A stretch of DNA of 64,000 bases from Diplonema papillatum (Eukaryota > Euglenozoa > Diplonemea > Diplonemida > Diplonemidae). The position numbers were made by a program, and so were the translations under genes. Under the pieces are notes generated by a model. It did no database searches, had not been told where the DNA came from, and worked only from the letters and a program-made list of their open reading frames with translations. Below, one piece after another: positions 1-64,000 of this stretch. The first letter of the stretch is position 1. Each line of letters begins with the position of its first letter. The stretch spans positions 1-64,000 of the forward strand of contig JAPJBO010000890.1 in assembly GCA_030068145.1 (NCBI GenBank), in the 5' to 3' direction.

Positions 1-591
1 GTGCAGGCGAAGGCTTGCCTCTTTCGAGGTCCACCAAGCAATGCGAACTATACCAGGGGCCTGCATCGTTACGTCTCCGGACCTCAGAGCGGTCAGGTCT
101 GCCATCCGTAACGCACAGCTCCATAGGAGCGTCGCCGCAGCCGCGAGCTCCTCGTCTCCCGATACGACGCCTATGATCGTCTGTGCCTCCTCGAAACTCA
201 GCGGGACCGCGTGGCTCGGCGTCTCCCTTCTTTCCAGACGTCGCTTCAAGATCGCCCTTTTCGTCTTCGCCAGGTCGGCCGCTGGAACACCCCATCTTGA
301 GCCCAACACGCTGACGTATTGCTCCACCGACACCGTGCGCATTTTCCCGGTCCTCGGGCGGCCCCGTCTGCCGGCCTCCCGCGCCGTGTAGCGGGCGAGC
401 TGGGCCCCGCTCATTCCGTCGAGCATTGCAGCCGCGAATGCCTTGATCCGGAGGGATGCCGGTGCTGCTCGAAGCCCTGCAGCTTGTGTGAACTTCTCCA
501 AGGTCCCCTCCATCGACAGACGCTGTTTTCTCGTCGATGACGCTAAAGCTAGCGACTCGAACTTCTCGATTTTTCCCTCCCAGGACGCCAT
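1..591 (-). CDS. tyrosine recombinase of a VIPER/DIRS-like retrotransposon (3' end outside window)
   Basis: The minus strand is open from an ATG at 589-591 to the window edge, 197 codons without a stop. Codons 150-177 read like the box I region of tyrosine recombinases: a hydrophobic helix, then ALRMADLTALRSGDV, matching the family pattern GLRxSELxxLxxxDI, with the presumed catalytic Arg at codon 162. The C-terminal HxxR and Tyr would lie outside the window. In YR retrotransposons this enzyme inserts a circular DNA copy without target duplication. The gene starts 12 nt after the gag stop and in the same frame, so it belongs to the same element. The order gag then YR is that described for kinetoplastid VIPER; in DIRS and Ngaro the YR gene follows the RT. 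The identification rests on this one motif and on context. Confidence 0.72.
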   Translation of the reverse strand, partial: MASWEGKIEKFESLALASSTRKQRLSMEGTLEKFTQAAGLRAAPASLRIKAFAAAMLDGMSGAQLARYTAREAGRRGRPRTGKMRTVSVEQYVSVLGSRWGVPAADLAKTKRAILKRRLERRETPSHAVPLSFEEAQTIIGVVSGDEELAAAATLLWSCALRMADLTALRSGDVTMQAPGIVRIAWWTSKEASLRLH

Positions 592-603
592 CTGGGAGGG
601 GAG

Positions 604-1560
604 TCATTCGTTTTTTGGAGGTGCGTTCCGCTTGCCCGAGGGCGGCACCGATACCCGTTGCGGCGCCGCTACATGCCTGAATCTACAGCGTTCGCGCATG
701 CAACGCCCATTGCGGAAGTTATGGCAAATTGCCGACGGCCCCTTCGCACTCGTACTCCGGTCGCTGCCGCGCTGCCTGATTGTAGCTTTCAGACGCCGGC
801 GTGCTTCTGCGACGTGTCGTGGAAGGCGCGAGGCCTCCTGTATTCCTCGCATTTCCACCCCTGCAGCCGGGTTCCGCGTGTCGTAGACCGCCTGCAGCTG
901 TTCGTACTCGTTGAACAGCCGAGTCAGCTTTAGCAGCCACATCGGCGTGGCCATCGGACCCCGCATTCGCAGGTGCTCCCGGACTTTGGTAGTCACATCA
1001 TCCCGTCTCTCCTGCAGTTCCCTATTGCTGCGAAACCTGTACAGGCGTGACACCGTACCTTCGAGAAGAGCAAAACCCCCGACCCCGATAGGAGCGTCCT
1101 TCCAAAATGTCGCCTCCAGCATCTTGAAGTCGTCTTCCTCATCCTCGTCAAGCACCATACTATTTCCCACTGGGGGCACGTGCCGGTCCAATAGCTCCAA
1201 CGCCTCCCGCTCATCGCCCGCCAGGGCCAATTCCTGCAGCGCATCGGCGTCCATCTTCTGCCAGAAGCCCGGGTACTCATCCTCGAAGGCATCAAAGATG
1301 GCCCCCGCCCGATCGACGTCCAACATCGGCAGCAACGCTTCGGGACGCAACTCCTGTTGTGGTGCTGGCCTGCTTCGCTTCGCCCGCGGTTCATCCGGGT
1401 CCTCCAGCGGTCTTCCCCGCTGCTGCTGCTGCTCTTTCAGCCGCTCTTCAGCCTCCCTCAGCTTATCCTCGCGCGCTTTAAGCGACCGCTCCAGCTCCTC
1501 CATCCTCTTCTCCCGTTCCAGAAGTTCATCCCCGTTTCTCGCCTGCGCCTTCGGCGGCAT
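604..1560 (-). CDS. Gag-like protein with coiled coil and CCCH zinc finger
   Basis: This 318-residue ORF begins at an ATG (MPPKAQARN). Residues 10-50 are a highly charged heptad-like stretch (ELLEREKRMEELERSLKARE) that should form a coiled coil. The middle is acidic and contains a poly-Asp/Glu patch. Near the C terminus, residues 279-296 form C-x7-C-x4-C-x3-H (CHNFRNGRCMRERCRFRH), followed by a basic tail. Coiled coil plus zinc finger fits the nucleic-acid-packaging Gag of a YR retrotransposon, and the recombinase gene directly downstream supports that. The stop is TGA followed by C, and the next gene is in the same frame, so a low level of readthrough could give a Gag-YR fusion. A host CCCH protein is the alternative, made unlikely by the linkage. 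Confidence 0.7.
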   Translation of the reverse strand: MPPKAQARNGDELLEREKRMEELERSLKAREDKLREAEERLKEQQQQRGRPLEDPDEPRAKRSRPAPQQELRPEALLPMLDVDRAGAIFDAFEDEYPGFWQKMDADALQELALAGDEREALELLDRHVPPVGNSMVLDEDEEDDFKMLEATFWKDAPIGVGGFALLEGTVSRLYRFRSNRELQERRDDVTTKVREHLRMRGPMATPMWLLKLTRLFNEYEQLQAVYDTRNPAAGVEMRGIQEASRLPRHVAEARRRLKATIRQRGSDRSTSAKGPSAICHNFRNGRCMRERCRFRHVAAPQRVSVPPSGKRNAPPKNE

Positions 1561-1745
1561 ATTCTGGTCTCGACTTTGAAATTTTTTCTGACCTGCGGGT
1601 CAGTGGCGCAAAAAATCGGAAAGGGAGAAGGTGTGTGTTTGGGTGTTCACCTATATTGTTGGGAGAATAAGACCAAGCGAAAAAAGACTGCGTGTTTTTT
1701 CTCACCGACAAAAAAAAAAATGTAAATATTAAGCGAGTGGGGGGT
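1561..1745 (-). other. 5' leader of the left YR element
   Basis: Between the gag start and the genomic repeat that begins near 1747 lie about 180 bases that match nothing else I noticed in the window. The terminal A1-type repeat of the element would be expected here, but its partner copy would be outside the window, so the exact end cannot be fixed. Confidence 0.35.
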
Positions 1746-1746
1746 T

Positions 1747-1930
1747 TAGTGGTTATTGTGGTTTAGAGGTTCGGTGTTTTAGGGTCTCCGGTTGACCATT
1801 GAGGCTGTGAGGCGGGTAGTATGAGGGATGTAGGCACGATTACACACTTTAACTACGGCTAGCCAAGTTTGTAATTGTTGCCCGGCACCAAGAAGCCATT
1901 CGCTTTGAATTTAGTCTTGGGCCCCCACTT
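1747..1930 (+). repeat. dispersed repeat 'CTCCGGTTGACCATTGAGG', long copy 1
   Basis: About 185 bases run from the TTTAGAGGTTCGGTGTTTTA region through CTCCGGTTGACCATTGAGG to the TTTAGTCTTGGGCCCC region. The second long copy is 3455-3640. Shorter copies of the core are near 2310, 3205, 7045, 7345, 7425, 7635, 12145, 33790 and 53035. It carries no ORF. Confidence 0.85.
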
Positions 1931-2371
1931 TTGTGTGAGAAGAAATGCTTAGGTTTGGTTTCTTCTTTTGCGTTTCGTTGTCGACAACCTTATTTTTTTT
2001 CAACATGTTCTCGTGCCTTTGAGTGACGGTATTTTAGAGTTTCTCGTTTGCAGTTTGTTCTGTGCATAGTGGTGTCATAGAGCTTTCCTGCGCTTTCTCT
2101 ATGCGTTGAGCAGTGTGAACTTGAAATGCAGGTACCACAAAGGGGCAGGCTTGCATTGCCAAAGGCTAGGGTTGCTTGGTAACGTCGTCCAAAGACGGTC
2201 TCGATGTGATGAGGTCAGGCTGGTGATATCCAGCTCCGTTCTCGAAGCTGCGCTTTCGCGCCGCGCGTGCTTGTTAGAGTGCAAGTTTATTTGTGGATTA
2301 GAAGGTCAGTATTTTAAAGTCTCCGGTTGACCGTAGAGGCTTGGGTATATGGGGGTGTTGAGAAAAGTGAG

Positions 2372-2841
2372 AGGGTGCCGCTCGTTTCGGGTGATGTGTC
2401 GTTCCGTTGTGAAACCTTGTGAAGTCCCCTAACGCGTTCAGGGGGTGTTTGGGATTGGGTAGGGTGTGGTCGTTCTGCTACGGCGTGAAAAGCCAGGAAG
2501 TTTCGACGCTAATCTTCGACTCTTGATTGTGTTCACCGGGTTGCGTCCTCGTCAGTCGGAAGATCCCGCAAGAGAAATCCCCCTAATCCGTGCCTCGTAA
2601 TACACAGCCGCCGAGCAACACGAAACCACCCAGAAGAAAAGCCAGGCACCGGGATTCCTGACGAGCACGCAACCCGGCGAACATATTCAAGAGTCGAAGA
2701 TTAGCGTCGAAACTTCCTGGCTTTTCACGCCGTAGCAGAACGACCGCACCCTACCCAATCCCAAACACCCCCTAAACGCGTTTGGGGACTCCACAAGGTT
2801 TCACAACGGAACGACACATCACCCGAAACGAGCGGCACCCT
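2372..2841. repeat. foldback element with ~185-bp inverted arms
   Basis: The left arm (2372-2575) and right arm (2658-2841) are reverse complements over about 185 bases with few mismatches; the outer ends read AGGGTGCCGCTCGTTTCGG and its complement. About 80 bases separate them. A partial single arm recurs at 7695-7770. Both arms contain part of the dispersed genomic repeat, so it may be an inverted duplication and not a transposon. Confidence 0.85.
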
Positions 2842-3943
2842 GAAAGAAGAAAAGCCAGGCACCGGGTTTCCCGCCGGCAGTTCTGCCGAGGCAGTCGCTC
2901 GGGGGTCTCGTGCTTTCGTGTTCGTTGAGCAGCGGTTGCCGAATCATGCCGCAGCACCGTCCTTTGTGTGTTTCTCCGGCTTCAAACGGCCTTCTTGATA
3001 ATGTGAAAAGGGGTTGACCAGGTGTGGCACCTGAGAGTGCATCTTCATAATGACGCCGCATAAGAGGTATATTTTGTTGACTTATACACCTGGCGCTGAG
3101 CCCATTGTACGTTCACTTAGAGATCTCGGAGTTCAAAGTATCCGGGGTTTTGCGGCGCCTTATCGAGCATTCTTTGAGCTTTGAAGGTTCTATGTTTAAG
3201 TCTCCGATTGACCATTGAGGCTGGATGTCGGGTAGTGCAAGGATGTAGACATTTGCACACTGTCTAACGTTGGCAAAAAAGTATCGCTGCAGCATCTCAG
3301 TTTCACTGTGGGAATCGGACATCAAACCCAGAGCAGGACAACACAGCCAGTAAACCAGGAGGAGAAGGGTGTGGGCTACTCGAGAACCAAAATACCCACC
3401 CTCCTTTCCCCCTGTGACCTCGACCTTTTAGCATTATTTGTGGATTAAAATTTTAGCGTTTACTGTAGTTTAGAGGTTCGGTGTTTTAGGGTCTCCGGTT
3501 GACCATTGAGGCTGTGAAGCGGGTGGTATGAGGGTAGTAGGTAGGTGCTTGTACACTTTAACTACGGCTAGCCATGTCTGCAAGTGTTGCGACCGACACC
3601 AAGAAGAAATTCGCTTTGAATTTAGTCTTGGGCCCCCCACGCAATTTTAGGCTGAGGTAAATACCCCAACGCTCCTGTCGCTCCCTCTCTCTTTCTCTTG
3701 CTCATTATTGTGATTCCCAAACGATCTGACCAGAAGCGCATTGTTCTCCATCGTTTCCCCCTTTTTATCCCTGCTCGTAGCTGCCGATGAAAGATTCCCG
3801 TGGCCGCAAAGTCGATCATGTGCCTATCTTTGCGGCATCTGCTCTTGGCGGCATTTTCTGGCACACAGATGTTTGACGGCCCTTGTGATGCAAAGGGTGA
3901 TATATATTTGTGTACGCAGTAACGCAGGTGTCCGAATTAGAGC
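2842..3943. other. intergenic, repeats only
   Basis: This stretch holds the second long copy of the CTCCGGTTGACC repeat (3455-3640) and a short copy near 3205. I see no coding signal. Confidence 0.6.
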
Positions 3944-4349
3944 CATGCGCGGAGACGAGACATCTACCGACACACCCACACAACGACACCCCCACACGAA
4001 CACAGGCACGTACAGACCTCCAGTTCCACCGCGGAAACAGAGACCAGCAGTGAAGACGACTTACGATGTCCCCACTGCCACACACGCACAACAACAACCG
4101 GCCTCAAACTGAAGGGAAAACAAGGATTACGGACGCACCTACGTTACTGCAAGAAGAAACCACCCAGAACTAAGTCACAAGCAGAAACAACGCTGCGAAG
4201 CACCACCCAGAAACGAGAGAGATGTCCCTGCTGCCACAGCGACGGACGAACCGTGGGGAAACCACTCTTCAATACGCCACCATAAGCCCTGGTGCAAAAA
4301 GAAGAACTGTAAACGACGCACAGCAACGACGACTCCATCAGACGAATAA
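3944..4349 (+). pseudogene. double zinc-finger remnant, possibly the N-terminus of a non-LTR retrotransposon protein
   Basis: A frame open from 3944 to the TAA at 4283 has no ATG. It encodes a Thr/Ser-rich segment and then a finger, C-x2-C-x19-H-x3-C, starting RCPHCHT and ending GLRTHLRYCKKK. A second finger starts at RCPCCHSDG; its H-x3-C half (HHKPWC) lies one frame on (about 4278-4349), so one frameshift separates the halves. GLRTH with H-x3-C resembles the N-terminal fingers of R2/NeSL-type retrotransposons. No reverse transcriptase follows, so only the N-terminal part remains. The finger pattern is seen directly; the family is inference. Confidence 0.45.
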
Positions 4350-4703
4350 CCTCACTAAGGCAGGCTCGGCAGGGAACAGAATTTTGCTCGCGTCCAACAT
4401 GCGATTCTTCACCACTGATACTCTAATATTCTCCGCCTTGGTGTGTTTGGCTGATATTCTCCTCCAAAGTAACACCTTATGAACGAGGGACAATTTTTCA
4501 GAACGAAAGCATTTTTGCCAGAATAATATTCTCCTCTTTTGGTGTGCGTCTCGTGCTCAATTAGCTCCAGTCTCAGTGCCGCTGCGTAAAAGGGTAAGTA
4601 GAAAACGAACCAACTGTTATTGATCTTCGTGTGTTTGCCACATTTCCAAGAGCGTGAGCGGTTGTGTGAGGAGCGAGAGGCCCTGTTTCACAGTATATCA
4701 TTA

Positions 4704-6642
4704 CCGTATGCGGGTTTAATATGAAACGTGTTTAGTACGAAACGGTTTTAATACGAAACGTGTTAATTAAGAAACACCCCGGATCTGAAGCTATGAAACA
4801 TTAACACGTTTCGTATTAAAAACTGCACTTCCATAGGGGTTTTGAGGGGTGTTGTACTTAGAGTAAACTGGGGCTCGACACTAAAAAAAGGACGCAGGAA
4901 AATTGACAGAAAATCTGAACCCGTCAAAAAAGAAATAGGCACCAATTTCTTCGCCCGCGTCAGCCCTTCACCCCAGCGAAGCAGATTCGACAATCCGGGC
5001 GAGTTTCGTGGTGACCGGGTTGAGTGACGCAAATTTACTGGAAGAGAAAGTTTCCGATCCAACAGGAGAGGAGGCCGACCAAGGTCTTCGTTGAAGACAG
5101 CCCCCAGGCAGTGTTGGCGGTGGCTCTTGGGAGCTGGTTCTTCTGGCTCTTTGGGAGCCAGCGGGAGCTGGGGTTCTGGTGAAAATTTTGCTCGTGCGTG
5201 CAGCAGACCTTTTTTGACGATTTTTAGCTCGCGATAAGCTCCGATGAAGAGAACCGTGAAGAATAGACCCGGGACCAAGAAGTATGCGTGGTTCGCGGGT
5301 CTTTACGAGATGCAGGGCACCGGACATGGAAACCACCAGGGTTTTGACGGGAAGGACGGGAATCGATCCCCTGGGTGGTGCCGTTTTTTTCGCTGTCCAC
5401 GGAACAGACCTTTTTCGACGAATTTACGCTCGCGATCAGCTCCGATGAAGAGATCCGTGAAAATTAGACCCGGGGATCACAAAACATGTGCGTGGTTTGT
5501 GGGTCTTTGGAAGAGACAGGGCCCCGGCGCGGAAACCACCGGTGTGCATCGAGAAGGACGGGAATCAATCCCCCGAGTGGTGACATATTTTTGCTGGTCC
5601 ACGTAGCAGACCTTTTTCGGCGATTTTTTGCGTGATCAGCTCCGATGAAGAGATCCGCAAAAAGTAGACCCGGATATCCAAAAAAAATGTGCAAAGGGTT
5701 TCTCGCATTTTGGGGGAATTTTGAGATGGCTTTTTATTGTGCCCTGCTGGCTCCCGCTGGCTCTTTCCAGCTCCCGAGCTGGCTCCAGCTCCGAGAGCCA
5801 CCGCCAACACTGCCCCAGGCCACCGGTTGCGGGGACAACGTTCTCGCCGAACTCCATCGCAACTTCAACGAATGTCTCGTACTGAGTGAATGCGCAGTTG
5901 CATCAACGTTCTGACTTCGCTGATTTTGACCAAGAGCTTGAAGAACTGGCAAACGATGAATGCGTTGCTGTGGAGGTGGATGCGGTTCATGCTAGTCTTG
6001 GGGCTGGCGAGCACGAGAAGAAGCTGTATGGTAATCACCTGGAGAGGCTTTACTCCTTCTTTAAAAAAGGGCAACTCCGCCTTTGCTTGCTGCCCTTCCA
6101 TACGACCGGCTTACCCTGCCGTCACTGACGCGTGCCCGCCTAATGAACACCTTCGTGAACACTAGCGTGTCAGGAACTCGTGGTTGGCACTGGATGCTTG
6201 TAACAACTGACCGGTCGCTCCGAAGATGCGTTGTATCTTGCTCGCTTTCTGACTTTTGTGGAAGCAAGATAGTCAGCCACCTTGCAACGGTCTTTTCCGC
6301 CGACACCGACTCTTGGTTCATAGAAACGGACGCTCGAGGATGTCAACAAGACGATTGGAGCTGCGGGTACCATTCCTCGCATCCCAGAGCCCGCCCACGC
6401 CTGTCGTCTTCATGCACAAGTGCCAGAACGCTCTTGTCGCTAATACTCTGACCGCGATACGTTTTTCCAGCTCAAAGGCTCGAACAAAAACGGGGGATCA
6501 TCATGGGGTTTCAACAGTTTTCAAATCTCACTAAGTACGTCAGACCCCATGTTTTTAGTACGAAACGTGTTAATTAAGAAACACTTTGGCCAAAAAAGTA
6601 GCTAAGAAACATTTACACGTTTCGTATTAAACCCGCATACGG
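4704..6642. mobile_element. 1.9-kb TIR transposon with TA target duplication
   Basis: The ends are inverted repeats starting CCGTATGCGGGTTTAATA, flanked on both sides by TA (4702-4703 and 6643-6644). Both ends carry subterminal copies of ACGAAACGTGTTAATTAAG. Inside are two to three tandem copies of a ~195-bp unit (about 5225-5665, marked by AGCTCCGATGAAGAG), an inner inverted repeat (5096-5175 against 5745-5820), and a decayed Ulp1-like protease gene. TA duplication suggests the Tc1/mariner or pogo supergroup, but I found no DDE transposase in it. Confidence 0.8.
5886..6451 (+). pseudogene. Ulp1/C48-like cysteine protease remnant inside the TIR element
   Basis: The frame covering 6083-6451 has an ATG at 6143 and contains GWHWMLVTTD, then after about 57 residues CQQDDWSCGYH. 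This is the spacing of the catalytic His-Trp and of the Gln and Cys in Ulp1/SENP proteases (His to Gln about 60, Gln to Cys 6). The aspartate expected about 17 residues after His is not there (VVSCSL in place of a xDSL motif). An upstream frame, 5886-6128, encodes an acidic segment (ELEELANDECVAVEVDAVHA) that probably belonged to the same protein, so at least one frameshift has occurred. C48 proteases are common passengers of eukaryotic DNA transposons. Confidence 0.5.
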
Positions 6643-6769
6643 TAGTCGGTTAATGTTAATCTTCTTAGACTAGCGTCTTATACGACAAATAAAATGCCTA
6701 TCGATCCTTTGGTCCAAACGTTTAATTGTTCACCAGCTTATACGACCAATAGAAAGTTGTTGCACATAC

Positions 6770-6987
6770 CGGTTGCCGTGCAGGAGGTACACGTTCTTGT
6801 CGTCGGGGTCGAAAGAGATGCCCTTGGCGTAGCACGCGGCGGCTTCGGCGTACTTGCCCTTCTTGAAAAACTCGTTGCCGAGGTCCTTTTGCCGCAGCAC
6901 CGGGTCGTCTTTTTGCTTCTCTTCGGCCATCTTCAGCACCGCTTTTTCATCCACCGTGCCCCGAATGGGGGGGTAGTCAGCCTCAAT
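6770..6987 (-). CDS. exon 3 of the TPR gene
   Basis: This 218-nt exon starts in phase 0 after CTTTCCGCAG and ends with two bases of an Arg codon before GTATGT. It encodes a KK/EE-rich linker and one TPR with the expected Gly8, Ala20 and Pro32 positions. Its GC content and codon use stand out from the surrounding intronic sequence. Confidence 0.75.
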
Positions 6988-9900
6988 CTGCGGAAAGCCG
7001 TGTTCTTAGAGTGTAAGCTCGTCCAGGGATCCGGGGGGTTTTTAGTCTCCGGTGACCATTGTGGTAAAGGTCCCTTTAAGGTATCGGATACTAGTGTGCG
7101 TATCGTATCTGCGGTAGTGGCAGTACGTGTGTTTGTGTGCTGAAGCTCGGTAATGGGTTACCTCTAAGCGGAGTATGGCTCATCTACACAACTTGGTCTC
7201 GTCGTGCTTGTGTCTTTGTTGCCTGTTGCCGAATATGCGACATGTTTTAGCGCGCGCTCATTTCCTATGCGTCTTGTCATATCCGGGGTTCTTGCAAAGG
7301 GAAACGCGAATCTACGAGAAACTGTCTAAGAAAAGTCGACGTTTTCAAGTCTCCGATTGACGTGTGAGGCGGGGTGGAGGCCTTTTGGAGGTATATAGTC
7401 CGCTTGAGAATCCAGGATTCAAGAGTCTCCGGGTGACCTTCGCCGAATGGGTTCGTTTAAAGCTAATACGTGCTGGGTGGGTCTGGGGGGGCATGCATGG
7501 CTTCTTTCGTGTACACTTTACTTGCTTGCTTTGGCAAGTCAGGTTCGAAACAATTTGTGACCGACACCAAGATCTCACCAGGTTAGGGGTGTTTTGTTAG
7601 CGTTATTTTTGGATTAGAAGATCGGTGTTTTACAGCCTCCGATTGACCGTAGAGGCTTGGGTAGGGAGGAGGGTTGAAAGAGTTGAACAGTGAGAGGGTG
7701 CACGCTCGTTTCGGCTGATGTGCGGTGTGAACCCTTGTGAGGTCCCCCAACGCGTTAGGGGGTGCTTGGGACAGGGGTGGTTTTGTTCTTCGCTTACACC
7801 ACTGTGTGTTTTAAATTTGTTGCATTAGTGTGATTGTCAGGCCTTCGACTACCCTGAGCAACGCACTATGCACTGTGTGTTGTGTTTTTTTTTTTTTTTT
7901 TTTTTTTTTTTTGAGGACTAACCAGTCAGGGATTTATATAGCTTTTCCTCCTCTGCAGAAAAGTCCTTTTCGCCCTCGGGGTCCTGTGGTGGATCCAAAA
8001 TTAATTAGAATTGGTAGTCAAGAGGCAAGCACTACCAGGCCAGCCCAGGCTAACCCACCCAACCTCAGTGTTGGAACAAGAATCAGACGAAATGGTTAAG
8101 CTAATTTGTAAGAGAGGGGGGTCTGGGGGGCAGCGCCCCCCAGCGCACGGTACGGTACAGCGAAGAATTTCCGCACCGGTCAACTTCTAGTATTGAATCC
8201 AAATTCAGTTAGAACCGGTAGTCAACGTCTGATGCCGAACCCCAAATCTAATTAGAATCGGTACTCAACGTCCAATTTCCGATTCCAAATTTAAATAGAA
8301 TTGGTAGTCAACGTTCAAGGTTGGCTCCAAATTTAATTAAAATTGGTAGGCAACGTCGATCCAAAATCAATTAGACTTGGTAGTCAACGTCTGATGCCAA
8401 ATCCAAAAATTAATTAGAATTGATAGGCAACGTCCAGTTTCGGATCCCAAATTTAACTACAATTGGTAGTCAACGTCCAGTTTCGGATTCCAAATTTAAT
8501 TACAATCGGTAGTCAACGTCTGATGCCAAATCCAAAATTTAATTAGAATTGGTAGTCAACTTCCAATTTCGGATTCCAAATTTAATTACAATCGGTAGTC
8601 AACGTCTGATGGCGTATCCAAATTTAATTAGACTTGGTAGTCAGCGTCCAATTTCGGGTCCCAAATTTAATTAGAAATGGTAGTCTACGTCCAATTTCGG
8701 ATTCCAAATGTAATTACAATCGGTAGTCAACGTCTGATGTCGTATCCAAATTTAATTAGAAGTGGTAGTCAACGTCTAATGTCGGATCCCAAATTTAATT
8801 AGAAGTGGCAGTGAACGTCTATTGTCGGATCCAAAATTAATTAGAATTGGTAGTCAACATCCAATTTCCGATCCCAAATTTAATTAGAATTGGTAGTCAA
8901 TGTTCAATTTTGAATCCAAATTTAATTAGAATTGGTAGTCAACGTTCAATTTCCGATCCCAAATTTAATTAGAATTGGTAGTCAACATCCAATTTCGGAT
9001 TCTGAATTTAATTAGAATTGGTAGTCAACGTTCAATTTTGAATCCAAATTTAATTAGAATTGGTAGTCAACGTCCAATTTCCGATCCGAAATTTAATTAG
9101 AATTGGTAGTCAACGTTCAATTTTGAATCCAAATTTAATTAGAATTGGTAGTCAACGTCCAATTTCGGATCCCAAATTTAATTAGAATAGGTAGTCAACG
9201 TCCAATTTCCGATCCCAAATTTAATTAGAATTGGTAGTCAACGTTCGATTTTGAATCCAAATTTAATTAGAATTGGTAGTCAACGTCCAATTTCCGATCC
9301 GAAATTTAATTAGAATTGGTAGTCAACGTTCAATTTTGAATCCAAATTTAATTAGAATTGGTAGTCAACGTCCAATTTCCGATCCCAAATTTAATTAGAA
9401 TAGGTAGTCAACGTCCAATTTCCGATCCCAAATTTAATTAGAATTGGTAGTCAACGTTCAATTTTGAATCCAAATTTAATTAGAATTGGTAGTCAACGTC
9501 CAATTTCCGATCCCAAATTTAATTAGAATTGGTAGTCAACGTTCAATTTTGAATCCAAATTTAATTAGAATTGGTAGTCAACGTCCAATTTCCGATCCCA
9601 AATTTAATTAGAATTGGTAGTCAACGTCCAATTTCGGATCCCAAATTTAATTAGAATAGGTAGTCAACGTCCAATTTCCGATCCCAAATTTAATTAGAAT
9701 TGGTAGTCAACGTTCGATTTTGAATCCAAATTTAATTAGAATTGGTAGTCAACGTCCAATTTCCGATCCCAAATTTAATTAGAATTGGTAGTCAACGTTC
9801 AATTTCCGATCCCAAATTTAATTAGACTTGGTAGTCAACGTCTCGCCTCCCACCACCCCCTTTGGCCCTCCGCCCCTGGCCCTCCTGCCTCCTCTTTCCC

Positions 9901-12900
9901 CGCCTCCGTTTTACTCTTCCTGCCCCCATGGCTTCGCCATGGCTTTCGCCATGACTTCGCCATGGCTTCGCCATGGCTTCGTCCCGCACCCCCGCTGATC
10001 CCGGTTGGTAGTGACCCGGCCCTACCCCAACCCCCAGCCCAAAATTAAGGCAATTTTTTTTTTTCGCGCTCGGGGTGGCCCCGAGCCCCAGACCCATATA
10101 TAAATCACTGCTAACCAGTGCAGTCAGGCTCGACCGCTCGACCGGTCAAGTCACTTTCCGAAAAAACTTCTTTTTTTTGGACAGGAATTTGCCACAACTT
10201 TTTTTTTGCACTGGCGAATACAGGTCGAAATCCATCCTATGCCAGAAAAAAAATTTCCCACGCTACGCGTGGGAAAACAACATGTGTGTTTTAGAGTAAA
10301 AGTTCCCTTGAAACTCTGGGTTTTAGCTGAAACGGGCAGTCTCACAAAGTTAGTACACTGTCGTGCTTCAGTAGTAGGACGGCGTAATACGACTTTTCCA
10401 GTAGCTTCGCTTGTGAATCATTAGTGCCATGAACAGGCCGACAACCCAGGTCCACTGTCACATATACAATACAAAAGATGGGCCCAGAGCGACGAGTTTC
10501 GGGGTTGCAGTGGAGTCTTCAGATGCCTGAGGCAATGGAACACTGTTTTGGTTTTGTAGGTGGGCCTCATTATGACCGCTTTGGCATGTGCCTTCGTGGG
10601 TGTGCTACTTCACCACCTTGTTGTAGACCCCAGTAGTCTCTGTATTCTGGCTGCAGCCGAACATACTGCAATCTGGGAGCTGGTGAGCTGTGAGAGGAGT
10701 TGGGAATCCAAAAGCTTGCCCTTGCCCCCGTGACCTTGGCTTTTGTCAAAGCTTTCCGGTTTCCCACCATTTTCTACTACTGTGAGGCACTACCCATGGC
10801 AGAATTTTCTAATTTTTTTTTTGCCCGGTCGAATCGACACGGGCGCCGGTCGAATTCGACCGGTGTCCACATTCGACCGCCTTGACCGGTCGAATGTCAA
10901 TCCGAGAGCAATAATTCTTTTTTTGTCAATTCGACCGGCCGGTGACTGCACTGCCTGTCGCAGTGTCGCGCTTTTTTTAGCAGTGTCTGTCAGTGCTCCC
11001 AGGGTGAGCTGGAGCTAGAGATGGGTTGCTCCACCACAACCAAAATGCGCGTGAATCCGCACCACACCCGCTTTTTTCACTGTAGCTTTGACTCCAGCTT
11101 CTGAGATTGGACCCCCCGACATGCCGGAGGAAGCAAACACCAGCAATTTCATGCTGTTCGTGCAGTGCACAAGCTGGGTAGTGACCCTGCATGGTAAGCT
11201 GGTAGGCAGTGTCAGCCGAAATCACTGCACTCCTACCAGTCATCAGCACCTTATAAATTTGATATGAATCCTTTGCCAGTGGACACTTGGACGAAACGAG
11301 ACAAATGATGAGATAGTCCTACATAGTCAAGAATACCTGCGCCGCAGGCGCGGAAAAAAATTGGAGGCCTTGTCAGGAGCAGTACGAAGATCCCGAAAAC
11401 TGGCATGATGTCACACGCAGCGGTCTGCCCAAAGAGTATTTGAGAGCACAAAGACTCCTGATAAGCATGAGGATAGACACTGTCCTTCCCTCTTCACAGT
11501 TTTGTGGTGGACTCAGTCAGTTTTGACGCCAAATGTGACAACATGCTCGCACCATCAGCCACATCTTGTGCCCCAGGCGGGGTTTTTTGAAGCAGTCCGT
11601 GCCGCAGGTGCCAAAGTCGAGGTAGAAAGATTCTGCAAAGACTTCATGACCAGTACTATTCGCGAGCTACACCCACACGGGTTCACTCCTACGCCCCAGG
11701 TACCAGGCCGGAGGAATTCCTCAGGTCCCCCCGAAGGAATTCCTCCGGAGGAATTCCTCCCGGGGCATTTTTCAGCACCTTTTTTTTTTTGAGGAATTCC
11801 TCCGGTTTTTTCCTTAGTGGGAGCACTGCTCAGGATGTTGTGTTTGTGTGTCTTGTCGTGCAGGGGTAGACCATGACCTCACGTCCGTTAAAGACGCGGT
11901 TCGGTAGTTACAGCACTTGGGATCCCTTTGCTTCTCTGCCTAGGCAGCTTCGTCGAGCATTTCCTTCCAAGCTGGCGCTTATGGAAAAAGCTAGGTCAGA
12001 GCGTGGACACGCGGGGTGGACTAGCAAGTTTGCCGTGTTCCCAGCAACTTGGGTAGCTCTTCGAGACTTCCTTACTTGAGCTTTTGTGACCGAGACCCTT
12101 TTTTAGAGTGCAAGTTCGCTTAGGGATCCGGGGTTTCAAAGTCTCCGGGTGGCCATTGTCGTAAAGGTTCCTCGAAGGTATCGTATGTTCGTGTATCGTA
12201 TCTGCTGTGAGTGGCAGTACGTGTGCGTGTGCGTGTATCTTTGTTGCCTATTGCCGACTATTTTAGAGTTATAATTTTCTTAGACTGTTTCGGTTGTGTT
12301 GTGTTTATGGGCGTACACATTGGTGCCATTCGATTGCTGGTAACGGTGCATTCCAATGACCAGTGTGAGAATCAACATGACGTATTGGGGCCGTTTGGGA
12401 ATCATATCGGTGGGTCACACCGGGGGGTTTCAACATGCTGGTGGCATATGGGGAAGAACTAGGGTCATTCTGCAAGGGAATCAAACTGGTATCATGTGAG
12501 GAAGAACTGGAATCATACTGCAAGGAGTCATTTGTGGAATATACAGGTCGTATGAGAATCAGATTGGGGCCACAGGCGGGGGGGCTCACATGGGAGTCAC
12601 TTTGCCGCCCCGTCTGAAACGCCGGAGACTTGAACTCGTTTTGAAGCGTGCATACCTTGTTTTTCTTGGAGACGGATACGTCTTTCTTCTTGATATCGTC
12701 CTCCCATCCGTTCAGATCATCGAGGAACGCACGGTAGTCCTCCGCCTTGGTCTGCGGCGTGGGTGAGACTGTTACAAGACAATCCTGCAGCACAGTCGTC
12801 AAGCCGCGGATGTGGTGCGTTTGTATCCCGAATGGCCTAGATTCTAGACTGTTTCTTGTAGTGGCGATCGTGGTTTTGAAGTCTCCGTTTGGATTACTTC

Positions 12901-13887
12901 TATTCAATTCTAGTTCCACCCCCCCTCTTGGTTTCGGATGTCGTTTCCGCATGTCGTACGTTGAAAAAGACAGGCGCTTTGTTTGTGCGTGCCAGTTGAT
13001 CGTATCTTGCTTTAGTACACGGTAGGAACTGGAGCAAAGCGCATGGCTGGATGAGCACAACACCCGAGCCTACAACAGGTGGGTTGAGGTGGGTGGGTCT
13101 TCTGAGACTGAATTTTTCTTCCCGCCCTCCCTTGCCCCCAATGTGATCTCGCCTGGTTGGCCCATTGACATGGTCAACAGGCAATCTATCCCATTCGCTA
13201 GTAAGCAAGTTGTCAGGCTTCTGTCAGACTTCTCTCGGCCGGGTCTACGACTCGGCTCTACGACTCGGCTCTACGACTCGGCTCTACGACTCGGCTCTAC
13301 GACTCGGCTCTACGACTCGGCTCTACGACTCGGCTCTACGACTCGGCTCTACGACTCGGCTCTACGACTCGGCTCTACGACTCGGCTCTACGACTCGGCT
13401 CTACGACTCGGCTCTACGACTCGGCTCTACGACTCGGCTCTACGACTCGGCTCTACGACTCGGCTCTACGACTCGGCTCTACGACTCGGCTCTACGACTC
13501 GGCTCTACGACTCGGCTCTACGACTCGGCTCTACGACTCGGCTCTACGACTCGGCTCTACGACTCGGCTCTGCGCGCTGAACGCGCTCAGAAGTGGGAGG
13601 TGCAGAGGCTTGTTCCAAGCCAAGATCTGAGTGCAATGACTGAAGACTCAAGCCGAGGCAGACCGAGAGCACGATGAGGCCAGAAGCTAACGTGTCAATT
13701 CCCCTGTGTCATTTTCAGGTTAGGAATTCTGATCAACCACCGAATCACGCTGCCTACGTCTTGTTTTCGCCTGCACAAGACACTGAAGAGGAAGGGCCGC
13801 AAGATTGAAAGCACTAAAAACAAGCTCCGTGCAAACCTTGATGTCCTGCTGAATCTCGACGACCTTCTGCTGCGCGCCGCTTGCCAT
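6770..13887 (-). CDS. RPAP3/SPAG1-like TPR co-chaperone, exons 1-3, rest not found
   Basis: Three exons join in phase: exon 1 13837-13887 (ATG, MASGAQQKVVEIQQDIK), exon 2 12656-12751 (TKAEDYRAFLDDLNGWEDD and on to SKKNK), exon 3 6770-6987 (from IEADYPPIRG through the TPR). Donors are GTTTGC, GTATGC and GTATGT; acceptors end GCCGCAG and TTTCCGCAG. The joined N-terminus resembles RPAP3/SPAG1 (alpha-helical start, FLxDLxxWExDIKKKD, then a TPR: DLGNEFFKKGKYAEAAACYA). RPAP3-type proteins link Hsp90 to the R2TP complex and dynein or polymerase assembly in the cytoplasm. Exon 3 ends in phase 2 inside the first TPR (after NR); I found no following exon down to 1.7 kb, so it lies in unrecognised sequence or beyond the window. 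SPAG1, TTC12 and other TPR co-chaperones remain possible. Confidence 0.72.
7010..7775 (+). repeat. cluster of CTCCGG(T/G)TGACC repeat copies in intron 2 region
   Basis: Partial copies occur at about 7010-7090, 7330-7445 and 7610-7670, followed by a partial foldback arm at 7695-7770. No coding signal is seen. Confidence 0.75.
7990..9840 (+). repeat. 43-bp tandem satellite in intron 2
   Basis: About 40 units of 42-44 bp share the core TTAATTAGAATTGGTAGTCA. Two sub-types alternate in the second half (CGTCCAATTTCCGATCC and CGTTCAATTTTGAATCC), so higher-order units of about 86 bp have been amplified. The first units are degenerate and the later ones nearly identical. A poly-T run lies upstream (7887-7912). 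Confidence 0.95.
9928..9981 (+). repeat. short palindromic repeat CATGGCTTCGC
   Basis: Five or so near-identical units of 11-12 bp, each containing CATGG and CCATGG, follow a pyrimidine-rich tract directly after the satellite. Confidence 0.8.
10150..10560 (+). repeat. dispersed ~400-bp repeat, copy 1
   Basis: The segment from the AAATTTCCCACGC area through GTTCCCTTGAAACTC to GTGGAGTCTTC matches 40905-41240 in order and orientation with many substitutions and gaps. No ORF is shared. Confidence 0.7.
10991..11828. mobile_element. hAT-like non-autonomous element, copy A
   Basis: The ends are CAGTGCTCCC (10991) and the complement at 11819-11828. The right part contains GAGGAATTCCTCC palindromes. 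Most of it aligns in reverse with 50606-52200, but the middle block 11453-11690 aligns in the same orientation, so an internal segment has been inverted. It also contains one copy of the CTTCTGAG-ended MITE (about 11035-11118). No 8-bp target duplication could be matched here. Confidence 0.6.
11857..11990 (+). repeat. dispersed repeat pair with 20832-20962
   Basis: A ~130-bp block containing TGACCTCACGTCCGTT and GCAGCTTCGTCGAGCATTTC recurs at 20832-20962. The short ORF 11873-12079 over it is not conserved in the other copy. Confidence 0.7.
12656..12751 (-). CDS. exon 2 of the TPR gene
   Basis: The exon has exactly 32 codons, acceptor CCCACGCCGCAG and donor AAG|GTATGC. It encodes the W-x3-DIKKKD signature typical of the RPAP3/SPAG1 N-terminal region. 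Intron 2 below it spans 12655-6988 (5.7 kb). Confidence 0.75.
13021..13243 (+). pseudogene. gag-like ORF fragment, copy 1
   Basis: An open frame encodes LEQSAWLDEHNTRAYNRWVE and on to SIPFASKQVVRLLSDFSRPG. A degenerate copy lies at 49163-49331 (minus), where the frame is kept at both ends. The start resembles the second YR-type element near 57270 (LEQDAWLDEH). I infer retroelement remnants; the domain is unknown to me. Confidence 0.4.
13244..13571 (+). repeat. 13-bp minisatellite CTCTACGACTCGG
   Basis: About 25 nearly perfect copies of a 13-bp unit lie in intron 1 of the TPR gene. Because 13 is not a multiple of three, all frames run through it and give artificial 13-residue repeats. Confidence 0.97.
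13837..13887 (-). CDS. exon 1 of the TPR gene with start codon
   Basis: There are 17 codons from ATG 13885-13887 to AAG|GTTTGC. Intron 1 (13836-12752, 1085 nt) contains the 13-bp minisatellite and a gag-like fragment. The donor deviates from GTATG, which lowers confidence, but reading phase and protein similarity fit. Confidence 0.6.
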
Positions 13888-13899
13888 TTCAGGCTCGTC

Positions 13900-15990
13900 G
13901 GAACCGCCCTTCTTCCGTTCGGAACGGCGGAAACTGCGCTACTGAACGACAGCTGCGACGAGGAAACTAACTAACTAACAACTGGAACGCTTTTCGCACC
14001 CCCTCCCTTCCTCAGGCCGCCTGTCTGGTATTGTGTGTGTGTGTATGTGCTTAAGTTCAGGGATTTGAGTGGGTAACGTCTGAATCGAAGTATAGCCCAC
14101 TTGTCACTTTCACCCGTCGGCTTTGTGTTTCCGACACGCTGCTTTTGGGTCCTGTGTCTCCTCTCCGAAGGGTGGGTGGGGCGGGATCCTTCGGGGGACG
14201 GATAGAGCGTGGGAGGCTGTCAGCTTCTCCATCCGGCACTCGGCTCAAGACTTCTGTTTTCATCTTGCGGTGTTAGCTGCACGGGGTTTTCGGCACCGGG
14301 CAACAGCTGAGTGTCGTTACACAGGCGGCACATCTCACCCGAGGATGTGGCAAGCTCTCTCTGTGCAATGAACTTGGCCTGACTAGCTGTTCCAAACTCC
14401 TGGTGCAAGCACCCGTCATGGTCGGCAGTCGCCACCTGGGACACAGTTTTGAGTCCTGTTCCGAGACTCGCTCGCACAGGGAAGTGGCGCGAATCACTTG
14501 TCGCCAAGCATTCTGCAATGCTGACGACTGCTACCCCTGTGCGTGTGTGGTGTACTTATGAAAAGATACCAGTCGTTTGAACCTGCTCACTGATGACTAG
14601 GTGGCGTGCAAAGTCGTTTGAACAAACGTGGGATTTTGAACTACTGGCTTGGGGGTGTGATAAAGTGGTAACTTCTGCTGTGTCAAGCAGGGCTTACGCA
14701 GCTCTTTTGTCTTGGAGCTGAATACCTACTGAAAACCAGAACATAGAGGCCCCGGGCAAAAAGAAATAGAGCATAGGGGGCTCACTTGCCAGTGCTGCAT
14801 GTCTTTGCCTTCTCTCCGGCCTCAACCCCTTCAGTGTCGCGGTGGTAAGCTACAGCAGGATCTGCCGACGTACTGCGGTATCTTGTCTCTTACACTCTAA
14901 TTGTCGATCGGTTGATTGTCCATCGTCTAATTAATGGTCAATCATGTGTGGCCCCCTCTGTTTAGGAAGTCTTTATAATCTCCCCAGTGTTCTGATTGCA
15001 AACACTTGGTTTTTCAGCTCGCGTAGCGACCGTAAAAAAAACGGTACGATACACCAAATTTCCCGACTCGCGTAATCCCGACGAAACGGGTTTGTCTGTC
15101 ATGCATAGACATCCAAGCCAGCTTGCTCCCTCCTCCACCACCTGTCGCAAGGACACAGTGCAATCAGAAGTTGCCTCCGACCCATTTTGATGCATTGTTG
15201 CTTTGTTGCATTCGCCCAGTTCTTCGAAAAGATCTGCATGTGCCTGCTCGGGCGGCCTTTGGGTGGCATCTTGGTCTGGGAATTGGCTTGTGGGGGTGAT
15301 TTGGCCTTGTTTTCGCATTCTGCAGCCATTATTTCAGCCTAAACGAGCGTCTGACCACTTCCCCCGCCCGTTTTTGGAGCATTTTATGAGCACCTTTGGG
15401 CTGCTGGGGGCCCCCCCTTTTTTTGGAAAAGTAGGGGTCTTTTAGGGTCCTATTAGGGTCCTTTTACACAAAATCACTCGGTTTCCCCCTGAGCTCGTCA
15501 AGCAGAGGAGTGAGCTCGTCAAGCAGAGGAGTGAGCTCCTTGCCTACATTATTAGCGTTTATTAGCGGACACAAACCCCATAAGTAGTGGTATTCCGGCC
15601 AGTTTTTTGTGGCGAGCAGCGAGACGCAGGAAGAATGGTGCAGTACCAGTATGAACTGGTTCTTCTTAGTCTGTGTGTGTCCCGGTGTGTCGAGTTCAGC
15701 ACGTGTACACGTACTGATTCATGCTGAGCATGTGTACAAAAAGAAACTAAAAAATTAACGTGCTGAAATCAGTACGTTCAGCATGCATGAACGTAAGGCC
15801 TGGTGTCAAGTTCTTGAAGCTCCCACGTTTCTGAGAGATATAGCTCCTCACAGCCGTCCTGCTTGTGGCTTCTCCTGAGGACGGCCCCGACTCCATTCCT
15901 AACCAAGTAATGACCGAGTGCACAGAGAATGACCACATATGACTTTGTGTGCACCACTACTTACTCGGCACCGAAAGGTTTCCTCTTCCC
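13900..15990. other. intergenic, nothing assigned
   Basis: Upstream of the TPR gene start I find only short low-complexity tracts and a small tandem duplication at 15498-15532 (GAGCTCGTCAAGCAGAG). ORFs here are short and lack splice or domain support. Confidence 0.5.
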
Positions 15991-16000
15991 TTGGCTGTTT

Positions 16001-16105
16001 TAGCGAACTGAACCGCCCAAAAGTAGGTCCTTCTGATCATGATCATTTGCCATTCTGCCCCCTGAAACCACGTCCAGGATTTGGGCTCAGGGTAGTGTGG
16101 TCTAG
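16001..16105 (+). repeat. dispersed repeat GATCATGATCATTTGCCA
   Basis: This ~105-bp block recurs at 40380-40477, and its first part at 53868-53900. It has no coding content. Confidence 0.8.
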
Positions 16106-16430
16106 CTTCCGTTTCTACTTTCTCCTACGGTCGCGGTGTACGGTCTCTCTACTCCCGACATCACCGCTCCCCCCGACAGTGGATCCTCACCTGTGCACAT
16201 GCTAGAAAGTCAATCAACCCCCTCACGCCAGCCGGCGAGCTCAAAGGCGCGCCTCCCAGGACTATGTTGGCAAGTAAACGCGTTTCCGTCCGTTTCTTTT
16301 TTGTGTTTCCGACGATCCCGTGGGACGTACAGATTGGTGTCTTTCGACCTTTGTTTGTTTGTGAGGTTCAGCTTGGTGCGTGTGGTCGGTGGGCGGGGGG
16401 GTTGGTTAGGAAGCTCTACTGTATCGGTTT

Positions 16431-16680
16431 TTCGAGACTGGAGGTCCTATGAACATGCAATGTGAATAGCCTCTATTCGAGCCAACCCCACTTTTCTCCA
16501 GTAAAAAAGTGTTTTGTTTTTGGACTGGATAATAGTGCGGAGCAAGCTTTTTTTTACCCTTCCGAAAGGTATGCGGGTGGCAGAGTGACCGGGTGTCGGC
16601 CTTCAGGCCGGTAGGCCCGGGTTCGAACCCCGCCCATGACATTTTCCCGGTCGAAGATAGTTTTCGAGGTTTGTTGCGTT
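16431..16680 (+). repeat. tRNA-related SINE-like element, copy 1
   Basis: The element starts CGAGACTGGAGGT and shares CGAGCCAACCCCACT with copy 2 (37359-37875). It contains a pol III A box TGGCAGAGTGA (16578-16588) and B box GGTTCGAACCC (16620-16630), spaced as in a tRNA. The 3' acceptor half (CCATGAC) has no matching 5' strand, so this is a tRNA-derived element and not a working tRNA gene. Confidence 0.6.
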
Positions 16681-16793
16681 TCGGGGTCTAATGTGCCCGA
16701 AAGTTGCGTTTTTTGCGGAGTTTCTCAGTATCTCGCGGTATTTGGCTTACCCCGGGTGAGTCGGGGGGGCCTCCCCCCCGGGTACTGGCGCCG

Positions 16794-17575
16794 AACTTGC
16801 TTCGCCCGAACTTAGCTTCGCCCGAACTTTGCTTCACCAGAACTTTGCTTCATCCGAACTTAGCTTCGCCCGAACTTTGCTTCGCCCGAACTTTGCTTCA
16901 CCAGAACTTTGCTTCGCCCAGAACTTTGCTTCGCCCGAACTTTGTTTCGCCCGAACTTAGCTTCACCAGAACTTTGCTTCACCCGAACTTAGCTTCGCCC
17001 GAACTTTGCTTCGCCCGAACTTTGCTTCACCAGAACTTTGCTTCACCCGAACTTAGCTTCACCCGAACTTAGCTTCGCCCGAACTTTGTTTCGCCCGATC
17101 TTAGCTTCACCAGAACTTTGCTTCACCCGAACTTTGCTTCCCCCAGAACTTAGCTTCGCCCGGACTTTGTTTCGCCCGAACTTAGCTTCACCCGAACTTT
17201 GCTTCGCCCGAACTTTGCTTCACCAGAACTTAGCTTCGCCCGAACTTTGCTTCACCAGAACTTTGCTTCACCCGAACTTAGCTTCGCCCGAACTTTGCTT
17301 CACCAGAACTTAGCTTCGCCCGAACTTTGCTTCACCAGAACTTTGCTCACCCGAACTTAGCTTCGCCCGAACTTTGCTTCACCAGAACTAGCATTGCCCG
17401 AACTTAGCTTCACCCGAACTTTGCTTCGCCCGAACTTTGCTTCACCAGAACTTAGCTTCGCCCGAACTTTGCTTCACCAGAACTTTGCTCACCGAACTTA
17501 GCTTCGCCCGAACTTTGCTTCACCAGAACTAGCATTGCCCGAACTTAGCTTCGCCCGAACTTTGCTGTTCCCCGA
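16794..17575 (+). repeat. 16-bp minisatellite GCTTCGCCCGAACTTT
   Basis: About 48 copies of a 16-bp unit with alternating CGCCCG, CACCAG and CACCCG variants. The frames through it are artefacts. Confidence 0.96.
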
Positions 17576-17660
17576 ACTTTAACTGCTGCCTCCAGTCTCG
17601 CCACGCGCCGGCCTTAGCCGAGCGCGCGTACTTTTTTTTTTTCCAAAACATGGGTGTGTT

Positions 17661-17905
17661 AGGTACCAGGGAAAGCCTGCTACACACGGGAGCCAAGCTT
17701 CACGTGTTCGGCGGTACTGCAGAGCCACGGGCCTACGGGTCAAGTGGCTACCGATTTCCCAAACTAAAGCATCAAGGCTTGGCGCACCTTGGGGCTTGGC
17801 GCTCGCGCTGAACACAAGCTCGTCGAGACGGTCAGCCGCAGGGCAGAGCGGACGGGGTTGTGGCACTGTGCTGCCTCCGACTCAAGCTTTGCAAGCTGTG
17901 GTTGA
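17661..17905 (+). repeat. third, partial copy of the 23.3/26.5-kb duplicated block
   Basis: The segment from CCAGGGAAAGCCTGCTACAC to AAGCTTTGCAAGCTGTG matches 26930-27162 almost base for base and the end of 23341-23915 in part. Confidence 0.85.
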
Positions 17906-18732
17906 CCGTCACGTCCCTGGACAGGAGCGGCCTTTTTCTTTTTCTTCTTTCTTTCTTCCAAAACATGAAAACGGAAACGGAAACGGCTCCTTGGTTTTGC
18001 AGAGTTCTTGGTTGCCACCACTACGAAGGAGGATGTTGACCGCGCAGCTCGGGACTACTTCCTGGAGACAGCACCGTTTGCACTGATAAAACTGCTTTGC
18101 TGGCTCGTTGGGAAATACCCCTTTAAAAAAATCCCCCGCCCACCCGAGGTGTGGTCACCTTACACACCGCAACACCTGCAACCTGCAGCAGCCGTTTCCT
18201 AAATAAGGAAACGCCATTTCCTTGAAAGTATGGAAACGGAAACGGGAAACGTTTGCATTTACTTGTCATCATAGTCCCAGGAGGGGGCGAAAGCGACCCC
18301 TGCAGGAGTCCTCGGAGCGCGCATCCCCGACAGGGAAGACACGAAGATTGAAGCGATCGCGGCAGGCCGCGAACAACACGACGCACGACCAGGAAATGGA
18401 ATGCCTGACATCTTCCCCGCCACCGATCCGGAAACAGCCAAAACGGCCCGGAAAGTCGTGACCTGGAAATGACCAGTTTGACCTCATCGTCATCATCGTC
18501 GACTATCCCGACGGACGACGTCATAAAGTAACACCAGCCCGTGAACAGTGCTCGCATGCCTTCGTGGCACTTGCACTTTACAGAACTCAATGCTAGTAAG
18601 GTTGAATGCTGGAATCGGCTATTGATGGACTGAAATATTCCCACCCGCTCCCAACCTACCGCTAAACGCGTGGATCGTTTGGGTTAGAATGCAAAGAATC
18701 TGTGGCGATCATCTGCATCGCCGACGGCGCCG

Positions 18733-18931
18733 TTATCTCTTCGCGCGTGATGTGTCATGCTTTCGCCTCTTTAGCTCGTCTTGATCGTCGCGCTCAGGTG
18801 CGCGTTTGGTGCTTCGCTTCTTCTTCGGCGTCCAGGTTCGTCGGTTGCGCGTCAATTTCTGCTCTTCTCGGCGTGGGCGATGGTCGTTTTTGCGTGGATC
18901 GAAACGTCCAGGCACTCTTTCCGCTCGTCTG
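18733..18931 (-). CDS. candidate C-terminal exon, Lys/Arg-rich, unknown gene
   Basis: After a pyrimidine-rich acceptor (TTTCTTCTGCATCGCGCAG) the minus strand is open to a TAA. It encodes a basic tail with RRTWTPKKKRSTKRAPERDD and DELKRRKHD, which would suit a nuclear or RNA-binding protein. No partner exon is recognised, and a second frame is also partly open. Confidence 0.28.
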
Positions 18932-19199
18932 CGCGATGCAGAAGAAAAGGCGAAGGGAGAAGGCACTCAAAGGACACTTTCTGGATATGGATCCTTATAC
19001 GTTCCTTCTTTTTTATTTTTCCTCTTTCTCTCTTCCCCTCCTCCTCACCCCCGAAAACGAAAATACTCGGCGTAGCTGCTTTGACTCCGAATGGAAGGGA
19101 GGAAAGATAGAGGTAGAGGGGCAAACACAATCTGATTTGTTCTTCGCTTACCCGTCGTAGTCGCACTGTAAGGACGTGTGTCTTCGCCCACCCGGTGGA

Positions 19200-19349
19200 G
19201 TCCAGCCTCAGAAGCTGGGGTTGAAAAAGCGGGTGCTCACGCCCGCTCTTCGGGTATGGATTTGCACGCATTTTGGCTGCAGCACACCCGCTTTTCGGGT
19301 GTGACTCGGGCACACCTTTTTTAACTCGTAACAGCTTCTGAGGTTGGAC
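19200..19349. mobile_element. ~150-bp MITE with GTCCAGCCTCAGAAGCTG ends
   Basis: The ends GTCCAGCCTCAGAAGCTG and CAGCTTCTGAGGTTGGAC are imperfect inverted repeats. The interior has CACCCGAAAAGCGGGTGTG-type palindromes. Related copies are at 41280-41427, 21850-21966 (left part), 11035-11118 and 52125-52200 (parts). Confidence 0.75.
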
Positions 19350-20184
19350 CTGACCACTCGAGAGGTGGATGGCACGGTTTGGCGGGGCCTCTCTGCCGGC
19401 GGATGATTCCTTGGATCCCCTTCCGCTCCCCTTTCCTTTTTGTTGTGGAACGAAGAACTTTTACTGTAGTCGCTCTGCAAGGACGTGGGCCTTCGCACAG
19501 CGCGGCGAAGCGTACGTCCCAGAAATACTCGGGCGCCGCCCAGCGCTTGCTTCGGCGGAGGCTAGAGGGCGGGGGGGGTAAACCTCAGGTTGCTGGTGCT
19601 AACATCGAACATGCTGTCTGGACATGTGTGTTCGTGCTAGCACCAAGCCAGGAAGATGCTACAGAAATTGGGGAAGGACGACAATATTCGGCAAGTGCAT
19701 TGATTTATCTGCGTCTTGTAGAGTGTAACTGCACTACACAGAGATCCCCTGGGTTTTAGAGCTAAAGATATGTGTGACAGCAATAGGCGGCTTTTCCTGG
19801 AGGATTCCCAAAGCAGGCGGCTAAAAATATGCCTTCGCTCTTTCGCTATCCTTTCAAAAACTGTTGCGTTGACGCATCCACACTTTTCACCTGGTATGTC
19901 TTGAGTTAGGGATCTCCATGTGAAGCACGGACATGTGTGACATGATCTTCAGTTTGGTGTTGGTTCGCTCATTGCTCAGGCTTACATTTTTGGCCGCTCG
20001 TGCTCCGGTGCCTGTTCTTTTTTGGAACACATTGCAATGTCTCGAAATTTTTTTAATCGAATGTAAGACTGGTTACCCACACTTGGGAGCCAGACAGTGC
20101 TCATACACAAAGTCAGACGACTGCGCCATTGGCTGCGTGCCGGAAGTCCCATCCGATCGATGATGCCTTCATCCCGCCGTCAGA

Positions 20185-20295
20185 ATGTATGCCCCCTCGT
20201 CCGGGGAACTTTATTCCAATTACGGTACCAACACTACGTGTGAAAGCAGCTGCTATTTCCATGACAAGTGCGTCGGGTACACATTCGATTCGTTT
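20185..20295 (+). pseudogene. possible PAN/Apple-type Cys-rich fragment
   Basis: The frame encodes YSNYGTNTTCESSCYFHDKC followed by VGYTFDS and then runs into poly-T. The pattern C-x3-C-x5-C-V-x-Y/F-T is that of PAN/Apple domains of secreted proteins. The preceding Cys-rich piece (KSDDCAIGCVPEV) is in another frame. It is too short for a firm call. Confidence 0.25.
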
Positions 20296-20831
20296 TTTTT
20301 TTTTTTTTTTGACCACTTGGAGCCCGAGACAGTTGACCGTCAGGCCCGACGAGCCAATATATGTAACGCGCCGGCAATGCCCGGACCCCAACCTGTGTCC
20401 ATTGTGTCATGTCATCCGATTGACGACGACCTGTACACTGCCAGTGGCTTGCCGGTGGGTGGAAGGGGGGGTTTGCGGGAGGTTGGCCAGGTCCCGAAGG
20501 CGCCTTCTGCGCAACACAGCCACAACGTTTGCCACGGGTATCTTCTTCCAGCGTTTTGTGCTACCGTCGATCCCGAAGGACGATCACTTTTTGTGTTTCC
20601 GACGATCCCGTGGGACGTACAGATTGGGGGGTTTTTTTTTCTTTGCGGCTTCGTTCTGTGATTGTTTCTAGCCTAGGCCAGGGGGTTTAAATAAATACTC
20701 GACATCGCTGCTTTGACTCCGAATATAGGGGTAGAGCGGCAAATACACTACAAACACAATCTGTTGTGTTCTTCGCTTACACCACCGTGTGTCGTTTCCT
20801 GACATTTTCCATTTGTTGTGATTGTGTGTAG

Positions 20832-20962
20832 TGTCGTGTAGGGGTAGACCCTCACGACCTCACGTCCGTTCATCACGTGGTTCGGTAGATACAGCCCTTG
20901 GGATGCCTTCAGTTCTTTGTCTGGCAGCTTCGTCGAGCATTTCCTTCCAAGCTGGCGATATG
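20832..20962 (+). repeat. dispersed repeat, second copy of 11857-11990
   Basis: It matches the earlier block with about 15% differences and several indels. Confidence 0.7.
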
Positions 20963-21849
20963 TAAAAAAGAAAAGAAAGTTCCGGAGGTTTGACTCGTAA
21001 GGGGTGGGGGGGGATGCGAGAACGTGCTTGGAATGGCTACCTCCACCACCGTACCGGTCTGCAGACAACACCCAGCGGCGTGAGTCTGGTCTGCCAGGCG
21101 GCTGTTCGCAGCCTCGCCACAGCCAAGACCACCCATGATATGTACGAGAGCACAGGAGCTCCTCAGGGCAGTGATGATAGCATACATTTGACAGACGTGC
21201 AACCCGTGGACTTTGTTTCCCGACGACCCGGTCCGTACACATCATAGACTGTTGTTGACGTGTCTGCTGGTCACGAGCAACAAGTAGAAGAAGAATTATT
21301 CCGCTAGACCCTCCTCTCGCATACAATTTCCGCTATTAACGTCCGAAAAACGTAAATACTGTATACGAGTTTGGTACCGGAATTTAGCCGACGCTGTAAA
21401 TTATACACGGTATGTAGGTATGGAAATTATATGCGGAGTGTGGGGGATCTACTTCCTGTCTGGTCCTCCTAGGCGCAGGGAGCTGCCAGCACGGTCCCCC
21501 GTCCAATGTTCCCTCACATGCTGCGGCACCGCGGCCAGGAAACCCTTGCCGTCATTCCACCTTTTTCACCGTCCTCGCATGCGTCCCTCCTTTCCTTTAT
21601 GACAACAGCATTCCGCACAGAAGACGTGCGCTTTTGCCGACGTGTTCGTTTGTTTTTCTTTTCGTGTGCGCCGTCTGAACCCTTTTGGGTCAAGCTCGTG
21701 GCCTGAGTGTTCGCAAGCAGATCCAACACGCCAGACTCGAATACTCAGGGCTTGTCGCCCAACAACAATATATCCTTGTTCCATAGGTCCTCAGCTCGAC
21801 CCCCCAAGACGCACCGAAGGTGCTCAAACAAGTTTGCTTGTGAGAGAGA

Positions 21850-22185
21850 TCCAGCCTCGGAAGCTGGAGTTGAAGAGGGTGCCCAAGCCACACCCGAAAA
21901 GCGGGCTGTGCTACAAACCAAAACGCGTGCAAATCCACACCCGAAAAGCGCGTGGGCCGCTTCTATAACTCCAGCTTTAACTCCAGCTTTAACTCCAGCT
22001 TTAACTCCAGCTTTAACTCCAGCTTTAACTCCAGCTTTAACTCCAGCTTTAACTCCAGCTTTAACTCCAGCTTTAACTCCAGCTTTAACTCCAGCTTTAA
22101 CTCCAGCTTTAACTCCAGCTTTAACTCCAGCTTTAACTCCAGCTTTAACTCCAGCATTAACTCCAGCTTTAACTCCAGCTTGGTT
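21850..22185 (+). repeat. MITE fragment whose end has expanded into a 12-bp minisatellite
   Basis: 21850-21966 is the left part of the CTCAGAAGCTG MITE. In place of the right end there are about 18 copies of AACTCCAGCTTT (21967-22185). The unit equals the sequence just inside the terminus of other copies (ACTCCAGCTTCTGAG), so the array probably grew from that terminus by slippage. Confidence 0.85.
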
Positions 22186-22189
22186 AGAT

Positions 22190-23340
22190 ATAGCCACCTG
22201 TTGCTTCAAATGCGCCGACCAATCTGGACACCACGAAGTCAAAAGGCCCGATCTACCGGTACCTTTGCGAGATTCGCATGTTTTGAGAAGAGATGCGTAG
22301 TTTTGTGTCGAAGAAAAGAAAGGCAAAGAAGAACACACACGCACACACAAAAAAAAAAAAGCAGAAATGAAGAAACGGCGCGTAGTTCTGTTTTAGTCTC
22401 GTCGAAAGAAAACAAAAAAAGAAAGTAGGGCCGGTTGTACTTATCCCTGCCCTGGCACGAACGACACTTGCCGGGTGATGAGCGGAACGTGAATCGGTTC
22501 GTGAACTTTTGATTGCGGTTTCCGGCAAAGCCGGAATCTCCCTCCGATCCAACGTGCCGTGGCACGCCGGTACACTTGCCGTGCTCAGGTCAGGGCCCTG
22601 GAGGAACTAAACGCCCTGGTAAAAATGAAAGGATATGAGGCGTTTTCGCACGAACTCCGGGTTTGAAAAAAAGCCCGCCTTGCCACCCTAGGTCATCCGA
22701 GTGTCCCGATGAGTGTCCCCGTGTCAATACCACGACTGCAACAGGCATGCACAGCGCCGGGCGCTAGCGTCTGACATGAGCATGCGCGACGCAGCTGTGT
22801 CTTAAAGGGGAATGGGATGAGAGGCATCGGCGCAATCTGTCAAATGATCACACCACCTTCTGCCGCCAAGCGAGAGCTGCGTATACACACGCAGTCGGGG
22901 TGGCCATGATCGATGGAGGGGAGAACATCACCCAGCTGTCTCCGGAAACTGCAGAGATGTGTCAGAGGAGGCGAAATCGCGGGTTTGCCACCGGACGCGC
23001 ACGTCGGTCAGCGCCGTCAAAGGACGACTCGTTCACTCTGCGTAGTGACTGTGCGGAGGTGAAACTACTGCGGTCTGAGCCTCCAACGGCTTGCACTCTA
23101 TCAAAGGACAAAGAAAGTTGCCAAGTGCATTACTGGCAAAATGGGGGACTCGTCCCCCCCTTGAGCACCTTTCACACGGGGACCTAATCCCCTTCGTTGG
23201 GCACTTTTTCTTCGCGTGTTCACTCTGCGCAGTGACAGAGTGTGCCGAGCCACACCCAACGAGCACACGCCGCACGCCTCCGGATGCTGGTCGACAGACG
23301 ACTCTCGCCGCTACGGGGGGCATAGTAGTGGAATGCTTAG
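22190..23340. other. intergenic, nothing assigned
   Basis: Only a short ORF (22900-23187) without recognisable domain or splice sites is seen, plus A-rich tracts. Confidence 0.5.
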
Positions 23341-23915
23341 GCGTACCAACTCGGGTGTGGAGCCGCAGATCCTCTAACCCACAAATTTCTGTGTCGGTTT
23401 CTAACCCCTCTCGACAGGCGTCGGAGGCACGGGCCTTCCTCCTGGGAGGCGCGGGATGCATCCCAGGACTTTGCCTCATCAAAGAGGCTCTCAACAGCAG
23501 CAGCAGCACCAGCAGTGTCAATCCGCTGACGGGGGGCATAGTAGTGGAATGCTTAGGCGGTTCTGTCGCCGCCTTTCATGCATGTTTAATGCTAACACCG
23601 AGTCTTCTTCGGAGATCTTGGGAGAAGACGTGTGGAAACGGGGGTTTGCCTAGAGGCTAAACCCCCGTATTCGCCCGAAAAAGGGGAGAAAAGGAAGGGA
23701 GCGCAAGACCCCTTCTCTGTTGGGGATGAACCCTTGAGGGGCTGCCCCTCTCGCTTTTTATTTTTACCGCGGTGCCAGGGAAAGCCTGCTACACGGGAGC
23801 CAAGCTTCACGTGTTCGGCGGTACTGCCGAGCCACGGGCCTACGGGTCAAGTGGCTTCCGATTTCCCAAACTAAAGCATCAAGGCTTGGCGCACCTTGGG
23901 GCTTGGCGCTCGCGC
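23341..23915 (+). repeat. 575-bp duplicated block, copy 1
   Basis: It is almost identical to 26495-27070 in direct orientation, from GCGTACCAACTCGGG to GGCTTGGCGCTCGCGC. It includes an inverted pair GGGGGTTTGCCTAGAGGC / GCTAAACCCCCGT. Parts recur at 17661-17905, and the GTTTGCCTAGAGGC motif recurs at 25067 and 63600. Confidence 0.95.
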
Positions 23916-24344
23916 CGCTCCACATGTGGCGGCAAAAGTGTCCCCCTTGGCAGCCAACCACCGCCCACGACGGCTTCCATATCATGCAGCACTGAAAGCG
24001 CAAAATGTCGCGAAGTACTACTGCGATGAAAGGTTTGACCGGCCGGGGTCTATAATATAGGGGCCCACCTGGGCCCACCTGGGCCTATTCGTGGGCCTTC
24101 AGAGACCCCTTTACCTCGACTCAGCCCGCCAAAAACCGTTTGGGAACCGTTTTGGGCCACACAAGTGGGGTTTCGGGGCCAGTATGGGGTGACATCAAAT
24201 TTTTTTTATTAGTGCAAAGGGGGGGGGGGGGGGGGTTTGGCATCGTCTCATATGTATACTTGCCAGTTGCTCGGGCGCGCGCAGCTGCGGGGAGAGCGGA
24301 CACCCTAGCTTCTGCCAGGTGGCTCGTCACGGGGGGGAATTGAA

Positions 24345-24500
24345 GAACGTGCTTGGAGTGGGGATGTGCTCAACACCGCACGGGTCCCGTCTGCGCCGGG
24401 TTTCGGGCCTTTAAGCCACGGACACATAAGGCGGACCATCAACAGCGCGGAATCTGAGTGTCTGCAGACAGGACCGCGGTGTGAGTCTGGTTTGCCAGGC
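24345..24500 (+). repeat. dispersed repeat 'GAACGTGCTTGGAATGG', representative copy
   Basis: Copies with the core TGCTCAACACCGCACTGGTC and TTTAAGCCACGGACACATAA lie near 21015, 24345, 25425, 25845, 47935, 49790 (partial) and 53378 (partial). It contains no ORF and is not bounded by visible inverted repeats. Confidence 0.8.
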
Positions 24501-26040
24501 GGCTGTTCGTCTCGTCACAGCCAGGACCACCCGTGCTACCAGAGCACAGGCGAATCCGTCACGAGGGGGAAGGGACGTGCTGTTACGCAGGTGAAGCACA
24601 AAAGCTACTAAGGAGGGAGTTAATTAGTATTAACCACTTCCGGTCGAACTAACTTTAGTCTTTAGTGGTAGGTAATTAAAGAAAGCTCGCGGGTGTCAAG
24701 TTCACGGGCGAGAGGCCAAAGAATGGTCGAAAGTGGTCGCTGTTTGCTTTATTGGAAAGATCTGGCACAGATCTTTGAATTGCGTCCTTCATCGGGCAGA
24801 AATCCTGCTCCGAGCTCTCAACGGATACCTGAGATTTGCCTTGGAGACCCCCCTTTTCCGAAAATAACCCTTCCCCTCCGTCCGTAAGTGGTTAACGGTT
24901 AGTACTAGGGACACAACACGCAGCTTCTGTCGTATAAGAAAATTTCACAAAACCCCAACGTTTAGGTCCGAAAATGGGTCGGTTCGGAGATTTTGGGGTC
25001 ACGATTTCACGCATTGATCACAGATCGCACGAAATATGCAACGTCAAACGAAGAAATGTGAAAACGGGGGGTTTGCCTAGAGGCTTCTCGTGTTATTCTG
25101 CAGATGCTTTGAGCTATATTGTGCCCATTTTTTCATTCGTCTTCTTAACCAGTTGAGTGCGCTAATGGTTAATACTAACATACTGCGTTGCGTAGTACTT
25201 AGCTCCCCTTCAGTAGCTACCCCTCCCCCATGTGTACCGAAAGGACTGTGCTTTGGTAGCAGGCCTGGAGTAGTGAAGCATTTGCCCTCCCCTGTGTTCT
25301 GCCGGCAGACCTAGCCACGCAGGTTTATACCCGGAGAACGCCGGGGGGCCGATGCGTTGCACCACATAAGATGCGGTGGGGGAGGGAGAGGGCGGAAAAA
25401 AAGAGGGGGGATGTAAACTGAACGGTGCTTGGTACGCGCCGTGTCCCGTCTGCACCCGCGTGGTTCGGTCGTTTTCAGCCACGGACACATCAGGTGGACG
25501 TGTCGGAAGTGGATGTCTGCAGACAGGACAGGATGTGAGTCTGGTTACCCAGGTCCCACAGGCAAATCCCTTCGGACTCGCCCAACAACTGGGTGAGTGG
25601 GTGGACAAGGAGGGGAGAGGAGTACGAGGAAGTCAAAATCCAAATTGAAGTCACGCACGGCATTTTGTTGGTCAGAAGAACGCGGATAGGGGTGCAAGGA
25701 TGCAAACTCGTCTCGGGTGGTTGCTGCTGTGGAACGGGCGATTCCGCAGTCGGTCTACGGACACGGGGTGGTCTTCATAGCATGGACTCGGCCGAAAGCT
25801 GCCCTGGTATCTACCAGGGAAGACAGGCCCTGGGGTGAGGGGATTGCAAGAACGTGCTCCTGAATTGGTGCTCAACACCGCCTGGTCCCGTCTGCTCCGT
25901 TTCGGTCCTGTAAGCCACGCCGAAAGCTGCAGCGAACGAATGCAACGATCGATGCATCAAATCTAAGCTTGACGCGATGCAATCTCTGATTCGTCAGAAG
26001 TTTCTTTCCTCTGATCGAGTCTGACAAGAACACCGGGATG

Positions 26041-26300
26041 TTAGTGGTCCCATGTACCGGCGCGGACTACGTTGGCACAGACCCAGAAAGTCTCGAAAAG
26101 GCTGTTCAGATCCAAAAGAAAAGCAAAGACAGGGAAAACGACCGCAAGAAAAAAAAAAAGCAACAAGAAACGCTGCAGGAACCCCAAAGAAAATGGAGAG
26201 AAAGGTGCAGTGGTCGGACATGCCAACTACTGAAAGTCGTGCGTGGCGACGCCGGTTGCGGCGAGAGGGGGATATCCCGGGAGGGGGGAGCTATCAAGTA
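26041..26300 (+). CDS. possible exon, basic coiled coil, unknown
   Basis: An ORF encodes ADYVGTDPESLEKAVQIQKK followed by a Lys-rich run and a Gln/Glu segment. The composition looks coding, but no splice partner or homologue is recognised; the A-rich tract may mislead. Confidence 0.2.
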
Positions 26301-26494
26301 GAAGCAGACGAGAAGTGTGCTGGACAAACACATCCTTTGAGGGCAGTACGAACGTGAACCCAGGAATCCACTCTCCGCTGGCTGCGGGGGGCTGTCAACT
26401 GTCGGCCGACTACTCTCTCGCTGTGCAAGCGTGCGGAGCTTGCGTGCAGACGTCCATGAGGTCATGAACAGACGCAGCTCCGCCGGCATAGCGC

Positions 26495-27070
26495 GCGTAC
26501 CAACTCGGGTGTGGAGCCGCAGATCCACTAACCCACAAATTTCTGTGTCGGTTTCTAACCCCTCTCGACAGGCGTCGGAGGCACGGGCCTTCCTCCTGGG
26601 AGGCGCGGGATGCATCCCAGGACTTTGCCTCATCAAAGAGGCTCTCAACAGCAGCAGCAGCACCAGCAGTGTCAATCCGCTGACGGGGGGCATAGTAGTG
26701 GAAATACTTAGGCGGTTCTGTCGCCGCCCTTCATGCATGTTTAATGCTAACACCGAGTCTTCTTCGGAGATCTTGGGAGAAGACGTGTGGAAACGGGGGT
26801 TTGCCTAGAGGCTAAACCCCCGTATTCGCCCGAAAAAGGGGAGAAAAGGAAGGGAGCGCAAGACCCCTTCTCTGTTGGGGATGAACCCTTGAGGGGCTGC
26901 CCCTCTCGCTTTTTATTTTCACCGCGGTGCCAGGGAAAGCCTGCTACACGGGAGCCAAGCTTCACGTGTTCGGCGGTACTGCCGAGCCACGGGCCTACGG
27001 GTCAAGTGGCTACCGATTTCCCAAACTAAAGCATCAAGGCTTGGCGCACCTTGGGGCTTGGCGCTCGCGC
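26495..27070 (+). repeat. 575-bp duplicated block, copy 2
   Basis: Direct copy of 23341-23915 with about 1% differences; downstream sequence 27071-27162 is shared with 17 kb and not with copy 1. Confidence 0.95.
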
Positions 27071-27164
27071 TGAACACAAGCTCGTCGAGACGGTCAGCCG
27101 CAGGGCAGAGCGGACGGGGTTGTGACTCTGTGCTGCCTCCGACTCAAGCTTTGCAAGCTGTGCT

Positions 27165-28440
27165 TGAGCTTCACGTTCCTGGACCAGGAGCGGCCTTTTT
27201 CTTCTTTCTTCTTCTCTTCACCGCGGTGCAGTGCGCACCTCGTCGGGGGGGCAAAATCTTAGTTTAATGTTTAGGCAGGGACCCTGCCTCTCACGCATGT
27301 TTGATGATAGCATCAAGCCTCTTCGAAGAAAATGTAAACTTAAAAACATACAAAACACGGGTGGGGTAGCAGGGAGTGTAAGACTCCGCAGGTAAGGGAC
27401 AAATCTTGCGGGACTGGTCCTCTTCACTGTTTTTTCACCCTTCAATGTTTTTTCACCACGGTGTGGTGTGCGCCTAAATGTTAGATTTTTGTTCAAGCAG
27501 AACCCCACAGCAGCGCTCTCCCCAATGTGCCCCATAACAGCGCTCTGCCCAATGTGTTCTCGGCTCATCCCGCTTGTACGCGGTATTCATAAATCAGACT
27601 CGTTTGCTACAACTTGGGGACATAATTATACTACGCCAGTCCACCCCCTCCTTATAGACCTGCTGCACAGTGAGATGCAGACCTGATACACCGTGGTGTA
27701 ACGTCGCGCTCCGTAATAGTTTGAAGTGGGAATGCAGAATATCTGTAGCGATGCTCTGCATTAGTCACTGGGTGACTGTCGTACTGTGCCGTGCTTCGCG
27801 ATAGAGTACAGCGGCAGGCAATTACAGGGGACAGGGATGGACCGGCTTACGCGATATAAAGAAGAAGGCGGTCTGGCTTCTTCTGCTGGTGTTTTTGGTT
27901 GCATTTTCCCTCCCTGCTTTGCACAGTTTCCACGTGCTTCCTTTGTCTAGGTTCTCGGTTGCTTGCTGCGCAGCGATGAGCACAGTTAAGGCCGTCACTG
28001 CGTGCTGTTTTTGGGGTTGAAGCCCTTGTTTGATTGAAAGGGTGGTTAGAAGTGGGTCGAATCAAAGCAACAAATTTCCGGATGAGTGACTTGTGGGCAT
28101 ACTGATTTTCTGGACTGGTTTCGAGGTCTGATTTTTGAGCTCAGCTGTCCCTTTGAAACCTTTTGTGCAGTGCTGCCTGGTTTTAAATGTTCGGCAGGAC
28201 GCTGCGATAACGCGCCTTTCGGGCATGTTTGGTATTATCGATGCAAGACTCCGTGAGTGGGAATGACCCCAGGTTTTTGTGTTTTTCCGACGATCCCGAA
28301 TGGGCGTTTTTTTTTTTCTTTTGGATTTGTAAGTTTTTAATCTTTTGTGCGTCGTGGGATCTATCGAAGTCGTTTGGTAACTAACCTCCTTTCCTTTGCT
28401 TTGTTAGCACCCTTGGGTGCTCTTTACTGTATCGTATTTA
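27165..28440. other. intergenic, nothing assigned
   Basis: No domain-bearing ORF is seen. A copy of the CCGACGATCCCG repeat (others near 16310, 20597 and 33700) is at about 28285. Confidence 0.5.
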
Positions 28441-28465
28441 TCTTGTCCGGGCGAGAGTGCACCAC

Positions 28466-28537
28466 CATGGAAGACCCCGTGCGTCTGGAAGTAAGCAACT
28501 ACGGCGACGCGAAGTTCTCTAAAGGGACCACGCCCTG
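28466..28537 (+). CDS. short ORF with good start context, possible first exon
   Basis: CACCATGG starts a 23-residue frame (MEDPVRLEVSNYGDAKFSKG...). A donor-like GAA|GTAAGC lies 24 nt after the start, so it may be exon 1 of a plus-strand gene or nothing. No downstream exon is recognised before the convergent GH5 gene. Confidence 0.2.
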
Positions 28538-28762
28538 AAGACTTGGCTATCGGGGAAGAGAATCCCCACGCGCTTCCCTGCTTGCCTTTGAAGAAGGCCG
28601 CGGAAGTCGACAAGCAGGCGCGATGAAAAAGGTGGGGCAGATGCGGGGGGAAGTCGCTGGTTTGAGGTTTCGAAAAACACTGCTTCAGAGATATGTTCCA
28701 CAGAAATTCTAGAGATTAAGTAAGTGAACTTACACTCTAGTAAATGAAGGGGGGGGCTTGTG

Positions 28763-31700
28763 TCAGATTCTGCGCATTTCGAGGCCCGTCGGCGTCGGCA
28801 CGGTCCGCTCGACTTCGTTACAGAACTGCTTGAAGCGCATGCCCTTGGGGTCCGGGGCATGGTTGCCCTTACGGGCGGCCATGAACCCGATGAAGAGGAG
28901 CAGCAGCGCGCCCGCGATGAGGAGCAGGATGATGGGCAGCGTGAAGAACCCGTCGTCGTCGTCCACCGGCGCGGCCTCCCCCGCCGCGCGGAGCGCCTCT
29001 TTTTCGCAGTCCATCGCCTGGCCCACGGACCGCACGCTAGCGTTGAACACGCACGTGCACACGAAGTCGTGCTGCACGTGCCGCGAGGCGTCGGAACACC
29101 TCGCCACCGCGGCGTCTCCACACGGCGGTGGATTCGCCTCGCACTCGTCGATGTCGCACGACGCGGGCGTGTTGGTCACAGCGTTCGAGCCGTCTCGGCA
29201 CGAACACGTAAATCGGTCGTGCACGTCGCCTTCCAGATCGTCTCGGTGGTCCTCGCAGACCTCTCCATACCCGCAGGGGACATCGGCGCACGGCCCCGTT
29301 CCTCCCTGCGGGGAAGACGGCACCGCCGGCTTGCCTGCGCAGGTCGCCACGTTCACTTTGAGGTAGCTCCGCGCGAAGGACCCGGCGCACGTCGTCCGGT
29401 CCCACGCGGCGGCGCCGCAGGCGCCAGGCGTCAGCACGGACGCGGCTTCGGCCGCATCGCTGTAGCTCCACTGGATCCAGCTGATGCGCTGCTCCGCGAA
29501 GTAGTCGAGGAACCCTTCGGCGACCCCGAGGAGGGGGTCGCCAGTGCCGTCGGCTTTGGTGGTGACCCACTGCGTGACGAAGAGCGGGATGACCGCCGCC
29601 GCCTGCTTGACTCTATTGAGGTAGAACCCGTGGCTCCCCGCGGCGAAGTGGAAGGCGTACATCACGTTCGCTGCGCCTACGATGGGATCCTTCGCCGGAT
29701 CGTGCACGCCCAGGCTCGAATCGGGCGTGCCGACGATCACGACGCCGTCGGCGCCTTCCCCGCGGATGACGGCAAGGATCCGCTCGGCGTACCCCTTCAC
29801 GGCGGCCCACGCGACTCCCGACGGCTGGCTGCAGATTTCGTACAACACGTGCCGCTCCGCTTTGTACGCCCGCGCAACCTCCTTGAAAAACTGCGGGGCC
29901 CCCGCGTACGCCGCGTGGTTCGGGTCCCCCGGCGTCTGCACGTGCCAGTCGACGACGACGTACACCCCGGCTTCCTTGCACCAGCCGACCACATCGTCAA
30001 GGATCGCCATCACCCCTTCAGGATCCGATGCGTACCCAGCGTTCCCCACGGAGACCGCAGCGCGGAAGACGTTGATTCCCCACGTTTTGACCAGGAACTG
30101 GATCGACTCCCTCGTGTGACAGCCCTCGTGCAGGTGCAGGACGTGGCTGCTCATGCCCATCAGCTGGACGGGATCGCCGCGCTCGTCGGTCAGCGCGGTG
30201 CCGGTGACCGACAGCCTCCCGTGGCAGGAGACAAAGTTCGTGTTGTCGATGTTTGGTACGCTCAAAGGGAGACCTTCGGGGAGTTTGCAGTTGTCGTCCG
30301 GGCCTCCTGGCGGAGTAACTGGTCCTGTTGGTGGAGTCCCTGGACCTGTCGGTGGAGTCCCTGGTTCTGTCGGTGGAGTCCCTGGACCTGTCGGTGGAGT
30401 CCCTGGACCAGTTGGTGGCGTGACTGGACCAGTTGGTGGAGTCACTGGACCTGTCGGTGGCGTGACCGGACCTGTCGGTGGAGTCCCTGGTTCTGTCGGT
30501 GGAGTCCCTGGTTCTGTCGGTGGAGTCCCTGGACCTGTCGGTGGAGTCCCTGGACCTGTCGGTGGAGTCCCTGGACCAGTTGGTGGCGTCACTGGACCTG
30601 TCGGTGGTGTTCCTGGTCCTGTCGGTGGAGTCCCTGGTTCTGTCGGTGGAGTCCCTGGACCTGTCGGTGGAGTCCCTGGACCTGTTGGTGGCGTTCCTGG
30701 ACCTGTCGGTGGAGTCCCTGGACCAGTTGGTGGCGTGACTGGACCAGTTGGTGGAGTCACTGGACCTGTCGGTGGAGTCACTGGACCTGTCGGTGGTGTT
30801 CCTGGTCCTGTCGGTGGAGTCCCTGGTTCTGTCGGTGGAGTCCCTGGTTCTGTCGGTGGCGTTCCCGGTCCTGTTGGTGGAGTCCCTGGTTCTGTCGGTG
30901 GAGTCCCTGGACCTGTTGGTGGCGTTCCTGGACCTGTCGGTGGAGTCCCTGGACCAGTTGGTGGCGTGACTGGACCTGTTGGTGGCGTCACTGGACCTGT
31001 CGGTGGCGTTCCCGGTCCTGTTGGTGGAGTCCCTGGTTCTGTCGGTGGAGTCCCTGGACCTGTTGGTGGCGTCCCTGGACCTGTCGGTGGAGTCCCTGGA
31101 CCTGTTGGTGGCGTTCCTGGACCTGTTGGTGGAGTCCCTGGACCTGTTGGTGGCGTCCCTGGACCTGTTGGTGGAGTCCCTGGACCTGTCGGTGGAGTCC
31201 CTGGACCTGTTGGTGGCGTTCCTGGACCTGTCGGTGGAGTCCCTGGACCAGTTGGTGGAGTCACTGGACCTGTCGGTGGAGTCCCTGGACCTGTTGGTGG
31301 AGTCCCTGGACCTGTTGGTGGCGTTCCTGGACCTGTCGGTGGAGTCCCTGGACCAGTTGGTGGCGTGACTGGACCAGTTGGTGGAGTCCCTGGACCTGTC
31401 GGTGGCGTTCCTGGTCCTGTCGGTGGAGTCCCTGGTCCTGTTGGTGGAGTCACTGGACCTGTCGGTGGCGTTCCTGGACCTGTCGGTGGAGTCCCTGGAC
31501 CTGTTGGTGGCGTGACTGGACCTGTTGGTGGAGTCCCTGGTCCGGTCGGTGGAGTCACTGGACCTGTCGGTGGCGTGGCTGGACCTGTCGGTGGAGTCAC
31601 TGGACCTGTCGGTGGAGTTCCTGGACCTGTTGGCGGCGTGACTGGACCTGTTGGCGGAGGAGTTGCTGGTGTTGGTGGGGAGGTCACAGGCAGAGGAGGG

Positions 31701-33580
31701 GGCGTAACAGGTGCGGGAGGCGGTGGAGGCGGTGTGACAGGAGGCGCATCGGTCGGCGGCGGCGTCGCGGGCCGCGGCGTCGGCGGGCCGTTGCAGGTCC
31801 AGACGTTCGTTTGCAGGTAGCTCCGGAGGAACGTCCCGGCGCACGTCGTGTTGTCCCACACCACGTCGCGGCATGCGTAGGCTTCGAGGACAGACGTGGT
31901 CTCCGGCTTGTCCGAGTAGCTCCAGTGCACCCAGCTGATGCTGAACTTCTTGAACAGGTCGAGGAAGGTCATCGCACTCTCCAAATACGGCCCGCCTTGG
32001 CCGTTGCTTTCCGACGTGCCCATCTCGGAGATGAAGATGGGCAACTTCCCCGCGTGCTTCTCAACCATCGGGAGCAGGTGCATGTGGGTCCCGGTGTAGA
32101 AGTGGAACGTGTACATCACGTTGCGGGGGTCCGCGACCGGGGCGAGCGCAGGCGCGTCCAGATCCCGGCTCCAGTCCGGTGTGCCAACGAGGATGACCGC
32201 GTCGGGGTTGATGGCGCGGATCGTCGCGATTGTGTCGTCCGCGTACGCCTTTATCTCCGACCACTGAATTTCGTTCGGCTCGTTGCAGATCTCGTAGATG
32301 ACATGGGTCTCGTTGATGTACAGCTCCGCCATCTCCTTGAAGAACTCCTTCGCGCCGGAGTACACCGGTGCAAACGGGTCACCGGGCTCGAGCACGTGCC
32401 AGTCGATGATGACGTAGATGCCCAGCTCCTTGCACCACTGCACGATGCTCTTCACCATGTCCTTCACCGCCGGGTTCGTCGCGTATCCCGCGTTCGCGAT
32501 GTGCATCGCCGCGCGGAACACGTTCACGCCCCACCTTTCGACGAGGTGGCGGATCGACGCTTTCTGGTAGCACGCGGGGAACCAGTGCAGTCCGTGGGTG
32601 CTGACGCCCATGAGCTGTACCGGGTCCCCGAACTCATCGACCAACTGATGGGCGGTCGACACACTCAGCTTCCCGTGGCACGCGACGAAGTCGGTGTTGT
32701 TCGCCGGAGCGACGTCAAACTCCAACCCATCGGGCAGCGGGCAGTGCGTGCCGCCCAGCGGGGCGACCTGCTGCACCAGGTCTACATCCGCCACCACCTC
32801 GTCCAGCGCACGAGCGGTGCGGGCGGAGGCGAAGTTTCTTCCGAGGTCCCACGTCAGCCCAGCGTCGAGTCTCTCGACCAGCTCCGCGGCGTGGATGACG
32901 CTTCCGACGAAATCCGTCAGCCGCACGCTCAGCGGGGCCCGCAGCGCATGCCCAACCGGAGGCCGGCACGCCCTCACCGCTTCGCCGCGCAGGGGGCAGT
33001 CTATCCATTCCGATGTACCGGCAGACCGCACTTCAGCCCTCGCCAGCTCCCCCCACCCTGCGACATCCCGCACGGAGAATGCGAACGGGTGCTGCGGAGA
33101 GGGCGGGCGGGATGTGATTCGCGCGTTTTTGGACTCGGCGCCGAAGGGGCAGGCGACCCTTCGGAATCGGACGGCGGCCATCTCGCAGACGCCGGCGGTG
33201 TCGTCGACCAGGGCGGCCATGGCCGCGGGGTTGATGGCGAATTGCGGCTCGCCGAACTCGCGCTGCCCGCGGGCGGCGTTGATTTGGACCACCACGGGGC
33301 CGGATCTGCAGGTGCAGTCCTTCGCGCCGCCCGTGGTGAACGGGCTCCCGCACTCTATCTCGTAGCACGCGCCGCAGGCCGCCGACCCGCGGAACAGGAC
33401 ATCGTCGGCGGCGGCGTACATTCCGTGCGGGAAGCTCTCTGTCACCTCATCGCCGTCCATCCCGCACCCCGCGCCGCTAGCCGCGGGATCGCCCGCGCGC
33501 CACGTCGCGATGCCTCCCTCCCACTCCCCCAGACCGGCGGAGGAAAAGCTCAGCGCCGCGACGGCGAAGAGCTGCAGCAT
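28763..33580 (-). CDS. membrane-anchored expansin-GH5 cellulase-pseudoGH5-EGF protein
   Basis: An intronless gene of 1605 residues. 1-18: signal peptide. 19-145: expansin double-psi barrel ([22 protein letters not shown]); the usual HFD motif is QFAI, so its Asp is missing. 163-250: expansin C-domain ([17 protein letters not shown], ending LTWDLGRNF). 280-596: GH5, closest in pattern to subfamily 2 endoglucanases, with acid/base Glu434 (ICNEP), nucleophile Glu519 (FISEMGTSE), His395, Tyr495 and Trp553. About 640-1091: TPPTGPx repeats. 1098-1415: second GH5 with SQP (Gln1252) for NEP, TQW (Gln1337) for the nucleophile and Ala for Tyr of HFY, so probably non-catalytic. 1430-1530: EGF-like, one DIDEC calcium type. 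1545-1569: membrane helix, then a 36-residue tail. Role inferred: loosening and cutting cellulose at the cell surface, the dead domain acting as a binder. Confidence 0.93.
30310..31663 (-). repeat. 21-bp coding minisatellite (TPPTGPx linker)
   Basis: About 64 units of 21 bp encode TPPTGP followed by G, V or E. Units differ by silent and conservative changes, and the frame is kept throughout. Blocks of several units recur in the same order, so the array grew by duplication of blocks. The repeat leaves several frames of both strands open. Confidence 0.96.
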
Positions 33581-33739
33581 AGCGGCGTCCCTTCCCTTCT
33601 TTTAGCGTTCAAGCTATCTTTTTTGGTTTCTCTTTTTTGTCCCCACGACTTTTTGTCTTGTTCCTTTTGCTCCTGATGCGGTTCGGGGTTCTTGTGTTTC
33701 TGACAGTCCCGTGTGGGTGCACAGATTGGTGTATTTCGA

Positions 33740-33820
33740 CATTTATTAGCGTTTATTGTGGTTTAGAGGTTCGGTGTTTTAGGCTCTCCGGTTGACCATT
33801 GAGGCTGGGAGTCGGGTAGG
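33740..33820 (+). repeat. CTCCGGTTGACC repeat upstream of the cellulase gene
   Basis: The copy reads from TTTATTGTGGTTTAGAGGTT to TTGACCATTGAGGCTG, 160-240 bp upstream of the GH5 start codon. It follows a CAGTCCCGTG block of the CCGACGATCCCG family. Confidence 0.8.
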
Positions 33821-33840
33821 TTTTGTTGCAGCGTCGTAAA

Positions 33841-33998
33841 GGGGGGGGTCGAATAATAACATTTATTTGACACACGTCTGGTTGTCTAAAAACACTACCA
33901 CTATTTGATCCTGCTACTGTTCGGCTACCCGGAACTTTTTTTATTATTCGACAAATCGAATAATAACACAGGGTTACTATTCGACCCCCCCCCCCCTT
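33841..33998. mobile_element. 158-bp MITE with GGGGGGTCGAATAATAAC ends
   Basis: The left end GGGGGGTCGAATAATAAC and right end GTTACTATTCGACCCCCC are inverted repeats, with TAAA/TTTA immediately outside. The interior has no ORF. Confidence 0.75.
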
Positions 33999-34039
33999 TA
34001 GATGCGTGTGGCCATTGGTGGGTGGTAAATTTGTTGCAT

Positions 34040-34681
34040 TTTCGTGTGTTTGCCAGGCCTTCGACTACCCAGAGCAACGCACTGCGCCGGCGCCGGCGCG
34101 CTGGGGGGGTGCGGAAGGGTCCTCCGCAGCACGTCGCCGCTGCGACTCCGCGCAATCGACGTTGGTGAGTCTCCCAGGCCGGGGTCCGGCTCCGACGACT
34201 CCCCGCTCGTGGCATCAGCTGATGCGGTTCGAATGTCTTCGTCGCCCGAGGAGGTTCCGGAGGACTCTCCAGCAGAGGACACGGTGGGGGGCACGGCCGA
34301 AGTGTCACCGCTGCCGCCGGAGTCGCTCCCGCGGTCTCCATCGCCGCCGTTGCCGGCGCCACGCCCCCAGCGCGTTGCGCGGTAAACGCCCCCCGCCAGG
34401 ATTTGGTCGTGAAGTTCCGCAGCGCAGCCCTCGCCGTCGTTCGGCGCCGTTCCCCGCTAGTGCGTACGTAGTCGACACCCGTCAAAAAGACGGGCGCTCC
34501 GCAGCAAGCTGCGCCCACGCGGACTGTCGCAGCTGCTCTCGCAACACATGCTGCACCGCTCGCCCCGCGGCACGTCCAGCTGGACCCGCCCTCGCATCTT
34601 CATGGTACCGAGGCAACCCCGTCGTATTCGGCCCCGACCGAGGGGAGCCCGTCGGTGATCGCGATACCGGCGGGCCCCAGC
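34040..34681. other. GC-rich segment with several open frames, unassigned
   Basis: High GC leaves frames on both strands open (for example plus 34044-34385, Ser/Pro/Glu-rich, and minus 33998-34294, Ser/Asp-rich). None has a recognisable domain, and I cannot tell whether any is real. Confidence 0.3.
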
Positions 34682-34930
34682 CCCCAGTGTTGCTATTGGG
34701 CAATTTGCGTACCTGCTGCCATCCTTAGATGTGGTAGCCGTTTCTCAGGCTCCCTCTCCGGAATCGAACCCTAATTCCCCGTTACCCGTTACAGCCACGG
34801 TAGTCCACTACACTACCGTCAAAAGCTGATAGGGCAGAAGCTCTTGCGGGCTTGCACCGACTTGAAGTCGTGCGCTATCACTCGATTGACCTGTTTCATC
34901 CACACACCGCTGCTATTGCTAGCGTTGGTT
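34682..34930 (-). rRNA. 18S rRNA 5'-domain fragment, copy 1 (partial)
   Basis: The minus strand contains universally conserved eukaryotic 18S segments in order: GTAGTGGACTACCGTGGC, GGGGAATTAGGGTTCGATTC, CGGAGAGGGAGCCTGAGAAA, GGCAGCAGGTACGCAAATTG and CCCAATA. Upstream of these are helices shared with the 47.3-kb copy (AACCAACGCTAGCAAT, CGACTTCAAGTCGGTGC). The sequence stops after the GCAAATTGCCCAATA region, so it is about 250 nt of a gene of some 2 kb. Nothing else of the rRNA unit is nearby; it is a dispersed fragment, not a functional locus. Confidence 0.85.
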
Positions 34931-35224
34931 CTTTTCTCGGTCAATTGTCGTCCGAGCATCTCGCCTCGTTCGCCATACAGCCGGCAGATGCGCTTCATGC
35001 GGTCGCGCACGTTAATCTCCCTTGGTCTTTGGCCGCACCTTACCAAACCCGCCTCTTTCTCTCTCCACGTCGTATGATTCCCTGAGATGTTCGCTTCGGC
35101 TTGAGCACTCGGGAGGGTGACACAGGAGAGGGGCCCGGGGAGGAAGGCTGCTGCCAGACATCACGGTCGAGAGACAAGCTTTGAGGTTTCGTCGCGAGGT
35201 GACCCCTCGCCCGATAAAATTCCC

Positions 35225-35630
35225 CCTTTCAGGCCCTCACCCCCTCCCGCGGGATCGCCCGCGCGCCACGTAACTCGGAACATGCTTGACGTAAATGTGC
35301 TGTAGCCCACATAAAACACAGGTAAAGCTGGGTTCAGTGACGGGCGGAAGCGTTTCAACAAGACGACCTGTGTTACACACAGGCTCGGCATTCAGCATGT
35401 ATACATGCTTGTGTAGTATCTGATACGTGGTGTGTCCCGTCCTCAGGTGGCTCTACCCTAGAGCGTGATTTCACGGGATGGGGCGCGAGATCGCGGATAT
35501 CGCGTCTCAATCCCGTGATGCCTCCCTCCCACTCCCCCAGACCGGCTGAGGAAAAGCTCAGCGCCGCGACGGCGAAGAGCTGCGGCATAGCGGCGTCCCT
35601 TTCCTTCTTTTTCCGCGTTCAAACTAAACA
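35225..35630 (-). pseudogene. truncated 5' copy of the GH5 gene
   Basis: 35518-35630 repeats 33505-33615: upstream DNA, ATG (35586-35588) and codons for the signal peptide and first residues ([20 protein letters not shown]), then diverges. A further piece (GGGATCGCCCGCGCGCCACG, about 35250) matches the next part of the real gene, with about 245 bp inserted between them. It keeps the start codon but not the catalytic parts. Confidence 0.85.
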
Positions 35631-35797
35631 CTTACCTTAGTGTGCACACCGTATCTGCGGCAGTACGTGTGCTTGCGCGTGTGTATGTGATGCCTATTGC
35701 GACTATTCGACTTTCTTAGCGTGCGCTCTCATTTCCTGACCGACACCGAGTTTTTGGTGTTAAAGTTCGCTTGAGTTTCCGGGGGTTAGGGTCTGTT

Positions 35798-36535
35798 GCA
35801 TCCTCTTCTCCGACGAGAAGCTTGCTGCGAAACACCGGCGGCTAGGATGGCACTCCGGGAATGGCGGAACTTCCGTGTCGGGCCGATGTGCGAGACGGAC
35901 TCGTGCTTGCGCAGTCTTTGGCGGTCCTGTTCCCATGCAGCGCTTCGGTTGTGCATCCTCTTCTCCGACGAGAAGCTTGCTGCGAAACACCGCCGGCTAG
36001 GGTGGCACTTCCTTCAGGAATGGCGTATCTAACGTATCGGGCCGATGTGCGAGACGGACTCGTGCTTGTGCAGTCTTTGGCGGTCCTGTTCCCATGCAGC
36101 GCTTCGGTTGTGCATCCTCTTCTCCGACGAGAAGCTTGCTGCGAAACACCGCCGGCTAGGGTGGCACTCAATGGCGGAACTTACGCGTAGGGCCGATGTG
36201 CGAGACGGACTCGTGCTTGTGTCTTTGGCGGTCCTGTTCCCATGCCGCGCTTCGGTTGTGCATCCTCTTCTCCGACGAGAAGCTTGCTGCGAAACACCGC
36301 CGGCTAGGGTGGCACTTCCTTCAGGAATGGCGTATCTAACGTATCGGGCCGATGTGCGAGACGGACTCGTGCTTGTGCAGTCTTTGGCGGTCCTGTTCCC
36401 ATGCAGCGCTTCGGTTGTGCATCCTCTTCTCCGACGAGAAGCTTGCTGCGAAACACCGCCGGCTAGGGTGGCACTTCCTTCAGGAATGGCGTATCTAACG
36501 TATCGGGCCGATGTGCTAGACCGACTCGTGCTTTG
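35798..36535 (+). repeat. ~155-bp tandem repeat, five units
   Basis: Units start CATCCTCTTCTCCGACGAGA at about 35798, 35952, 36112, 36259 and 36420 and are over 90% alike; lengths vary from 147 to 161 bp. Frames through it (for example HPLLRREACCETPPARVAL) repeat with the unit and are not evidence of a gene. Confidence 0.93.
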
Positions 36536-37358
36536 CAGGGGCCTCCTTACCCGGTACAGTCAAGAGAGATGCGGTCGACAGGTGCGGTGTGTGAAAGGCG
36601 AAACGTGCAATGGAGAGCGATGAGACAGGTGTGTCTATGCATTCACTCTGGCTTGAACAGCATTTGTTGCTTCTTTTTTTTTTTCTGCGATGAGCCGGGC
36701 AACTGCCCCCACCCAAGCATGCAGCTTGCTACAGTTAGCTAATCGAAGGTTGCCAAGCGGCCGAACCTAAGCGGATACAGATCGTTTGAAGTTAGATTGC
36801 AAAGAACTGGTGGTGACGGTGTATTAGCCACAGCGACCTGCGTGAACGCAGATCGAGTCGCGCGAAACAAAAAGGAAAGATATTCAGCCGGCCGTCACGT
36901 CTGGTTATTGGTACGACGAAACAGCAACAGCAGCTACTTCTTTCCGGCAAAAAAAAAAAATAAATAAATAAAAAAAATCTGGTATGTTTGTTTGTGTGCA
37001 CTAGCGGAACTCACCTGTTGTGGTAAGTTTGATAGTGCCGACAAAGCTGCAACATTGCTAACAGAAACTAAACGTTGGCGGCGGTTTGACCTGGGCGAAT
37101 GCAGGCTTAATCGCACAAAAAAAGAAAAAGGAACGCTGCCTCCTTTTGCGAAAAAGAGCTTGGGTCAAACGGGGCTACGTTCCGCACTGACACGCGGCTA
37201 CACCGCCGCACGGATCAACCGCCCATGACCCTCTCGAGGCGAGCATCGATACCAAGCAGTAACTACTAGTTCCAGAAACACTCGAGGGACTGCCTTGTGC
37301 TCATTTCGACGAAGGCTGGAGGGGGAGAAAACAATACAACTACAACGTGGGTATTTTC

Positions 37359-37875
37359 CGAGTCTAGAGGTATGCTAATAGCTCTATCGAGCCAACCCCA
37401 CTAATTAGGGGGTCGGGGGCGAAGCCCGGGGGCACTTTTTCGTAGCGTTTTTTTTGGGTCAGAAATTTTTTCAGCGGCCATAGCTTTTTTTGCCCCTGGA
37501 AATTGACACCGTGATGGCAGAGTGAACGGCGCCGTTTAGGGCTGGAGTTCCCGGGTTCGAACCCCGCCGAGGACCTTTTTTTGGTTCCCCTTGGTCTTCG
37601 GTCAATTCCCTCGCTCCGGGGTTTTCTTGACCCGTGTTTTGGCACCGGGTATTGCATACTTCAGGCCTTTGCACAACCGCCGGACTGCTGCGGATTTGCA
37701 CCAACGCCAGACTGAGCGAAACGATTCGGGTTGGACAAACGCCGGACCGGCAAAAAGGTTCGGGTTTGAAAACGCCGGACTGGGCAAAACGGTTCGGGTT
37801 GCACAAATGCCGGACTGGCAAAAGCTTCGGGTTTGCACAAACGTCGGACTGGGCAAAAGGGTACCTCTAGACTCG
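37359..37875 (+). repeat. tRNA-related SINE/MITE-like element, copy 2
   Basis: The ends CGAGTCTAGAGGTA and TACCTCTAGACTCG are 14-bp inverted repeats. Inside are an A box TGGCAGAGTGA (37515-37525) and B box GGTTCGAACCC (37554-37564), then about six 30-35-bp units containing GCCGGACTGG and GTTCGGGTT (37675-37858). The surrounding sequence resembles 63865-64000, which lacks the insertion, so the boundaries are supported. Confidence 0.7.
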
Positions 37876-38659
37876 CTAAGGGTGGCCCTAACACCCATGT
37901 ACTTTGTTGAACGCTTTATTTAAGGGCTACAGCACATGTACCTCCTTTGAGCTTGGAATATTGTTGCGATTCCAATCCTTTGAGATTTCGCAAGTGGCAG
38001 TCTCCTCAAGTATTTCCTACAAAGCAGGTGCTTATACAAAAAGAAATGAACGTTGGCGGCGGTTTGCCCCGGACGAATGCAGGTGGAAATCCACTCGATC
38101 GAAGAAGAAGGACCCCCGCTTCCATTCACGAAACCCTCGCGCCCAATGGTGCTGCTTTTCCACCGACAGCTGAGCCCTACGGTCCTAGACCCGTCCATGT
38201 AAGAAGTCGTTAACTCCAGGCGAGCGTCGATACCGGCAGGGAACTACCAGTTCCTGCCAGAGAGTTGAAGTATGGCTAAAGATGTACTAGTGGTGTCACC
38301 TGAGGGGTAACCTCAGGGCCGCCTACGTGATGAAGCCGCTAAGCAGCGGCTGCCGGCTTATCCCGTGACACCTTTATAATATTATGTAGCTGGGTATCAT
38401 GAATAGACGACAATATAGAAAGAGAAGCGTTGGCACAAACGAACGTTGGCGGGCTGCAGCATTACTCTGCACGGTTTCCCTTTTTTTGCGACACATTTCG
38501 GGTCGAACAGCGGAGTATGCGGCTGAGTTCGACTCAACACGGGGAATTTTACTAGGTCGGGACGATCTCAAGGATTGGCAGATCGAGAGCTCTACCTCGA
38601 TGAATTGTGGTGGTGGTGGCGGAATGGCCGCCCCTACTTGGTGGGTGTGATTCGTCGGG

Positions 38660-38955
38660 TTCGATTCCGTTAAACGAACGAAATATCTCGACTTAAACGA
38701 ACGAGATCTTGACTTCAACGAACAAGATCTCGGCAGCAAGGCAATTGACTTAAAACGAAAGGGATCTTGACTTCAACGAAAAACGGGTCTGGCGCTTCCT
38801 TTGTTTGTGCGCACTTCAAACCTGTTTTGTTCATCTAACGGGAGTGAGGATAGTACGCTGCCATCGATCTGTTTTTGTTCTTGACAAATTGCATTTGCTA
38901 GACACAAAAAGATCTCGGCATCAAGGCAATTTACTTAAACGAACGAGATCTCGAC
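38660..38955 (+). repeat. degenerate repeat AAACGAACGAGATCT
   Basis: Several copies of ACGAACGAGATCTCGAC-like units lie just downstream of the GH28 stop codon. No gene is seen in them. Confidence 0.7.
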
Positions 38956-38996
38956 CCTTCGATCGGCGGGGGGGGGCACGCCGCTGCTTTTCGCGC

Positions 38997-40199
38997 TCAC
39001 TTGCAGGTGAGTCCCGCGGGCGAGACGTCGGTCGCCGTCAGCTCCGCGTTGTCGCAGGTCCACCCGCCGGTGACCGGCTCCAGGTGCACGTCTTTGACGG
39101 TGATGTTTTTGCAGTCGTTCGGCGCGTCCCAGCAGACGAACGACCCGGGCTGCGGTGCGATCGTGGTGCCCGAAACCCGCGTGATGTTCTCGAACCGGAT
39201 GTTCCGGATGTCGGTCAGCGGGGTGTACGGCGACGCGCTGGAGTAGTTGGTGTTGATGCCCAAGACCAGCTGGGTGTCGCCGACGACGAGGTCCTTGTAC
39301 AGGATGTTCCTGATGTATCCGCCGCGGCTGGTGGACGTTTTGATCCGGCACGCGACCTTCAGCAAGCCGAACAGCGTGTTGTTCCACACGAGCACGTCGC
39401 TGACGCCGCCCGACACTTCCGACCCGATGGAGATCCCGTGGCCGTTGTAAAACACGTTGTGGCGGACCGTGACGTTCGTCACCGGCATCCCGACCGCCCG
39501 TCCGTACTCGTCGATCCCGGACTTGATCGCAATTGCGTCGTCCCCGCAGGTGACGTTGTTGTGCTCGATCAGCACGTTCGCGCTGCTGTCGGGGTCGATC
39601 CCGTCCGTGTTGGAAGAGCTCTCCGGGTTGTTGATCGTGATGTGGTGGATGTGCACGTCTCTGCAGTACACCGGGTGGACGGTCCACGACGGCGAGTTCC
39701 GGAGCGTAACCCCCGCGATTTCGACTCCAGTCACGTTGTTGATCTCCACCAGCTTCGGCCGGCCGTTCTTAAGCTCCTGCTTCTTGAGCAGATCCCACCA
39801 GTACAGGCCGTTTCCGTCGATGACGCCGCTGCCGTTGATCCGCACGTTCGCCGTGTCGACGGCGTGGACCAACGCCTGGTATCTGTTCGGCTCGCCGTTG
39901 TCGCCCCCCGTCCCGTAACTGGGCAGCGCGGGCAGTACCGGGTAGCCGTTGACGTCCATCAACCCGAAGATCGTGCCTTCGACGGTGAGCGTGGAGCCCC
40001 CGCTGAGGTTGAACGCGCCCGTCAGGAAGGACCCTGCGGGCACCAGAAGCACCGCGTCCTCCTTCGGCACGCGGCCCGCGCACGCGCGGAAGGCGTTCGT
40101 GTTGTCGGTCGTCCCGTCGCCCACCGCGCCGCAGGACACGACGCTCAAGCTCGCCGCCGCTTCCGCTGCCAGCAGCACGACGGCGAAGGCCCGCAGCAT
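38997..40199 (-). CDS. secreted GH28 polygalacturonase
   Basis: An intronless gene of 400 residues. The first 17 residues are a signal peptide (MLRAFAVVLLAAEAAAS). Then VSCGAVGDGTTDNTNAF, the usual start of the pectate-lyase-fold GH28 domain. All four family signatures are present: NTD (197-199), GDD (219-221), GHG (253-255) and RIK (285-287), giving the three catalytic aspartates 199, 220 and 221. DGNGLYWWD (128-136) is the subsite motif. Many N-x-S/T sites suggest glycosylation. The enzyme hydrolyses alpha-1,4-galacturonan in pectin outside the cell; exo or endo action cannot be decided. It lies 5.4 kb from the cellulase gene on the same strand, with a truncated 5' copy upstream. Confidence 0.95.
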   Translation of the reverse strand: MLRAFAVVLLAAEAAASLSVVSCGAVGDGTTDNTNAFRACAGRVPKEDAVLLVPAGSFLTGAFNLSGGSTLTVEGTIFGLMDVNGYPVLPALPSYGTGGDNGEPNRYQALVHAVDTANVRINGSGVIDGNGLYWWDLLKKQELKNGRPKLVEINNVTGVEIAGVTLRNSPSWTVHPVYCRDVHIHHITINNPESSSNTDGIDPDSSANVLIEHNNVTCGDDAIAIKSGIDEYGRAVGMPVTNVTVRHNVFYNGHGISIGSEVSGGVSDVLVWNNTLFGLLKVACRIKTSTSRGGYIRNILYKDLVVGDTQLVLGINTNYSSASPYTPLTDIRNIRFENITRVSGTTIAPQPGSFVCWDAPNDCKNITVKDVHLEPVTGGWTCDNAELTATDVSPAGLTCK

Positions 40200-40486
40200 A
40201 ATTTACTCGTTCTTTGCTTGCACCTTTTTGGGGGGCACGAGCGGAGGAGGGATGCTTCTAAGCCGGCATACACCCCAACCCGGAAGCTAAAGACATAATA
40301 ATTTGTGGAATGCTAATTTATAGGAGCCTAGTCTACAGGTGTATTAAATTGATTTTGGCCACATGCAATATGTGTGAGGAAACTGAACCGCCCAAGCAGG
40401 ACCCTCTGATCATGATCATTTGCCAATTTGCCCCCTGAAACCACGTCCAGGATTTGGGTTCAGGGTGGTGCGGTCAACGAAGCTCC

Positions 40487-40751
40487 TCCCCCGTTGAGGT
40501 TGAACGCGCCCGTCAGGAAGGACCCGGCGGGCACCAGAAGCACCGCGTCCTCCTTCGGCACGCGGCCCGCGCACGCGCGGAAGGCGTTCGTGTTGTCGGT
40601 CGTCCCGTCGCCCACCGCGCCGCAGGACACGACCGCTTCCGCTGCCAGCAGCACGACGGCGGAGGCCCGCAGCATAATTTACTCGTTCTTTGCTTACACC
40701 GTTTTGGGGGGCACGAGCGGAGGAGGGATGCTTCTAAGCCGGCATACACCC
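40487..40751 (-). pseudogene. truncated 5' copy of the GH28 gene
   Basis: This repeats 40010-40275: about 75 bp of upstream DNA, the ATG (40673-40675) and about 60 codons, with a 15-bp in-frame deletion after the signal peptide (AAEAVVSCGAVGDG). It ends after GAFNLNGGG. It is tandem and in the same orientation as the real gene, whose start is 476 bp away. Differences are few, so the duplication is recent or homogenised. Confidence 0.92.
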
Positions 40752-40904
40752 ATGGCTTCCGAGGCTTTTCGGCTCAAATTCACATCCGGAACGTGCGGAA
40801 AAGGTCCAAAAAGCCGGGGGAAAATTTCATGCAGGAGGGGTACAAGCAGGGGTTATTCTAATCCCCGAAATTCAGGAGAATCCCGGTTAAAAAGTCAACA
40901 TGGC

Positions 40905-41240
40905 CAGAAAAAATTTTCCCCACACTGCGCGTGGGAAAAAAAAGGGACTTGTGAGTGAAAGTTCGCTTGAAACTCCGGTATTCCGGCAGTCTCACAAAAA
41001 TGTTACAGCTGTCGCTTTTTCTTCAAGTTCGTAGGACAGTTGTGAGCTTGTCGAGTCGACGCTTGTGCAGCAGCTTCACAGTAGCTCGTGAATCATTGCT
41101 GTAGTGACACACTGTACAAGTCGACAACCCAATGTGTCACGTTGTGGATCATACAAAGATGGCCAGCGGAGTCTTCCGTCGGATGTGCCTGATTTCATAG
41201 GTGGAATTGTAGGTGGGGTACATTACTTGGCATGGCCGCA
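40905..41240 (+). repeat. dispersed ~400-bp repeat, copy 2
   Basis: It matches 10150-10560 in order and orientation. Confidence 0.7.
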
Positions 41241-41279
41241 GTTACAGGTATTATGACCTGTATACCCGTATACGGTGAG

Positions 41280-41427
41280 GTCGAGTCTCAGAAGCTTGAG
41301 CTAAAGAAGGTGTGCCCGAGACACACCCGAAAAGCGGGTGTGCTACAACCAAAATGCGTGTAAATCCACACCCGAAATGCGGGTGTGACACCTGCTTTTT
41401 TAACCCCAGCTGCCTCTGGGGCTGGAC
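41280..41427. mobile_element. CTCAGAAGCT-type MITE, second full copy
   Basis: It has the same layout as 19200-19349 in the opposite orientation, including ACACCCGAAAAGCGGGTGTG. Confidence 0.75.
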
Positions 41428-41557
41428 CCCACCGTGTAGGTCTGCGGGAGTCCTGTAGCCTGGCCTGCAGGAGCACAAAAAAGTTTTCACCAGAAACCCC
41501 CATGGTTAAAAAATCTTTTTAAATCGGCCCGTTTTCAGAATTATTTTTTGGGTAAAG

Positions 41558-43660
41558 TCCCTTGTATGGACACCTGACTTTGAAAAAGTCCCTTGTATGG
41601 ACAGCAAACTTTCGAAATTCCCTTGTATGGACACCTGACTTTGAAAAAGTCCCTTGTATGGACACCTGACTTTGGAAAAGTCCCTTGTATGGACGAGATA
41701 TTTTTTTATAGCCCCTTGTATGGACAAACTTTCCAGGTCCCTTATATGGACACCTGATTTTGGAAGAGTCCCTTACACGGTGTAGTGAAATCTGCTTGCT
41801 GCACGTCGACCCGTGGAATGATCTGATGTTGGGGTTCACCCATGTACACATTAGTAAAGCTGCGGTGAAATTGGAGCCTTCACATTCTGAGTGGAAAGGG
41901 TATGAAAAGGCATCAAAGAGCGACATCATGCCGAGAAGAAACCACGTTCCGCTTTATGTGTTCCCGGCAAAGTAAGTTCGGTGTCCTGGGGAGAACCCCT
42001 TCCACAGCAGCCTCGAGTCCTTTGTCCCTGTCAGAAATGAGGCCAAAGTTGCTGCCAGCGTGTATTTCGCTCAGATTTTGAAGGAATCGAGACCATGACT
42101 CTGTATCTTCCGTGGTTCCCAAAGCGTAGCAAATGGGAATTGTGCCGAGGTTGGCGTCGATGCCAACAGCACTGAAAAGCACCCCCCCCTCTTTCCATGT
42201 GCGCGGCGCCAATGCTTATCAGTGGGACCACGTGGGCGGTCGCACGGATCGCGGCCCCGAAGGCCAGGAAACAAAATGTAAACCGCCTGCCTTCTTCATC
42301 GCGCTTGGTGTACACACGACTACGCGAGTCCGGATCTACTGCTCTGATGGCAGCAAAATACGGGTTGCTCTCTGTGAACGCCGGAGCTTCGTCGCTGAAG
42401 GTAACAGACCGTTAGCACCCGTTCAAAAAAACTGTCGGCCGATGGAAAAGTGCACCCACCACTGGCAACACAGAAGTTGTGTCCGGTGACACAGGGGCAG
42501 TCCCAACAGCTTCGTCTTCGTCTTCGTCTTCGTTGTCTGATGCATTCCCGGAGTCCGTCTCGTTCGTCTCAGACGCCAAAGACCCGCTCCTCTTCAAGAG
42601 TTTACGCAATGCAGCTAACAATACATCTGGCTCACCCTTGAGGGCTTCAACGCCATCATTCAAATCCTCGCGAAACGCAAGGCTAAGAACATCACTCTTT
42701 TCATCCGCAGAGGCGAATGGGAGGTCCTTCAGAATCAAAAAAACTGTCGCCTCGGTCATCTTTGCTATGACTTTACCATACCCCTAACACTGCAAATATT
42801 TTGGATTTGCAAAGGGAAAGGGGAGGGGGGCGCACACACAAAACTTTTGCAATGGAGAGCAGGCTTCCGAACACAATAGTGCACAGGGGTATTCGAAGTA
42901 CGTCGTCCACACAAGTTTGCAATGGAGAGCAGGCTTCCAGACACAATAGTGCACCAGGGTATTCGAAAATACGTCGTCCATACAAGGATATTTTCAAAAG
43001 TCAGGTGTCCATACAAGGGTCTTTGCAAAAGTATGCCGTCCATACAAGGGACTTCTCAAAAGTATGCCGTCCATACAAGGGACTTTTCAAAAGTCAGGTG
43101 TCCATACAAGGGACTTTCCAAAAGTCAGGTGTCCATACAAGGGACTTTCCAAAAGTCAGGTGTCCATACAAGGGACTTTTCAAAAGTCAGGTGTCCATAC
43201 AAGGGACTTTCCAAAAGTCAGGTGTCCATACAAGGGACTTTCCAAAAGTCAGGTGTCCATACAAGGGACTTTCCAAAAGTCAGGTGTCCATACAAGGGAC
43301 CTTTCAAAAGTATGTCGTCCATACAAGGGACTTTTCAAAAGTCAGGTGTCCATACAAGGGACCTTTCAAAAGTATGTCGTCCATACAAGGGACTTTTCGA
43401 AAGTACGGCGTCCATATAAGGGTAGGTTCTCCATACAAGGGTATTTTTGAAAATCTGCCGTCCACATAAGGGACCAAAAAAGTCTGTCCATACAAGGTCC
43501 CTTTTGAGAATGTGTGTGTCCATACAAGGGTATTTATTCAGAATCTTCTGTCCATACAAGGGTATTTTGCAAACCTTGTGTCCATACAAGGGTATTTTGC
43601 AAAACTCTGCGGTCCATACAAAGGCCCTTTCAGAAACTAGTGAGCCCATACAAAGGTTTA
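41558..43660. mobile_element. Mutator-like element with inverted tandem-repeat arrays
   Basis: A left array of about 7 units (41558-41790) and a right array of about 20 units (42960-43660) contain TCCATACAAGGGAC in opposite orientation; units are 30-33 bp. The transposase remnant (minus) lies between them. Long terminal inverted repeats are typical of MULEs; here they consist of minisatellite arrays. Outermost ends and target duplication could not be identified. Confidence 0.65.
41810..42759 (-). pseudogene. MULE transposase, frameshifted
   Basis: An ATG at 42757-42759 starts a 115-residue acidic N-terminal segment. A possible intron follows (branch-like GTGCTAAC and TTCAG before about 42385). 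The core runs in one frame as NPYFAAIRAVDPDSRSRV and FCFLAFGAAIRATAHVVPLI, then in the next frame as VLFSAVGIDANLGTIPICYA, FGLISDRDKGLEAAV and CREHIKRN, the hallmark order of the MULE domain. The frames meet in a run of eight G (42182-42189 on the minus strand): one base too many. The first catalytic Asp of the DGxH motif is Gly (ISIGAAH), so the enzyme is dead even if the frame were restored. Confidence 0.75.
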
Positions 43661-43699
43661 TTCCAAAATTTCGGCTCCAGATAAGGAACTTTGTCCTTA

Positions 43700-43985
43700 T
43701 TTTTGTTGGTGAAAAATAGCTATTTTTTATTGGGAAAAATAAATTCCCTCTGGTGGAAATGGCTTGAGGAGCGTGACGATAAATTTCGTTTATTTTTTGA
43801 CAGGATTCCGTTGTGTTTGCACAGGCCGGACAAATAAACGAATTTATTTTTTCCGATCTCGGAATTTATTTTGCGCCGCCAGCTATTTTCAGTCGAAACA
43901 AATAAATGAAATTTATTGTCCCTAGGGAAATAAATTCGTTTATTTTTCCGACTGAAAATAGCTGGCGGCGCAAAATAAGGTCGTA
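43700..43985. repeat. hairpin with GCGCCGCCAGCTATTTTC arms
   Basis: 43867-43896 and 43949-43979 are reverse complements (TTATTTTGCGCCGCC and so on), enclosing AT-rich sequence. A related AAAATAGCTATTT motif occurs at 62458. Confidence 0.85.
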
Positions 43986-44342
43986 GGCAGAAATCTGTAG
44001 GGGAGACCCCTCGCAAATTTTTTTTTCTCCCTGTGGTGAGTGAAATCGCGTGTTTTGAGCTCGTTTTGAGTCTAATTCATCCTTTCTGATCCATATCAAG
44101 AACTCGACCGCAGCACTTGTCAGCAGCGCTCATCCAACAGTCCTACCCAGCACGACAGCACCTGTGCAGTCCTTCATGCAAGCGCCCATGCAAGCAGCAT
44201 CGTATGTTGTGAACTACAACGTCAACCTGCCGGGACTCCCCCAGTTGCAGCAGAACAACCAGGCACATTGATCTGTGACCCGTCACTTACAACAACTCCA
44301 CTCCAACACAACTTACTGCTACGCAATGTCTCAGACACACAA

Positions 44343-44490
44343 CGTTCTGCCGCGCACATTTGCTACGCAACGTTCTGCTAAACACCAACGTAACTGCAAA
44401 GCAATATGCTCAACGTCTTACACAACGTTCTGCCGTGCACATTTGCTACGCAACGTTCTGCTAGACACCAACATAACTGCAAAGCAGTAT
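44343..44490 (+). repeat. tandem duplication of ~90 bp
   Basis: The block CACATTTGCTACGCAACGTT to ACTGCAAAGCA occurs twice with few changes. Confidence 0.8.
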
Positions 44491-44537
44491 GGTTTTCTTT
44501 CCATCCTCGGGAATTTAGTTTTCCCAATAAAATCATT

Positions 44538-44911
44538 TATTCGGCAATAATTTCCGCCAATTTTGCCTCGGTGTCGGTTTTAGTCCCTCGGGAGGCCCTC
44601 GGGGGGGTTTGCAACCCCTCGCCACTCGCTCCGCTCGTGGCTCGGGGTTGCAAACCCCCCCTCGGGCCTCCCTCGGGACTAAAACCGACACCTCGGCAAA
44701 ATAAACGGAAATTATCTTGCCGAATAAATGCTTATTACCGGGAAACAAGAGTGCTTTTTTCCCCCGAGGGCTGTTTTCGCCCGAGGGCGTCAGCCCGACG
44801 GCGAAAACAGCCCGAGGGGGAAAGTTGGCCCGAAGAAATGTTTTCCCCGAGGGCGAAGCCCGAGGGGAAAACATTTTTTGAGGGCCAACACACTCTTTTT
44901 CCCGGTAAAAC
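44538..44911. repeat. cluster of long nested hairpins
   Basis: 44538-44727 is one palindrome with arms of about 85 bp (GTCGGTTTTAGTCCCTCGGG and complement) around a short loop. 44749-44911 is a second inverted repeat (GGGAAA..GAGTG and complement) enclosing two smaller hairpins (GGGCTGTTTTCGCCCG and TGTTTTCCCCGAGGG). It would fold into a cloverleaf-like form. Confidence 0.9.
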
Positions 44912-44923
44912 GTGATTTTTTTC

Positions 44924-45562
44924 CGGGTGTGTACGTTTTTTTCCCGACCACAGCGCAAAGCAAGAAAGAAGAAACGTCACCAGATCTAAGCATGTGTGCA
45001 GGCAAATAACGACTAATGTGGGGGATGTGAAAGTCTATGGGCACACATACACATGTCGACATACACGCACACACCATGGCTGCAAGTGCTGTACACTCGT
45101 CTGTGCTACTGCAGGGCGAGCTTCACCACGACTCATGCTTGATGACACAGAATTGGATGAGAAACTCTTGCTATGGCGCTCTGTCAACAGATTTTCGTGG
45201 GTGCTGTCACTTTTGGACATCCGTTGCCTGCAGGTTGCCTTTAGGAAAGTCCGAAATGGCCGGGAAAAAAAGTACTACCCCTGCTGCAGGACAGGAGTAT
45301 TTCACCAAAAATCATGCTTGATGACGCAGAGCAGGACCAGCAGCTCTTGGCATGGCGCTCTGTCGGCAGTTTTTCGTGGTTTCCATCGTTTTTGGACACC
45401 TATTGGCTGTAATTTGCCTTTAAGAATATCCGGGAAATCGTGCTTTTTTGCCGGGAAAAAAAGTATACAAATGTACTTTTTTTCCCGGAAAGCATTTTTT
45501 ACCATCCCGGGAACCATGGACCGTTACATGGGGAGGAGGGAAAAAAAGTACACACCCGGAAA
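44924..45562. repeat. inverted repeat flanking a ~165-bp tandem duplication
   Basis: TCCGGGTGTGTACGTTTTTT at 44924 is complementary to 45539-45561. Between them two copies of a ~165-bp unit (45136-45430) share CATGCTTGATGAC and TTTTGGACA. Confidence 0.75.
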
Positions 45563-45564
45563 AA

Positions 45565-46600
45565 AAAAATTTTTAACCATACAGGATAATCCCTGGGTAC
45601 AAGCTCTTGAAAAGGGTCCAGGGTGTATCTGGTAGGGAGAGTCTGCCCCAACTTGCCATCTTTGGGTCACCCAGCATCACATTCGCTGATCCTTTGCGGG
45701 CTTCGTGGTTTTGTGCGGTTGGCTTGGTGGCACGGGATCTATCGGCTTGTTGCAGACCACCTGCCAAGAGGCAATCAAGTGCTTTGTTCCTCTTTTCCCG
45801 TTGAAACGTCCTGCCCACTCCTTACCGGAAAACAAGTATGCTTTGCTTCTAAAACAGAACTACCTTCGTCTTTTTGCAAATAGTAGGTGGGACGTTCTTG
45901 ATTAGAGTGAAAGTTCGTAAGTAAGTTAATATAGATGGTCGCTTCACACTGCTGCACATCGGCTGTCAGCTGAGGCCTCTGCCCTTTGCTGCATTCCTTT
46001 TATGCGTGCTGCGTGAGCAACGATCCCACGGCAAATTCCCATGACGCTCGCGCTTGAGCCGTAGCGAAGTAACAAATGTTCTGGAGCAATTCAACTGGGA
46101 TAGCGGGACGTGACCATCTTCGGGCAAGCGTTTGTTTTCGTTTCGCCATTCAATCGAGCTAACCAGTGCAAAAGCTCAGGTTCGGGCGCGGTCGAATGAC
46201 TTGTTGGGAATGCAAATGAATTGAACTGTCAGAACCCAGATATTCGAATGGACCAAAGGAAGCGGACTCTCCACGACGTACAACTATCCATTGGCATCGC
46301 CGGGCCAGCCAACAAACATCGGAAGACCCTCAACTTGACGCTGCCCTTCAGGTTCGGCGCCAAAAAGCAACTGAACGAATCCTGACTGTTTGATTGCGCA
46401 CGACAACAATCGTGTCGCATCTACTTTAAAATGTTTACGACTGCCGCTCGTCTCGCGTTGGCTATAGTAGTGACAAAAATATGCACCACGGTAAGAAATG
46501 CTGATTGCTGCCCCTTTTCCCGTTACGAAGCCCTTCCATTCGATACCGCGAGAATGGTTTGTGCCCTGTCTGACGAAGGGGAGATGGACCGGCTTCAGAC
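45565..46600. other. intergenic, weak coding hints only
   Basis: A 45-codon plus-strand frame from ATG 46249 (MDQRKRTLHDVQLSIGIAG) looks coding but is isolated. I make no call. Confidence 0.3.
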
Positions 46601-46604
46601 CGTA

Positions 46605-46713
46605 TCAGTCTCGGCGGGCGGGCCGCGGAGGCGCGTTGTTTGGCTTCGAGGGCTTCATTTGTAGCGTTTGTTTCTCGAACTTGCACGCCAAACCAGCTTT
46701 CCCTGCATTCGGC
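46605..46713 (+). CDS. weak candidate exon
   Basis: An AG at 46604 and a good donor CGGCAG|GTGAGT bound a frame with GFEGFICSVCFSNLHAKPAF. No homologue is recognised and the opposite strand is also partly open. Confidence 0.2.
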
Positions 46714-47308
46714 AGGTGAGTTGTTACACACTCATTATCGGATGCCGACTTCCAGGGCCACCGTCCTGCTGTCAAGATGAACCGACACCCTTTGTGGGAT
46801 CTGATGAGCGATCACTCGGACACCTGAAGTCAGCTCTCGGTACATCCCGCGTCGTCAGTCTTGCTCATCGGAAGCGGCTTGGTGCTTAGAACCAGGATTC
46901 TACGTCAGGGTTCGATGAAGTAACCCCGAGCTCACGCCCGTTCAAAGCGTGAGGATAGGTCGCGAAAGCAAACTCCCTTATGACAGCGCCGATAGAAAAG
47001 CGCCGTCCTCTTCTTTTTCGGCCAATGAACGAATGGGGGCGTTCTGCAGGCACCACACTACGGGGACAACAAGCATTCACGTGGAACAGAGACCGCATGT
47101 CACTCATCCCCAGGCAGTCGAGAACGCCGACACGATTCGGCCTTCAATCTGATTCTGTGCAAAGAACGGTGGACGCAGCAGAATGCTCGCGCTAAAACTT
47201 GAGGGGGCTGAAGGAGGTGGCCTCCGACAGGCCTAACGGATGTCGTTTTGCTTCACGAAGGCGTTCGCCATCTCTAGAGTAGTTGCGGTTTCAGGGACGG
47301 GCGACGTA

Positions 47309-47436
47309 GATAAGAACCAACGCTAGCAATTGCAGCGGGTGCGTGGATGAAACAGGTCAAACGAGTGATGGCACAATCGAGTGATGACACACGACTTCAA
47401 GTCGGTGCCAGCCCGCGAGCTTCTGTCCCATCAGCT
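47309..47436 (+). rRNA. 18S rRNA-related fragment, copy 2 (degenerate)
   Basis: It aligns with the upstream half of the 34.7-kb fragment: AACCAACGCTAGCAAT, GTGGATGAAACAGGTCAA, CGACTTCAAGTCGGTGC and CATCAGCTTTTG, with a 16-bp internal duplication of the CGAGTGATG segment. It stops before the best-conserved 18S part. Confidence 0.6.
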
Positions 47437-47497
47437 TTTGCCCGTCCGGATCAGGCTCAGCTGCCGCAAAGGGGCTGCGCTCACTTGTCGTACTCAC

Positions 47498-47663
47498 TGG
47501 CTGACACGCGCTTTTGCAGGGTTGGTGCGTCGACCAGCGCCGACCTCCCGAACTGGTTGAAGTTGAGCGACCGCTCAGCGATGTACATCGGCGCGTTGCT
47601 CTGCCCGGCATCGCCGTAGACGAACGAGTTGTTGGAACACTGCAGTCTGCGCGTCCCCGCGGT
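47498..47663 (-). CDS. candidate internal exon, unknown gene
   Basis: This 166-nt exon has acceptor TTTGCAAACGCAG and donor A|GTGAGT. It encodes CSNNSFVYGDAGQSNAP, then MYIAERSLNFNQFGRSALVD. Composition and splice sites look real; the family is unknown to me. It starts in phase 0, compatible with the exon at 50259-50462 upstream on the same strand, but that link is unproven. Confidence 0.45.
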
Positions 47664-48133
47664 CTGCGTTTGCAAAGTGGGCAATTACTAGTGTCTCGGC
47701 AATCAGTTAAAAAACTCAGGGCACTCGCCCTGATTGTGACTGCGACTCGCTAGGCAGCACTGACTTGGCTTCTTTTTACGGTGGCAATCTGCGAAGTAAA
47801 CTCCGCAGAGCACAGGGTTGCCGTGTGCAGCACCAATGGTTGAAGTACTAAAAGGAAAAAGAGTGCGAGGAAGTAATCCTGCGTGCTGAGGGCAGCAAGT
47901 CGCGTTACGCGAAGTACCCTACTGGAATGGGGGGATTGCAAGAACGTGCTTGGAATGGGTATGTGCTCAACACCGCACTGGTCCCGTCTGCGCCGTGTTT
48001 CGGTCCTTTAAGCCACGGACACATAAGGCGGACCATCATCAGCGCGGAACCTGGTGTCTGCGGACAGGACTGCGGTGCGAGTCCGCAAGTACTGGGGGGG
48101 AATCTTAGTTTAATGTAGGCAGAGCACTGCCTC

Positions 48134-48766
48134 TCATGCATAATTGATGCTAGCATCAAGTCTTCTTCGAGGGAGATATTGTCTAGGAAAGGGATGCAAA
48201 ATAGAAAAGAGGTAAAAAGGGGAGTGTACGGCTCCCAAAGTGGGGCATGAGACCTTGGGGGGAGGAGATCTTAATTCAGCGATTGGGGCAATACTGTCTG
48301 CCTCTTGCATGCATATAAACGATGCCACCTCAGGATCAAGGAACTTAGGACTTCGGCCACGGCACTCCGAAAACAAGAAAAGAGTCATCATGAGTTCGGG
48401 AGCTGCCCCGGACTGGTTCTGTGTGATAATCGCACCACAGTGGCAAAACCTCCCGACATGCCTTGCCGGTAAAACCGCGCACACTTTCGAGGCTGAGGAT
48501 GTGCTTGTATCCCGCGTGCTTCGACTGCGTCCAGCAGGAGCTACGCAAATCTTGCTGTTTAGATTGACACCAACGTCAAAGTAGCACGATACTGCTTGCC
48601 CAGCGCACGAAATAAACGGCTTTCCATCCAACAACAAATGTTGCGTTAAATAGCCAACGACATGGGTATCCGCGAATGCTGTGGCCACTTGCGGCATAGA
48701 ATCGTTTCTTTTTCCCGTGGCTGGGAAAACTGGGAGGAAACGTGTTGGGCACGTATCCATTTGCAA
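48134..48766 (-). CDS. unidentified 210-codon ORF, doubtful
   Basis: The frame is open for 633 nt on the minus strand; the plus strand is open over half of it too. I see no domain. The first part (ADTHVVGYLTQHLLLDGKPF) looks the most protein-like. Confidence 0.2.
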   Translation of the reverse strand: MQMDTCPTRFLPVFPATGKRNDSMPQVATAFADTHVVGYLTQHLLLDGKPFISCAGQAVSCYFDVGVNLNSKICVAPAGRSRSTRDTSTSSASKVCAVLPARHVGRFCHCGAIITQNQSGAAPELMMTLFLFSECRGRSPKFLDPEVASFICMQEADSIAPIAELRSPPPKVSCPTLGAVHSPFYLFSILHPFPRQYLPRRRLDASINYA

Positions 48767-48844
48767 GCACGTTCTTCCAACCTCCTACTTCGCTTGGCCG
48801 GGTTACTTGGCCCCTTCAGGTGCTTGGCAGCTTCGGACTTCCTT

Positions 48845-49072
48845 TCAAGAGGGTCTCAGGAGCCAGAAGGGGAAGAGTACCTCTGGTCCCTCATGAGGCA
48901 TAACCCCGTGGAGGTCTTTGTGAGCGACTGATGCTCGGACTGCATACTGGTCCCCATCTTGTTCTAACTTCCCCGCATGGAGGCGGTATGCTGCTGTGCT
49001 GCCAACTGGGCGCAAGGTATGCACGATAACTAATTTGCCCACCAGAGTACGACACTGATAGTAGTAGTAGTA
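48845..49072 (-). CDS. candidate terminal exon, unknown gene
   Basis: After ACTATCAG the minus strand encodes GKLVIVHTLRPVGSTAAYRL, then HAGKLEQDGDQYAVRASVAH and a C-terminus ending FPFWLLRPS before TGA. The residue mix is that of a folded protein. No start codon, homologue or partner exon is recognised. Confidence 0.33.
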   Translation of the reverse strand, partial: YYYYYQCRTLVGKLVIVHTLRPVGSTAAYRLHAGKLEQDGDQYAVRASVAHKDLHGVMPHEGPEVLFPFWLLRPS

Positions 49073-49162
49073 GTCGTAGTAGGAATTGGCAGCTAGCTTC
49101 TGGCCTCATCGCACTCGATCTCGGCTTGGGTCATCGAGTTCATTCTTCATCAGAAAGGGAAG

Positions 49163-49331
49163 GAAGGAGAGAAGTCTGACAGAAGCCTGATAACTTGCTT
49201 ACTAGCGAATGGGATAGAGCGTGCCAAGAAAAATTCAGTCTCAGTAGACCCACCTCAACCCACCCGAATTATCCTGTTGTAGGCTCGGGTGGTGTACTCA
49301 TCCTGCCATGCGCTTTGCTCCAGTTCCTACC
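49163..49331 (-). pseudogene. gag-like ORF fragment, copy 2
   Basis: A shortened copy of 13021-13243 (SIPFASKQV, RLLSDFS kept, ~65 bp missing in the middle). A (TAG)n microsatellite starts next to it at 49337. Confidence 0.5.
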
Positions 49332-49336
49332 GTCTA

Positions 49337-49339
49337 CTA

Positions 49340-49373
<34 letters not shown>
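49337..49373 (+). repeat. (TAG)n microsatellite
   Basis: About twelve TAG/GTA triplets in a row; shorter runs lie at 49060-49082 and 49415-49424. Confidence 0.97.
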
Positions 49374-50258
49374 TTGAACTTGTTATGCAGCAACAATCTG
49401 TCGATAGACTGCTGATAGTAGTAGTATGTGTCGTCCTAATCCGGGGACAAGTCAGGGAGAAGAACGGAGCAATCTTTTTTTTACAAACAAACGAGTGACT
49501 TAAGGTGGCCGCTTGAGCGGCGCCATCCGAGCGCACACAGCAGCAGTGACGTGTCGGCAGTATTTGCGCTTCACGACACTGATAAGAAGAACACTTGAAT
49601 ATGTCTCTTGCGCCTTCACCGGAGCTGCCACGTACTGGATCGGAAGAGGAGACTGAGCGTGCACGTTCTGTAGCTCCTTCGGCTACTGCAGGACAAGCTG
49701 GAGTTCCTGCTCCCCAGCAGATGTCGGCTCGGCAGATGGTGGCAAGGCCGGTTACTTGAGAAGTTAGGCACAATCTCGTAACACAATGCACTGCCAGCCC
49801 GTCTGCGCCGTATTTCGGTCCTTTAAGCCACGGGCACATAAGGCGGACCATCATCTGAGTGTCTGCAGGACAGCGTGGCTAAGTGGCGGAGGGACAAGTC
49901 TGCAAACACAGGACGCTTTCCTAAAACGTTGCGACCTGAACATGCTGGCCGCACTGGTTCAGGTTGTCATCAATTGCCAAGCACGCCTGTGGCCACAAGA
50001 AATAGGTTGCGGTGCTGGTTGTCGTCAGCGAAACCCTCCACAGCAGTTGCATTTGACTTCGTTGAATTAGTAGCAGCAGTAGTATCAGGCTCTCGCGATG
50101 CAGGGGACTGGCCATTCAATCACACATCCTTTTCCGGCCAGCCGAAATACCCGGACTAGCACGTTTCAGATCCAACAGGAAGGTTTTCGGGCTCTGTGGA
50201 CGGCTTAACGGGTGTTCGATGGTCCCAAGTTTCTTGGATGCCATAGGCAAAAGCATAC

Positions 50259-50462
50259 CTCGCCAATATGGTTTAGATACTCAACGTCTGAGTGCGGACA
50301 CAAGCCCATGTCGGCCATCGCCAGGTGAATGGGCGTGAAGATGTTGTAAAAGGGAAGGGTGCGAAAAGCGTAAACGCACCACGAGGTGCTGACGATCGCC
50401 ACGCAGTACATAAACCGCTGCAGTCGCCTGAAGCCGACCCGCGAGAGACCGAAGAGACCTAT
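50259..50462 (-). CDS. internal exon of a multi-pass membrane protein, unknown family
   Basis: The exon is exactly 68 codons, phase 0 at both ends. The acceptor has a long pyrimidine tract (TTTCCCTTTTCACACTTCTT, then CAAACAG); the donor is GAG|GTATGC, like those of the TPR gene. It encodes a basic amphipathic start (GLFGLSRVGFRRLQRF), a hydrophobic segment (MYCVAIVSTSWCVYAF), and a second, shorter one (YNIFTPIHLAMADMGL). The splice signals are the best isolated pair in the window. No family is recognised. Confidence 0.55.
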
Positions 50463-50923
50463 CTGTTTGCGTTGGGGAAGAAGTGTGAAAAGGGAAATTA
50501 AATCCTGAAGTGGTGCGTTTGACGGGTCTGCGCTGCCAGTAACTGCCAGTAGCAGCTAGTAGCAGCCAGTAACCGTCAGGTAGACTGCCATGGTACACTG
50601 GGATTCAGTGCTCCCGCTAAGGAAAAAACCGGAGGAATTTGTTTGTGCGCACTAGCGGAACTCACCTGCTTTGGTAAGTTTCATGTAGTACGCTGCCAAC
50701 TACTAATTTTTAGTACCAACAATGCATTGTTAATACAAAAAAGTTGCTGAAAAATGCCCCGGAGGAATTCCTCCGGCCTGGTACCTGGAACCCGTGATAA
50801 GAACTCCTGATAAGCATGAGGATAGCACTGTCCTCCCCTCTTCGCAGTTTTGTGTTGGACTCAGTCAGTTTTGACGCCAAATGTGACAAGATGCTCGTAC
50901 CATCAGCCATATCTTGCGCGTAA

Positions 50924-52015
50924 GCTTTTGAGGCCACTAGGCCAGTCCGTGCCGCACATGCCAAAGTCGGGGTAGAAAGATTCTGCAAAGACTTCATGAT
51001 CAGACTAGTCGCGAGCTACACCGCTCTCAAATACTATACTCATTGGGCAGACGGCTCTGACAACGTGCCAGTTTTCGGGATCTTCGCACCGCCCCTGACA
51101 CGAAAGCCTCCAATTTCTTTCCGCGCCTCCGGCGCAGGTATTCTTGACTACACTCCAGTCCGTAATTAATCAATTTCTAATTCGTGAAGACCGCCAAATC
51201 CTTGAAAAAATAATTAATTCCTTCACGAAACAGAAATTCGCAAAACACATGTTCATGACTTACAGGACCCCCAAAAGCACCCCCTGAACCCGCTCTTTGC
51301 GTGGCAGCTGTCCGGCAGCAGGGCCAAGAGATCGTCGAAAGTACAGCCGCCCCAGTGGCTGATATCAAGGTCATCACCGATCGCGCCGAACCGCTCGGTG
51401 TTGTTCAAGCGGACACCGTGCGTTCGTGGAATGCGGAGCACCCCAACAAAACCGTGGGCGTGGCTGTGGTGTCTAGGTGCGTGAACTACAATCGAGCACA
51501 ACGAGTACTTTTTCCCAGGCAGCGCGGCCCAAAGCCGCTGCTGACTCCCCCGCCATCTCGGGTGGTCGGACCAATCGATTTGCCGCACTCGCGAGGGGTG
51601 CAACGAAGGCGCGTGGCGCGGCTGCTGTCCCGTGTGTTCCCGGGCTGCACATGTACTCGCACAGCTGGGGTATATGCGATTGCTGCGTGGTTGTTCTGTC
51701 TCCCTCTCATCTGGCTTTTACACCCGCGCAACCGCACTGTGGCCTGCCGGACCGGGAGCCCGCGACCAGACTCCAGCAAAAATATATTAACAACCCCCAG
51801 AAGAAGCGCCCGTCAGAAAAAATAATTAATTCCTTCACGAAATAGCTCTTCACAAAATACAGTTTCACAAGATATTACTTGATAAATTACGGACTGGAGT
51901 GTATGTGGGACTATCTCATTATTTGCTCGTTTTGTTCAAAGTGCCCACCGGCAAAGGAATCATATCATTTATAAGGTGTGCTGATGACTGGCAGAGCAGT
52001 GATATCCCGGCATGA
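50924..52015 (+). pseudogene. ORF of unknown function split by a TIR insertion
   Basis: 75 codons (50924-51150) run RPVRAAHAKVGVERFCKDFM and on to FGIFAPPLTRKPPISFRASG. They continue in the same frame after the 751-bp insertion (51904-52015, VGLSHYLLVLFKVPTGKG) to a TGA. Parts (VERFCKDFM, PVFGIF, TGKGFIS) are conserved in the 11-kb copy though in broken frames. It may be what is left of the element's own protein. No stop separates the two halves if the insertion and one TA are removed. Confidence 0.45.
51151..51901. mobile_element. 751-bp TIR element with TA target duplication
   Basis: 17-bp perfect inverted ends CACTCCAGTCCGTAATT, flanked by TA on both sides (51149-51150, 51902-51903). The homologous copy at 11.3 kb gives the empty site (CTTGACTATG without the insertion), which fixes the boundaries to the base. 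Subterminal AATAATTAATTCCTTCACGA is also repeated at both ends. ORFs inside (51301-51825 plus, 51253-51603 minus) have no recognised domain. Confidence 0.93.
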
Positions 52016-52241
52016 GATCTCGCTTATGAGGATTTCTGGTGCTCAGCCACTGCAGTGGCATCTACTAATATCTAGCTAATGCACTGCACGAACAGCATGA
52101 AATTGCTGGCATGTCGGAGGTTGGCGGTGGGATACAATCTGAGACTGGAGTCAAAGCTGCAGTGAAAAAAGCGGGTGCGGTGTGGATTCACACGCAATTT
52201 CTCTATGTGCCTCGCTAACATTTCTTTTTTCCGTTGCTTTG

Positions 52242-52876
52242 CAGTGCTCCCGCTAACCTCACTTTTGGTGAGGAATTCCAAAACCTGCTTTTGGACTTTT
52301 TTTTTTTTCGTGCCCCCAAAAAATTTTCCCCTGTGCTGCGCAGGTTATTAGCTTCGTTTCTGCCTCGGTTTCTCGACCAACTTTCTGAGACCGAGAAGCT
52401 TTGCTCCAGGGGTGCACCAGAATCTTTCAAGGGGGGTCCGGTGAACGGTACGGTACAGGTGGAGAAAGTTTACACTTCTCAGTCTGTTTGTCACAATAAA
52501 CACTGCACATTCCTGAAGGCAACAGCCCATTTCAAATTCAACCACCACTCGATACTGTGTGCTGGTAAATCATTGCCACGAGTAGATGCAGACCAGAGAA
52601 CATGGAACAAGGCACTTGTGTCGACTCGGAGAGAATCTGTCAAGAAATCCGGGGCTGCTTCTGAGCCTCGACTCTCTTTCTCAGCTTCAGCCCCCAATTT
52701 CTACCCGCCAGCCCACCATGCCCAGCAGAGAGTAGACCGTGATGCAGTCTTTGGCTACACGATACCACCAATCGGAAAAAGGTGAGGAATTCCTCATGAG
52801 GAATTCCTCACCCTCTTTTTTCGAGCCTCTTTTTTTTTGAGGAATTCCTCGCACTTTTTCGTTAGCGGGAGCACTG
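52242..52876. mobile_element. 635-bp hAT-type MITE with 8-bp target duplication
   Basis: Perfect 15-bp inverted ends CAGTGCTCCCGCTAA; the 8-bp direct repeat TTGCTTTG flanks both sides (52234-52241 and 52877-52884). Inside are GAGGAATTCC palindromes at both ends as in copies A and B, and non-coding sequence between. 8-bp duplications and CAGTG ends are the mark of the hAT superfamily. Confidence 0.93.
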
Positions 52877-52989
52877 TTGCTTTGAGCGAAATTGGTGTCT
52901 AGGTTTTTCGTACGTCTTCTTAACCACGGTGAAGCGCGCTAATGGTGTCGGCCGAGGCTGGTGAAGCTCGCGCGCTTTTAGTTGCACGG

Positions 52990-53180
52990 TGTTTTTTTAG
53001 AGTTAAAGTTCGCTTGAAAATCACGGGGGTTTAGGGTCTCCGTGCGACCGTTGATGAATGGGTTCTCATAGAGCAAGAAAGAAAGGGCTATGTGGCTACG
53101 GGTTGTATATTTGGTGCACGCTTTCGTTATGGTTCAGAGCTAGCCATGTCCGGGACTGTTTGTGACCGACACCAAGTACA
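52990..53180 (+). repeat. CTCCGG(T)TGACC-family copy
   Basis: GAGTTAAAGTTCGCTTGA through GGTCTCCGTGCGACCG to GACCGACACCAAG; a divergent member of the dispersed repeat. Confidence 0.65.
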
Positions 53181-54049
53181 TTCCTTCGTATCCGGGTGAC
53201 CTTCGTCAATATGGGAAGATAGCCTTAGTGCTCTGAGTGTCGTAAGGATGGTGGCTACACGAGGTCAGAGATTCGGTGGGTACCTTCGTTGTTGGTCATT
53301 GGTGTTTTCGGCCATTATCCTTATCCTTATCCACATACCTTTTTTGACGGAGGCAGAAGAGGGTTGAGGTTTTGCAGGAACGTGCTTGGAATGGATATTT
53401 GCGCAACACTGTAATGGTCCCGTGTAGTGCGGCACGCAGCGCTTTCTTTTCTTAACCACATGCAATGTGGTGTCATGGGGGGGCCTTCACATGGCGATAC
53501 TGTTGACCGCACCTTAATTGAGTCGGTCACCGATCCCCCAACCGCCAGCAGCATGTACTTGATGCGACGCGGAACAAGTGCTGACAGCACCGCCCTGCGA
53601 ATAGAGGGCCACAAAAGTGGCAAATCGACCGGTCGGGGGGTGCTTAGCAGCCAATGACCTGATGGCTGAGTGCACACCTAAGCAGGGCTGCATCTTCGTG
53701 TTGTAGCCGTGTTGTGTAAAGGTTTCGTGGAGGCCTGGTCAACCACCTCATCACAATAGGCGCAAACCTTTCTCGACAGTGATTGGACAGGGGGCGGGTC
53801 TCCATGAAGAGGAGAAAAGTAAAGCAATCGGCAGACGACACATACTACTACTAGCCACATGCAATGTGTGAGGAAACTGGAACCGCCCAAGTAGTTACCT
53901 TTTGAGTAAGTTTTAAAACTTTTTCATTGAAGCACTTGCATTGGGAAGGTGGTTTTATTATTTGGTGAAACTTTGTATGAGCCCCCCCCCCCCCACTTTC
54001 AGAGCGGTGGGCTCAGATATTTTTCTCCACTTTGGGTTGTAGTGTGAAC

Positions 54050-54856
54050 GAATCTCCCACCGTCAGAGAATGTCTCCGACCATCTCTGAATGTCTCCTGC
54101 CCCAGGAGACACGTTTTAGGGGCGGGAGACACTCTGAAACGACGGGAGACACGTTTAAATGCCAGGAGACATTCCCATACGCCAGGAGACATTCTCAAGG
54201 CAAATGTCTCTCACCTGCAACAAGTGTCTCCCACCGACTGAGAATGTCTCCGACCATCTCAGAATGTCTCCCACCATCTGAGCATGTCTCCTGCCCCAGG
54301 AGACACGTTTTAGGGGCGGGAGACACTCTGAAACGACGGGAGACACGTTTAAATGCCAGGAGACATTCCCATACGCCAGGAGACATTCTCAAGGCAAATG
54401 TCTCTCACCTGCAACGAGTGTCTCCCACCGATTGAGAATGTCTCCGACCATCTAAGAATGTCTCCCACCATCTGAGAATGTCTCCTGCCCCAGGAGACAC
54501 GTTTTAGGGGCGGGAGACACTCTGAAACGACGGGAGACACGTTTAAAAGCCAGGAGACATTCCCATATGCCGGGAGACATTCTCAAGGCAAATGTCTCCC
54601 ACCTGTTACAACTGTCTCCCACCGACTGAGAATGTCTCTGACCATCTCAGAATGTCTCCCACCATCTGAGAATGTCTCCTGCCTCGGGAGACACGACTTA
54701 GGGGCGGGAGACACTCTGAAACGACGGGAGACACGTTTAAATGCCAGGAGACATTCCCATACGCCAGGAGACATTCTCAAGGCAAATGTCTCTCACCTGC
54801 AACAAGTGTCTCCCACCGATTGAGAATGTCTCCGACCATCTAAGAATGTCTCCCAC
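54050..54856 (+). repeat. GAGACATT minisatellite, left array
   Basis: About 3.5 higher-order units of ~190 bp, each with the same order of sub-units (CCTGCCCCAGGAGACACG, GGGGCGGGAGACACTC, AAACGACGGGAGACACG and so on). Confidence 0.95.
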
Positions 54857-54953
54857 TCACAGTTTCACTGAGGGAGTTGATGCACCACGAAAGTCGATTA
54901 GAGAACTCTACACAGCCTTCAGGGTGTGGTTGGTTCAAAGAAACAGTCAAGTT
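54857..54953 (+). repeat. split direct repeat A1
   Basis: 97 bp starting TCACAGTTTCACTGAGGG; identical to A2 (56872-56968). Confidence 0.95.
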
Positions 54954-56731
54954 ACGACGAAGCACGAGGAGGAGGGAGGTCCCGGGACGCTTTCGAGGAC
55001 CACACTCCGGTACGCCGGGGGCGACGTGGACCTTGCCAGGGCACTCGAGACCGGCAAGGTGACGAGGCACTTGTGACGGGATACCTCCGCAGTGGTCATT
55101 TCCACTCCGTCACCCGACGAGGCGGTTCGACGCGTCTGCCGCGTAGCAAGGAGGAGCGTGCCTCGCCGTTGCACGTCGCGCCGATCAAGCCGATGTCGGT
55201 CGACAAGCTGCGCGCGCGGATGAACGAAGCGGCTCTCCGCCGCTTTGACGATACGTGGCAAACAACGTTCTTCCCTCGTGTTGAAACCGAGACGGTAATC
55301 GGTTCACCCTCAACCCTTCGTCCTGAACATGCGTCTTTGCTTGCCGACAACGGGATTGCCCGCAGTTCGACCGGTCCCGGCCCGTTCGCTTCGGTTCCTT
55401 TTACCGTCTTGGAAGAGAAGGACGGGGCGCTGCGACAGCGCTTCATATTGTGGACAGTGGACGGCAACCGGGCCGCTCACGAGCGGGGGTACGAGGCGCA
55501 TGTGCCTCTCGGACACGTTTCGGCGTATCTGGGGGCAAGCCGTGAAGAGTGTGGTTCGACCCGCGATTTCAAGACCGGCTTTTACGCGATCGAGATTCCA
55601 CCGGAGTCGCGTCACCTCTTCCGCTTCGCTGATTCCGGTGGCGGTTGGTGGGAACTTCTGCGGCTTCCCATGGGACATTCGTGTGCACCTGAGATAATGC
55701 ACACGCTGGCAGCCGTGGCGGGCGGGCACGCGGATTACGTGCTACCGCAGTTTGCCGAGCGGGATGTCACCGTCGATATATGGGTCGACAACATCCGATA
55801 TGCCGGGAAAAGGTCGGCGGTGCAGCTCGCGACCCGAAGGCTGGACCAGACCGCCGCTGATTGCGATCTGACGTGGAAGCCCTCCGACTCGCAGACGGCG
55901 GCCACGCGGTATGAGTTCATCGGGGTCGATTGGGACCATGTTGCTCACCGTGTTGCAGTCTCGCGGAAGCTACGCCGGAAGCTTATGGAAGCGCGTTACA
56001 CGCTGAAGTCGTCGCCAACAATGCGGGCCTCCGAGCTCGAAACTCTTGGTGGTCGTTTGCTGCATGCCTCTGCAGTCGCTGGAATCTTTCCAGGCTCTTT
56101 TTGGTTTGCGCTTAAATTCTTTCGGCGCGTTACGAATTCGTTGAACCGGGGTGCACGACTCCCCTCTGATACGGTGGAGGTGTCTCCCTGTGTGCGATTG
56201 TCCCTTCAAGAGTGGATTGACTCGGTGTTAAAGCCGAGGGCCATCCCCGTTCTGCAACAGTCCCCGCGCATCACGGCCTTCGTGGACGCGAGCAAGAAAG
56301 GCTGGGGCGGTGTCCTTGTGGATTCGCGGACGATGGAAGTGACCGTCTTAGGAGGGTCGTGGAATGCTGCGGAGAGCTCGCTGCATATCAACGAGCTGGA
56401 GGCCATTGCATTTAACCTGGTTATCCTTGCTCTTCCAGTCTCAATCAAAGGGGGAAGAGTGGATGTCGTAGTTGATAATACCACGGTGAAAGGGGTTGCC
56501 CGAAAGGGTGCCTGTTTGAAGAGTGCCGTGTTGAACAACGCGGTAGTCAGAGGATTGGAACGCGTGCGTTCCTTAAACTGTGCTCTTTCCGTGCGATGGG
56601 TCAGGAGTGAAGGCAACCCTGCGGACTTGCCATCACGCGTACCGCTGACCATGATTGGCGCTGATGCGCTCGATTCAATTGTACTTGCGGTGAGGCAGTT
56701 TCTCACTGGCGTTGTGGTGGATGGAAGGTGA
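54902..56731 (+). CDS. reverse transcriptase-RNase H of the YR element
   Basis: The frame is open from 54902 (inside A1); the first ATG is 55193, inside the conserved N-terminal region, so the natural protein was probably longer and begins in deleted sequence. RT motif A is TRDFKTGFYAIEI (Asp at 55565), motif B LPMGHSCAPEIMHTL, motif C WVDNIRYAG (55781-55807): the second Asp of the usual DD is Asn. RNase H follows with all four acidic positions: FVDASKKGWGG, HINELEA, VVDNTTV and GNPADLPSR. These are the DIRS-type RT/RH signatures. The stop TGA (56729-56731) lies in B1. No frameshift is seen. Confidence 0.88.
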   Translation, partial: RTLHSLQGVVGSKKQSSYDEARGGGRSRDAFEDHTPVRRGRRGPCQGTRDRQGDEALVTGYLRSGHFHSVTRRGGSTRLPRSKEERASPLHVAPIKPMSVDKLRARMNEAALRRFDDTWQTTFFPRVETETVIGSPSTLRPEHASLLADNGIARSSTGPGPFASVPFTVLEEKDGALRQRFILWTVDGNRAAHERGYEAHVPLGHVSAYLGASREECGSTRDFKTGFYAIEIPPESRHLFRFADSGGGWWELLRLPMGHSCAPEIMHTLAAVAGGHADYVLPQFAERDVTVDIWVDNIRYAGKRSAVQLATRRLDQTAADCDLTWKPSDSQTAATRYEFIGVDWDHVAHRVAVSRKLRRKLMEARYTLKSSPTMRASELETLGGRLLHASAVAGIFPGSFWFALKFFRRVTNSLNRGARLPSDTVEVSPCVRLSLQEWIDSVLKPRAIPVLQQSPRITAFVDASKKGWGGVLVDSRTMEVTVLGGSWNAAESSLHINELEAIAFNLVILALPVSIKGGRVDVVVDNTTVKGVARKGACLKSAVLNNAVVRGLERVRSLNCALSVRWVRSEGNPADLPSRVPLTMIGADALDSIVLAVRQFLTGVVVDGR

Positions 56732-56871
56732 CCTCGCCCAAGCTCGTTTCCCCGGGTTAAGGCAGTCACTCAACATTCCCTTGCGCTAGTGATATCAGTT
56801 ACAAAGACGTGTTCTTACTTCTCCCTTTCTTCTAGGCAGTTCTCGTCAGACAATACGAAGAGCAGAAACTC
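56727..56871 (+). repeat. split direct repeat B1
   Basis: 145 bp starting GGTGACCTCGCCCAAGCTC, overlapping the stop codon of the RT gene; identical to B2. Confidence 0.95.
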
Positions 56872-56968
56872 TCACAGTTTCACTGAGGGAGTTGATGCAC
56901 CACGAAAGTCGATTAGAGAACTCTACACAGCCTTCAGGGTGTGGTTGGTTCAAAGAAACAGTCAAGTT
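56872..56968 (+). repeat. split direct repeat A2
   Basis: 97 bp identical to A1, abutting B1 without a gap. Confidence 0.95.
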
Positions 56969-56990
56969 TTCCCACCCTCCCTAACCCCCC

Positions 56991-57135
56991 GGTGACCTCG
57001 CCCAAGCTCGTTTCCCCGGGTTAAGGCAGTCACTCAACATTCCCTTGCGCTAGTGATATCAGTTACAAAGACGTGTTCTTACTTCTCCCTTTCTTCTAGG
57101 CAGTTCTCGTCAGACAATACGAAGAGCAGAAACTC
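56991..57135 (+). repeat. split direct repeat B2
   Basis: 145 bp identical to B1; its last base is the right end of the element. Confidence 0.95.
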
Positions 57136-57258
57136 CATCTGAGAATGTCTCCTGCCCCAGGAGACACGTTTTAGGGGCGGGAGACACTCTGAAACGACGG
57201 GAGACACGTTTAAAAGCCAGGAGACATTCCCATACATTCTGAGATGGTCGGAGACATT
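57136..57258 (+). repeat. continuation of the GAGACATT array with orientation switch
   Basis: 57136-57235 continues the left array after the retroelement; at 57236 the orientation flips (ATTCTGAGATGGTCGGAGAC), which marks an inversion breakpoint. Confidence 0.85.
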
Positions 57259-59426
57259 CTTGCAGTTTACTGAGGGAACTGGAGCAAGACGCATGGCTAG
57301 ACGAGCACGACCACCTCGAATCGACACCAGAAGAATTCGGGGTGGGGCTGGCTTCGACGACTAGTAATATCCCGGTAAATGGTAGCACCTCTGAACAAGC
57401 CCGAACCAACAGGATCAAAGAATGTCAGTCACACCTTCCCGATTCTTTTTTGCTTACCTCTTTTTCTGTAAGCACACAACCGGCCGTAGAAACCCGCGAG
57501 GGGCCTTACTTTCCTCTTTTTTGTAAGGCATACGGACACCCCAACGCGAAGAAACCAGCAACACACCTCCCTTCTTCCTACTTAGTTCCTTTTTCCGCAA
57601 AGCAGAAAGCACCCTACACAACACACGAGGAGCCCCGACGAGCCTCCAGGCAAAAACCCGTTTTCACACCTCTTTCTCCTTTTGTCGCTCATGTCGAGAT
57701 GAGGGACCTGAAGACGGGCGCTGCGTGGCGCGATTTGGGGTGTGGCCAGCGCGCGGCCGATGTGGCGCGTGATCTGCAGGTGGAGTACGTTCTGCCGGGT
57801 CATCAGTTCGGACCTGGTTGTGCGTGCTCGTTGGAGAGCAGGTTTGCGCCCCTGAGAGAGTGGCTGTTTGTCGCCGAGTCGCTCGAAGGGTGGCGCAGTC
57901 GGCCGCAGTTCAAGGCGCTTGGGGAGTTGCTGCTGCGCGAGCTGCGCATAGAGTTCTTGTGTGCGCAGGGGGGGTTCTCGCGCGAAGAGTTCCGGATGCA
58001 CATGCAGCTGGAGAGCGAGGACCCCCTGGACAGAGCGGTGGCCAAGCTGTGGCTAGAACGCCGGGGATTCGACGGCGGATGTTCCTCTGGTACCGGAGGC
58101 GGTGTTCGCGGACGGAAGAGGCGCATTCCCCCCGCGGTCCGACGCCGGCGCAAGCGCGATCAGCGCCAGTCGATGCCGCCGACTACCGTCTCACCTCCCC
58201 AGTCATCCGACGGCCCGTTGCCCCGCTCCCACGTCCGCTACCACGACCCCCACGCCGCCCCGGTGCAGGCGCGGTGTGCCCGGCTGGTGCCCCTCTTGCC
58301 CGCTCGGTGCACCGCCCCGAGGGGAGATGCGTCTGGAGACGACACGCTGCAGCTTCCCCCCCAATCAATCGGCAATCCCCCACATTCAATCAACTTTGCG
58401 GGAGTGTCTCTCGTTGGACACCATCCGGGCACCGCCCGGTCGCCTGACTCCCGTGAATCCCATTCTTCCCCGATTGCAGGGGAACCCCCTGCGCAGCGAC
58501 TCGGTGCGGGTTCGGACCCGCAGAGTGACGCAGCGCGTGACCCCGCAGGCGCGACGACTTGCGGTTACGCAGCGCATGACATCTGCCACGGCGGCGGTGT
58601 CGGGTTGGGCAGCACATGCCCTGATGCGCAGCGACTCGGTCCGGTAGAAGGTTCCCTGGTGGGACACGACGTGGCGTGCTCAGGCGGCGCGCGACGACCC
58701 GGTCCGGTTGAGGTTTTTGGGGAGGCGACATGTTTCGCGACAGGGGAATGGGGACCTGCCCTTGGGATAGCTCCCGGGGCGGTAAGCGGGTTTGACCCGT
58801 CATGTTTTACAGGATTCGCTCCGTCTGGTTTGAATCAAACCATTGTTCCATTTCTATGTCCTTGGGGTTCTCCGCAAGAACCGTTTTTCATGGGTGGTTC
58901 TTCACCTCCAGGGTGGTTACCACCAGTTGGTACCGCGTTCTCGCGGTCTCTTCCTCAACCTGGCGTTGTAGGGGGAACAGCTACACCAGGTGGGCCTGAA
59001 AGCTCCGGTGCAGCGGCGCCTGTGCACCACATCTCGGGAGTTTCTCCAGGGGGGTTTTCCCCCATGGCTTCCGCGCTTCAGAGCGTTCCGGAGTTCAAGG
59101 TTGCTGATCTGCTGCCGAAGAGTTACCCGCTCCGTCAGCCATGCCCATTGCCGCCGCACGTAGGGGATTATCTGGCTCCGCTGAGCGACGTTGTGGGCCG
59201 TCGGGTCCACGGCTTTACCAGACGCGCGCACAACACGCGTCTTCCGCAGTCGCAGGCGGAAAAGGAGGCACCTCTCCACGTGGCGGCGGTGCCGGCCATG
59301 GACACGGCGGCGCTCCGGCACAGGATGAAACCTGACGTACGCGCTAGATTTGACTCGGTCTGGGGTGCCACGTTTTTCCCCGTTCGTGACGAACAGGGTG
59401 GGAACTCCTCCGGGACTTCTACTTGA
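57259..59426 (+). pseudogene. Gag plus RT N-terminus of a second, diverged YR-type element
   Basis: The left end (TGCAGTTTACTGAGGGA) resembles the start of A1. An open frame from 57244 to the stop at 59424 encodes a gag-like region with MRDLKTGAAWRDLG, FAPLREWLFVAESLEGW and a Cys-rich GHQFGPGCACSLESR, a long Pro/Gly/Ser-rich part, then RT N-terminal sequence (TRLPQSQAEKEAPLHVAAV, FDSVWGATFFPVRDEQGG) homologous to the first element. It stops about 45 residues before the RT core: the following part is inverted at 59405-59590. It has no start codon I trust. Confidence 0.7.
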
Positions 59427-59590
59427 TAAAACCCACAACGCAAATCACGCGTTGTGGCGCACTCAGACTCTACGACATCGAGATACTCCGAGGCATGGCC
59501 CAATGGTACCTGGGCCACGTAGCCCTGGCGGCTCAGCAAATCGTTGGCCTCCTGCGTCCACAAAATGAAACGCTGGCGCAGGCTCTCTTC
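59405..59590 (-). pseudogene. inverted RT fragment of the second element
   Basis: The minus strand encodes SLRQRFILWTQEANDLLSRQ, VPLGHASEYLDVVESE and CATTRDLRCGFYQVEVPEEF, matching RT motif A and upstream of the first element (QRFILWTVDGN, VPLGHVSAYLG, STRDFKTGFYAIEI). It is joined tail to tail to the plus-strand part, so an inversion split the gene. Confidence 0.85.
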
Positions 59591-59880
59591 TGAGATGGTC
59601 GGAGACATTCTCAATCGGTGGGAGACACTTGTTGCAGGTGGGTGACATTGGCCTCGAGAATGTCTCCCGGCATATGGAAATGTCTCCTGGCTTTTAAACG
59701 TGTCTCCCGTCGTTTCAGAGTGTCTCCCGCCCCTAAAACGTGTCTCCCGGGGCAGGAGACATTCTGAGATGGTGGGAGACATTCTGGGATGGTAGGAGAC
59801 ATTCTCAGTCGGTGGGAGACACTTGATACAGGTGAGAGACATTTGCCTTGAGAGTGTCTCCTGGCATTTAAACGTCTCTC
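59590..59880 (-). repeat. GAGACATT minisatellite, right array (inverted)
   Basis: Same sub-units as the left array in reverse order and orientation, fewer copies. Confidence 0.93.
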
Positions 59881-60099
59881 TCGCAGTCTCAGAGTGTTAC
59901 TTGCCTCTGGAAGGTTAATATGGCTTCACTTAGGACAAGCTACCCTACTGCTTGGTGCAAATATATCGGCCCACCAGGAATTTGACTTCCAGTTTTTTTG
60001 AACTTTTTTTATGAGCCCCCCCCCTGCTCAGCCAAGTTTGTTCATACAAAGTTTCACCAAATAATAAAAACACCTTCCCATTGTGGGGAACCCTCGAAG

Positions 60100-62470
60100 A
60101 GGAGGCCGCCAGCTGCGAGTGGCTGCCAAAACTTGCCGTCCGTGAGACCTGTCAGATGCAAAGTAAATGCAAACCGTGTGCTGGCCGGGCTTCCAAAGGT
60201 GCCTCTGCATCGCGCGCCGAGTAATCCACGACCGCATGCGGAACCCGAGGCCGAGCATTCGAGAATCGTACCCCATTTTTGCTTGCTGATTAGGTGGTGG
60301 CTAGTGGAGGGGGTCTACCTGGGGGGGTGTCGTTGTTATTGGTGCTGGTTTCGAGGGATAAGGAAAAGTAAGAAAATCTTTTTGCGGTGGTCTCCGCTGG
60401 CCCGGTAGTTTGTGCTACCGCCAGCTTCTTTTACACTCGTTCTCTTCTCTACTCACCCCTGGGGGGTGTGAGGCGTTGCGAGACGGCGGTTACACTTGCA
60501 AGGTTTCGTGTGGGACTGACCGCGGGCATCCCAAGAGGGAGATTCGGCTAGGGATGCGCGACTTGGCTGCTACGTGAGAAAAGGGTAAAGTGAAGCAGGA
60601 CGGCGGAAGTATGCCTGGTCCCGTCAGAGGGACCCGAATAGGCAGCTTTCGACGGGGGGGTCCTCAGGGTTCCACTACCTCCGAACTCGGTTTTTTGAGC
60701 AGAAATATCTTGAGTTGAACCCCCCCCCCATTGGGCAGTGTTAAAAAAAAAAACGTCGCAAACGTTTGCCGTTTGGCAAATCCTGCCAAACGCGTTTTTT
60801 AAAGCCCTTGAGAAACGTCTACAGCGTAGCAGGCAAGTAGAAGTGTCTGTCATCCCGCATCAGCCACTTGCTGCAGACTGGGTCAGACTGTGCAGGCCTG
60901 GGGGGTTCGACCATTCGACACCTACGCAACTGGAGCATGCGAAAGTCACGAACCGGAGTAATACAGGTCCTGCCTCACAGAAAACGCATTCTTGTGTTTT
61001 CATCTCTTGTGATGATTCTCCTTCCTGTCTGTAGGGCAATTGTCAGCCAAATGCCAGACGTTTGCCAAACGCGTTTTATTAGCCGTTTTTTAGTCACTGG
61101 CATAGGGGGTACCAGCCAAAATAGCGTGATTTCGTGTTTTCTGAGTTTTCGCCAAAGGCGGCGACCGTACTCCAGGTATGGCACCCCCACAAGTCACCTT
61201 CACTGTTGCATGACACCAAATTCACGGCCAAAAAGCTGCGGAACGGCGTATATGATGACCGAGGGGGCGGGGTTCCCAACGTACATTATACACGGGCAAT
61301 GTGCAATGTCGATAACACGCGGCCGGAACTTTGAATGATCCATGTGGACAGGCATTTGTGTTTGCAAAAAACGGGTGTAGGATGCGGAATGCCGACTCTG
61401 GCAAGGTCGCTACGGGTGTCTTGAATAACGTCAGGTCCGAAGAGATGAATGTCAGCCAGTCAAGAGCACCGAAGGGTTGGATTGTATTTCGAGAAATGAT
61501 CGAACAACGCGGATGTCATTGCAGCGGCGACCGCAACAAGGCAGGCGCCGTCAAACCGCCGAGCTCAGGGACTGTGGGCGAGACGAGCGGTGCACGTGCC
61601 GGAAAAGGACTGCATGCGGATCGATGCCGATTGCGGAGTTATCACTTCATGCCGAAGGCACGCTGATGATGTGAAGCCAGGACTGGCAAATACTTTCAGA
61701 GGGTAAGCACGCCGCGTGGTACAGTGTTGCCCGATGTATTCTTTTCGAGCACAACAGCTGCAAGCGAGAAAACAACATTGCTGCCAAAAACTGTGAACCA
61801 ACACTGCAGGGAGTTCGCATATCGACTTACGTGGTGCATCAACTTCCTGTGATACTACGTGTACCTGTATTGACCACGAGTAGTTCGTTATGAGAGCTGG
61901 GCTTCAGGCCAAACCATTCTTGGTTCGCTCAGACGTCAGCCGTGGGGCTTTTGCACGAGTGTGTGGCGAGACTGTGGAAAGGGCACACTGCGAGCATCGC
62001 GCGAAACTGTACGCTCAGGCGAGGGGCAGCAGCACAAGACTGTCTCAGTTCGAAATGCTGTTTCGAGAGGAAGCTGCAGATCTCTCAGCGAGTTGCAGAG
62101 TTCTATTTGACAGGGGGGCTTTGCATAGCGTATTGTATGTGTAGCGTTGCAGCTGTGAGAGAGAAGAGAGACGACAGACGACATAGACGGACAATGAAGA
62201 AGCAGGGGGAAAAAAAGAGAAAAGGAAGCTCGGGCTGGAGTTCCACCACGGAGTGAGCCGGAAAGAAGTCTGTGAAAGAAAAACGGCTTATGCCATTCCC
62301 TCGAACAACCAGCCTGCACCAAGTTTCGGGCACCCCCTCTTCTCACCCCCCCGCGCGTACTTGCCTTGGTGCTGCGGCGGTTTTCCAGCATCTTGAGCTC
62401 ACCCCCATGAGAGGCAGTGCTCTGCCTAAACATTAAACTAAGATTTTCCCCCCGAGCGAAAATAGCTATT
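60100..62470. other. intergenic, no gene supported
   Basis: A short repeat TTTGCCAAACGCGTTTT occurs at about 60772-60800 (as a degenerate inverted pair) and 61065. ORFs (for example 61331-61666, 61890-62144) have no domain or splice support. Confidence 0.5.
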
Positions 62471-62477
62471 TCTTCTC

Positions 62478-62578
62478 GAGAGAAGAGTAGTTTTCTTTCA
62501 GTCGTAGTTTTCCAGTGTGCCACGAAGCCACGAGTGGCACACTGGAAAACTAAGAGTGAAAGAAGACTACTTTCTCGA
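62478..62578. repeat. hairpin with ~48-bp arms
   Basis: CTCGAGAGAAGAGTAGTTTT on the left and its near-complement AAGACTACTTTCTCGAG on the right enclose AGTTTTCCAGTGTGCCAC and its complement; the loop is about 10 bases. Confidence 0.9.
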
Positions 62579-62579
62579 G

Positions 62580-63575
62580 TGAATGAGATAGTTTTTCCAC
62601 CGCACCACGCGACTTTTCCGCACCCGAGTTACGCACGCACACAGAGACGGTAGGGTTGGGGTGGGAGTATGCCAACAGCAAAGAAGGATGTACAAGCGCG
62701 AAGGACAGTGATGTTTACAATATCACGAAGGCGTTCAAGGGTTTCCTTCCAAAGGGCCTTTTTGCTTCGGGGGAAGGGGCTCATTGCGTGCTTCGTGACC
62801 GTGTCACGTCTGCACGTCGGTGCGAGGGGTCTCCGGGCGAACTTGGCATTGCTGGCAGGTCGAGGCTTTCCCTCTCGTGTGCGGGTGATCTGAGTCAGGA
62901 ACACGCTTGCAGACAGGGTTGTACTCACAACACTCGCTTCCGTACCGGGGGTGCCAACCAGCCAGATAGACTGGGGGCGACATAACAAATCTGGATCTTC
63001 TGAGTTTTGAGTTTGGTTGTCGAATGGCGTATTGGAGTACGGAGAAGGTCGCGTTGGCAGAAACGGTGAAGATGATAATTGTCACAGGGTTGGTGAAATG
63101 AAAGCGAGAATGTGGGATAAGCCCTGATTAATTAGATTCACGGTTAAACGAAGCTAGCGCACAAGGATTTTGCCTGGTCTCGCACCTACTTTCCGATACC
63201 AAATAGATGCTCTATTCAAACTCGGAAAGAGTCGGTCGCAACACACTGCGGACAATGGCAGTCGATTCACGACGTGTCGACACGATCCTGTACACCCGAG
63301 GCGCTCTGGGCTCTTTTGTTACGATTCACCCCTTACGGACGGAGGAAGAGGATTGCGCTGGGTGGCAAAAGACCGAAGGGACCCCGGAGGCCACCCAAGC
63401 GCATCAGCAAACTTTTGACGGCGCGTCTGTCAGCGGCACCAATGATGATTTCTGTGGTGTCTCCGCAAAAGGCAAACACGCGAGCGCCGAGGAAAACACA
63501 GGCTACTTCAGACAACAAGACTTTGTTCATCCAAAAATACGAGGGGCTGCCTTATGCTGACTTCGAAGGAGGCTA
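62580..63575. other. intergenic, no gene supported
   Basis: Both strands have partly open frames around 63170-63560 (basic, Pro/Arg-rich on plus). I see no recognisable domain. Confidence 0.4.
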
Positions 63576-63579
63576 TAGG

Positions 63580-63735
63580 GGGGAGAAATGTGAAAACGGG
63601 TGTTTGTCTAGAGGCTTTTCGTGTTATTCTGCAGATGCTTTGAGCTATCTTTGTGTCTATGATTTCAGCCGTCTTCTTAATCATGGTTAAGTGCGCAAAT
63701 GGTGTCAGCCGAAGCTGGTAAAGCGTCGGCGCCGC
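63580..63735 (+). repeat. dispersed repeat GCAGATGCTTTGAGCTAT
   Basis: Matches 25050-25165 (GGTTTGCCTAGAGGCTT, TGTTATTCTGCAGATGC); its second half (TCTTCTTAA, GCGCAAATGGTGTC) also matches 52915-52985. Confidence 0.85.
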
Positions 63736-63864
63736 CCACGTTATGTTTGTTCTGCAGCATTGAGTTCTTTTAAGTACATGAACCATGGATTAGCGGCTGC
63801 CAAACATCCCGTGACACCGCGCAAGGTGGTAAAACGCTCTTTTGTTTTATTTTCGATTGCTTTT

Positions 63865-64000
63865 GTTGGGGGAAACAATACAACTACAAAGTGGGTATTT
63901 TCTGTTGAACGCTTACTAAACCCAGATTCACCTGTATTTTGTGATCTTTCGCAACTGGCAGCCTCCTCAAGTATTTCCTACAAGCCGCGCAAAAAACGAA
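63865..64000 (+). repeat. dispersed repeat matching 37330-38040, without the SINE-like insertion
   Basis: AACAATACAACTACAA, GTGGGTATTTTC, TGTTGAACGCTTA and CCTCCTCAAGTATTTCCTAC occur in the same order in both places. Confidence 0.75.

Follow-up and report, generated by a model that had tools for sequence, protein, structure and literature searches.

How may a marine flagellate deal with wall polymers on the outside of its cell? The diplonemid Diplonema (Paradiplonema) papillatum offers one concrete protein for this question. An earlier note on a 64,000-nucleotide stretch of its DNA (contig JAPJBO010000890.1, hereafter the window) had claimed that one open reading frame (ORF) fuses an expansin and an intact GH5 cellulase to a pseudo-GH5 and a membrane anchor, and had suggested a cell that loosens and cuts cellulose at its surface. 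We analysed whether this is one gene, which of its parts retain their working residues, and what the whole protein would do.

Results

A single ORF with a modular architecture

The ORF spans positions 28763-33580 of the minus strand, on which all of its parts lie, and has 1605 codons in a single frame with its only stop at the end. It encodes, in order, a hydrophobic leader, an expansin-like module with domains D1 and D2, a first GH5 domain (GH5-1), a Pro/Thr/Gly linker, a second GH5 domain (GH5-2), a pair of EGF-like modules and a membrane helix. The claimed architecture is supported. As a chance control, 200 first-order Markov sequences were matched in composition to the ORF's 1104 non-repeat codons; none had an open frame, the mean number of stops was 20.8 and the longest open run reached 436 codons. 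The opposite strand is likewise open (28760-33676, plus strand), which we take as the mirror of the high GC3 of the minus-strand ORF (0.84-0.90 in its domain regions). The domain matches were found on the minus strand, in a scan of the ORF on that strand.

The start codon opens a putative signal peptide (residues 1-18, 33527..33580, cleavage site estimated). This leader was judged only from its 11-residue hydropathy peak (best 11-mer, mean 2.03) and lies below the 1.6 threshold of the 19-residue hydropathy test. Upstream of the fusion gene, on the same strand, another ORF encodes a GH28 pectinase whose N-terminus is hydrophobic. In the genome at large, GH115 matches are near full-length in 14 of 19 cases.

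An expansin-like module with altered key residues

The expansin-like module (residues 19-250, 32831..33526) is homologous to expansins over both D1 and D2, and is non-canonical. By phmmer it aligns with the two domains of maize beta-expansin 1a (2hcz, residues 18-235, E = 2.9e-12) and matches Phl p 1 (E = 4e-10). Pfam remains below its cut-off: DPBB_1 reaches E = 0.058 against the full-length protein, and DPBB_1 and Expansin_C reach 0.0045 and 0.15 in the N-terminal 269 residues. In the alignment, Ala115 takes the place of the HFD-motif Asp, the TD-motif Asp falls opposite Ala102, and the beta-expansin Trp pair has no counterpart at the corresponding places of D2. The only other full-length copy found, a paralogue (C76) 35% identical to the window module, has Gln at the HFD position and Thr at the TD position; each copy has 10 Cys, nine of them aligned. 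A structure model of the module was poor (mean pLDDT 38.3) and was left unused.

A GH5 domain with an intact catalytic site and a pseudo-GH5

Pfam recognises two GH5 stretches in the ORF product (E = 1.5e-92, whole protein). The first, GH5-1 (residues 280-596, 31793..32743), is a subfamily-2-type endoglucanase domain. Its phmmer matches include 6gjf (E = 5e-79), 3pzt (E = 2.5e-76) and 1egz (E = 3.5e-37), the last of which carries the structure title of a family GH 5-2 enzyme, and the subfamily is assigned from such matches to characterised GH5_2 enzymes. Scored on eight residues that we take to make up the GH5 catalytic site, GH5-1 keeps all eight, including Glu434 and Glu519.

GH5-2 (residues 1098-1415, 29336..30289) keeps four of the eight. 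Both catalytic Glu are lost, with Gln1252 at the acid/base and Gln1337 at the nucleophile position, encoded by CAG where GH5-1 has GAG. Its match 2ckr (E = 1.3e-66) is the E355Q variant of T. fusca Cel5A, whose nucleophile is likewise Gln and which was crystallised in a complex. Two Trp have also gone (HGLHW reads HVLHL, PDWS reads PDSS), both of them retained in the active paralogues and in the three bacterial relatives compared, which makes any binding through the former cleft uncertain. Outside the catalytic site, four active paralogues share 123 invariant positions, of which GH5-2 keeps 92; the leave-one-out controls are 123/154 for GH5-1, 123/149 for C307, 123/130 for C109_319 and 123/124 for C406, the last two being close relatives of each other. 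Its 318 codons contain no stop or frameshift. Structure prediction of residues 1098-1415, a check proposed in the earlier note, recovered the GH5 fold (mean pLDDT 62.9, TM 0.74-0.76 by query length in the first 12 chains). Because so many invariant positions are kept though both Glu have become Gln, GH5-2 looks like a maintained pseudoenzyme. The earlier reading of an intact GH5 and a pseudo-GH5 in one chain is supported.

The genome has 35 GH5 matches: nine domains were aligned for the catalytic-site table, five entered a further alignment, four (C38, one C620 copy, C103 and C396) were read by eye only, and 17 lie outside the catalytic-site comparison (12 matches on copies of C33, the other C620 copy, and fragments at C578, C583, C536:100179 and C153). 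Dead GH5 folds occur in two further proteins, at C251, where decay has gone further (1/8 site residues, 66/123 invariant positions), and at C109, which also has a GH6. A constant pairing of dead GH5 with a live enzyme was considered and rejected: no other enzyme domain was seen in the C251 protein, and the C109 GH6 reads VEPG in place of IEPD, whose Asp is presumably the catalytic acid. The pseudo-GH5s may or may not share a single origin (support 50/44). Pattern searches gave 155 matches to the GH5 pair in genome contigs, and 71 and 19 to the expansin pair in genome and viral contigs as candidate prokaryotic or viral relatives. None was confirmed, and these searches are too narrow to prove absence, since bacterial GH5_2 enzymes plainly match GH5-1.

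Stalk and membrane anchor

The two GH5 domains are separated by a Pro/Thr/Gly stalk of 501 residues (597-1097, 30290..31792). It contains 63 heptads of the form TPPT[GE]P. at residues 648-1088, and TRF reports a period of 21, 64.2 copies and 0% indels; the frame is therefore kept. The two EGF-like modules (residues 1431-1526, 29003..29290) have homologous modules in this genome. Pfam gives no EGF match in the C-terminal part of the window protein, and two of the homologous modules score 20.3 bits (E = 6.8e-4) and 16.2 bits (E = 0.013) against PF00008, whose cut-off is 21.5. The claimed membrane anchor corresponds to one helix (residues 1550-1568, 28877..28933; mean hydropathy 2.98), the sole 19-residue stretch above the 1.6 threshold. 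It is followed by a predicted cytoplasmic tail (residues 1569-1605, 28766..28876) in which Pfam recognises no domain.

A multi-EGF protein at C15 ends in a stretch that aligns with the EGF-like pair, helix and tail together, with identity in 54 of 180 columns and E = 5e-12 for this one comparison. A search with helix and tail alone returned the protein itself and one match at E = 0.23, which gives no support to a cytoplasmic sorting tail shared with other proteins. Nor did we find support for reading the C-terminal Cys-rich modules of the paralogues as CBM1, with zero CBM1 matches.

Discussion

We think it probable, at roughly 60%, that the protein is a type-I plasma-membrane ectoenzyme for feeding, which cuts wall glucan and carries two non-catalytic modules for gripping or spacing. 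The sequence places its head, an active-looking GH5_2-type endoglucanase with the N-terminal expansin-like module, at the far end of the roughly 500-residue stalk, and the GH5_2 fold that has lost both catalytic Glu, the two EGF-like modules and the helix at the near end. With a rise of 0.31 nm per residue, 501 residues would hold the head up to ~150 nm from the membrane, as an upper bound. There it would cut beta-1,4-glucan in the walls of algae or plants, outside the cell, while the expansin-like module and GH5-2 would grip the wall or act as spacers, with neither loosening nor a second cellulase. Also in favour of this reading are the crystallised E355Q variant of Cel5A, the membrane GH5 of C. 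thermocellum that has no acid/base yet binds crystalline cellulose (PMC3526467), and the upstream GH28 pectinase ORF. Since a live cellulase is joined to two modules without key working residues, the protein may grip and cut wall material of plants or algae at the cell surface. Dead enzyme folds kept beside a live one make the roles of pseudoenzyme modules testable in one chain, in a species amenable to tagging and gene deletion (PMC12697944).

Of the earlier note's "loosens and cuts", the cutting is supported and the loosening is not. That the expansin part loosens cellulose for GH5-1 to cut seems unlikely to us, even though its homology spans D1 and D2: the HFD Asp is Ala in the window module and Gln in the C76 paralogue, and D82A and D82N at this Asp inactivate a bacterial expansin (PMC5072189). 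Some other expansin-like proteins also lack it, with Leu in Stigmatella (PMC5072189) and DFV at the motif's place in 7xc8. About as doubtful is a cellulose sensor, in which GH5-2 would bind wall glucan, the helix and its 37-residue tail would report, and GH5-1 would supply chain ends. There is a precedent in Rsi24C (RsgI-type), a C. thermocellum membrane protein whose GH5 lacks the acid/base and binds crystalline cellulose (PMC3526467), and the protein's C-terminal end resembles that of the C15 protein; against it, the tail has no known domain and no convincing relative in our search, and the two cleft Trp are gone. Slightly less improbable, yet speculative, is the broader idea that diplonemids make surface wall-recognition proteins from dead cell-wall enzymes, as the two altered modules here and the dead GH5 folds at C251 and C109 may suggest. 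The window protein would then be cellulose receptor and cutter at once, and the bacterial GH5 biosensors would have a counterpart among eukaryotes.

We give still less credit to the two readings that deny the protein its unity or part of its function. That an assembly error, or read-through of non-coding DNA, has joined parts of different genes could be suspected from the 1.35-kb stretch of 21-base repeat between the GH5 domains and from a 113-bp stretch 2 kb upstream that echoes the start of the gene, but one frame runs through all domains, the heptads have no indels and GC3 is high in each domain region. Functionless neutral decay of GH5-2 and the expansin part is equally hard to uphold. It would fit the lost catalytic-site residues and Trp of GH5-2 and its more decayed C251 relative, but the losses of GH5-2 are concentrated in the catalytic site of an uninterrupted domain, and the window module and its C76 paralogue have both lost the expansin Asp.

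Comparison with known systems

A surface ectoenzyme agrees with published proteomics of the species, which places carbohydrate enzymes with predicted C-terminal anchors at the cell membrane (PMC12697944). As predicted here, these have a signal peptide, extracellular catalytic domains, a C-terminal helix or GPI anchor and repeated enzyme domains in one chain; pectinases and other glycosyl hydrolases are named, and the word "expansin" is absent from the main text. In the open-licence literature, we found no report of an expansin in Euglenozoa, nor of the order expansin-GH5-stalk-pseudoGH5-EGF-TM. Both appear to be new. Beyond the earlier note, the analysis adds that the expansin module has lost the Asp that bacterial expansins need for wall loosening, and GH5-2 two Trp. 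The novelty is smaller than the earlier note claimed: surface carbohydrate enzymes are already published for this species, and GH5-expansin fusions are known in Xanthomonas (PMC7729394), where a subgroup joins expansin to an inactive GH5 derived from GH5_1 (PMC3526467).

Plant beta-expansins (2hcz, 1n10) and 7xc8 are homologous to the window module over both domains and agree with it in the position of most D1 Cys; unlike them, it has changed key Asp and D2 Trp positions, and two Cys in D2 where 2hcz has none. The fusions of Xanthomonas and Clavibacter CelA also place GH5 and expansin in one ORF (PMC5072189, PMC7729394, PMC11040781). In these bacteria the extra domain mostly precedes the expansin, whereas here the expansin leads and is followed by a subfamily-2-like GH5; the long stalk and membrane helix present here go unmentioned in the available text of these sources. 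Rsi24C, a membrane sensor, and the inactive GH5 of Xanthomonas likewise set a dead GH5 in a modular protein. Unlike either, the window protein has a live GH5 in the same chain, and its dead GH5 is GH5_2-like with both Glu changed to Gln.

Results

The predicted minus-strand ORF at 28763-33580 of the window encodes 1605 residues in a single frame, in which each part of the architecture claimed by the earlier note could be located: a hydrophobic leader at the N-terminus (hydropathy), an expansin-like D1+D2 module (residues 19-250, by sequence alignment), a first GH5 (GH5-1, residues 280-596, by sequence match to bacterial GH5), a stalk of 501 residues with 63 heptads (repeat count), a second GH5 (GH5-2, residues 1098-1415, by sequence match to GH5), two EGF-like modules C-terminal of it, recognized from homologous modules of the genome, a membrane helix (residues 1550-1568, hydropathy) and a C-terminal tail of 37 residues. 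None of 200 Markov sequences with the length and make-up of the 1104 non-repeat codons of the ORF gave an open frame. The opposite strand is also open over 1638 codons (28760-33676, plus strand); this frame probably mirrors the high GC3 of the coding strand, and all domain matches found for 28763-33580 sit on the minus strand.

GH5-1 matches bacterial GH5_2-type endoglucanases (6gjf, E 5e-79) and retains all eight residues that make up the catalytic site in this family. The claim of an intact cellulase thus stands, and this sequence is very likely that of an active endo-beta-1,4-glucanase. GH5-2 is 50% identical to GH5-1 and has four replacements in the site (Asn to Ser, acid/base Glu to Gln, Tyr to Ala, nucleophile Glu to Gln), with the Arg, both His and the Trp unchanged. 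Outside the site it retains 92 of the 123 positions that are invariant across four active paralogues, and leaving out each paralogue in turn gave 123/154 for GH5-1, 123/149 for C307, 123/130 for C109_319 and 123/124 for C406, the last two being near relatives of one another. Outside the site, GH5-2 thus falls slightly short of an isolated active paralogue in conservation; inside it, the shortfall is large. Its predicted model (two-row alignment, mean pLDDT 62.9) matches GH5_2 structures with TM 0.74-0.76 (first 12 chains among the matches listed). One of them is 2ckr, the T. fusca enzyme carrying Gln at the nucleophile position, crystallised in a complex. With both catalytic Glu replaced by Gln and a GH5_2-like fold in the model, its description as a pseudo-GH5 holds. 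Two Trp found in the active paralogues and in the three bacterial relatives shown are absent from GH5-2, a loss that argues against straightforward glucan binding through the former cleft.

Of the solved structures, beta-expansin 1a and Phl p 1 are nearest to the expansin part. A search of the genome assembly (271,365,524 bases, 2910 contigs) located a second full-length copy, a stand-alone protein of 308 residues on contig C76 with a hydrophobic C-terminus resembling a GPI signal, together with a broken fragment on C223 and the 113-bp partial copy in the window described below. The two full-length copies share 35% identity across D1+D2 and have 10 cysteines each, nine of them aligned. Both lack the HFD Asp, which is Ala115 in the fusion protein and Gln in the C76 copy; opposite the TD Asp stand Ala102 and Thr, respectively. 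A bacterial expansin is reported to be inactivated by D82A and D82N, and one natural bacterial expansin to have Leu at that position (PMC5072189). Residues 19-250 are therefore best called an expansin-like module, for which wall loosening should not be assumed; the proposal that this part loosens cellulose is not supported.

Many multi-EGF ORFs in the genome resemble the C-terminal tail region (at least 200 matches, with 150 scored of 388 candidates). The EGF-like pair, helix and cytoplasmic part align with the final stretch of an open frame of 2685 codons on C15 (54 of 180 columns identical, E 5e-12 in a single comparison). Strongly hydrophobic 17-mers occur in the last 60 residues of two of 11 other GH5 or expansin ORFs checked (C103 GH5, 2.48; C76 expansin, 2.16), the remaining nine reaching at most 1.27.

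Around the gene, a 113-bp, 93% identical copy of its 5' end (33506-33616) lies at 35514-35626 (minus strand), some 2 kb upstream. It spans the leader end, ATG, signal peptide and expansin start, beyond which the sequence is unrelated, and is thus a truncated duplicate. A dispersed repeat of 72-74 bp (92-93% identical) lies upstream at 33746-33819 and recurs at 1746-1819 and 3453-3524. On the same strand as the fusion gene (minus), 38997-40199 encodes a GH28 polygalacturonase of 400 aa (E 4.3e-54) with a hydrophobic N-terminus. The plus-strand ORF at 54926-56731, perhaps a retroelement, has a weak reverse-transcriptase RNase H match below the cut-off (E 7e-4).

Discussion

Because expansin, GH5_2 and multi-EGF membrane protein each occur separately in the genome, we infer that the fusion gene looks to have been assembled from these three sources.

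Dead or damaged cellulase folds recur in this genome, as site losses in C251, C109 and C33 all indicate in a survey of 18 of the 35 GH5 matches. The C251 GH5 is strongly degenerate (one of eight site residues), and that of C109 keeps five of eight, with Ala at the nucleophile position, beside a GH6 with VEPG in place of IEPD and thus without its acid. On C33, as read from the alignment, both Glu are missing from repeat 1 and the acid/base from repeat 2; repeat 3 retains both Glu but shows Ser for Asn, and repeat 4 is intact, which amounts to an apparent graded loss of catalytic residues. This recurrence fits a kept role and does not name it. The predicted proteins concerned comprise 852 aa with a long Pro/Thr repeat linker and Cys-rich C-terminus on C251, 1378 aa with several Cys-rich stretches beside the GH5 and GH6 on C109, and 1877 aa with a laminin-G-like domain after the four tandem GH5 on C33, where more arrays of similar kind lie elsewhere.

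Cell-membrane carbohydrate enzymes have been published for D. papillatum (PMC12697944). A GH115 family, reported as gained by this species alone, is given 13 members in a figure legend and 12 in the text (PMC10161547); our profile search gave 19 matches, 14 covering nearly the whole profile, which comes near the published figures without equalling them and fits D. papillatum (taxid 91374) as the probable source. Our literature search, which covered few subscription papers, found none linking the Diplonema papillatum genome with expansin. An inactive GH5 beside expansin, and one serving as membrane biosensor, have been described before (PMC3526467). Bacterial GH5 and expansin genes were reportedly united at least three times, adjacent or fused (PMC7729394). 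Domains added to bacterial expansins lie mainly N-terminal to the expansin (PMC11040781).
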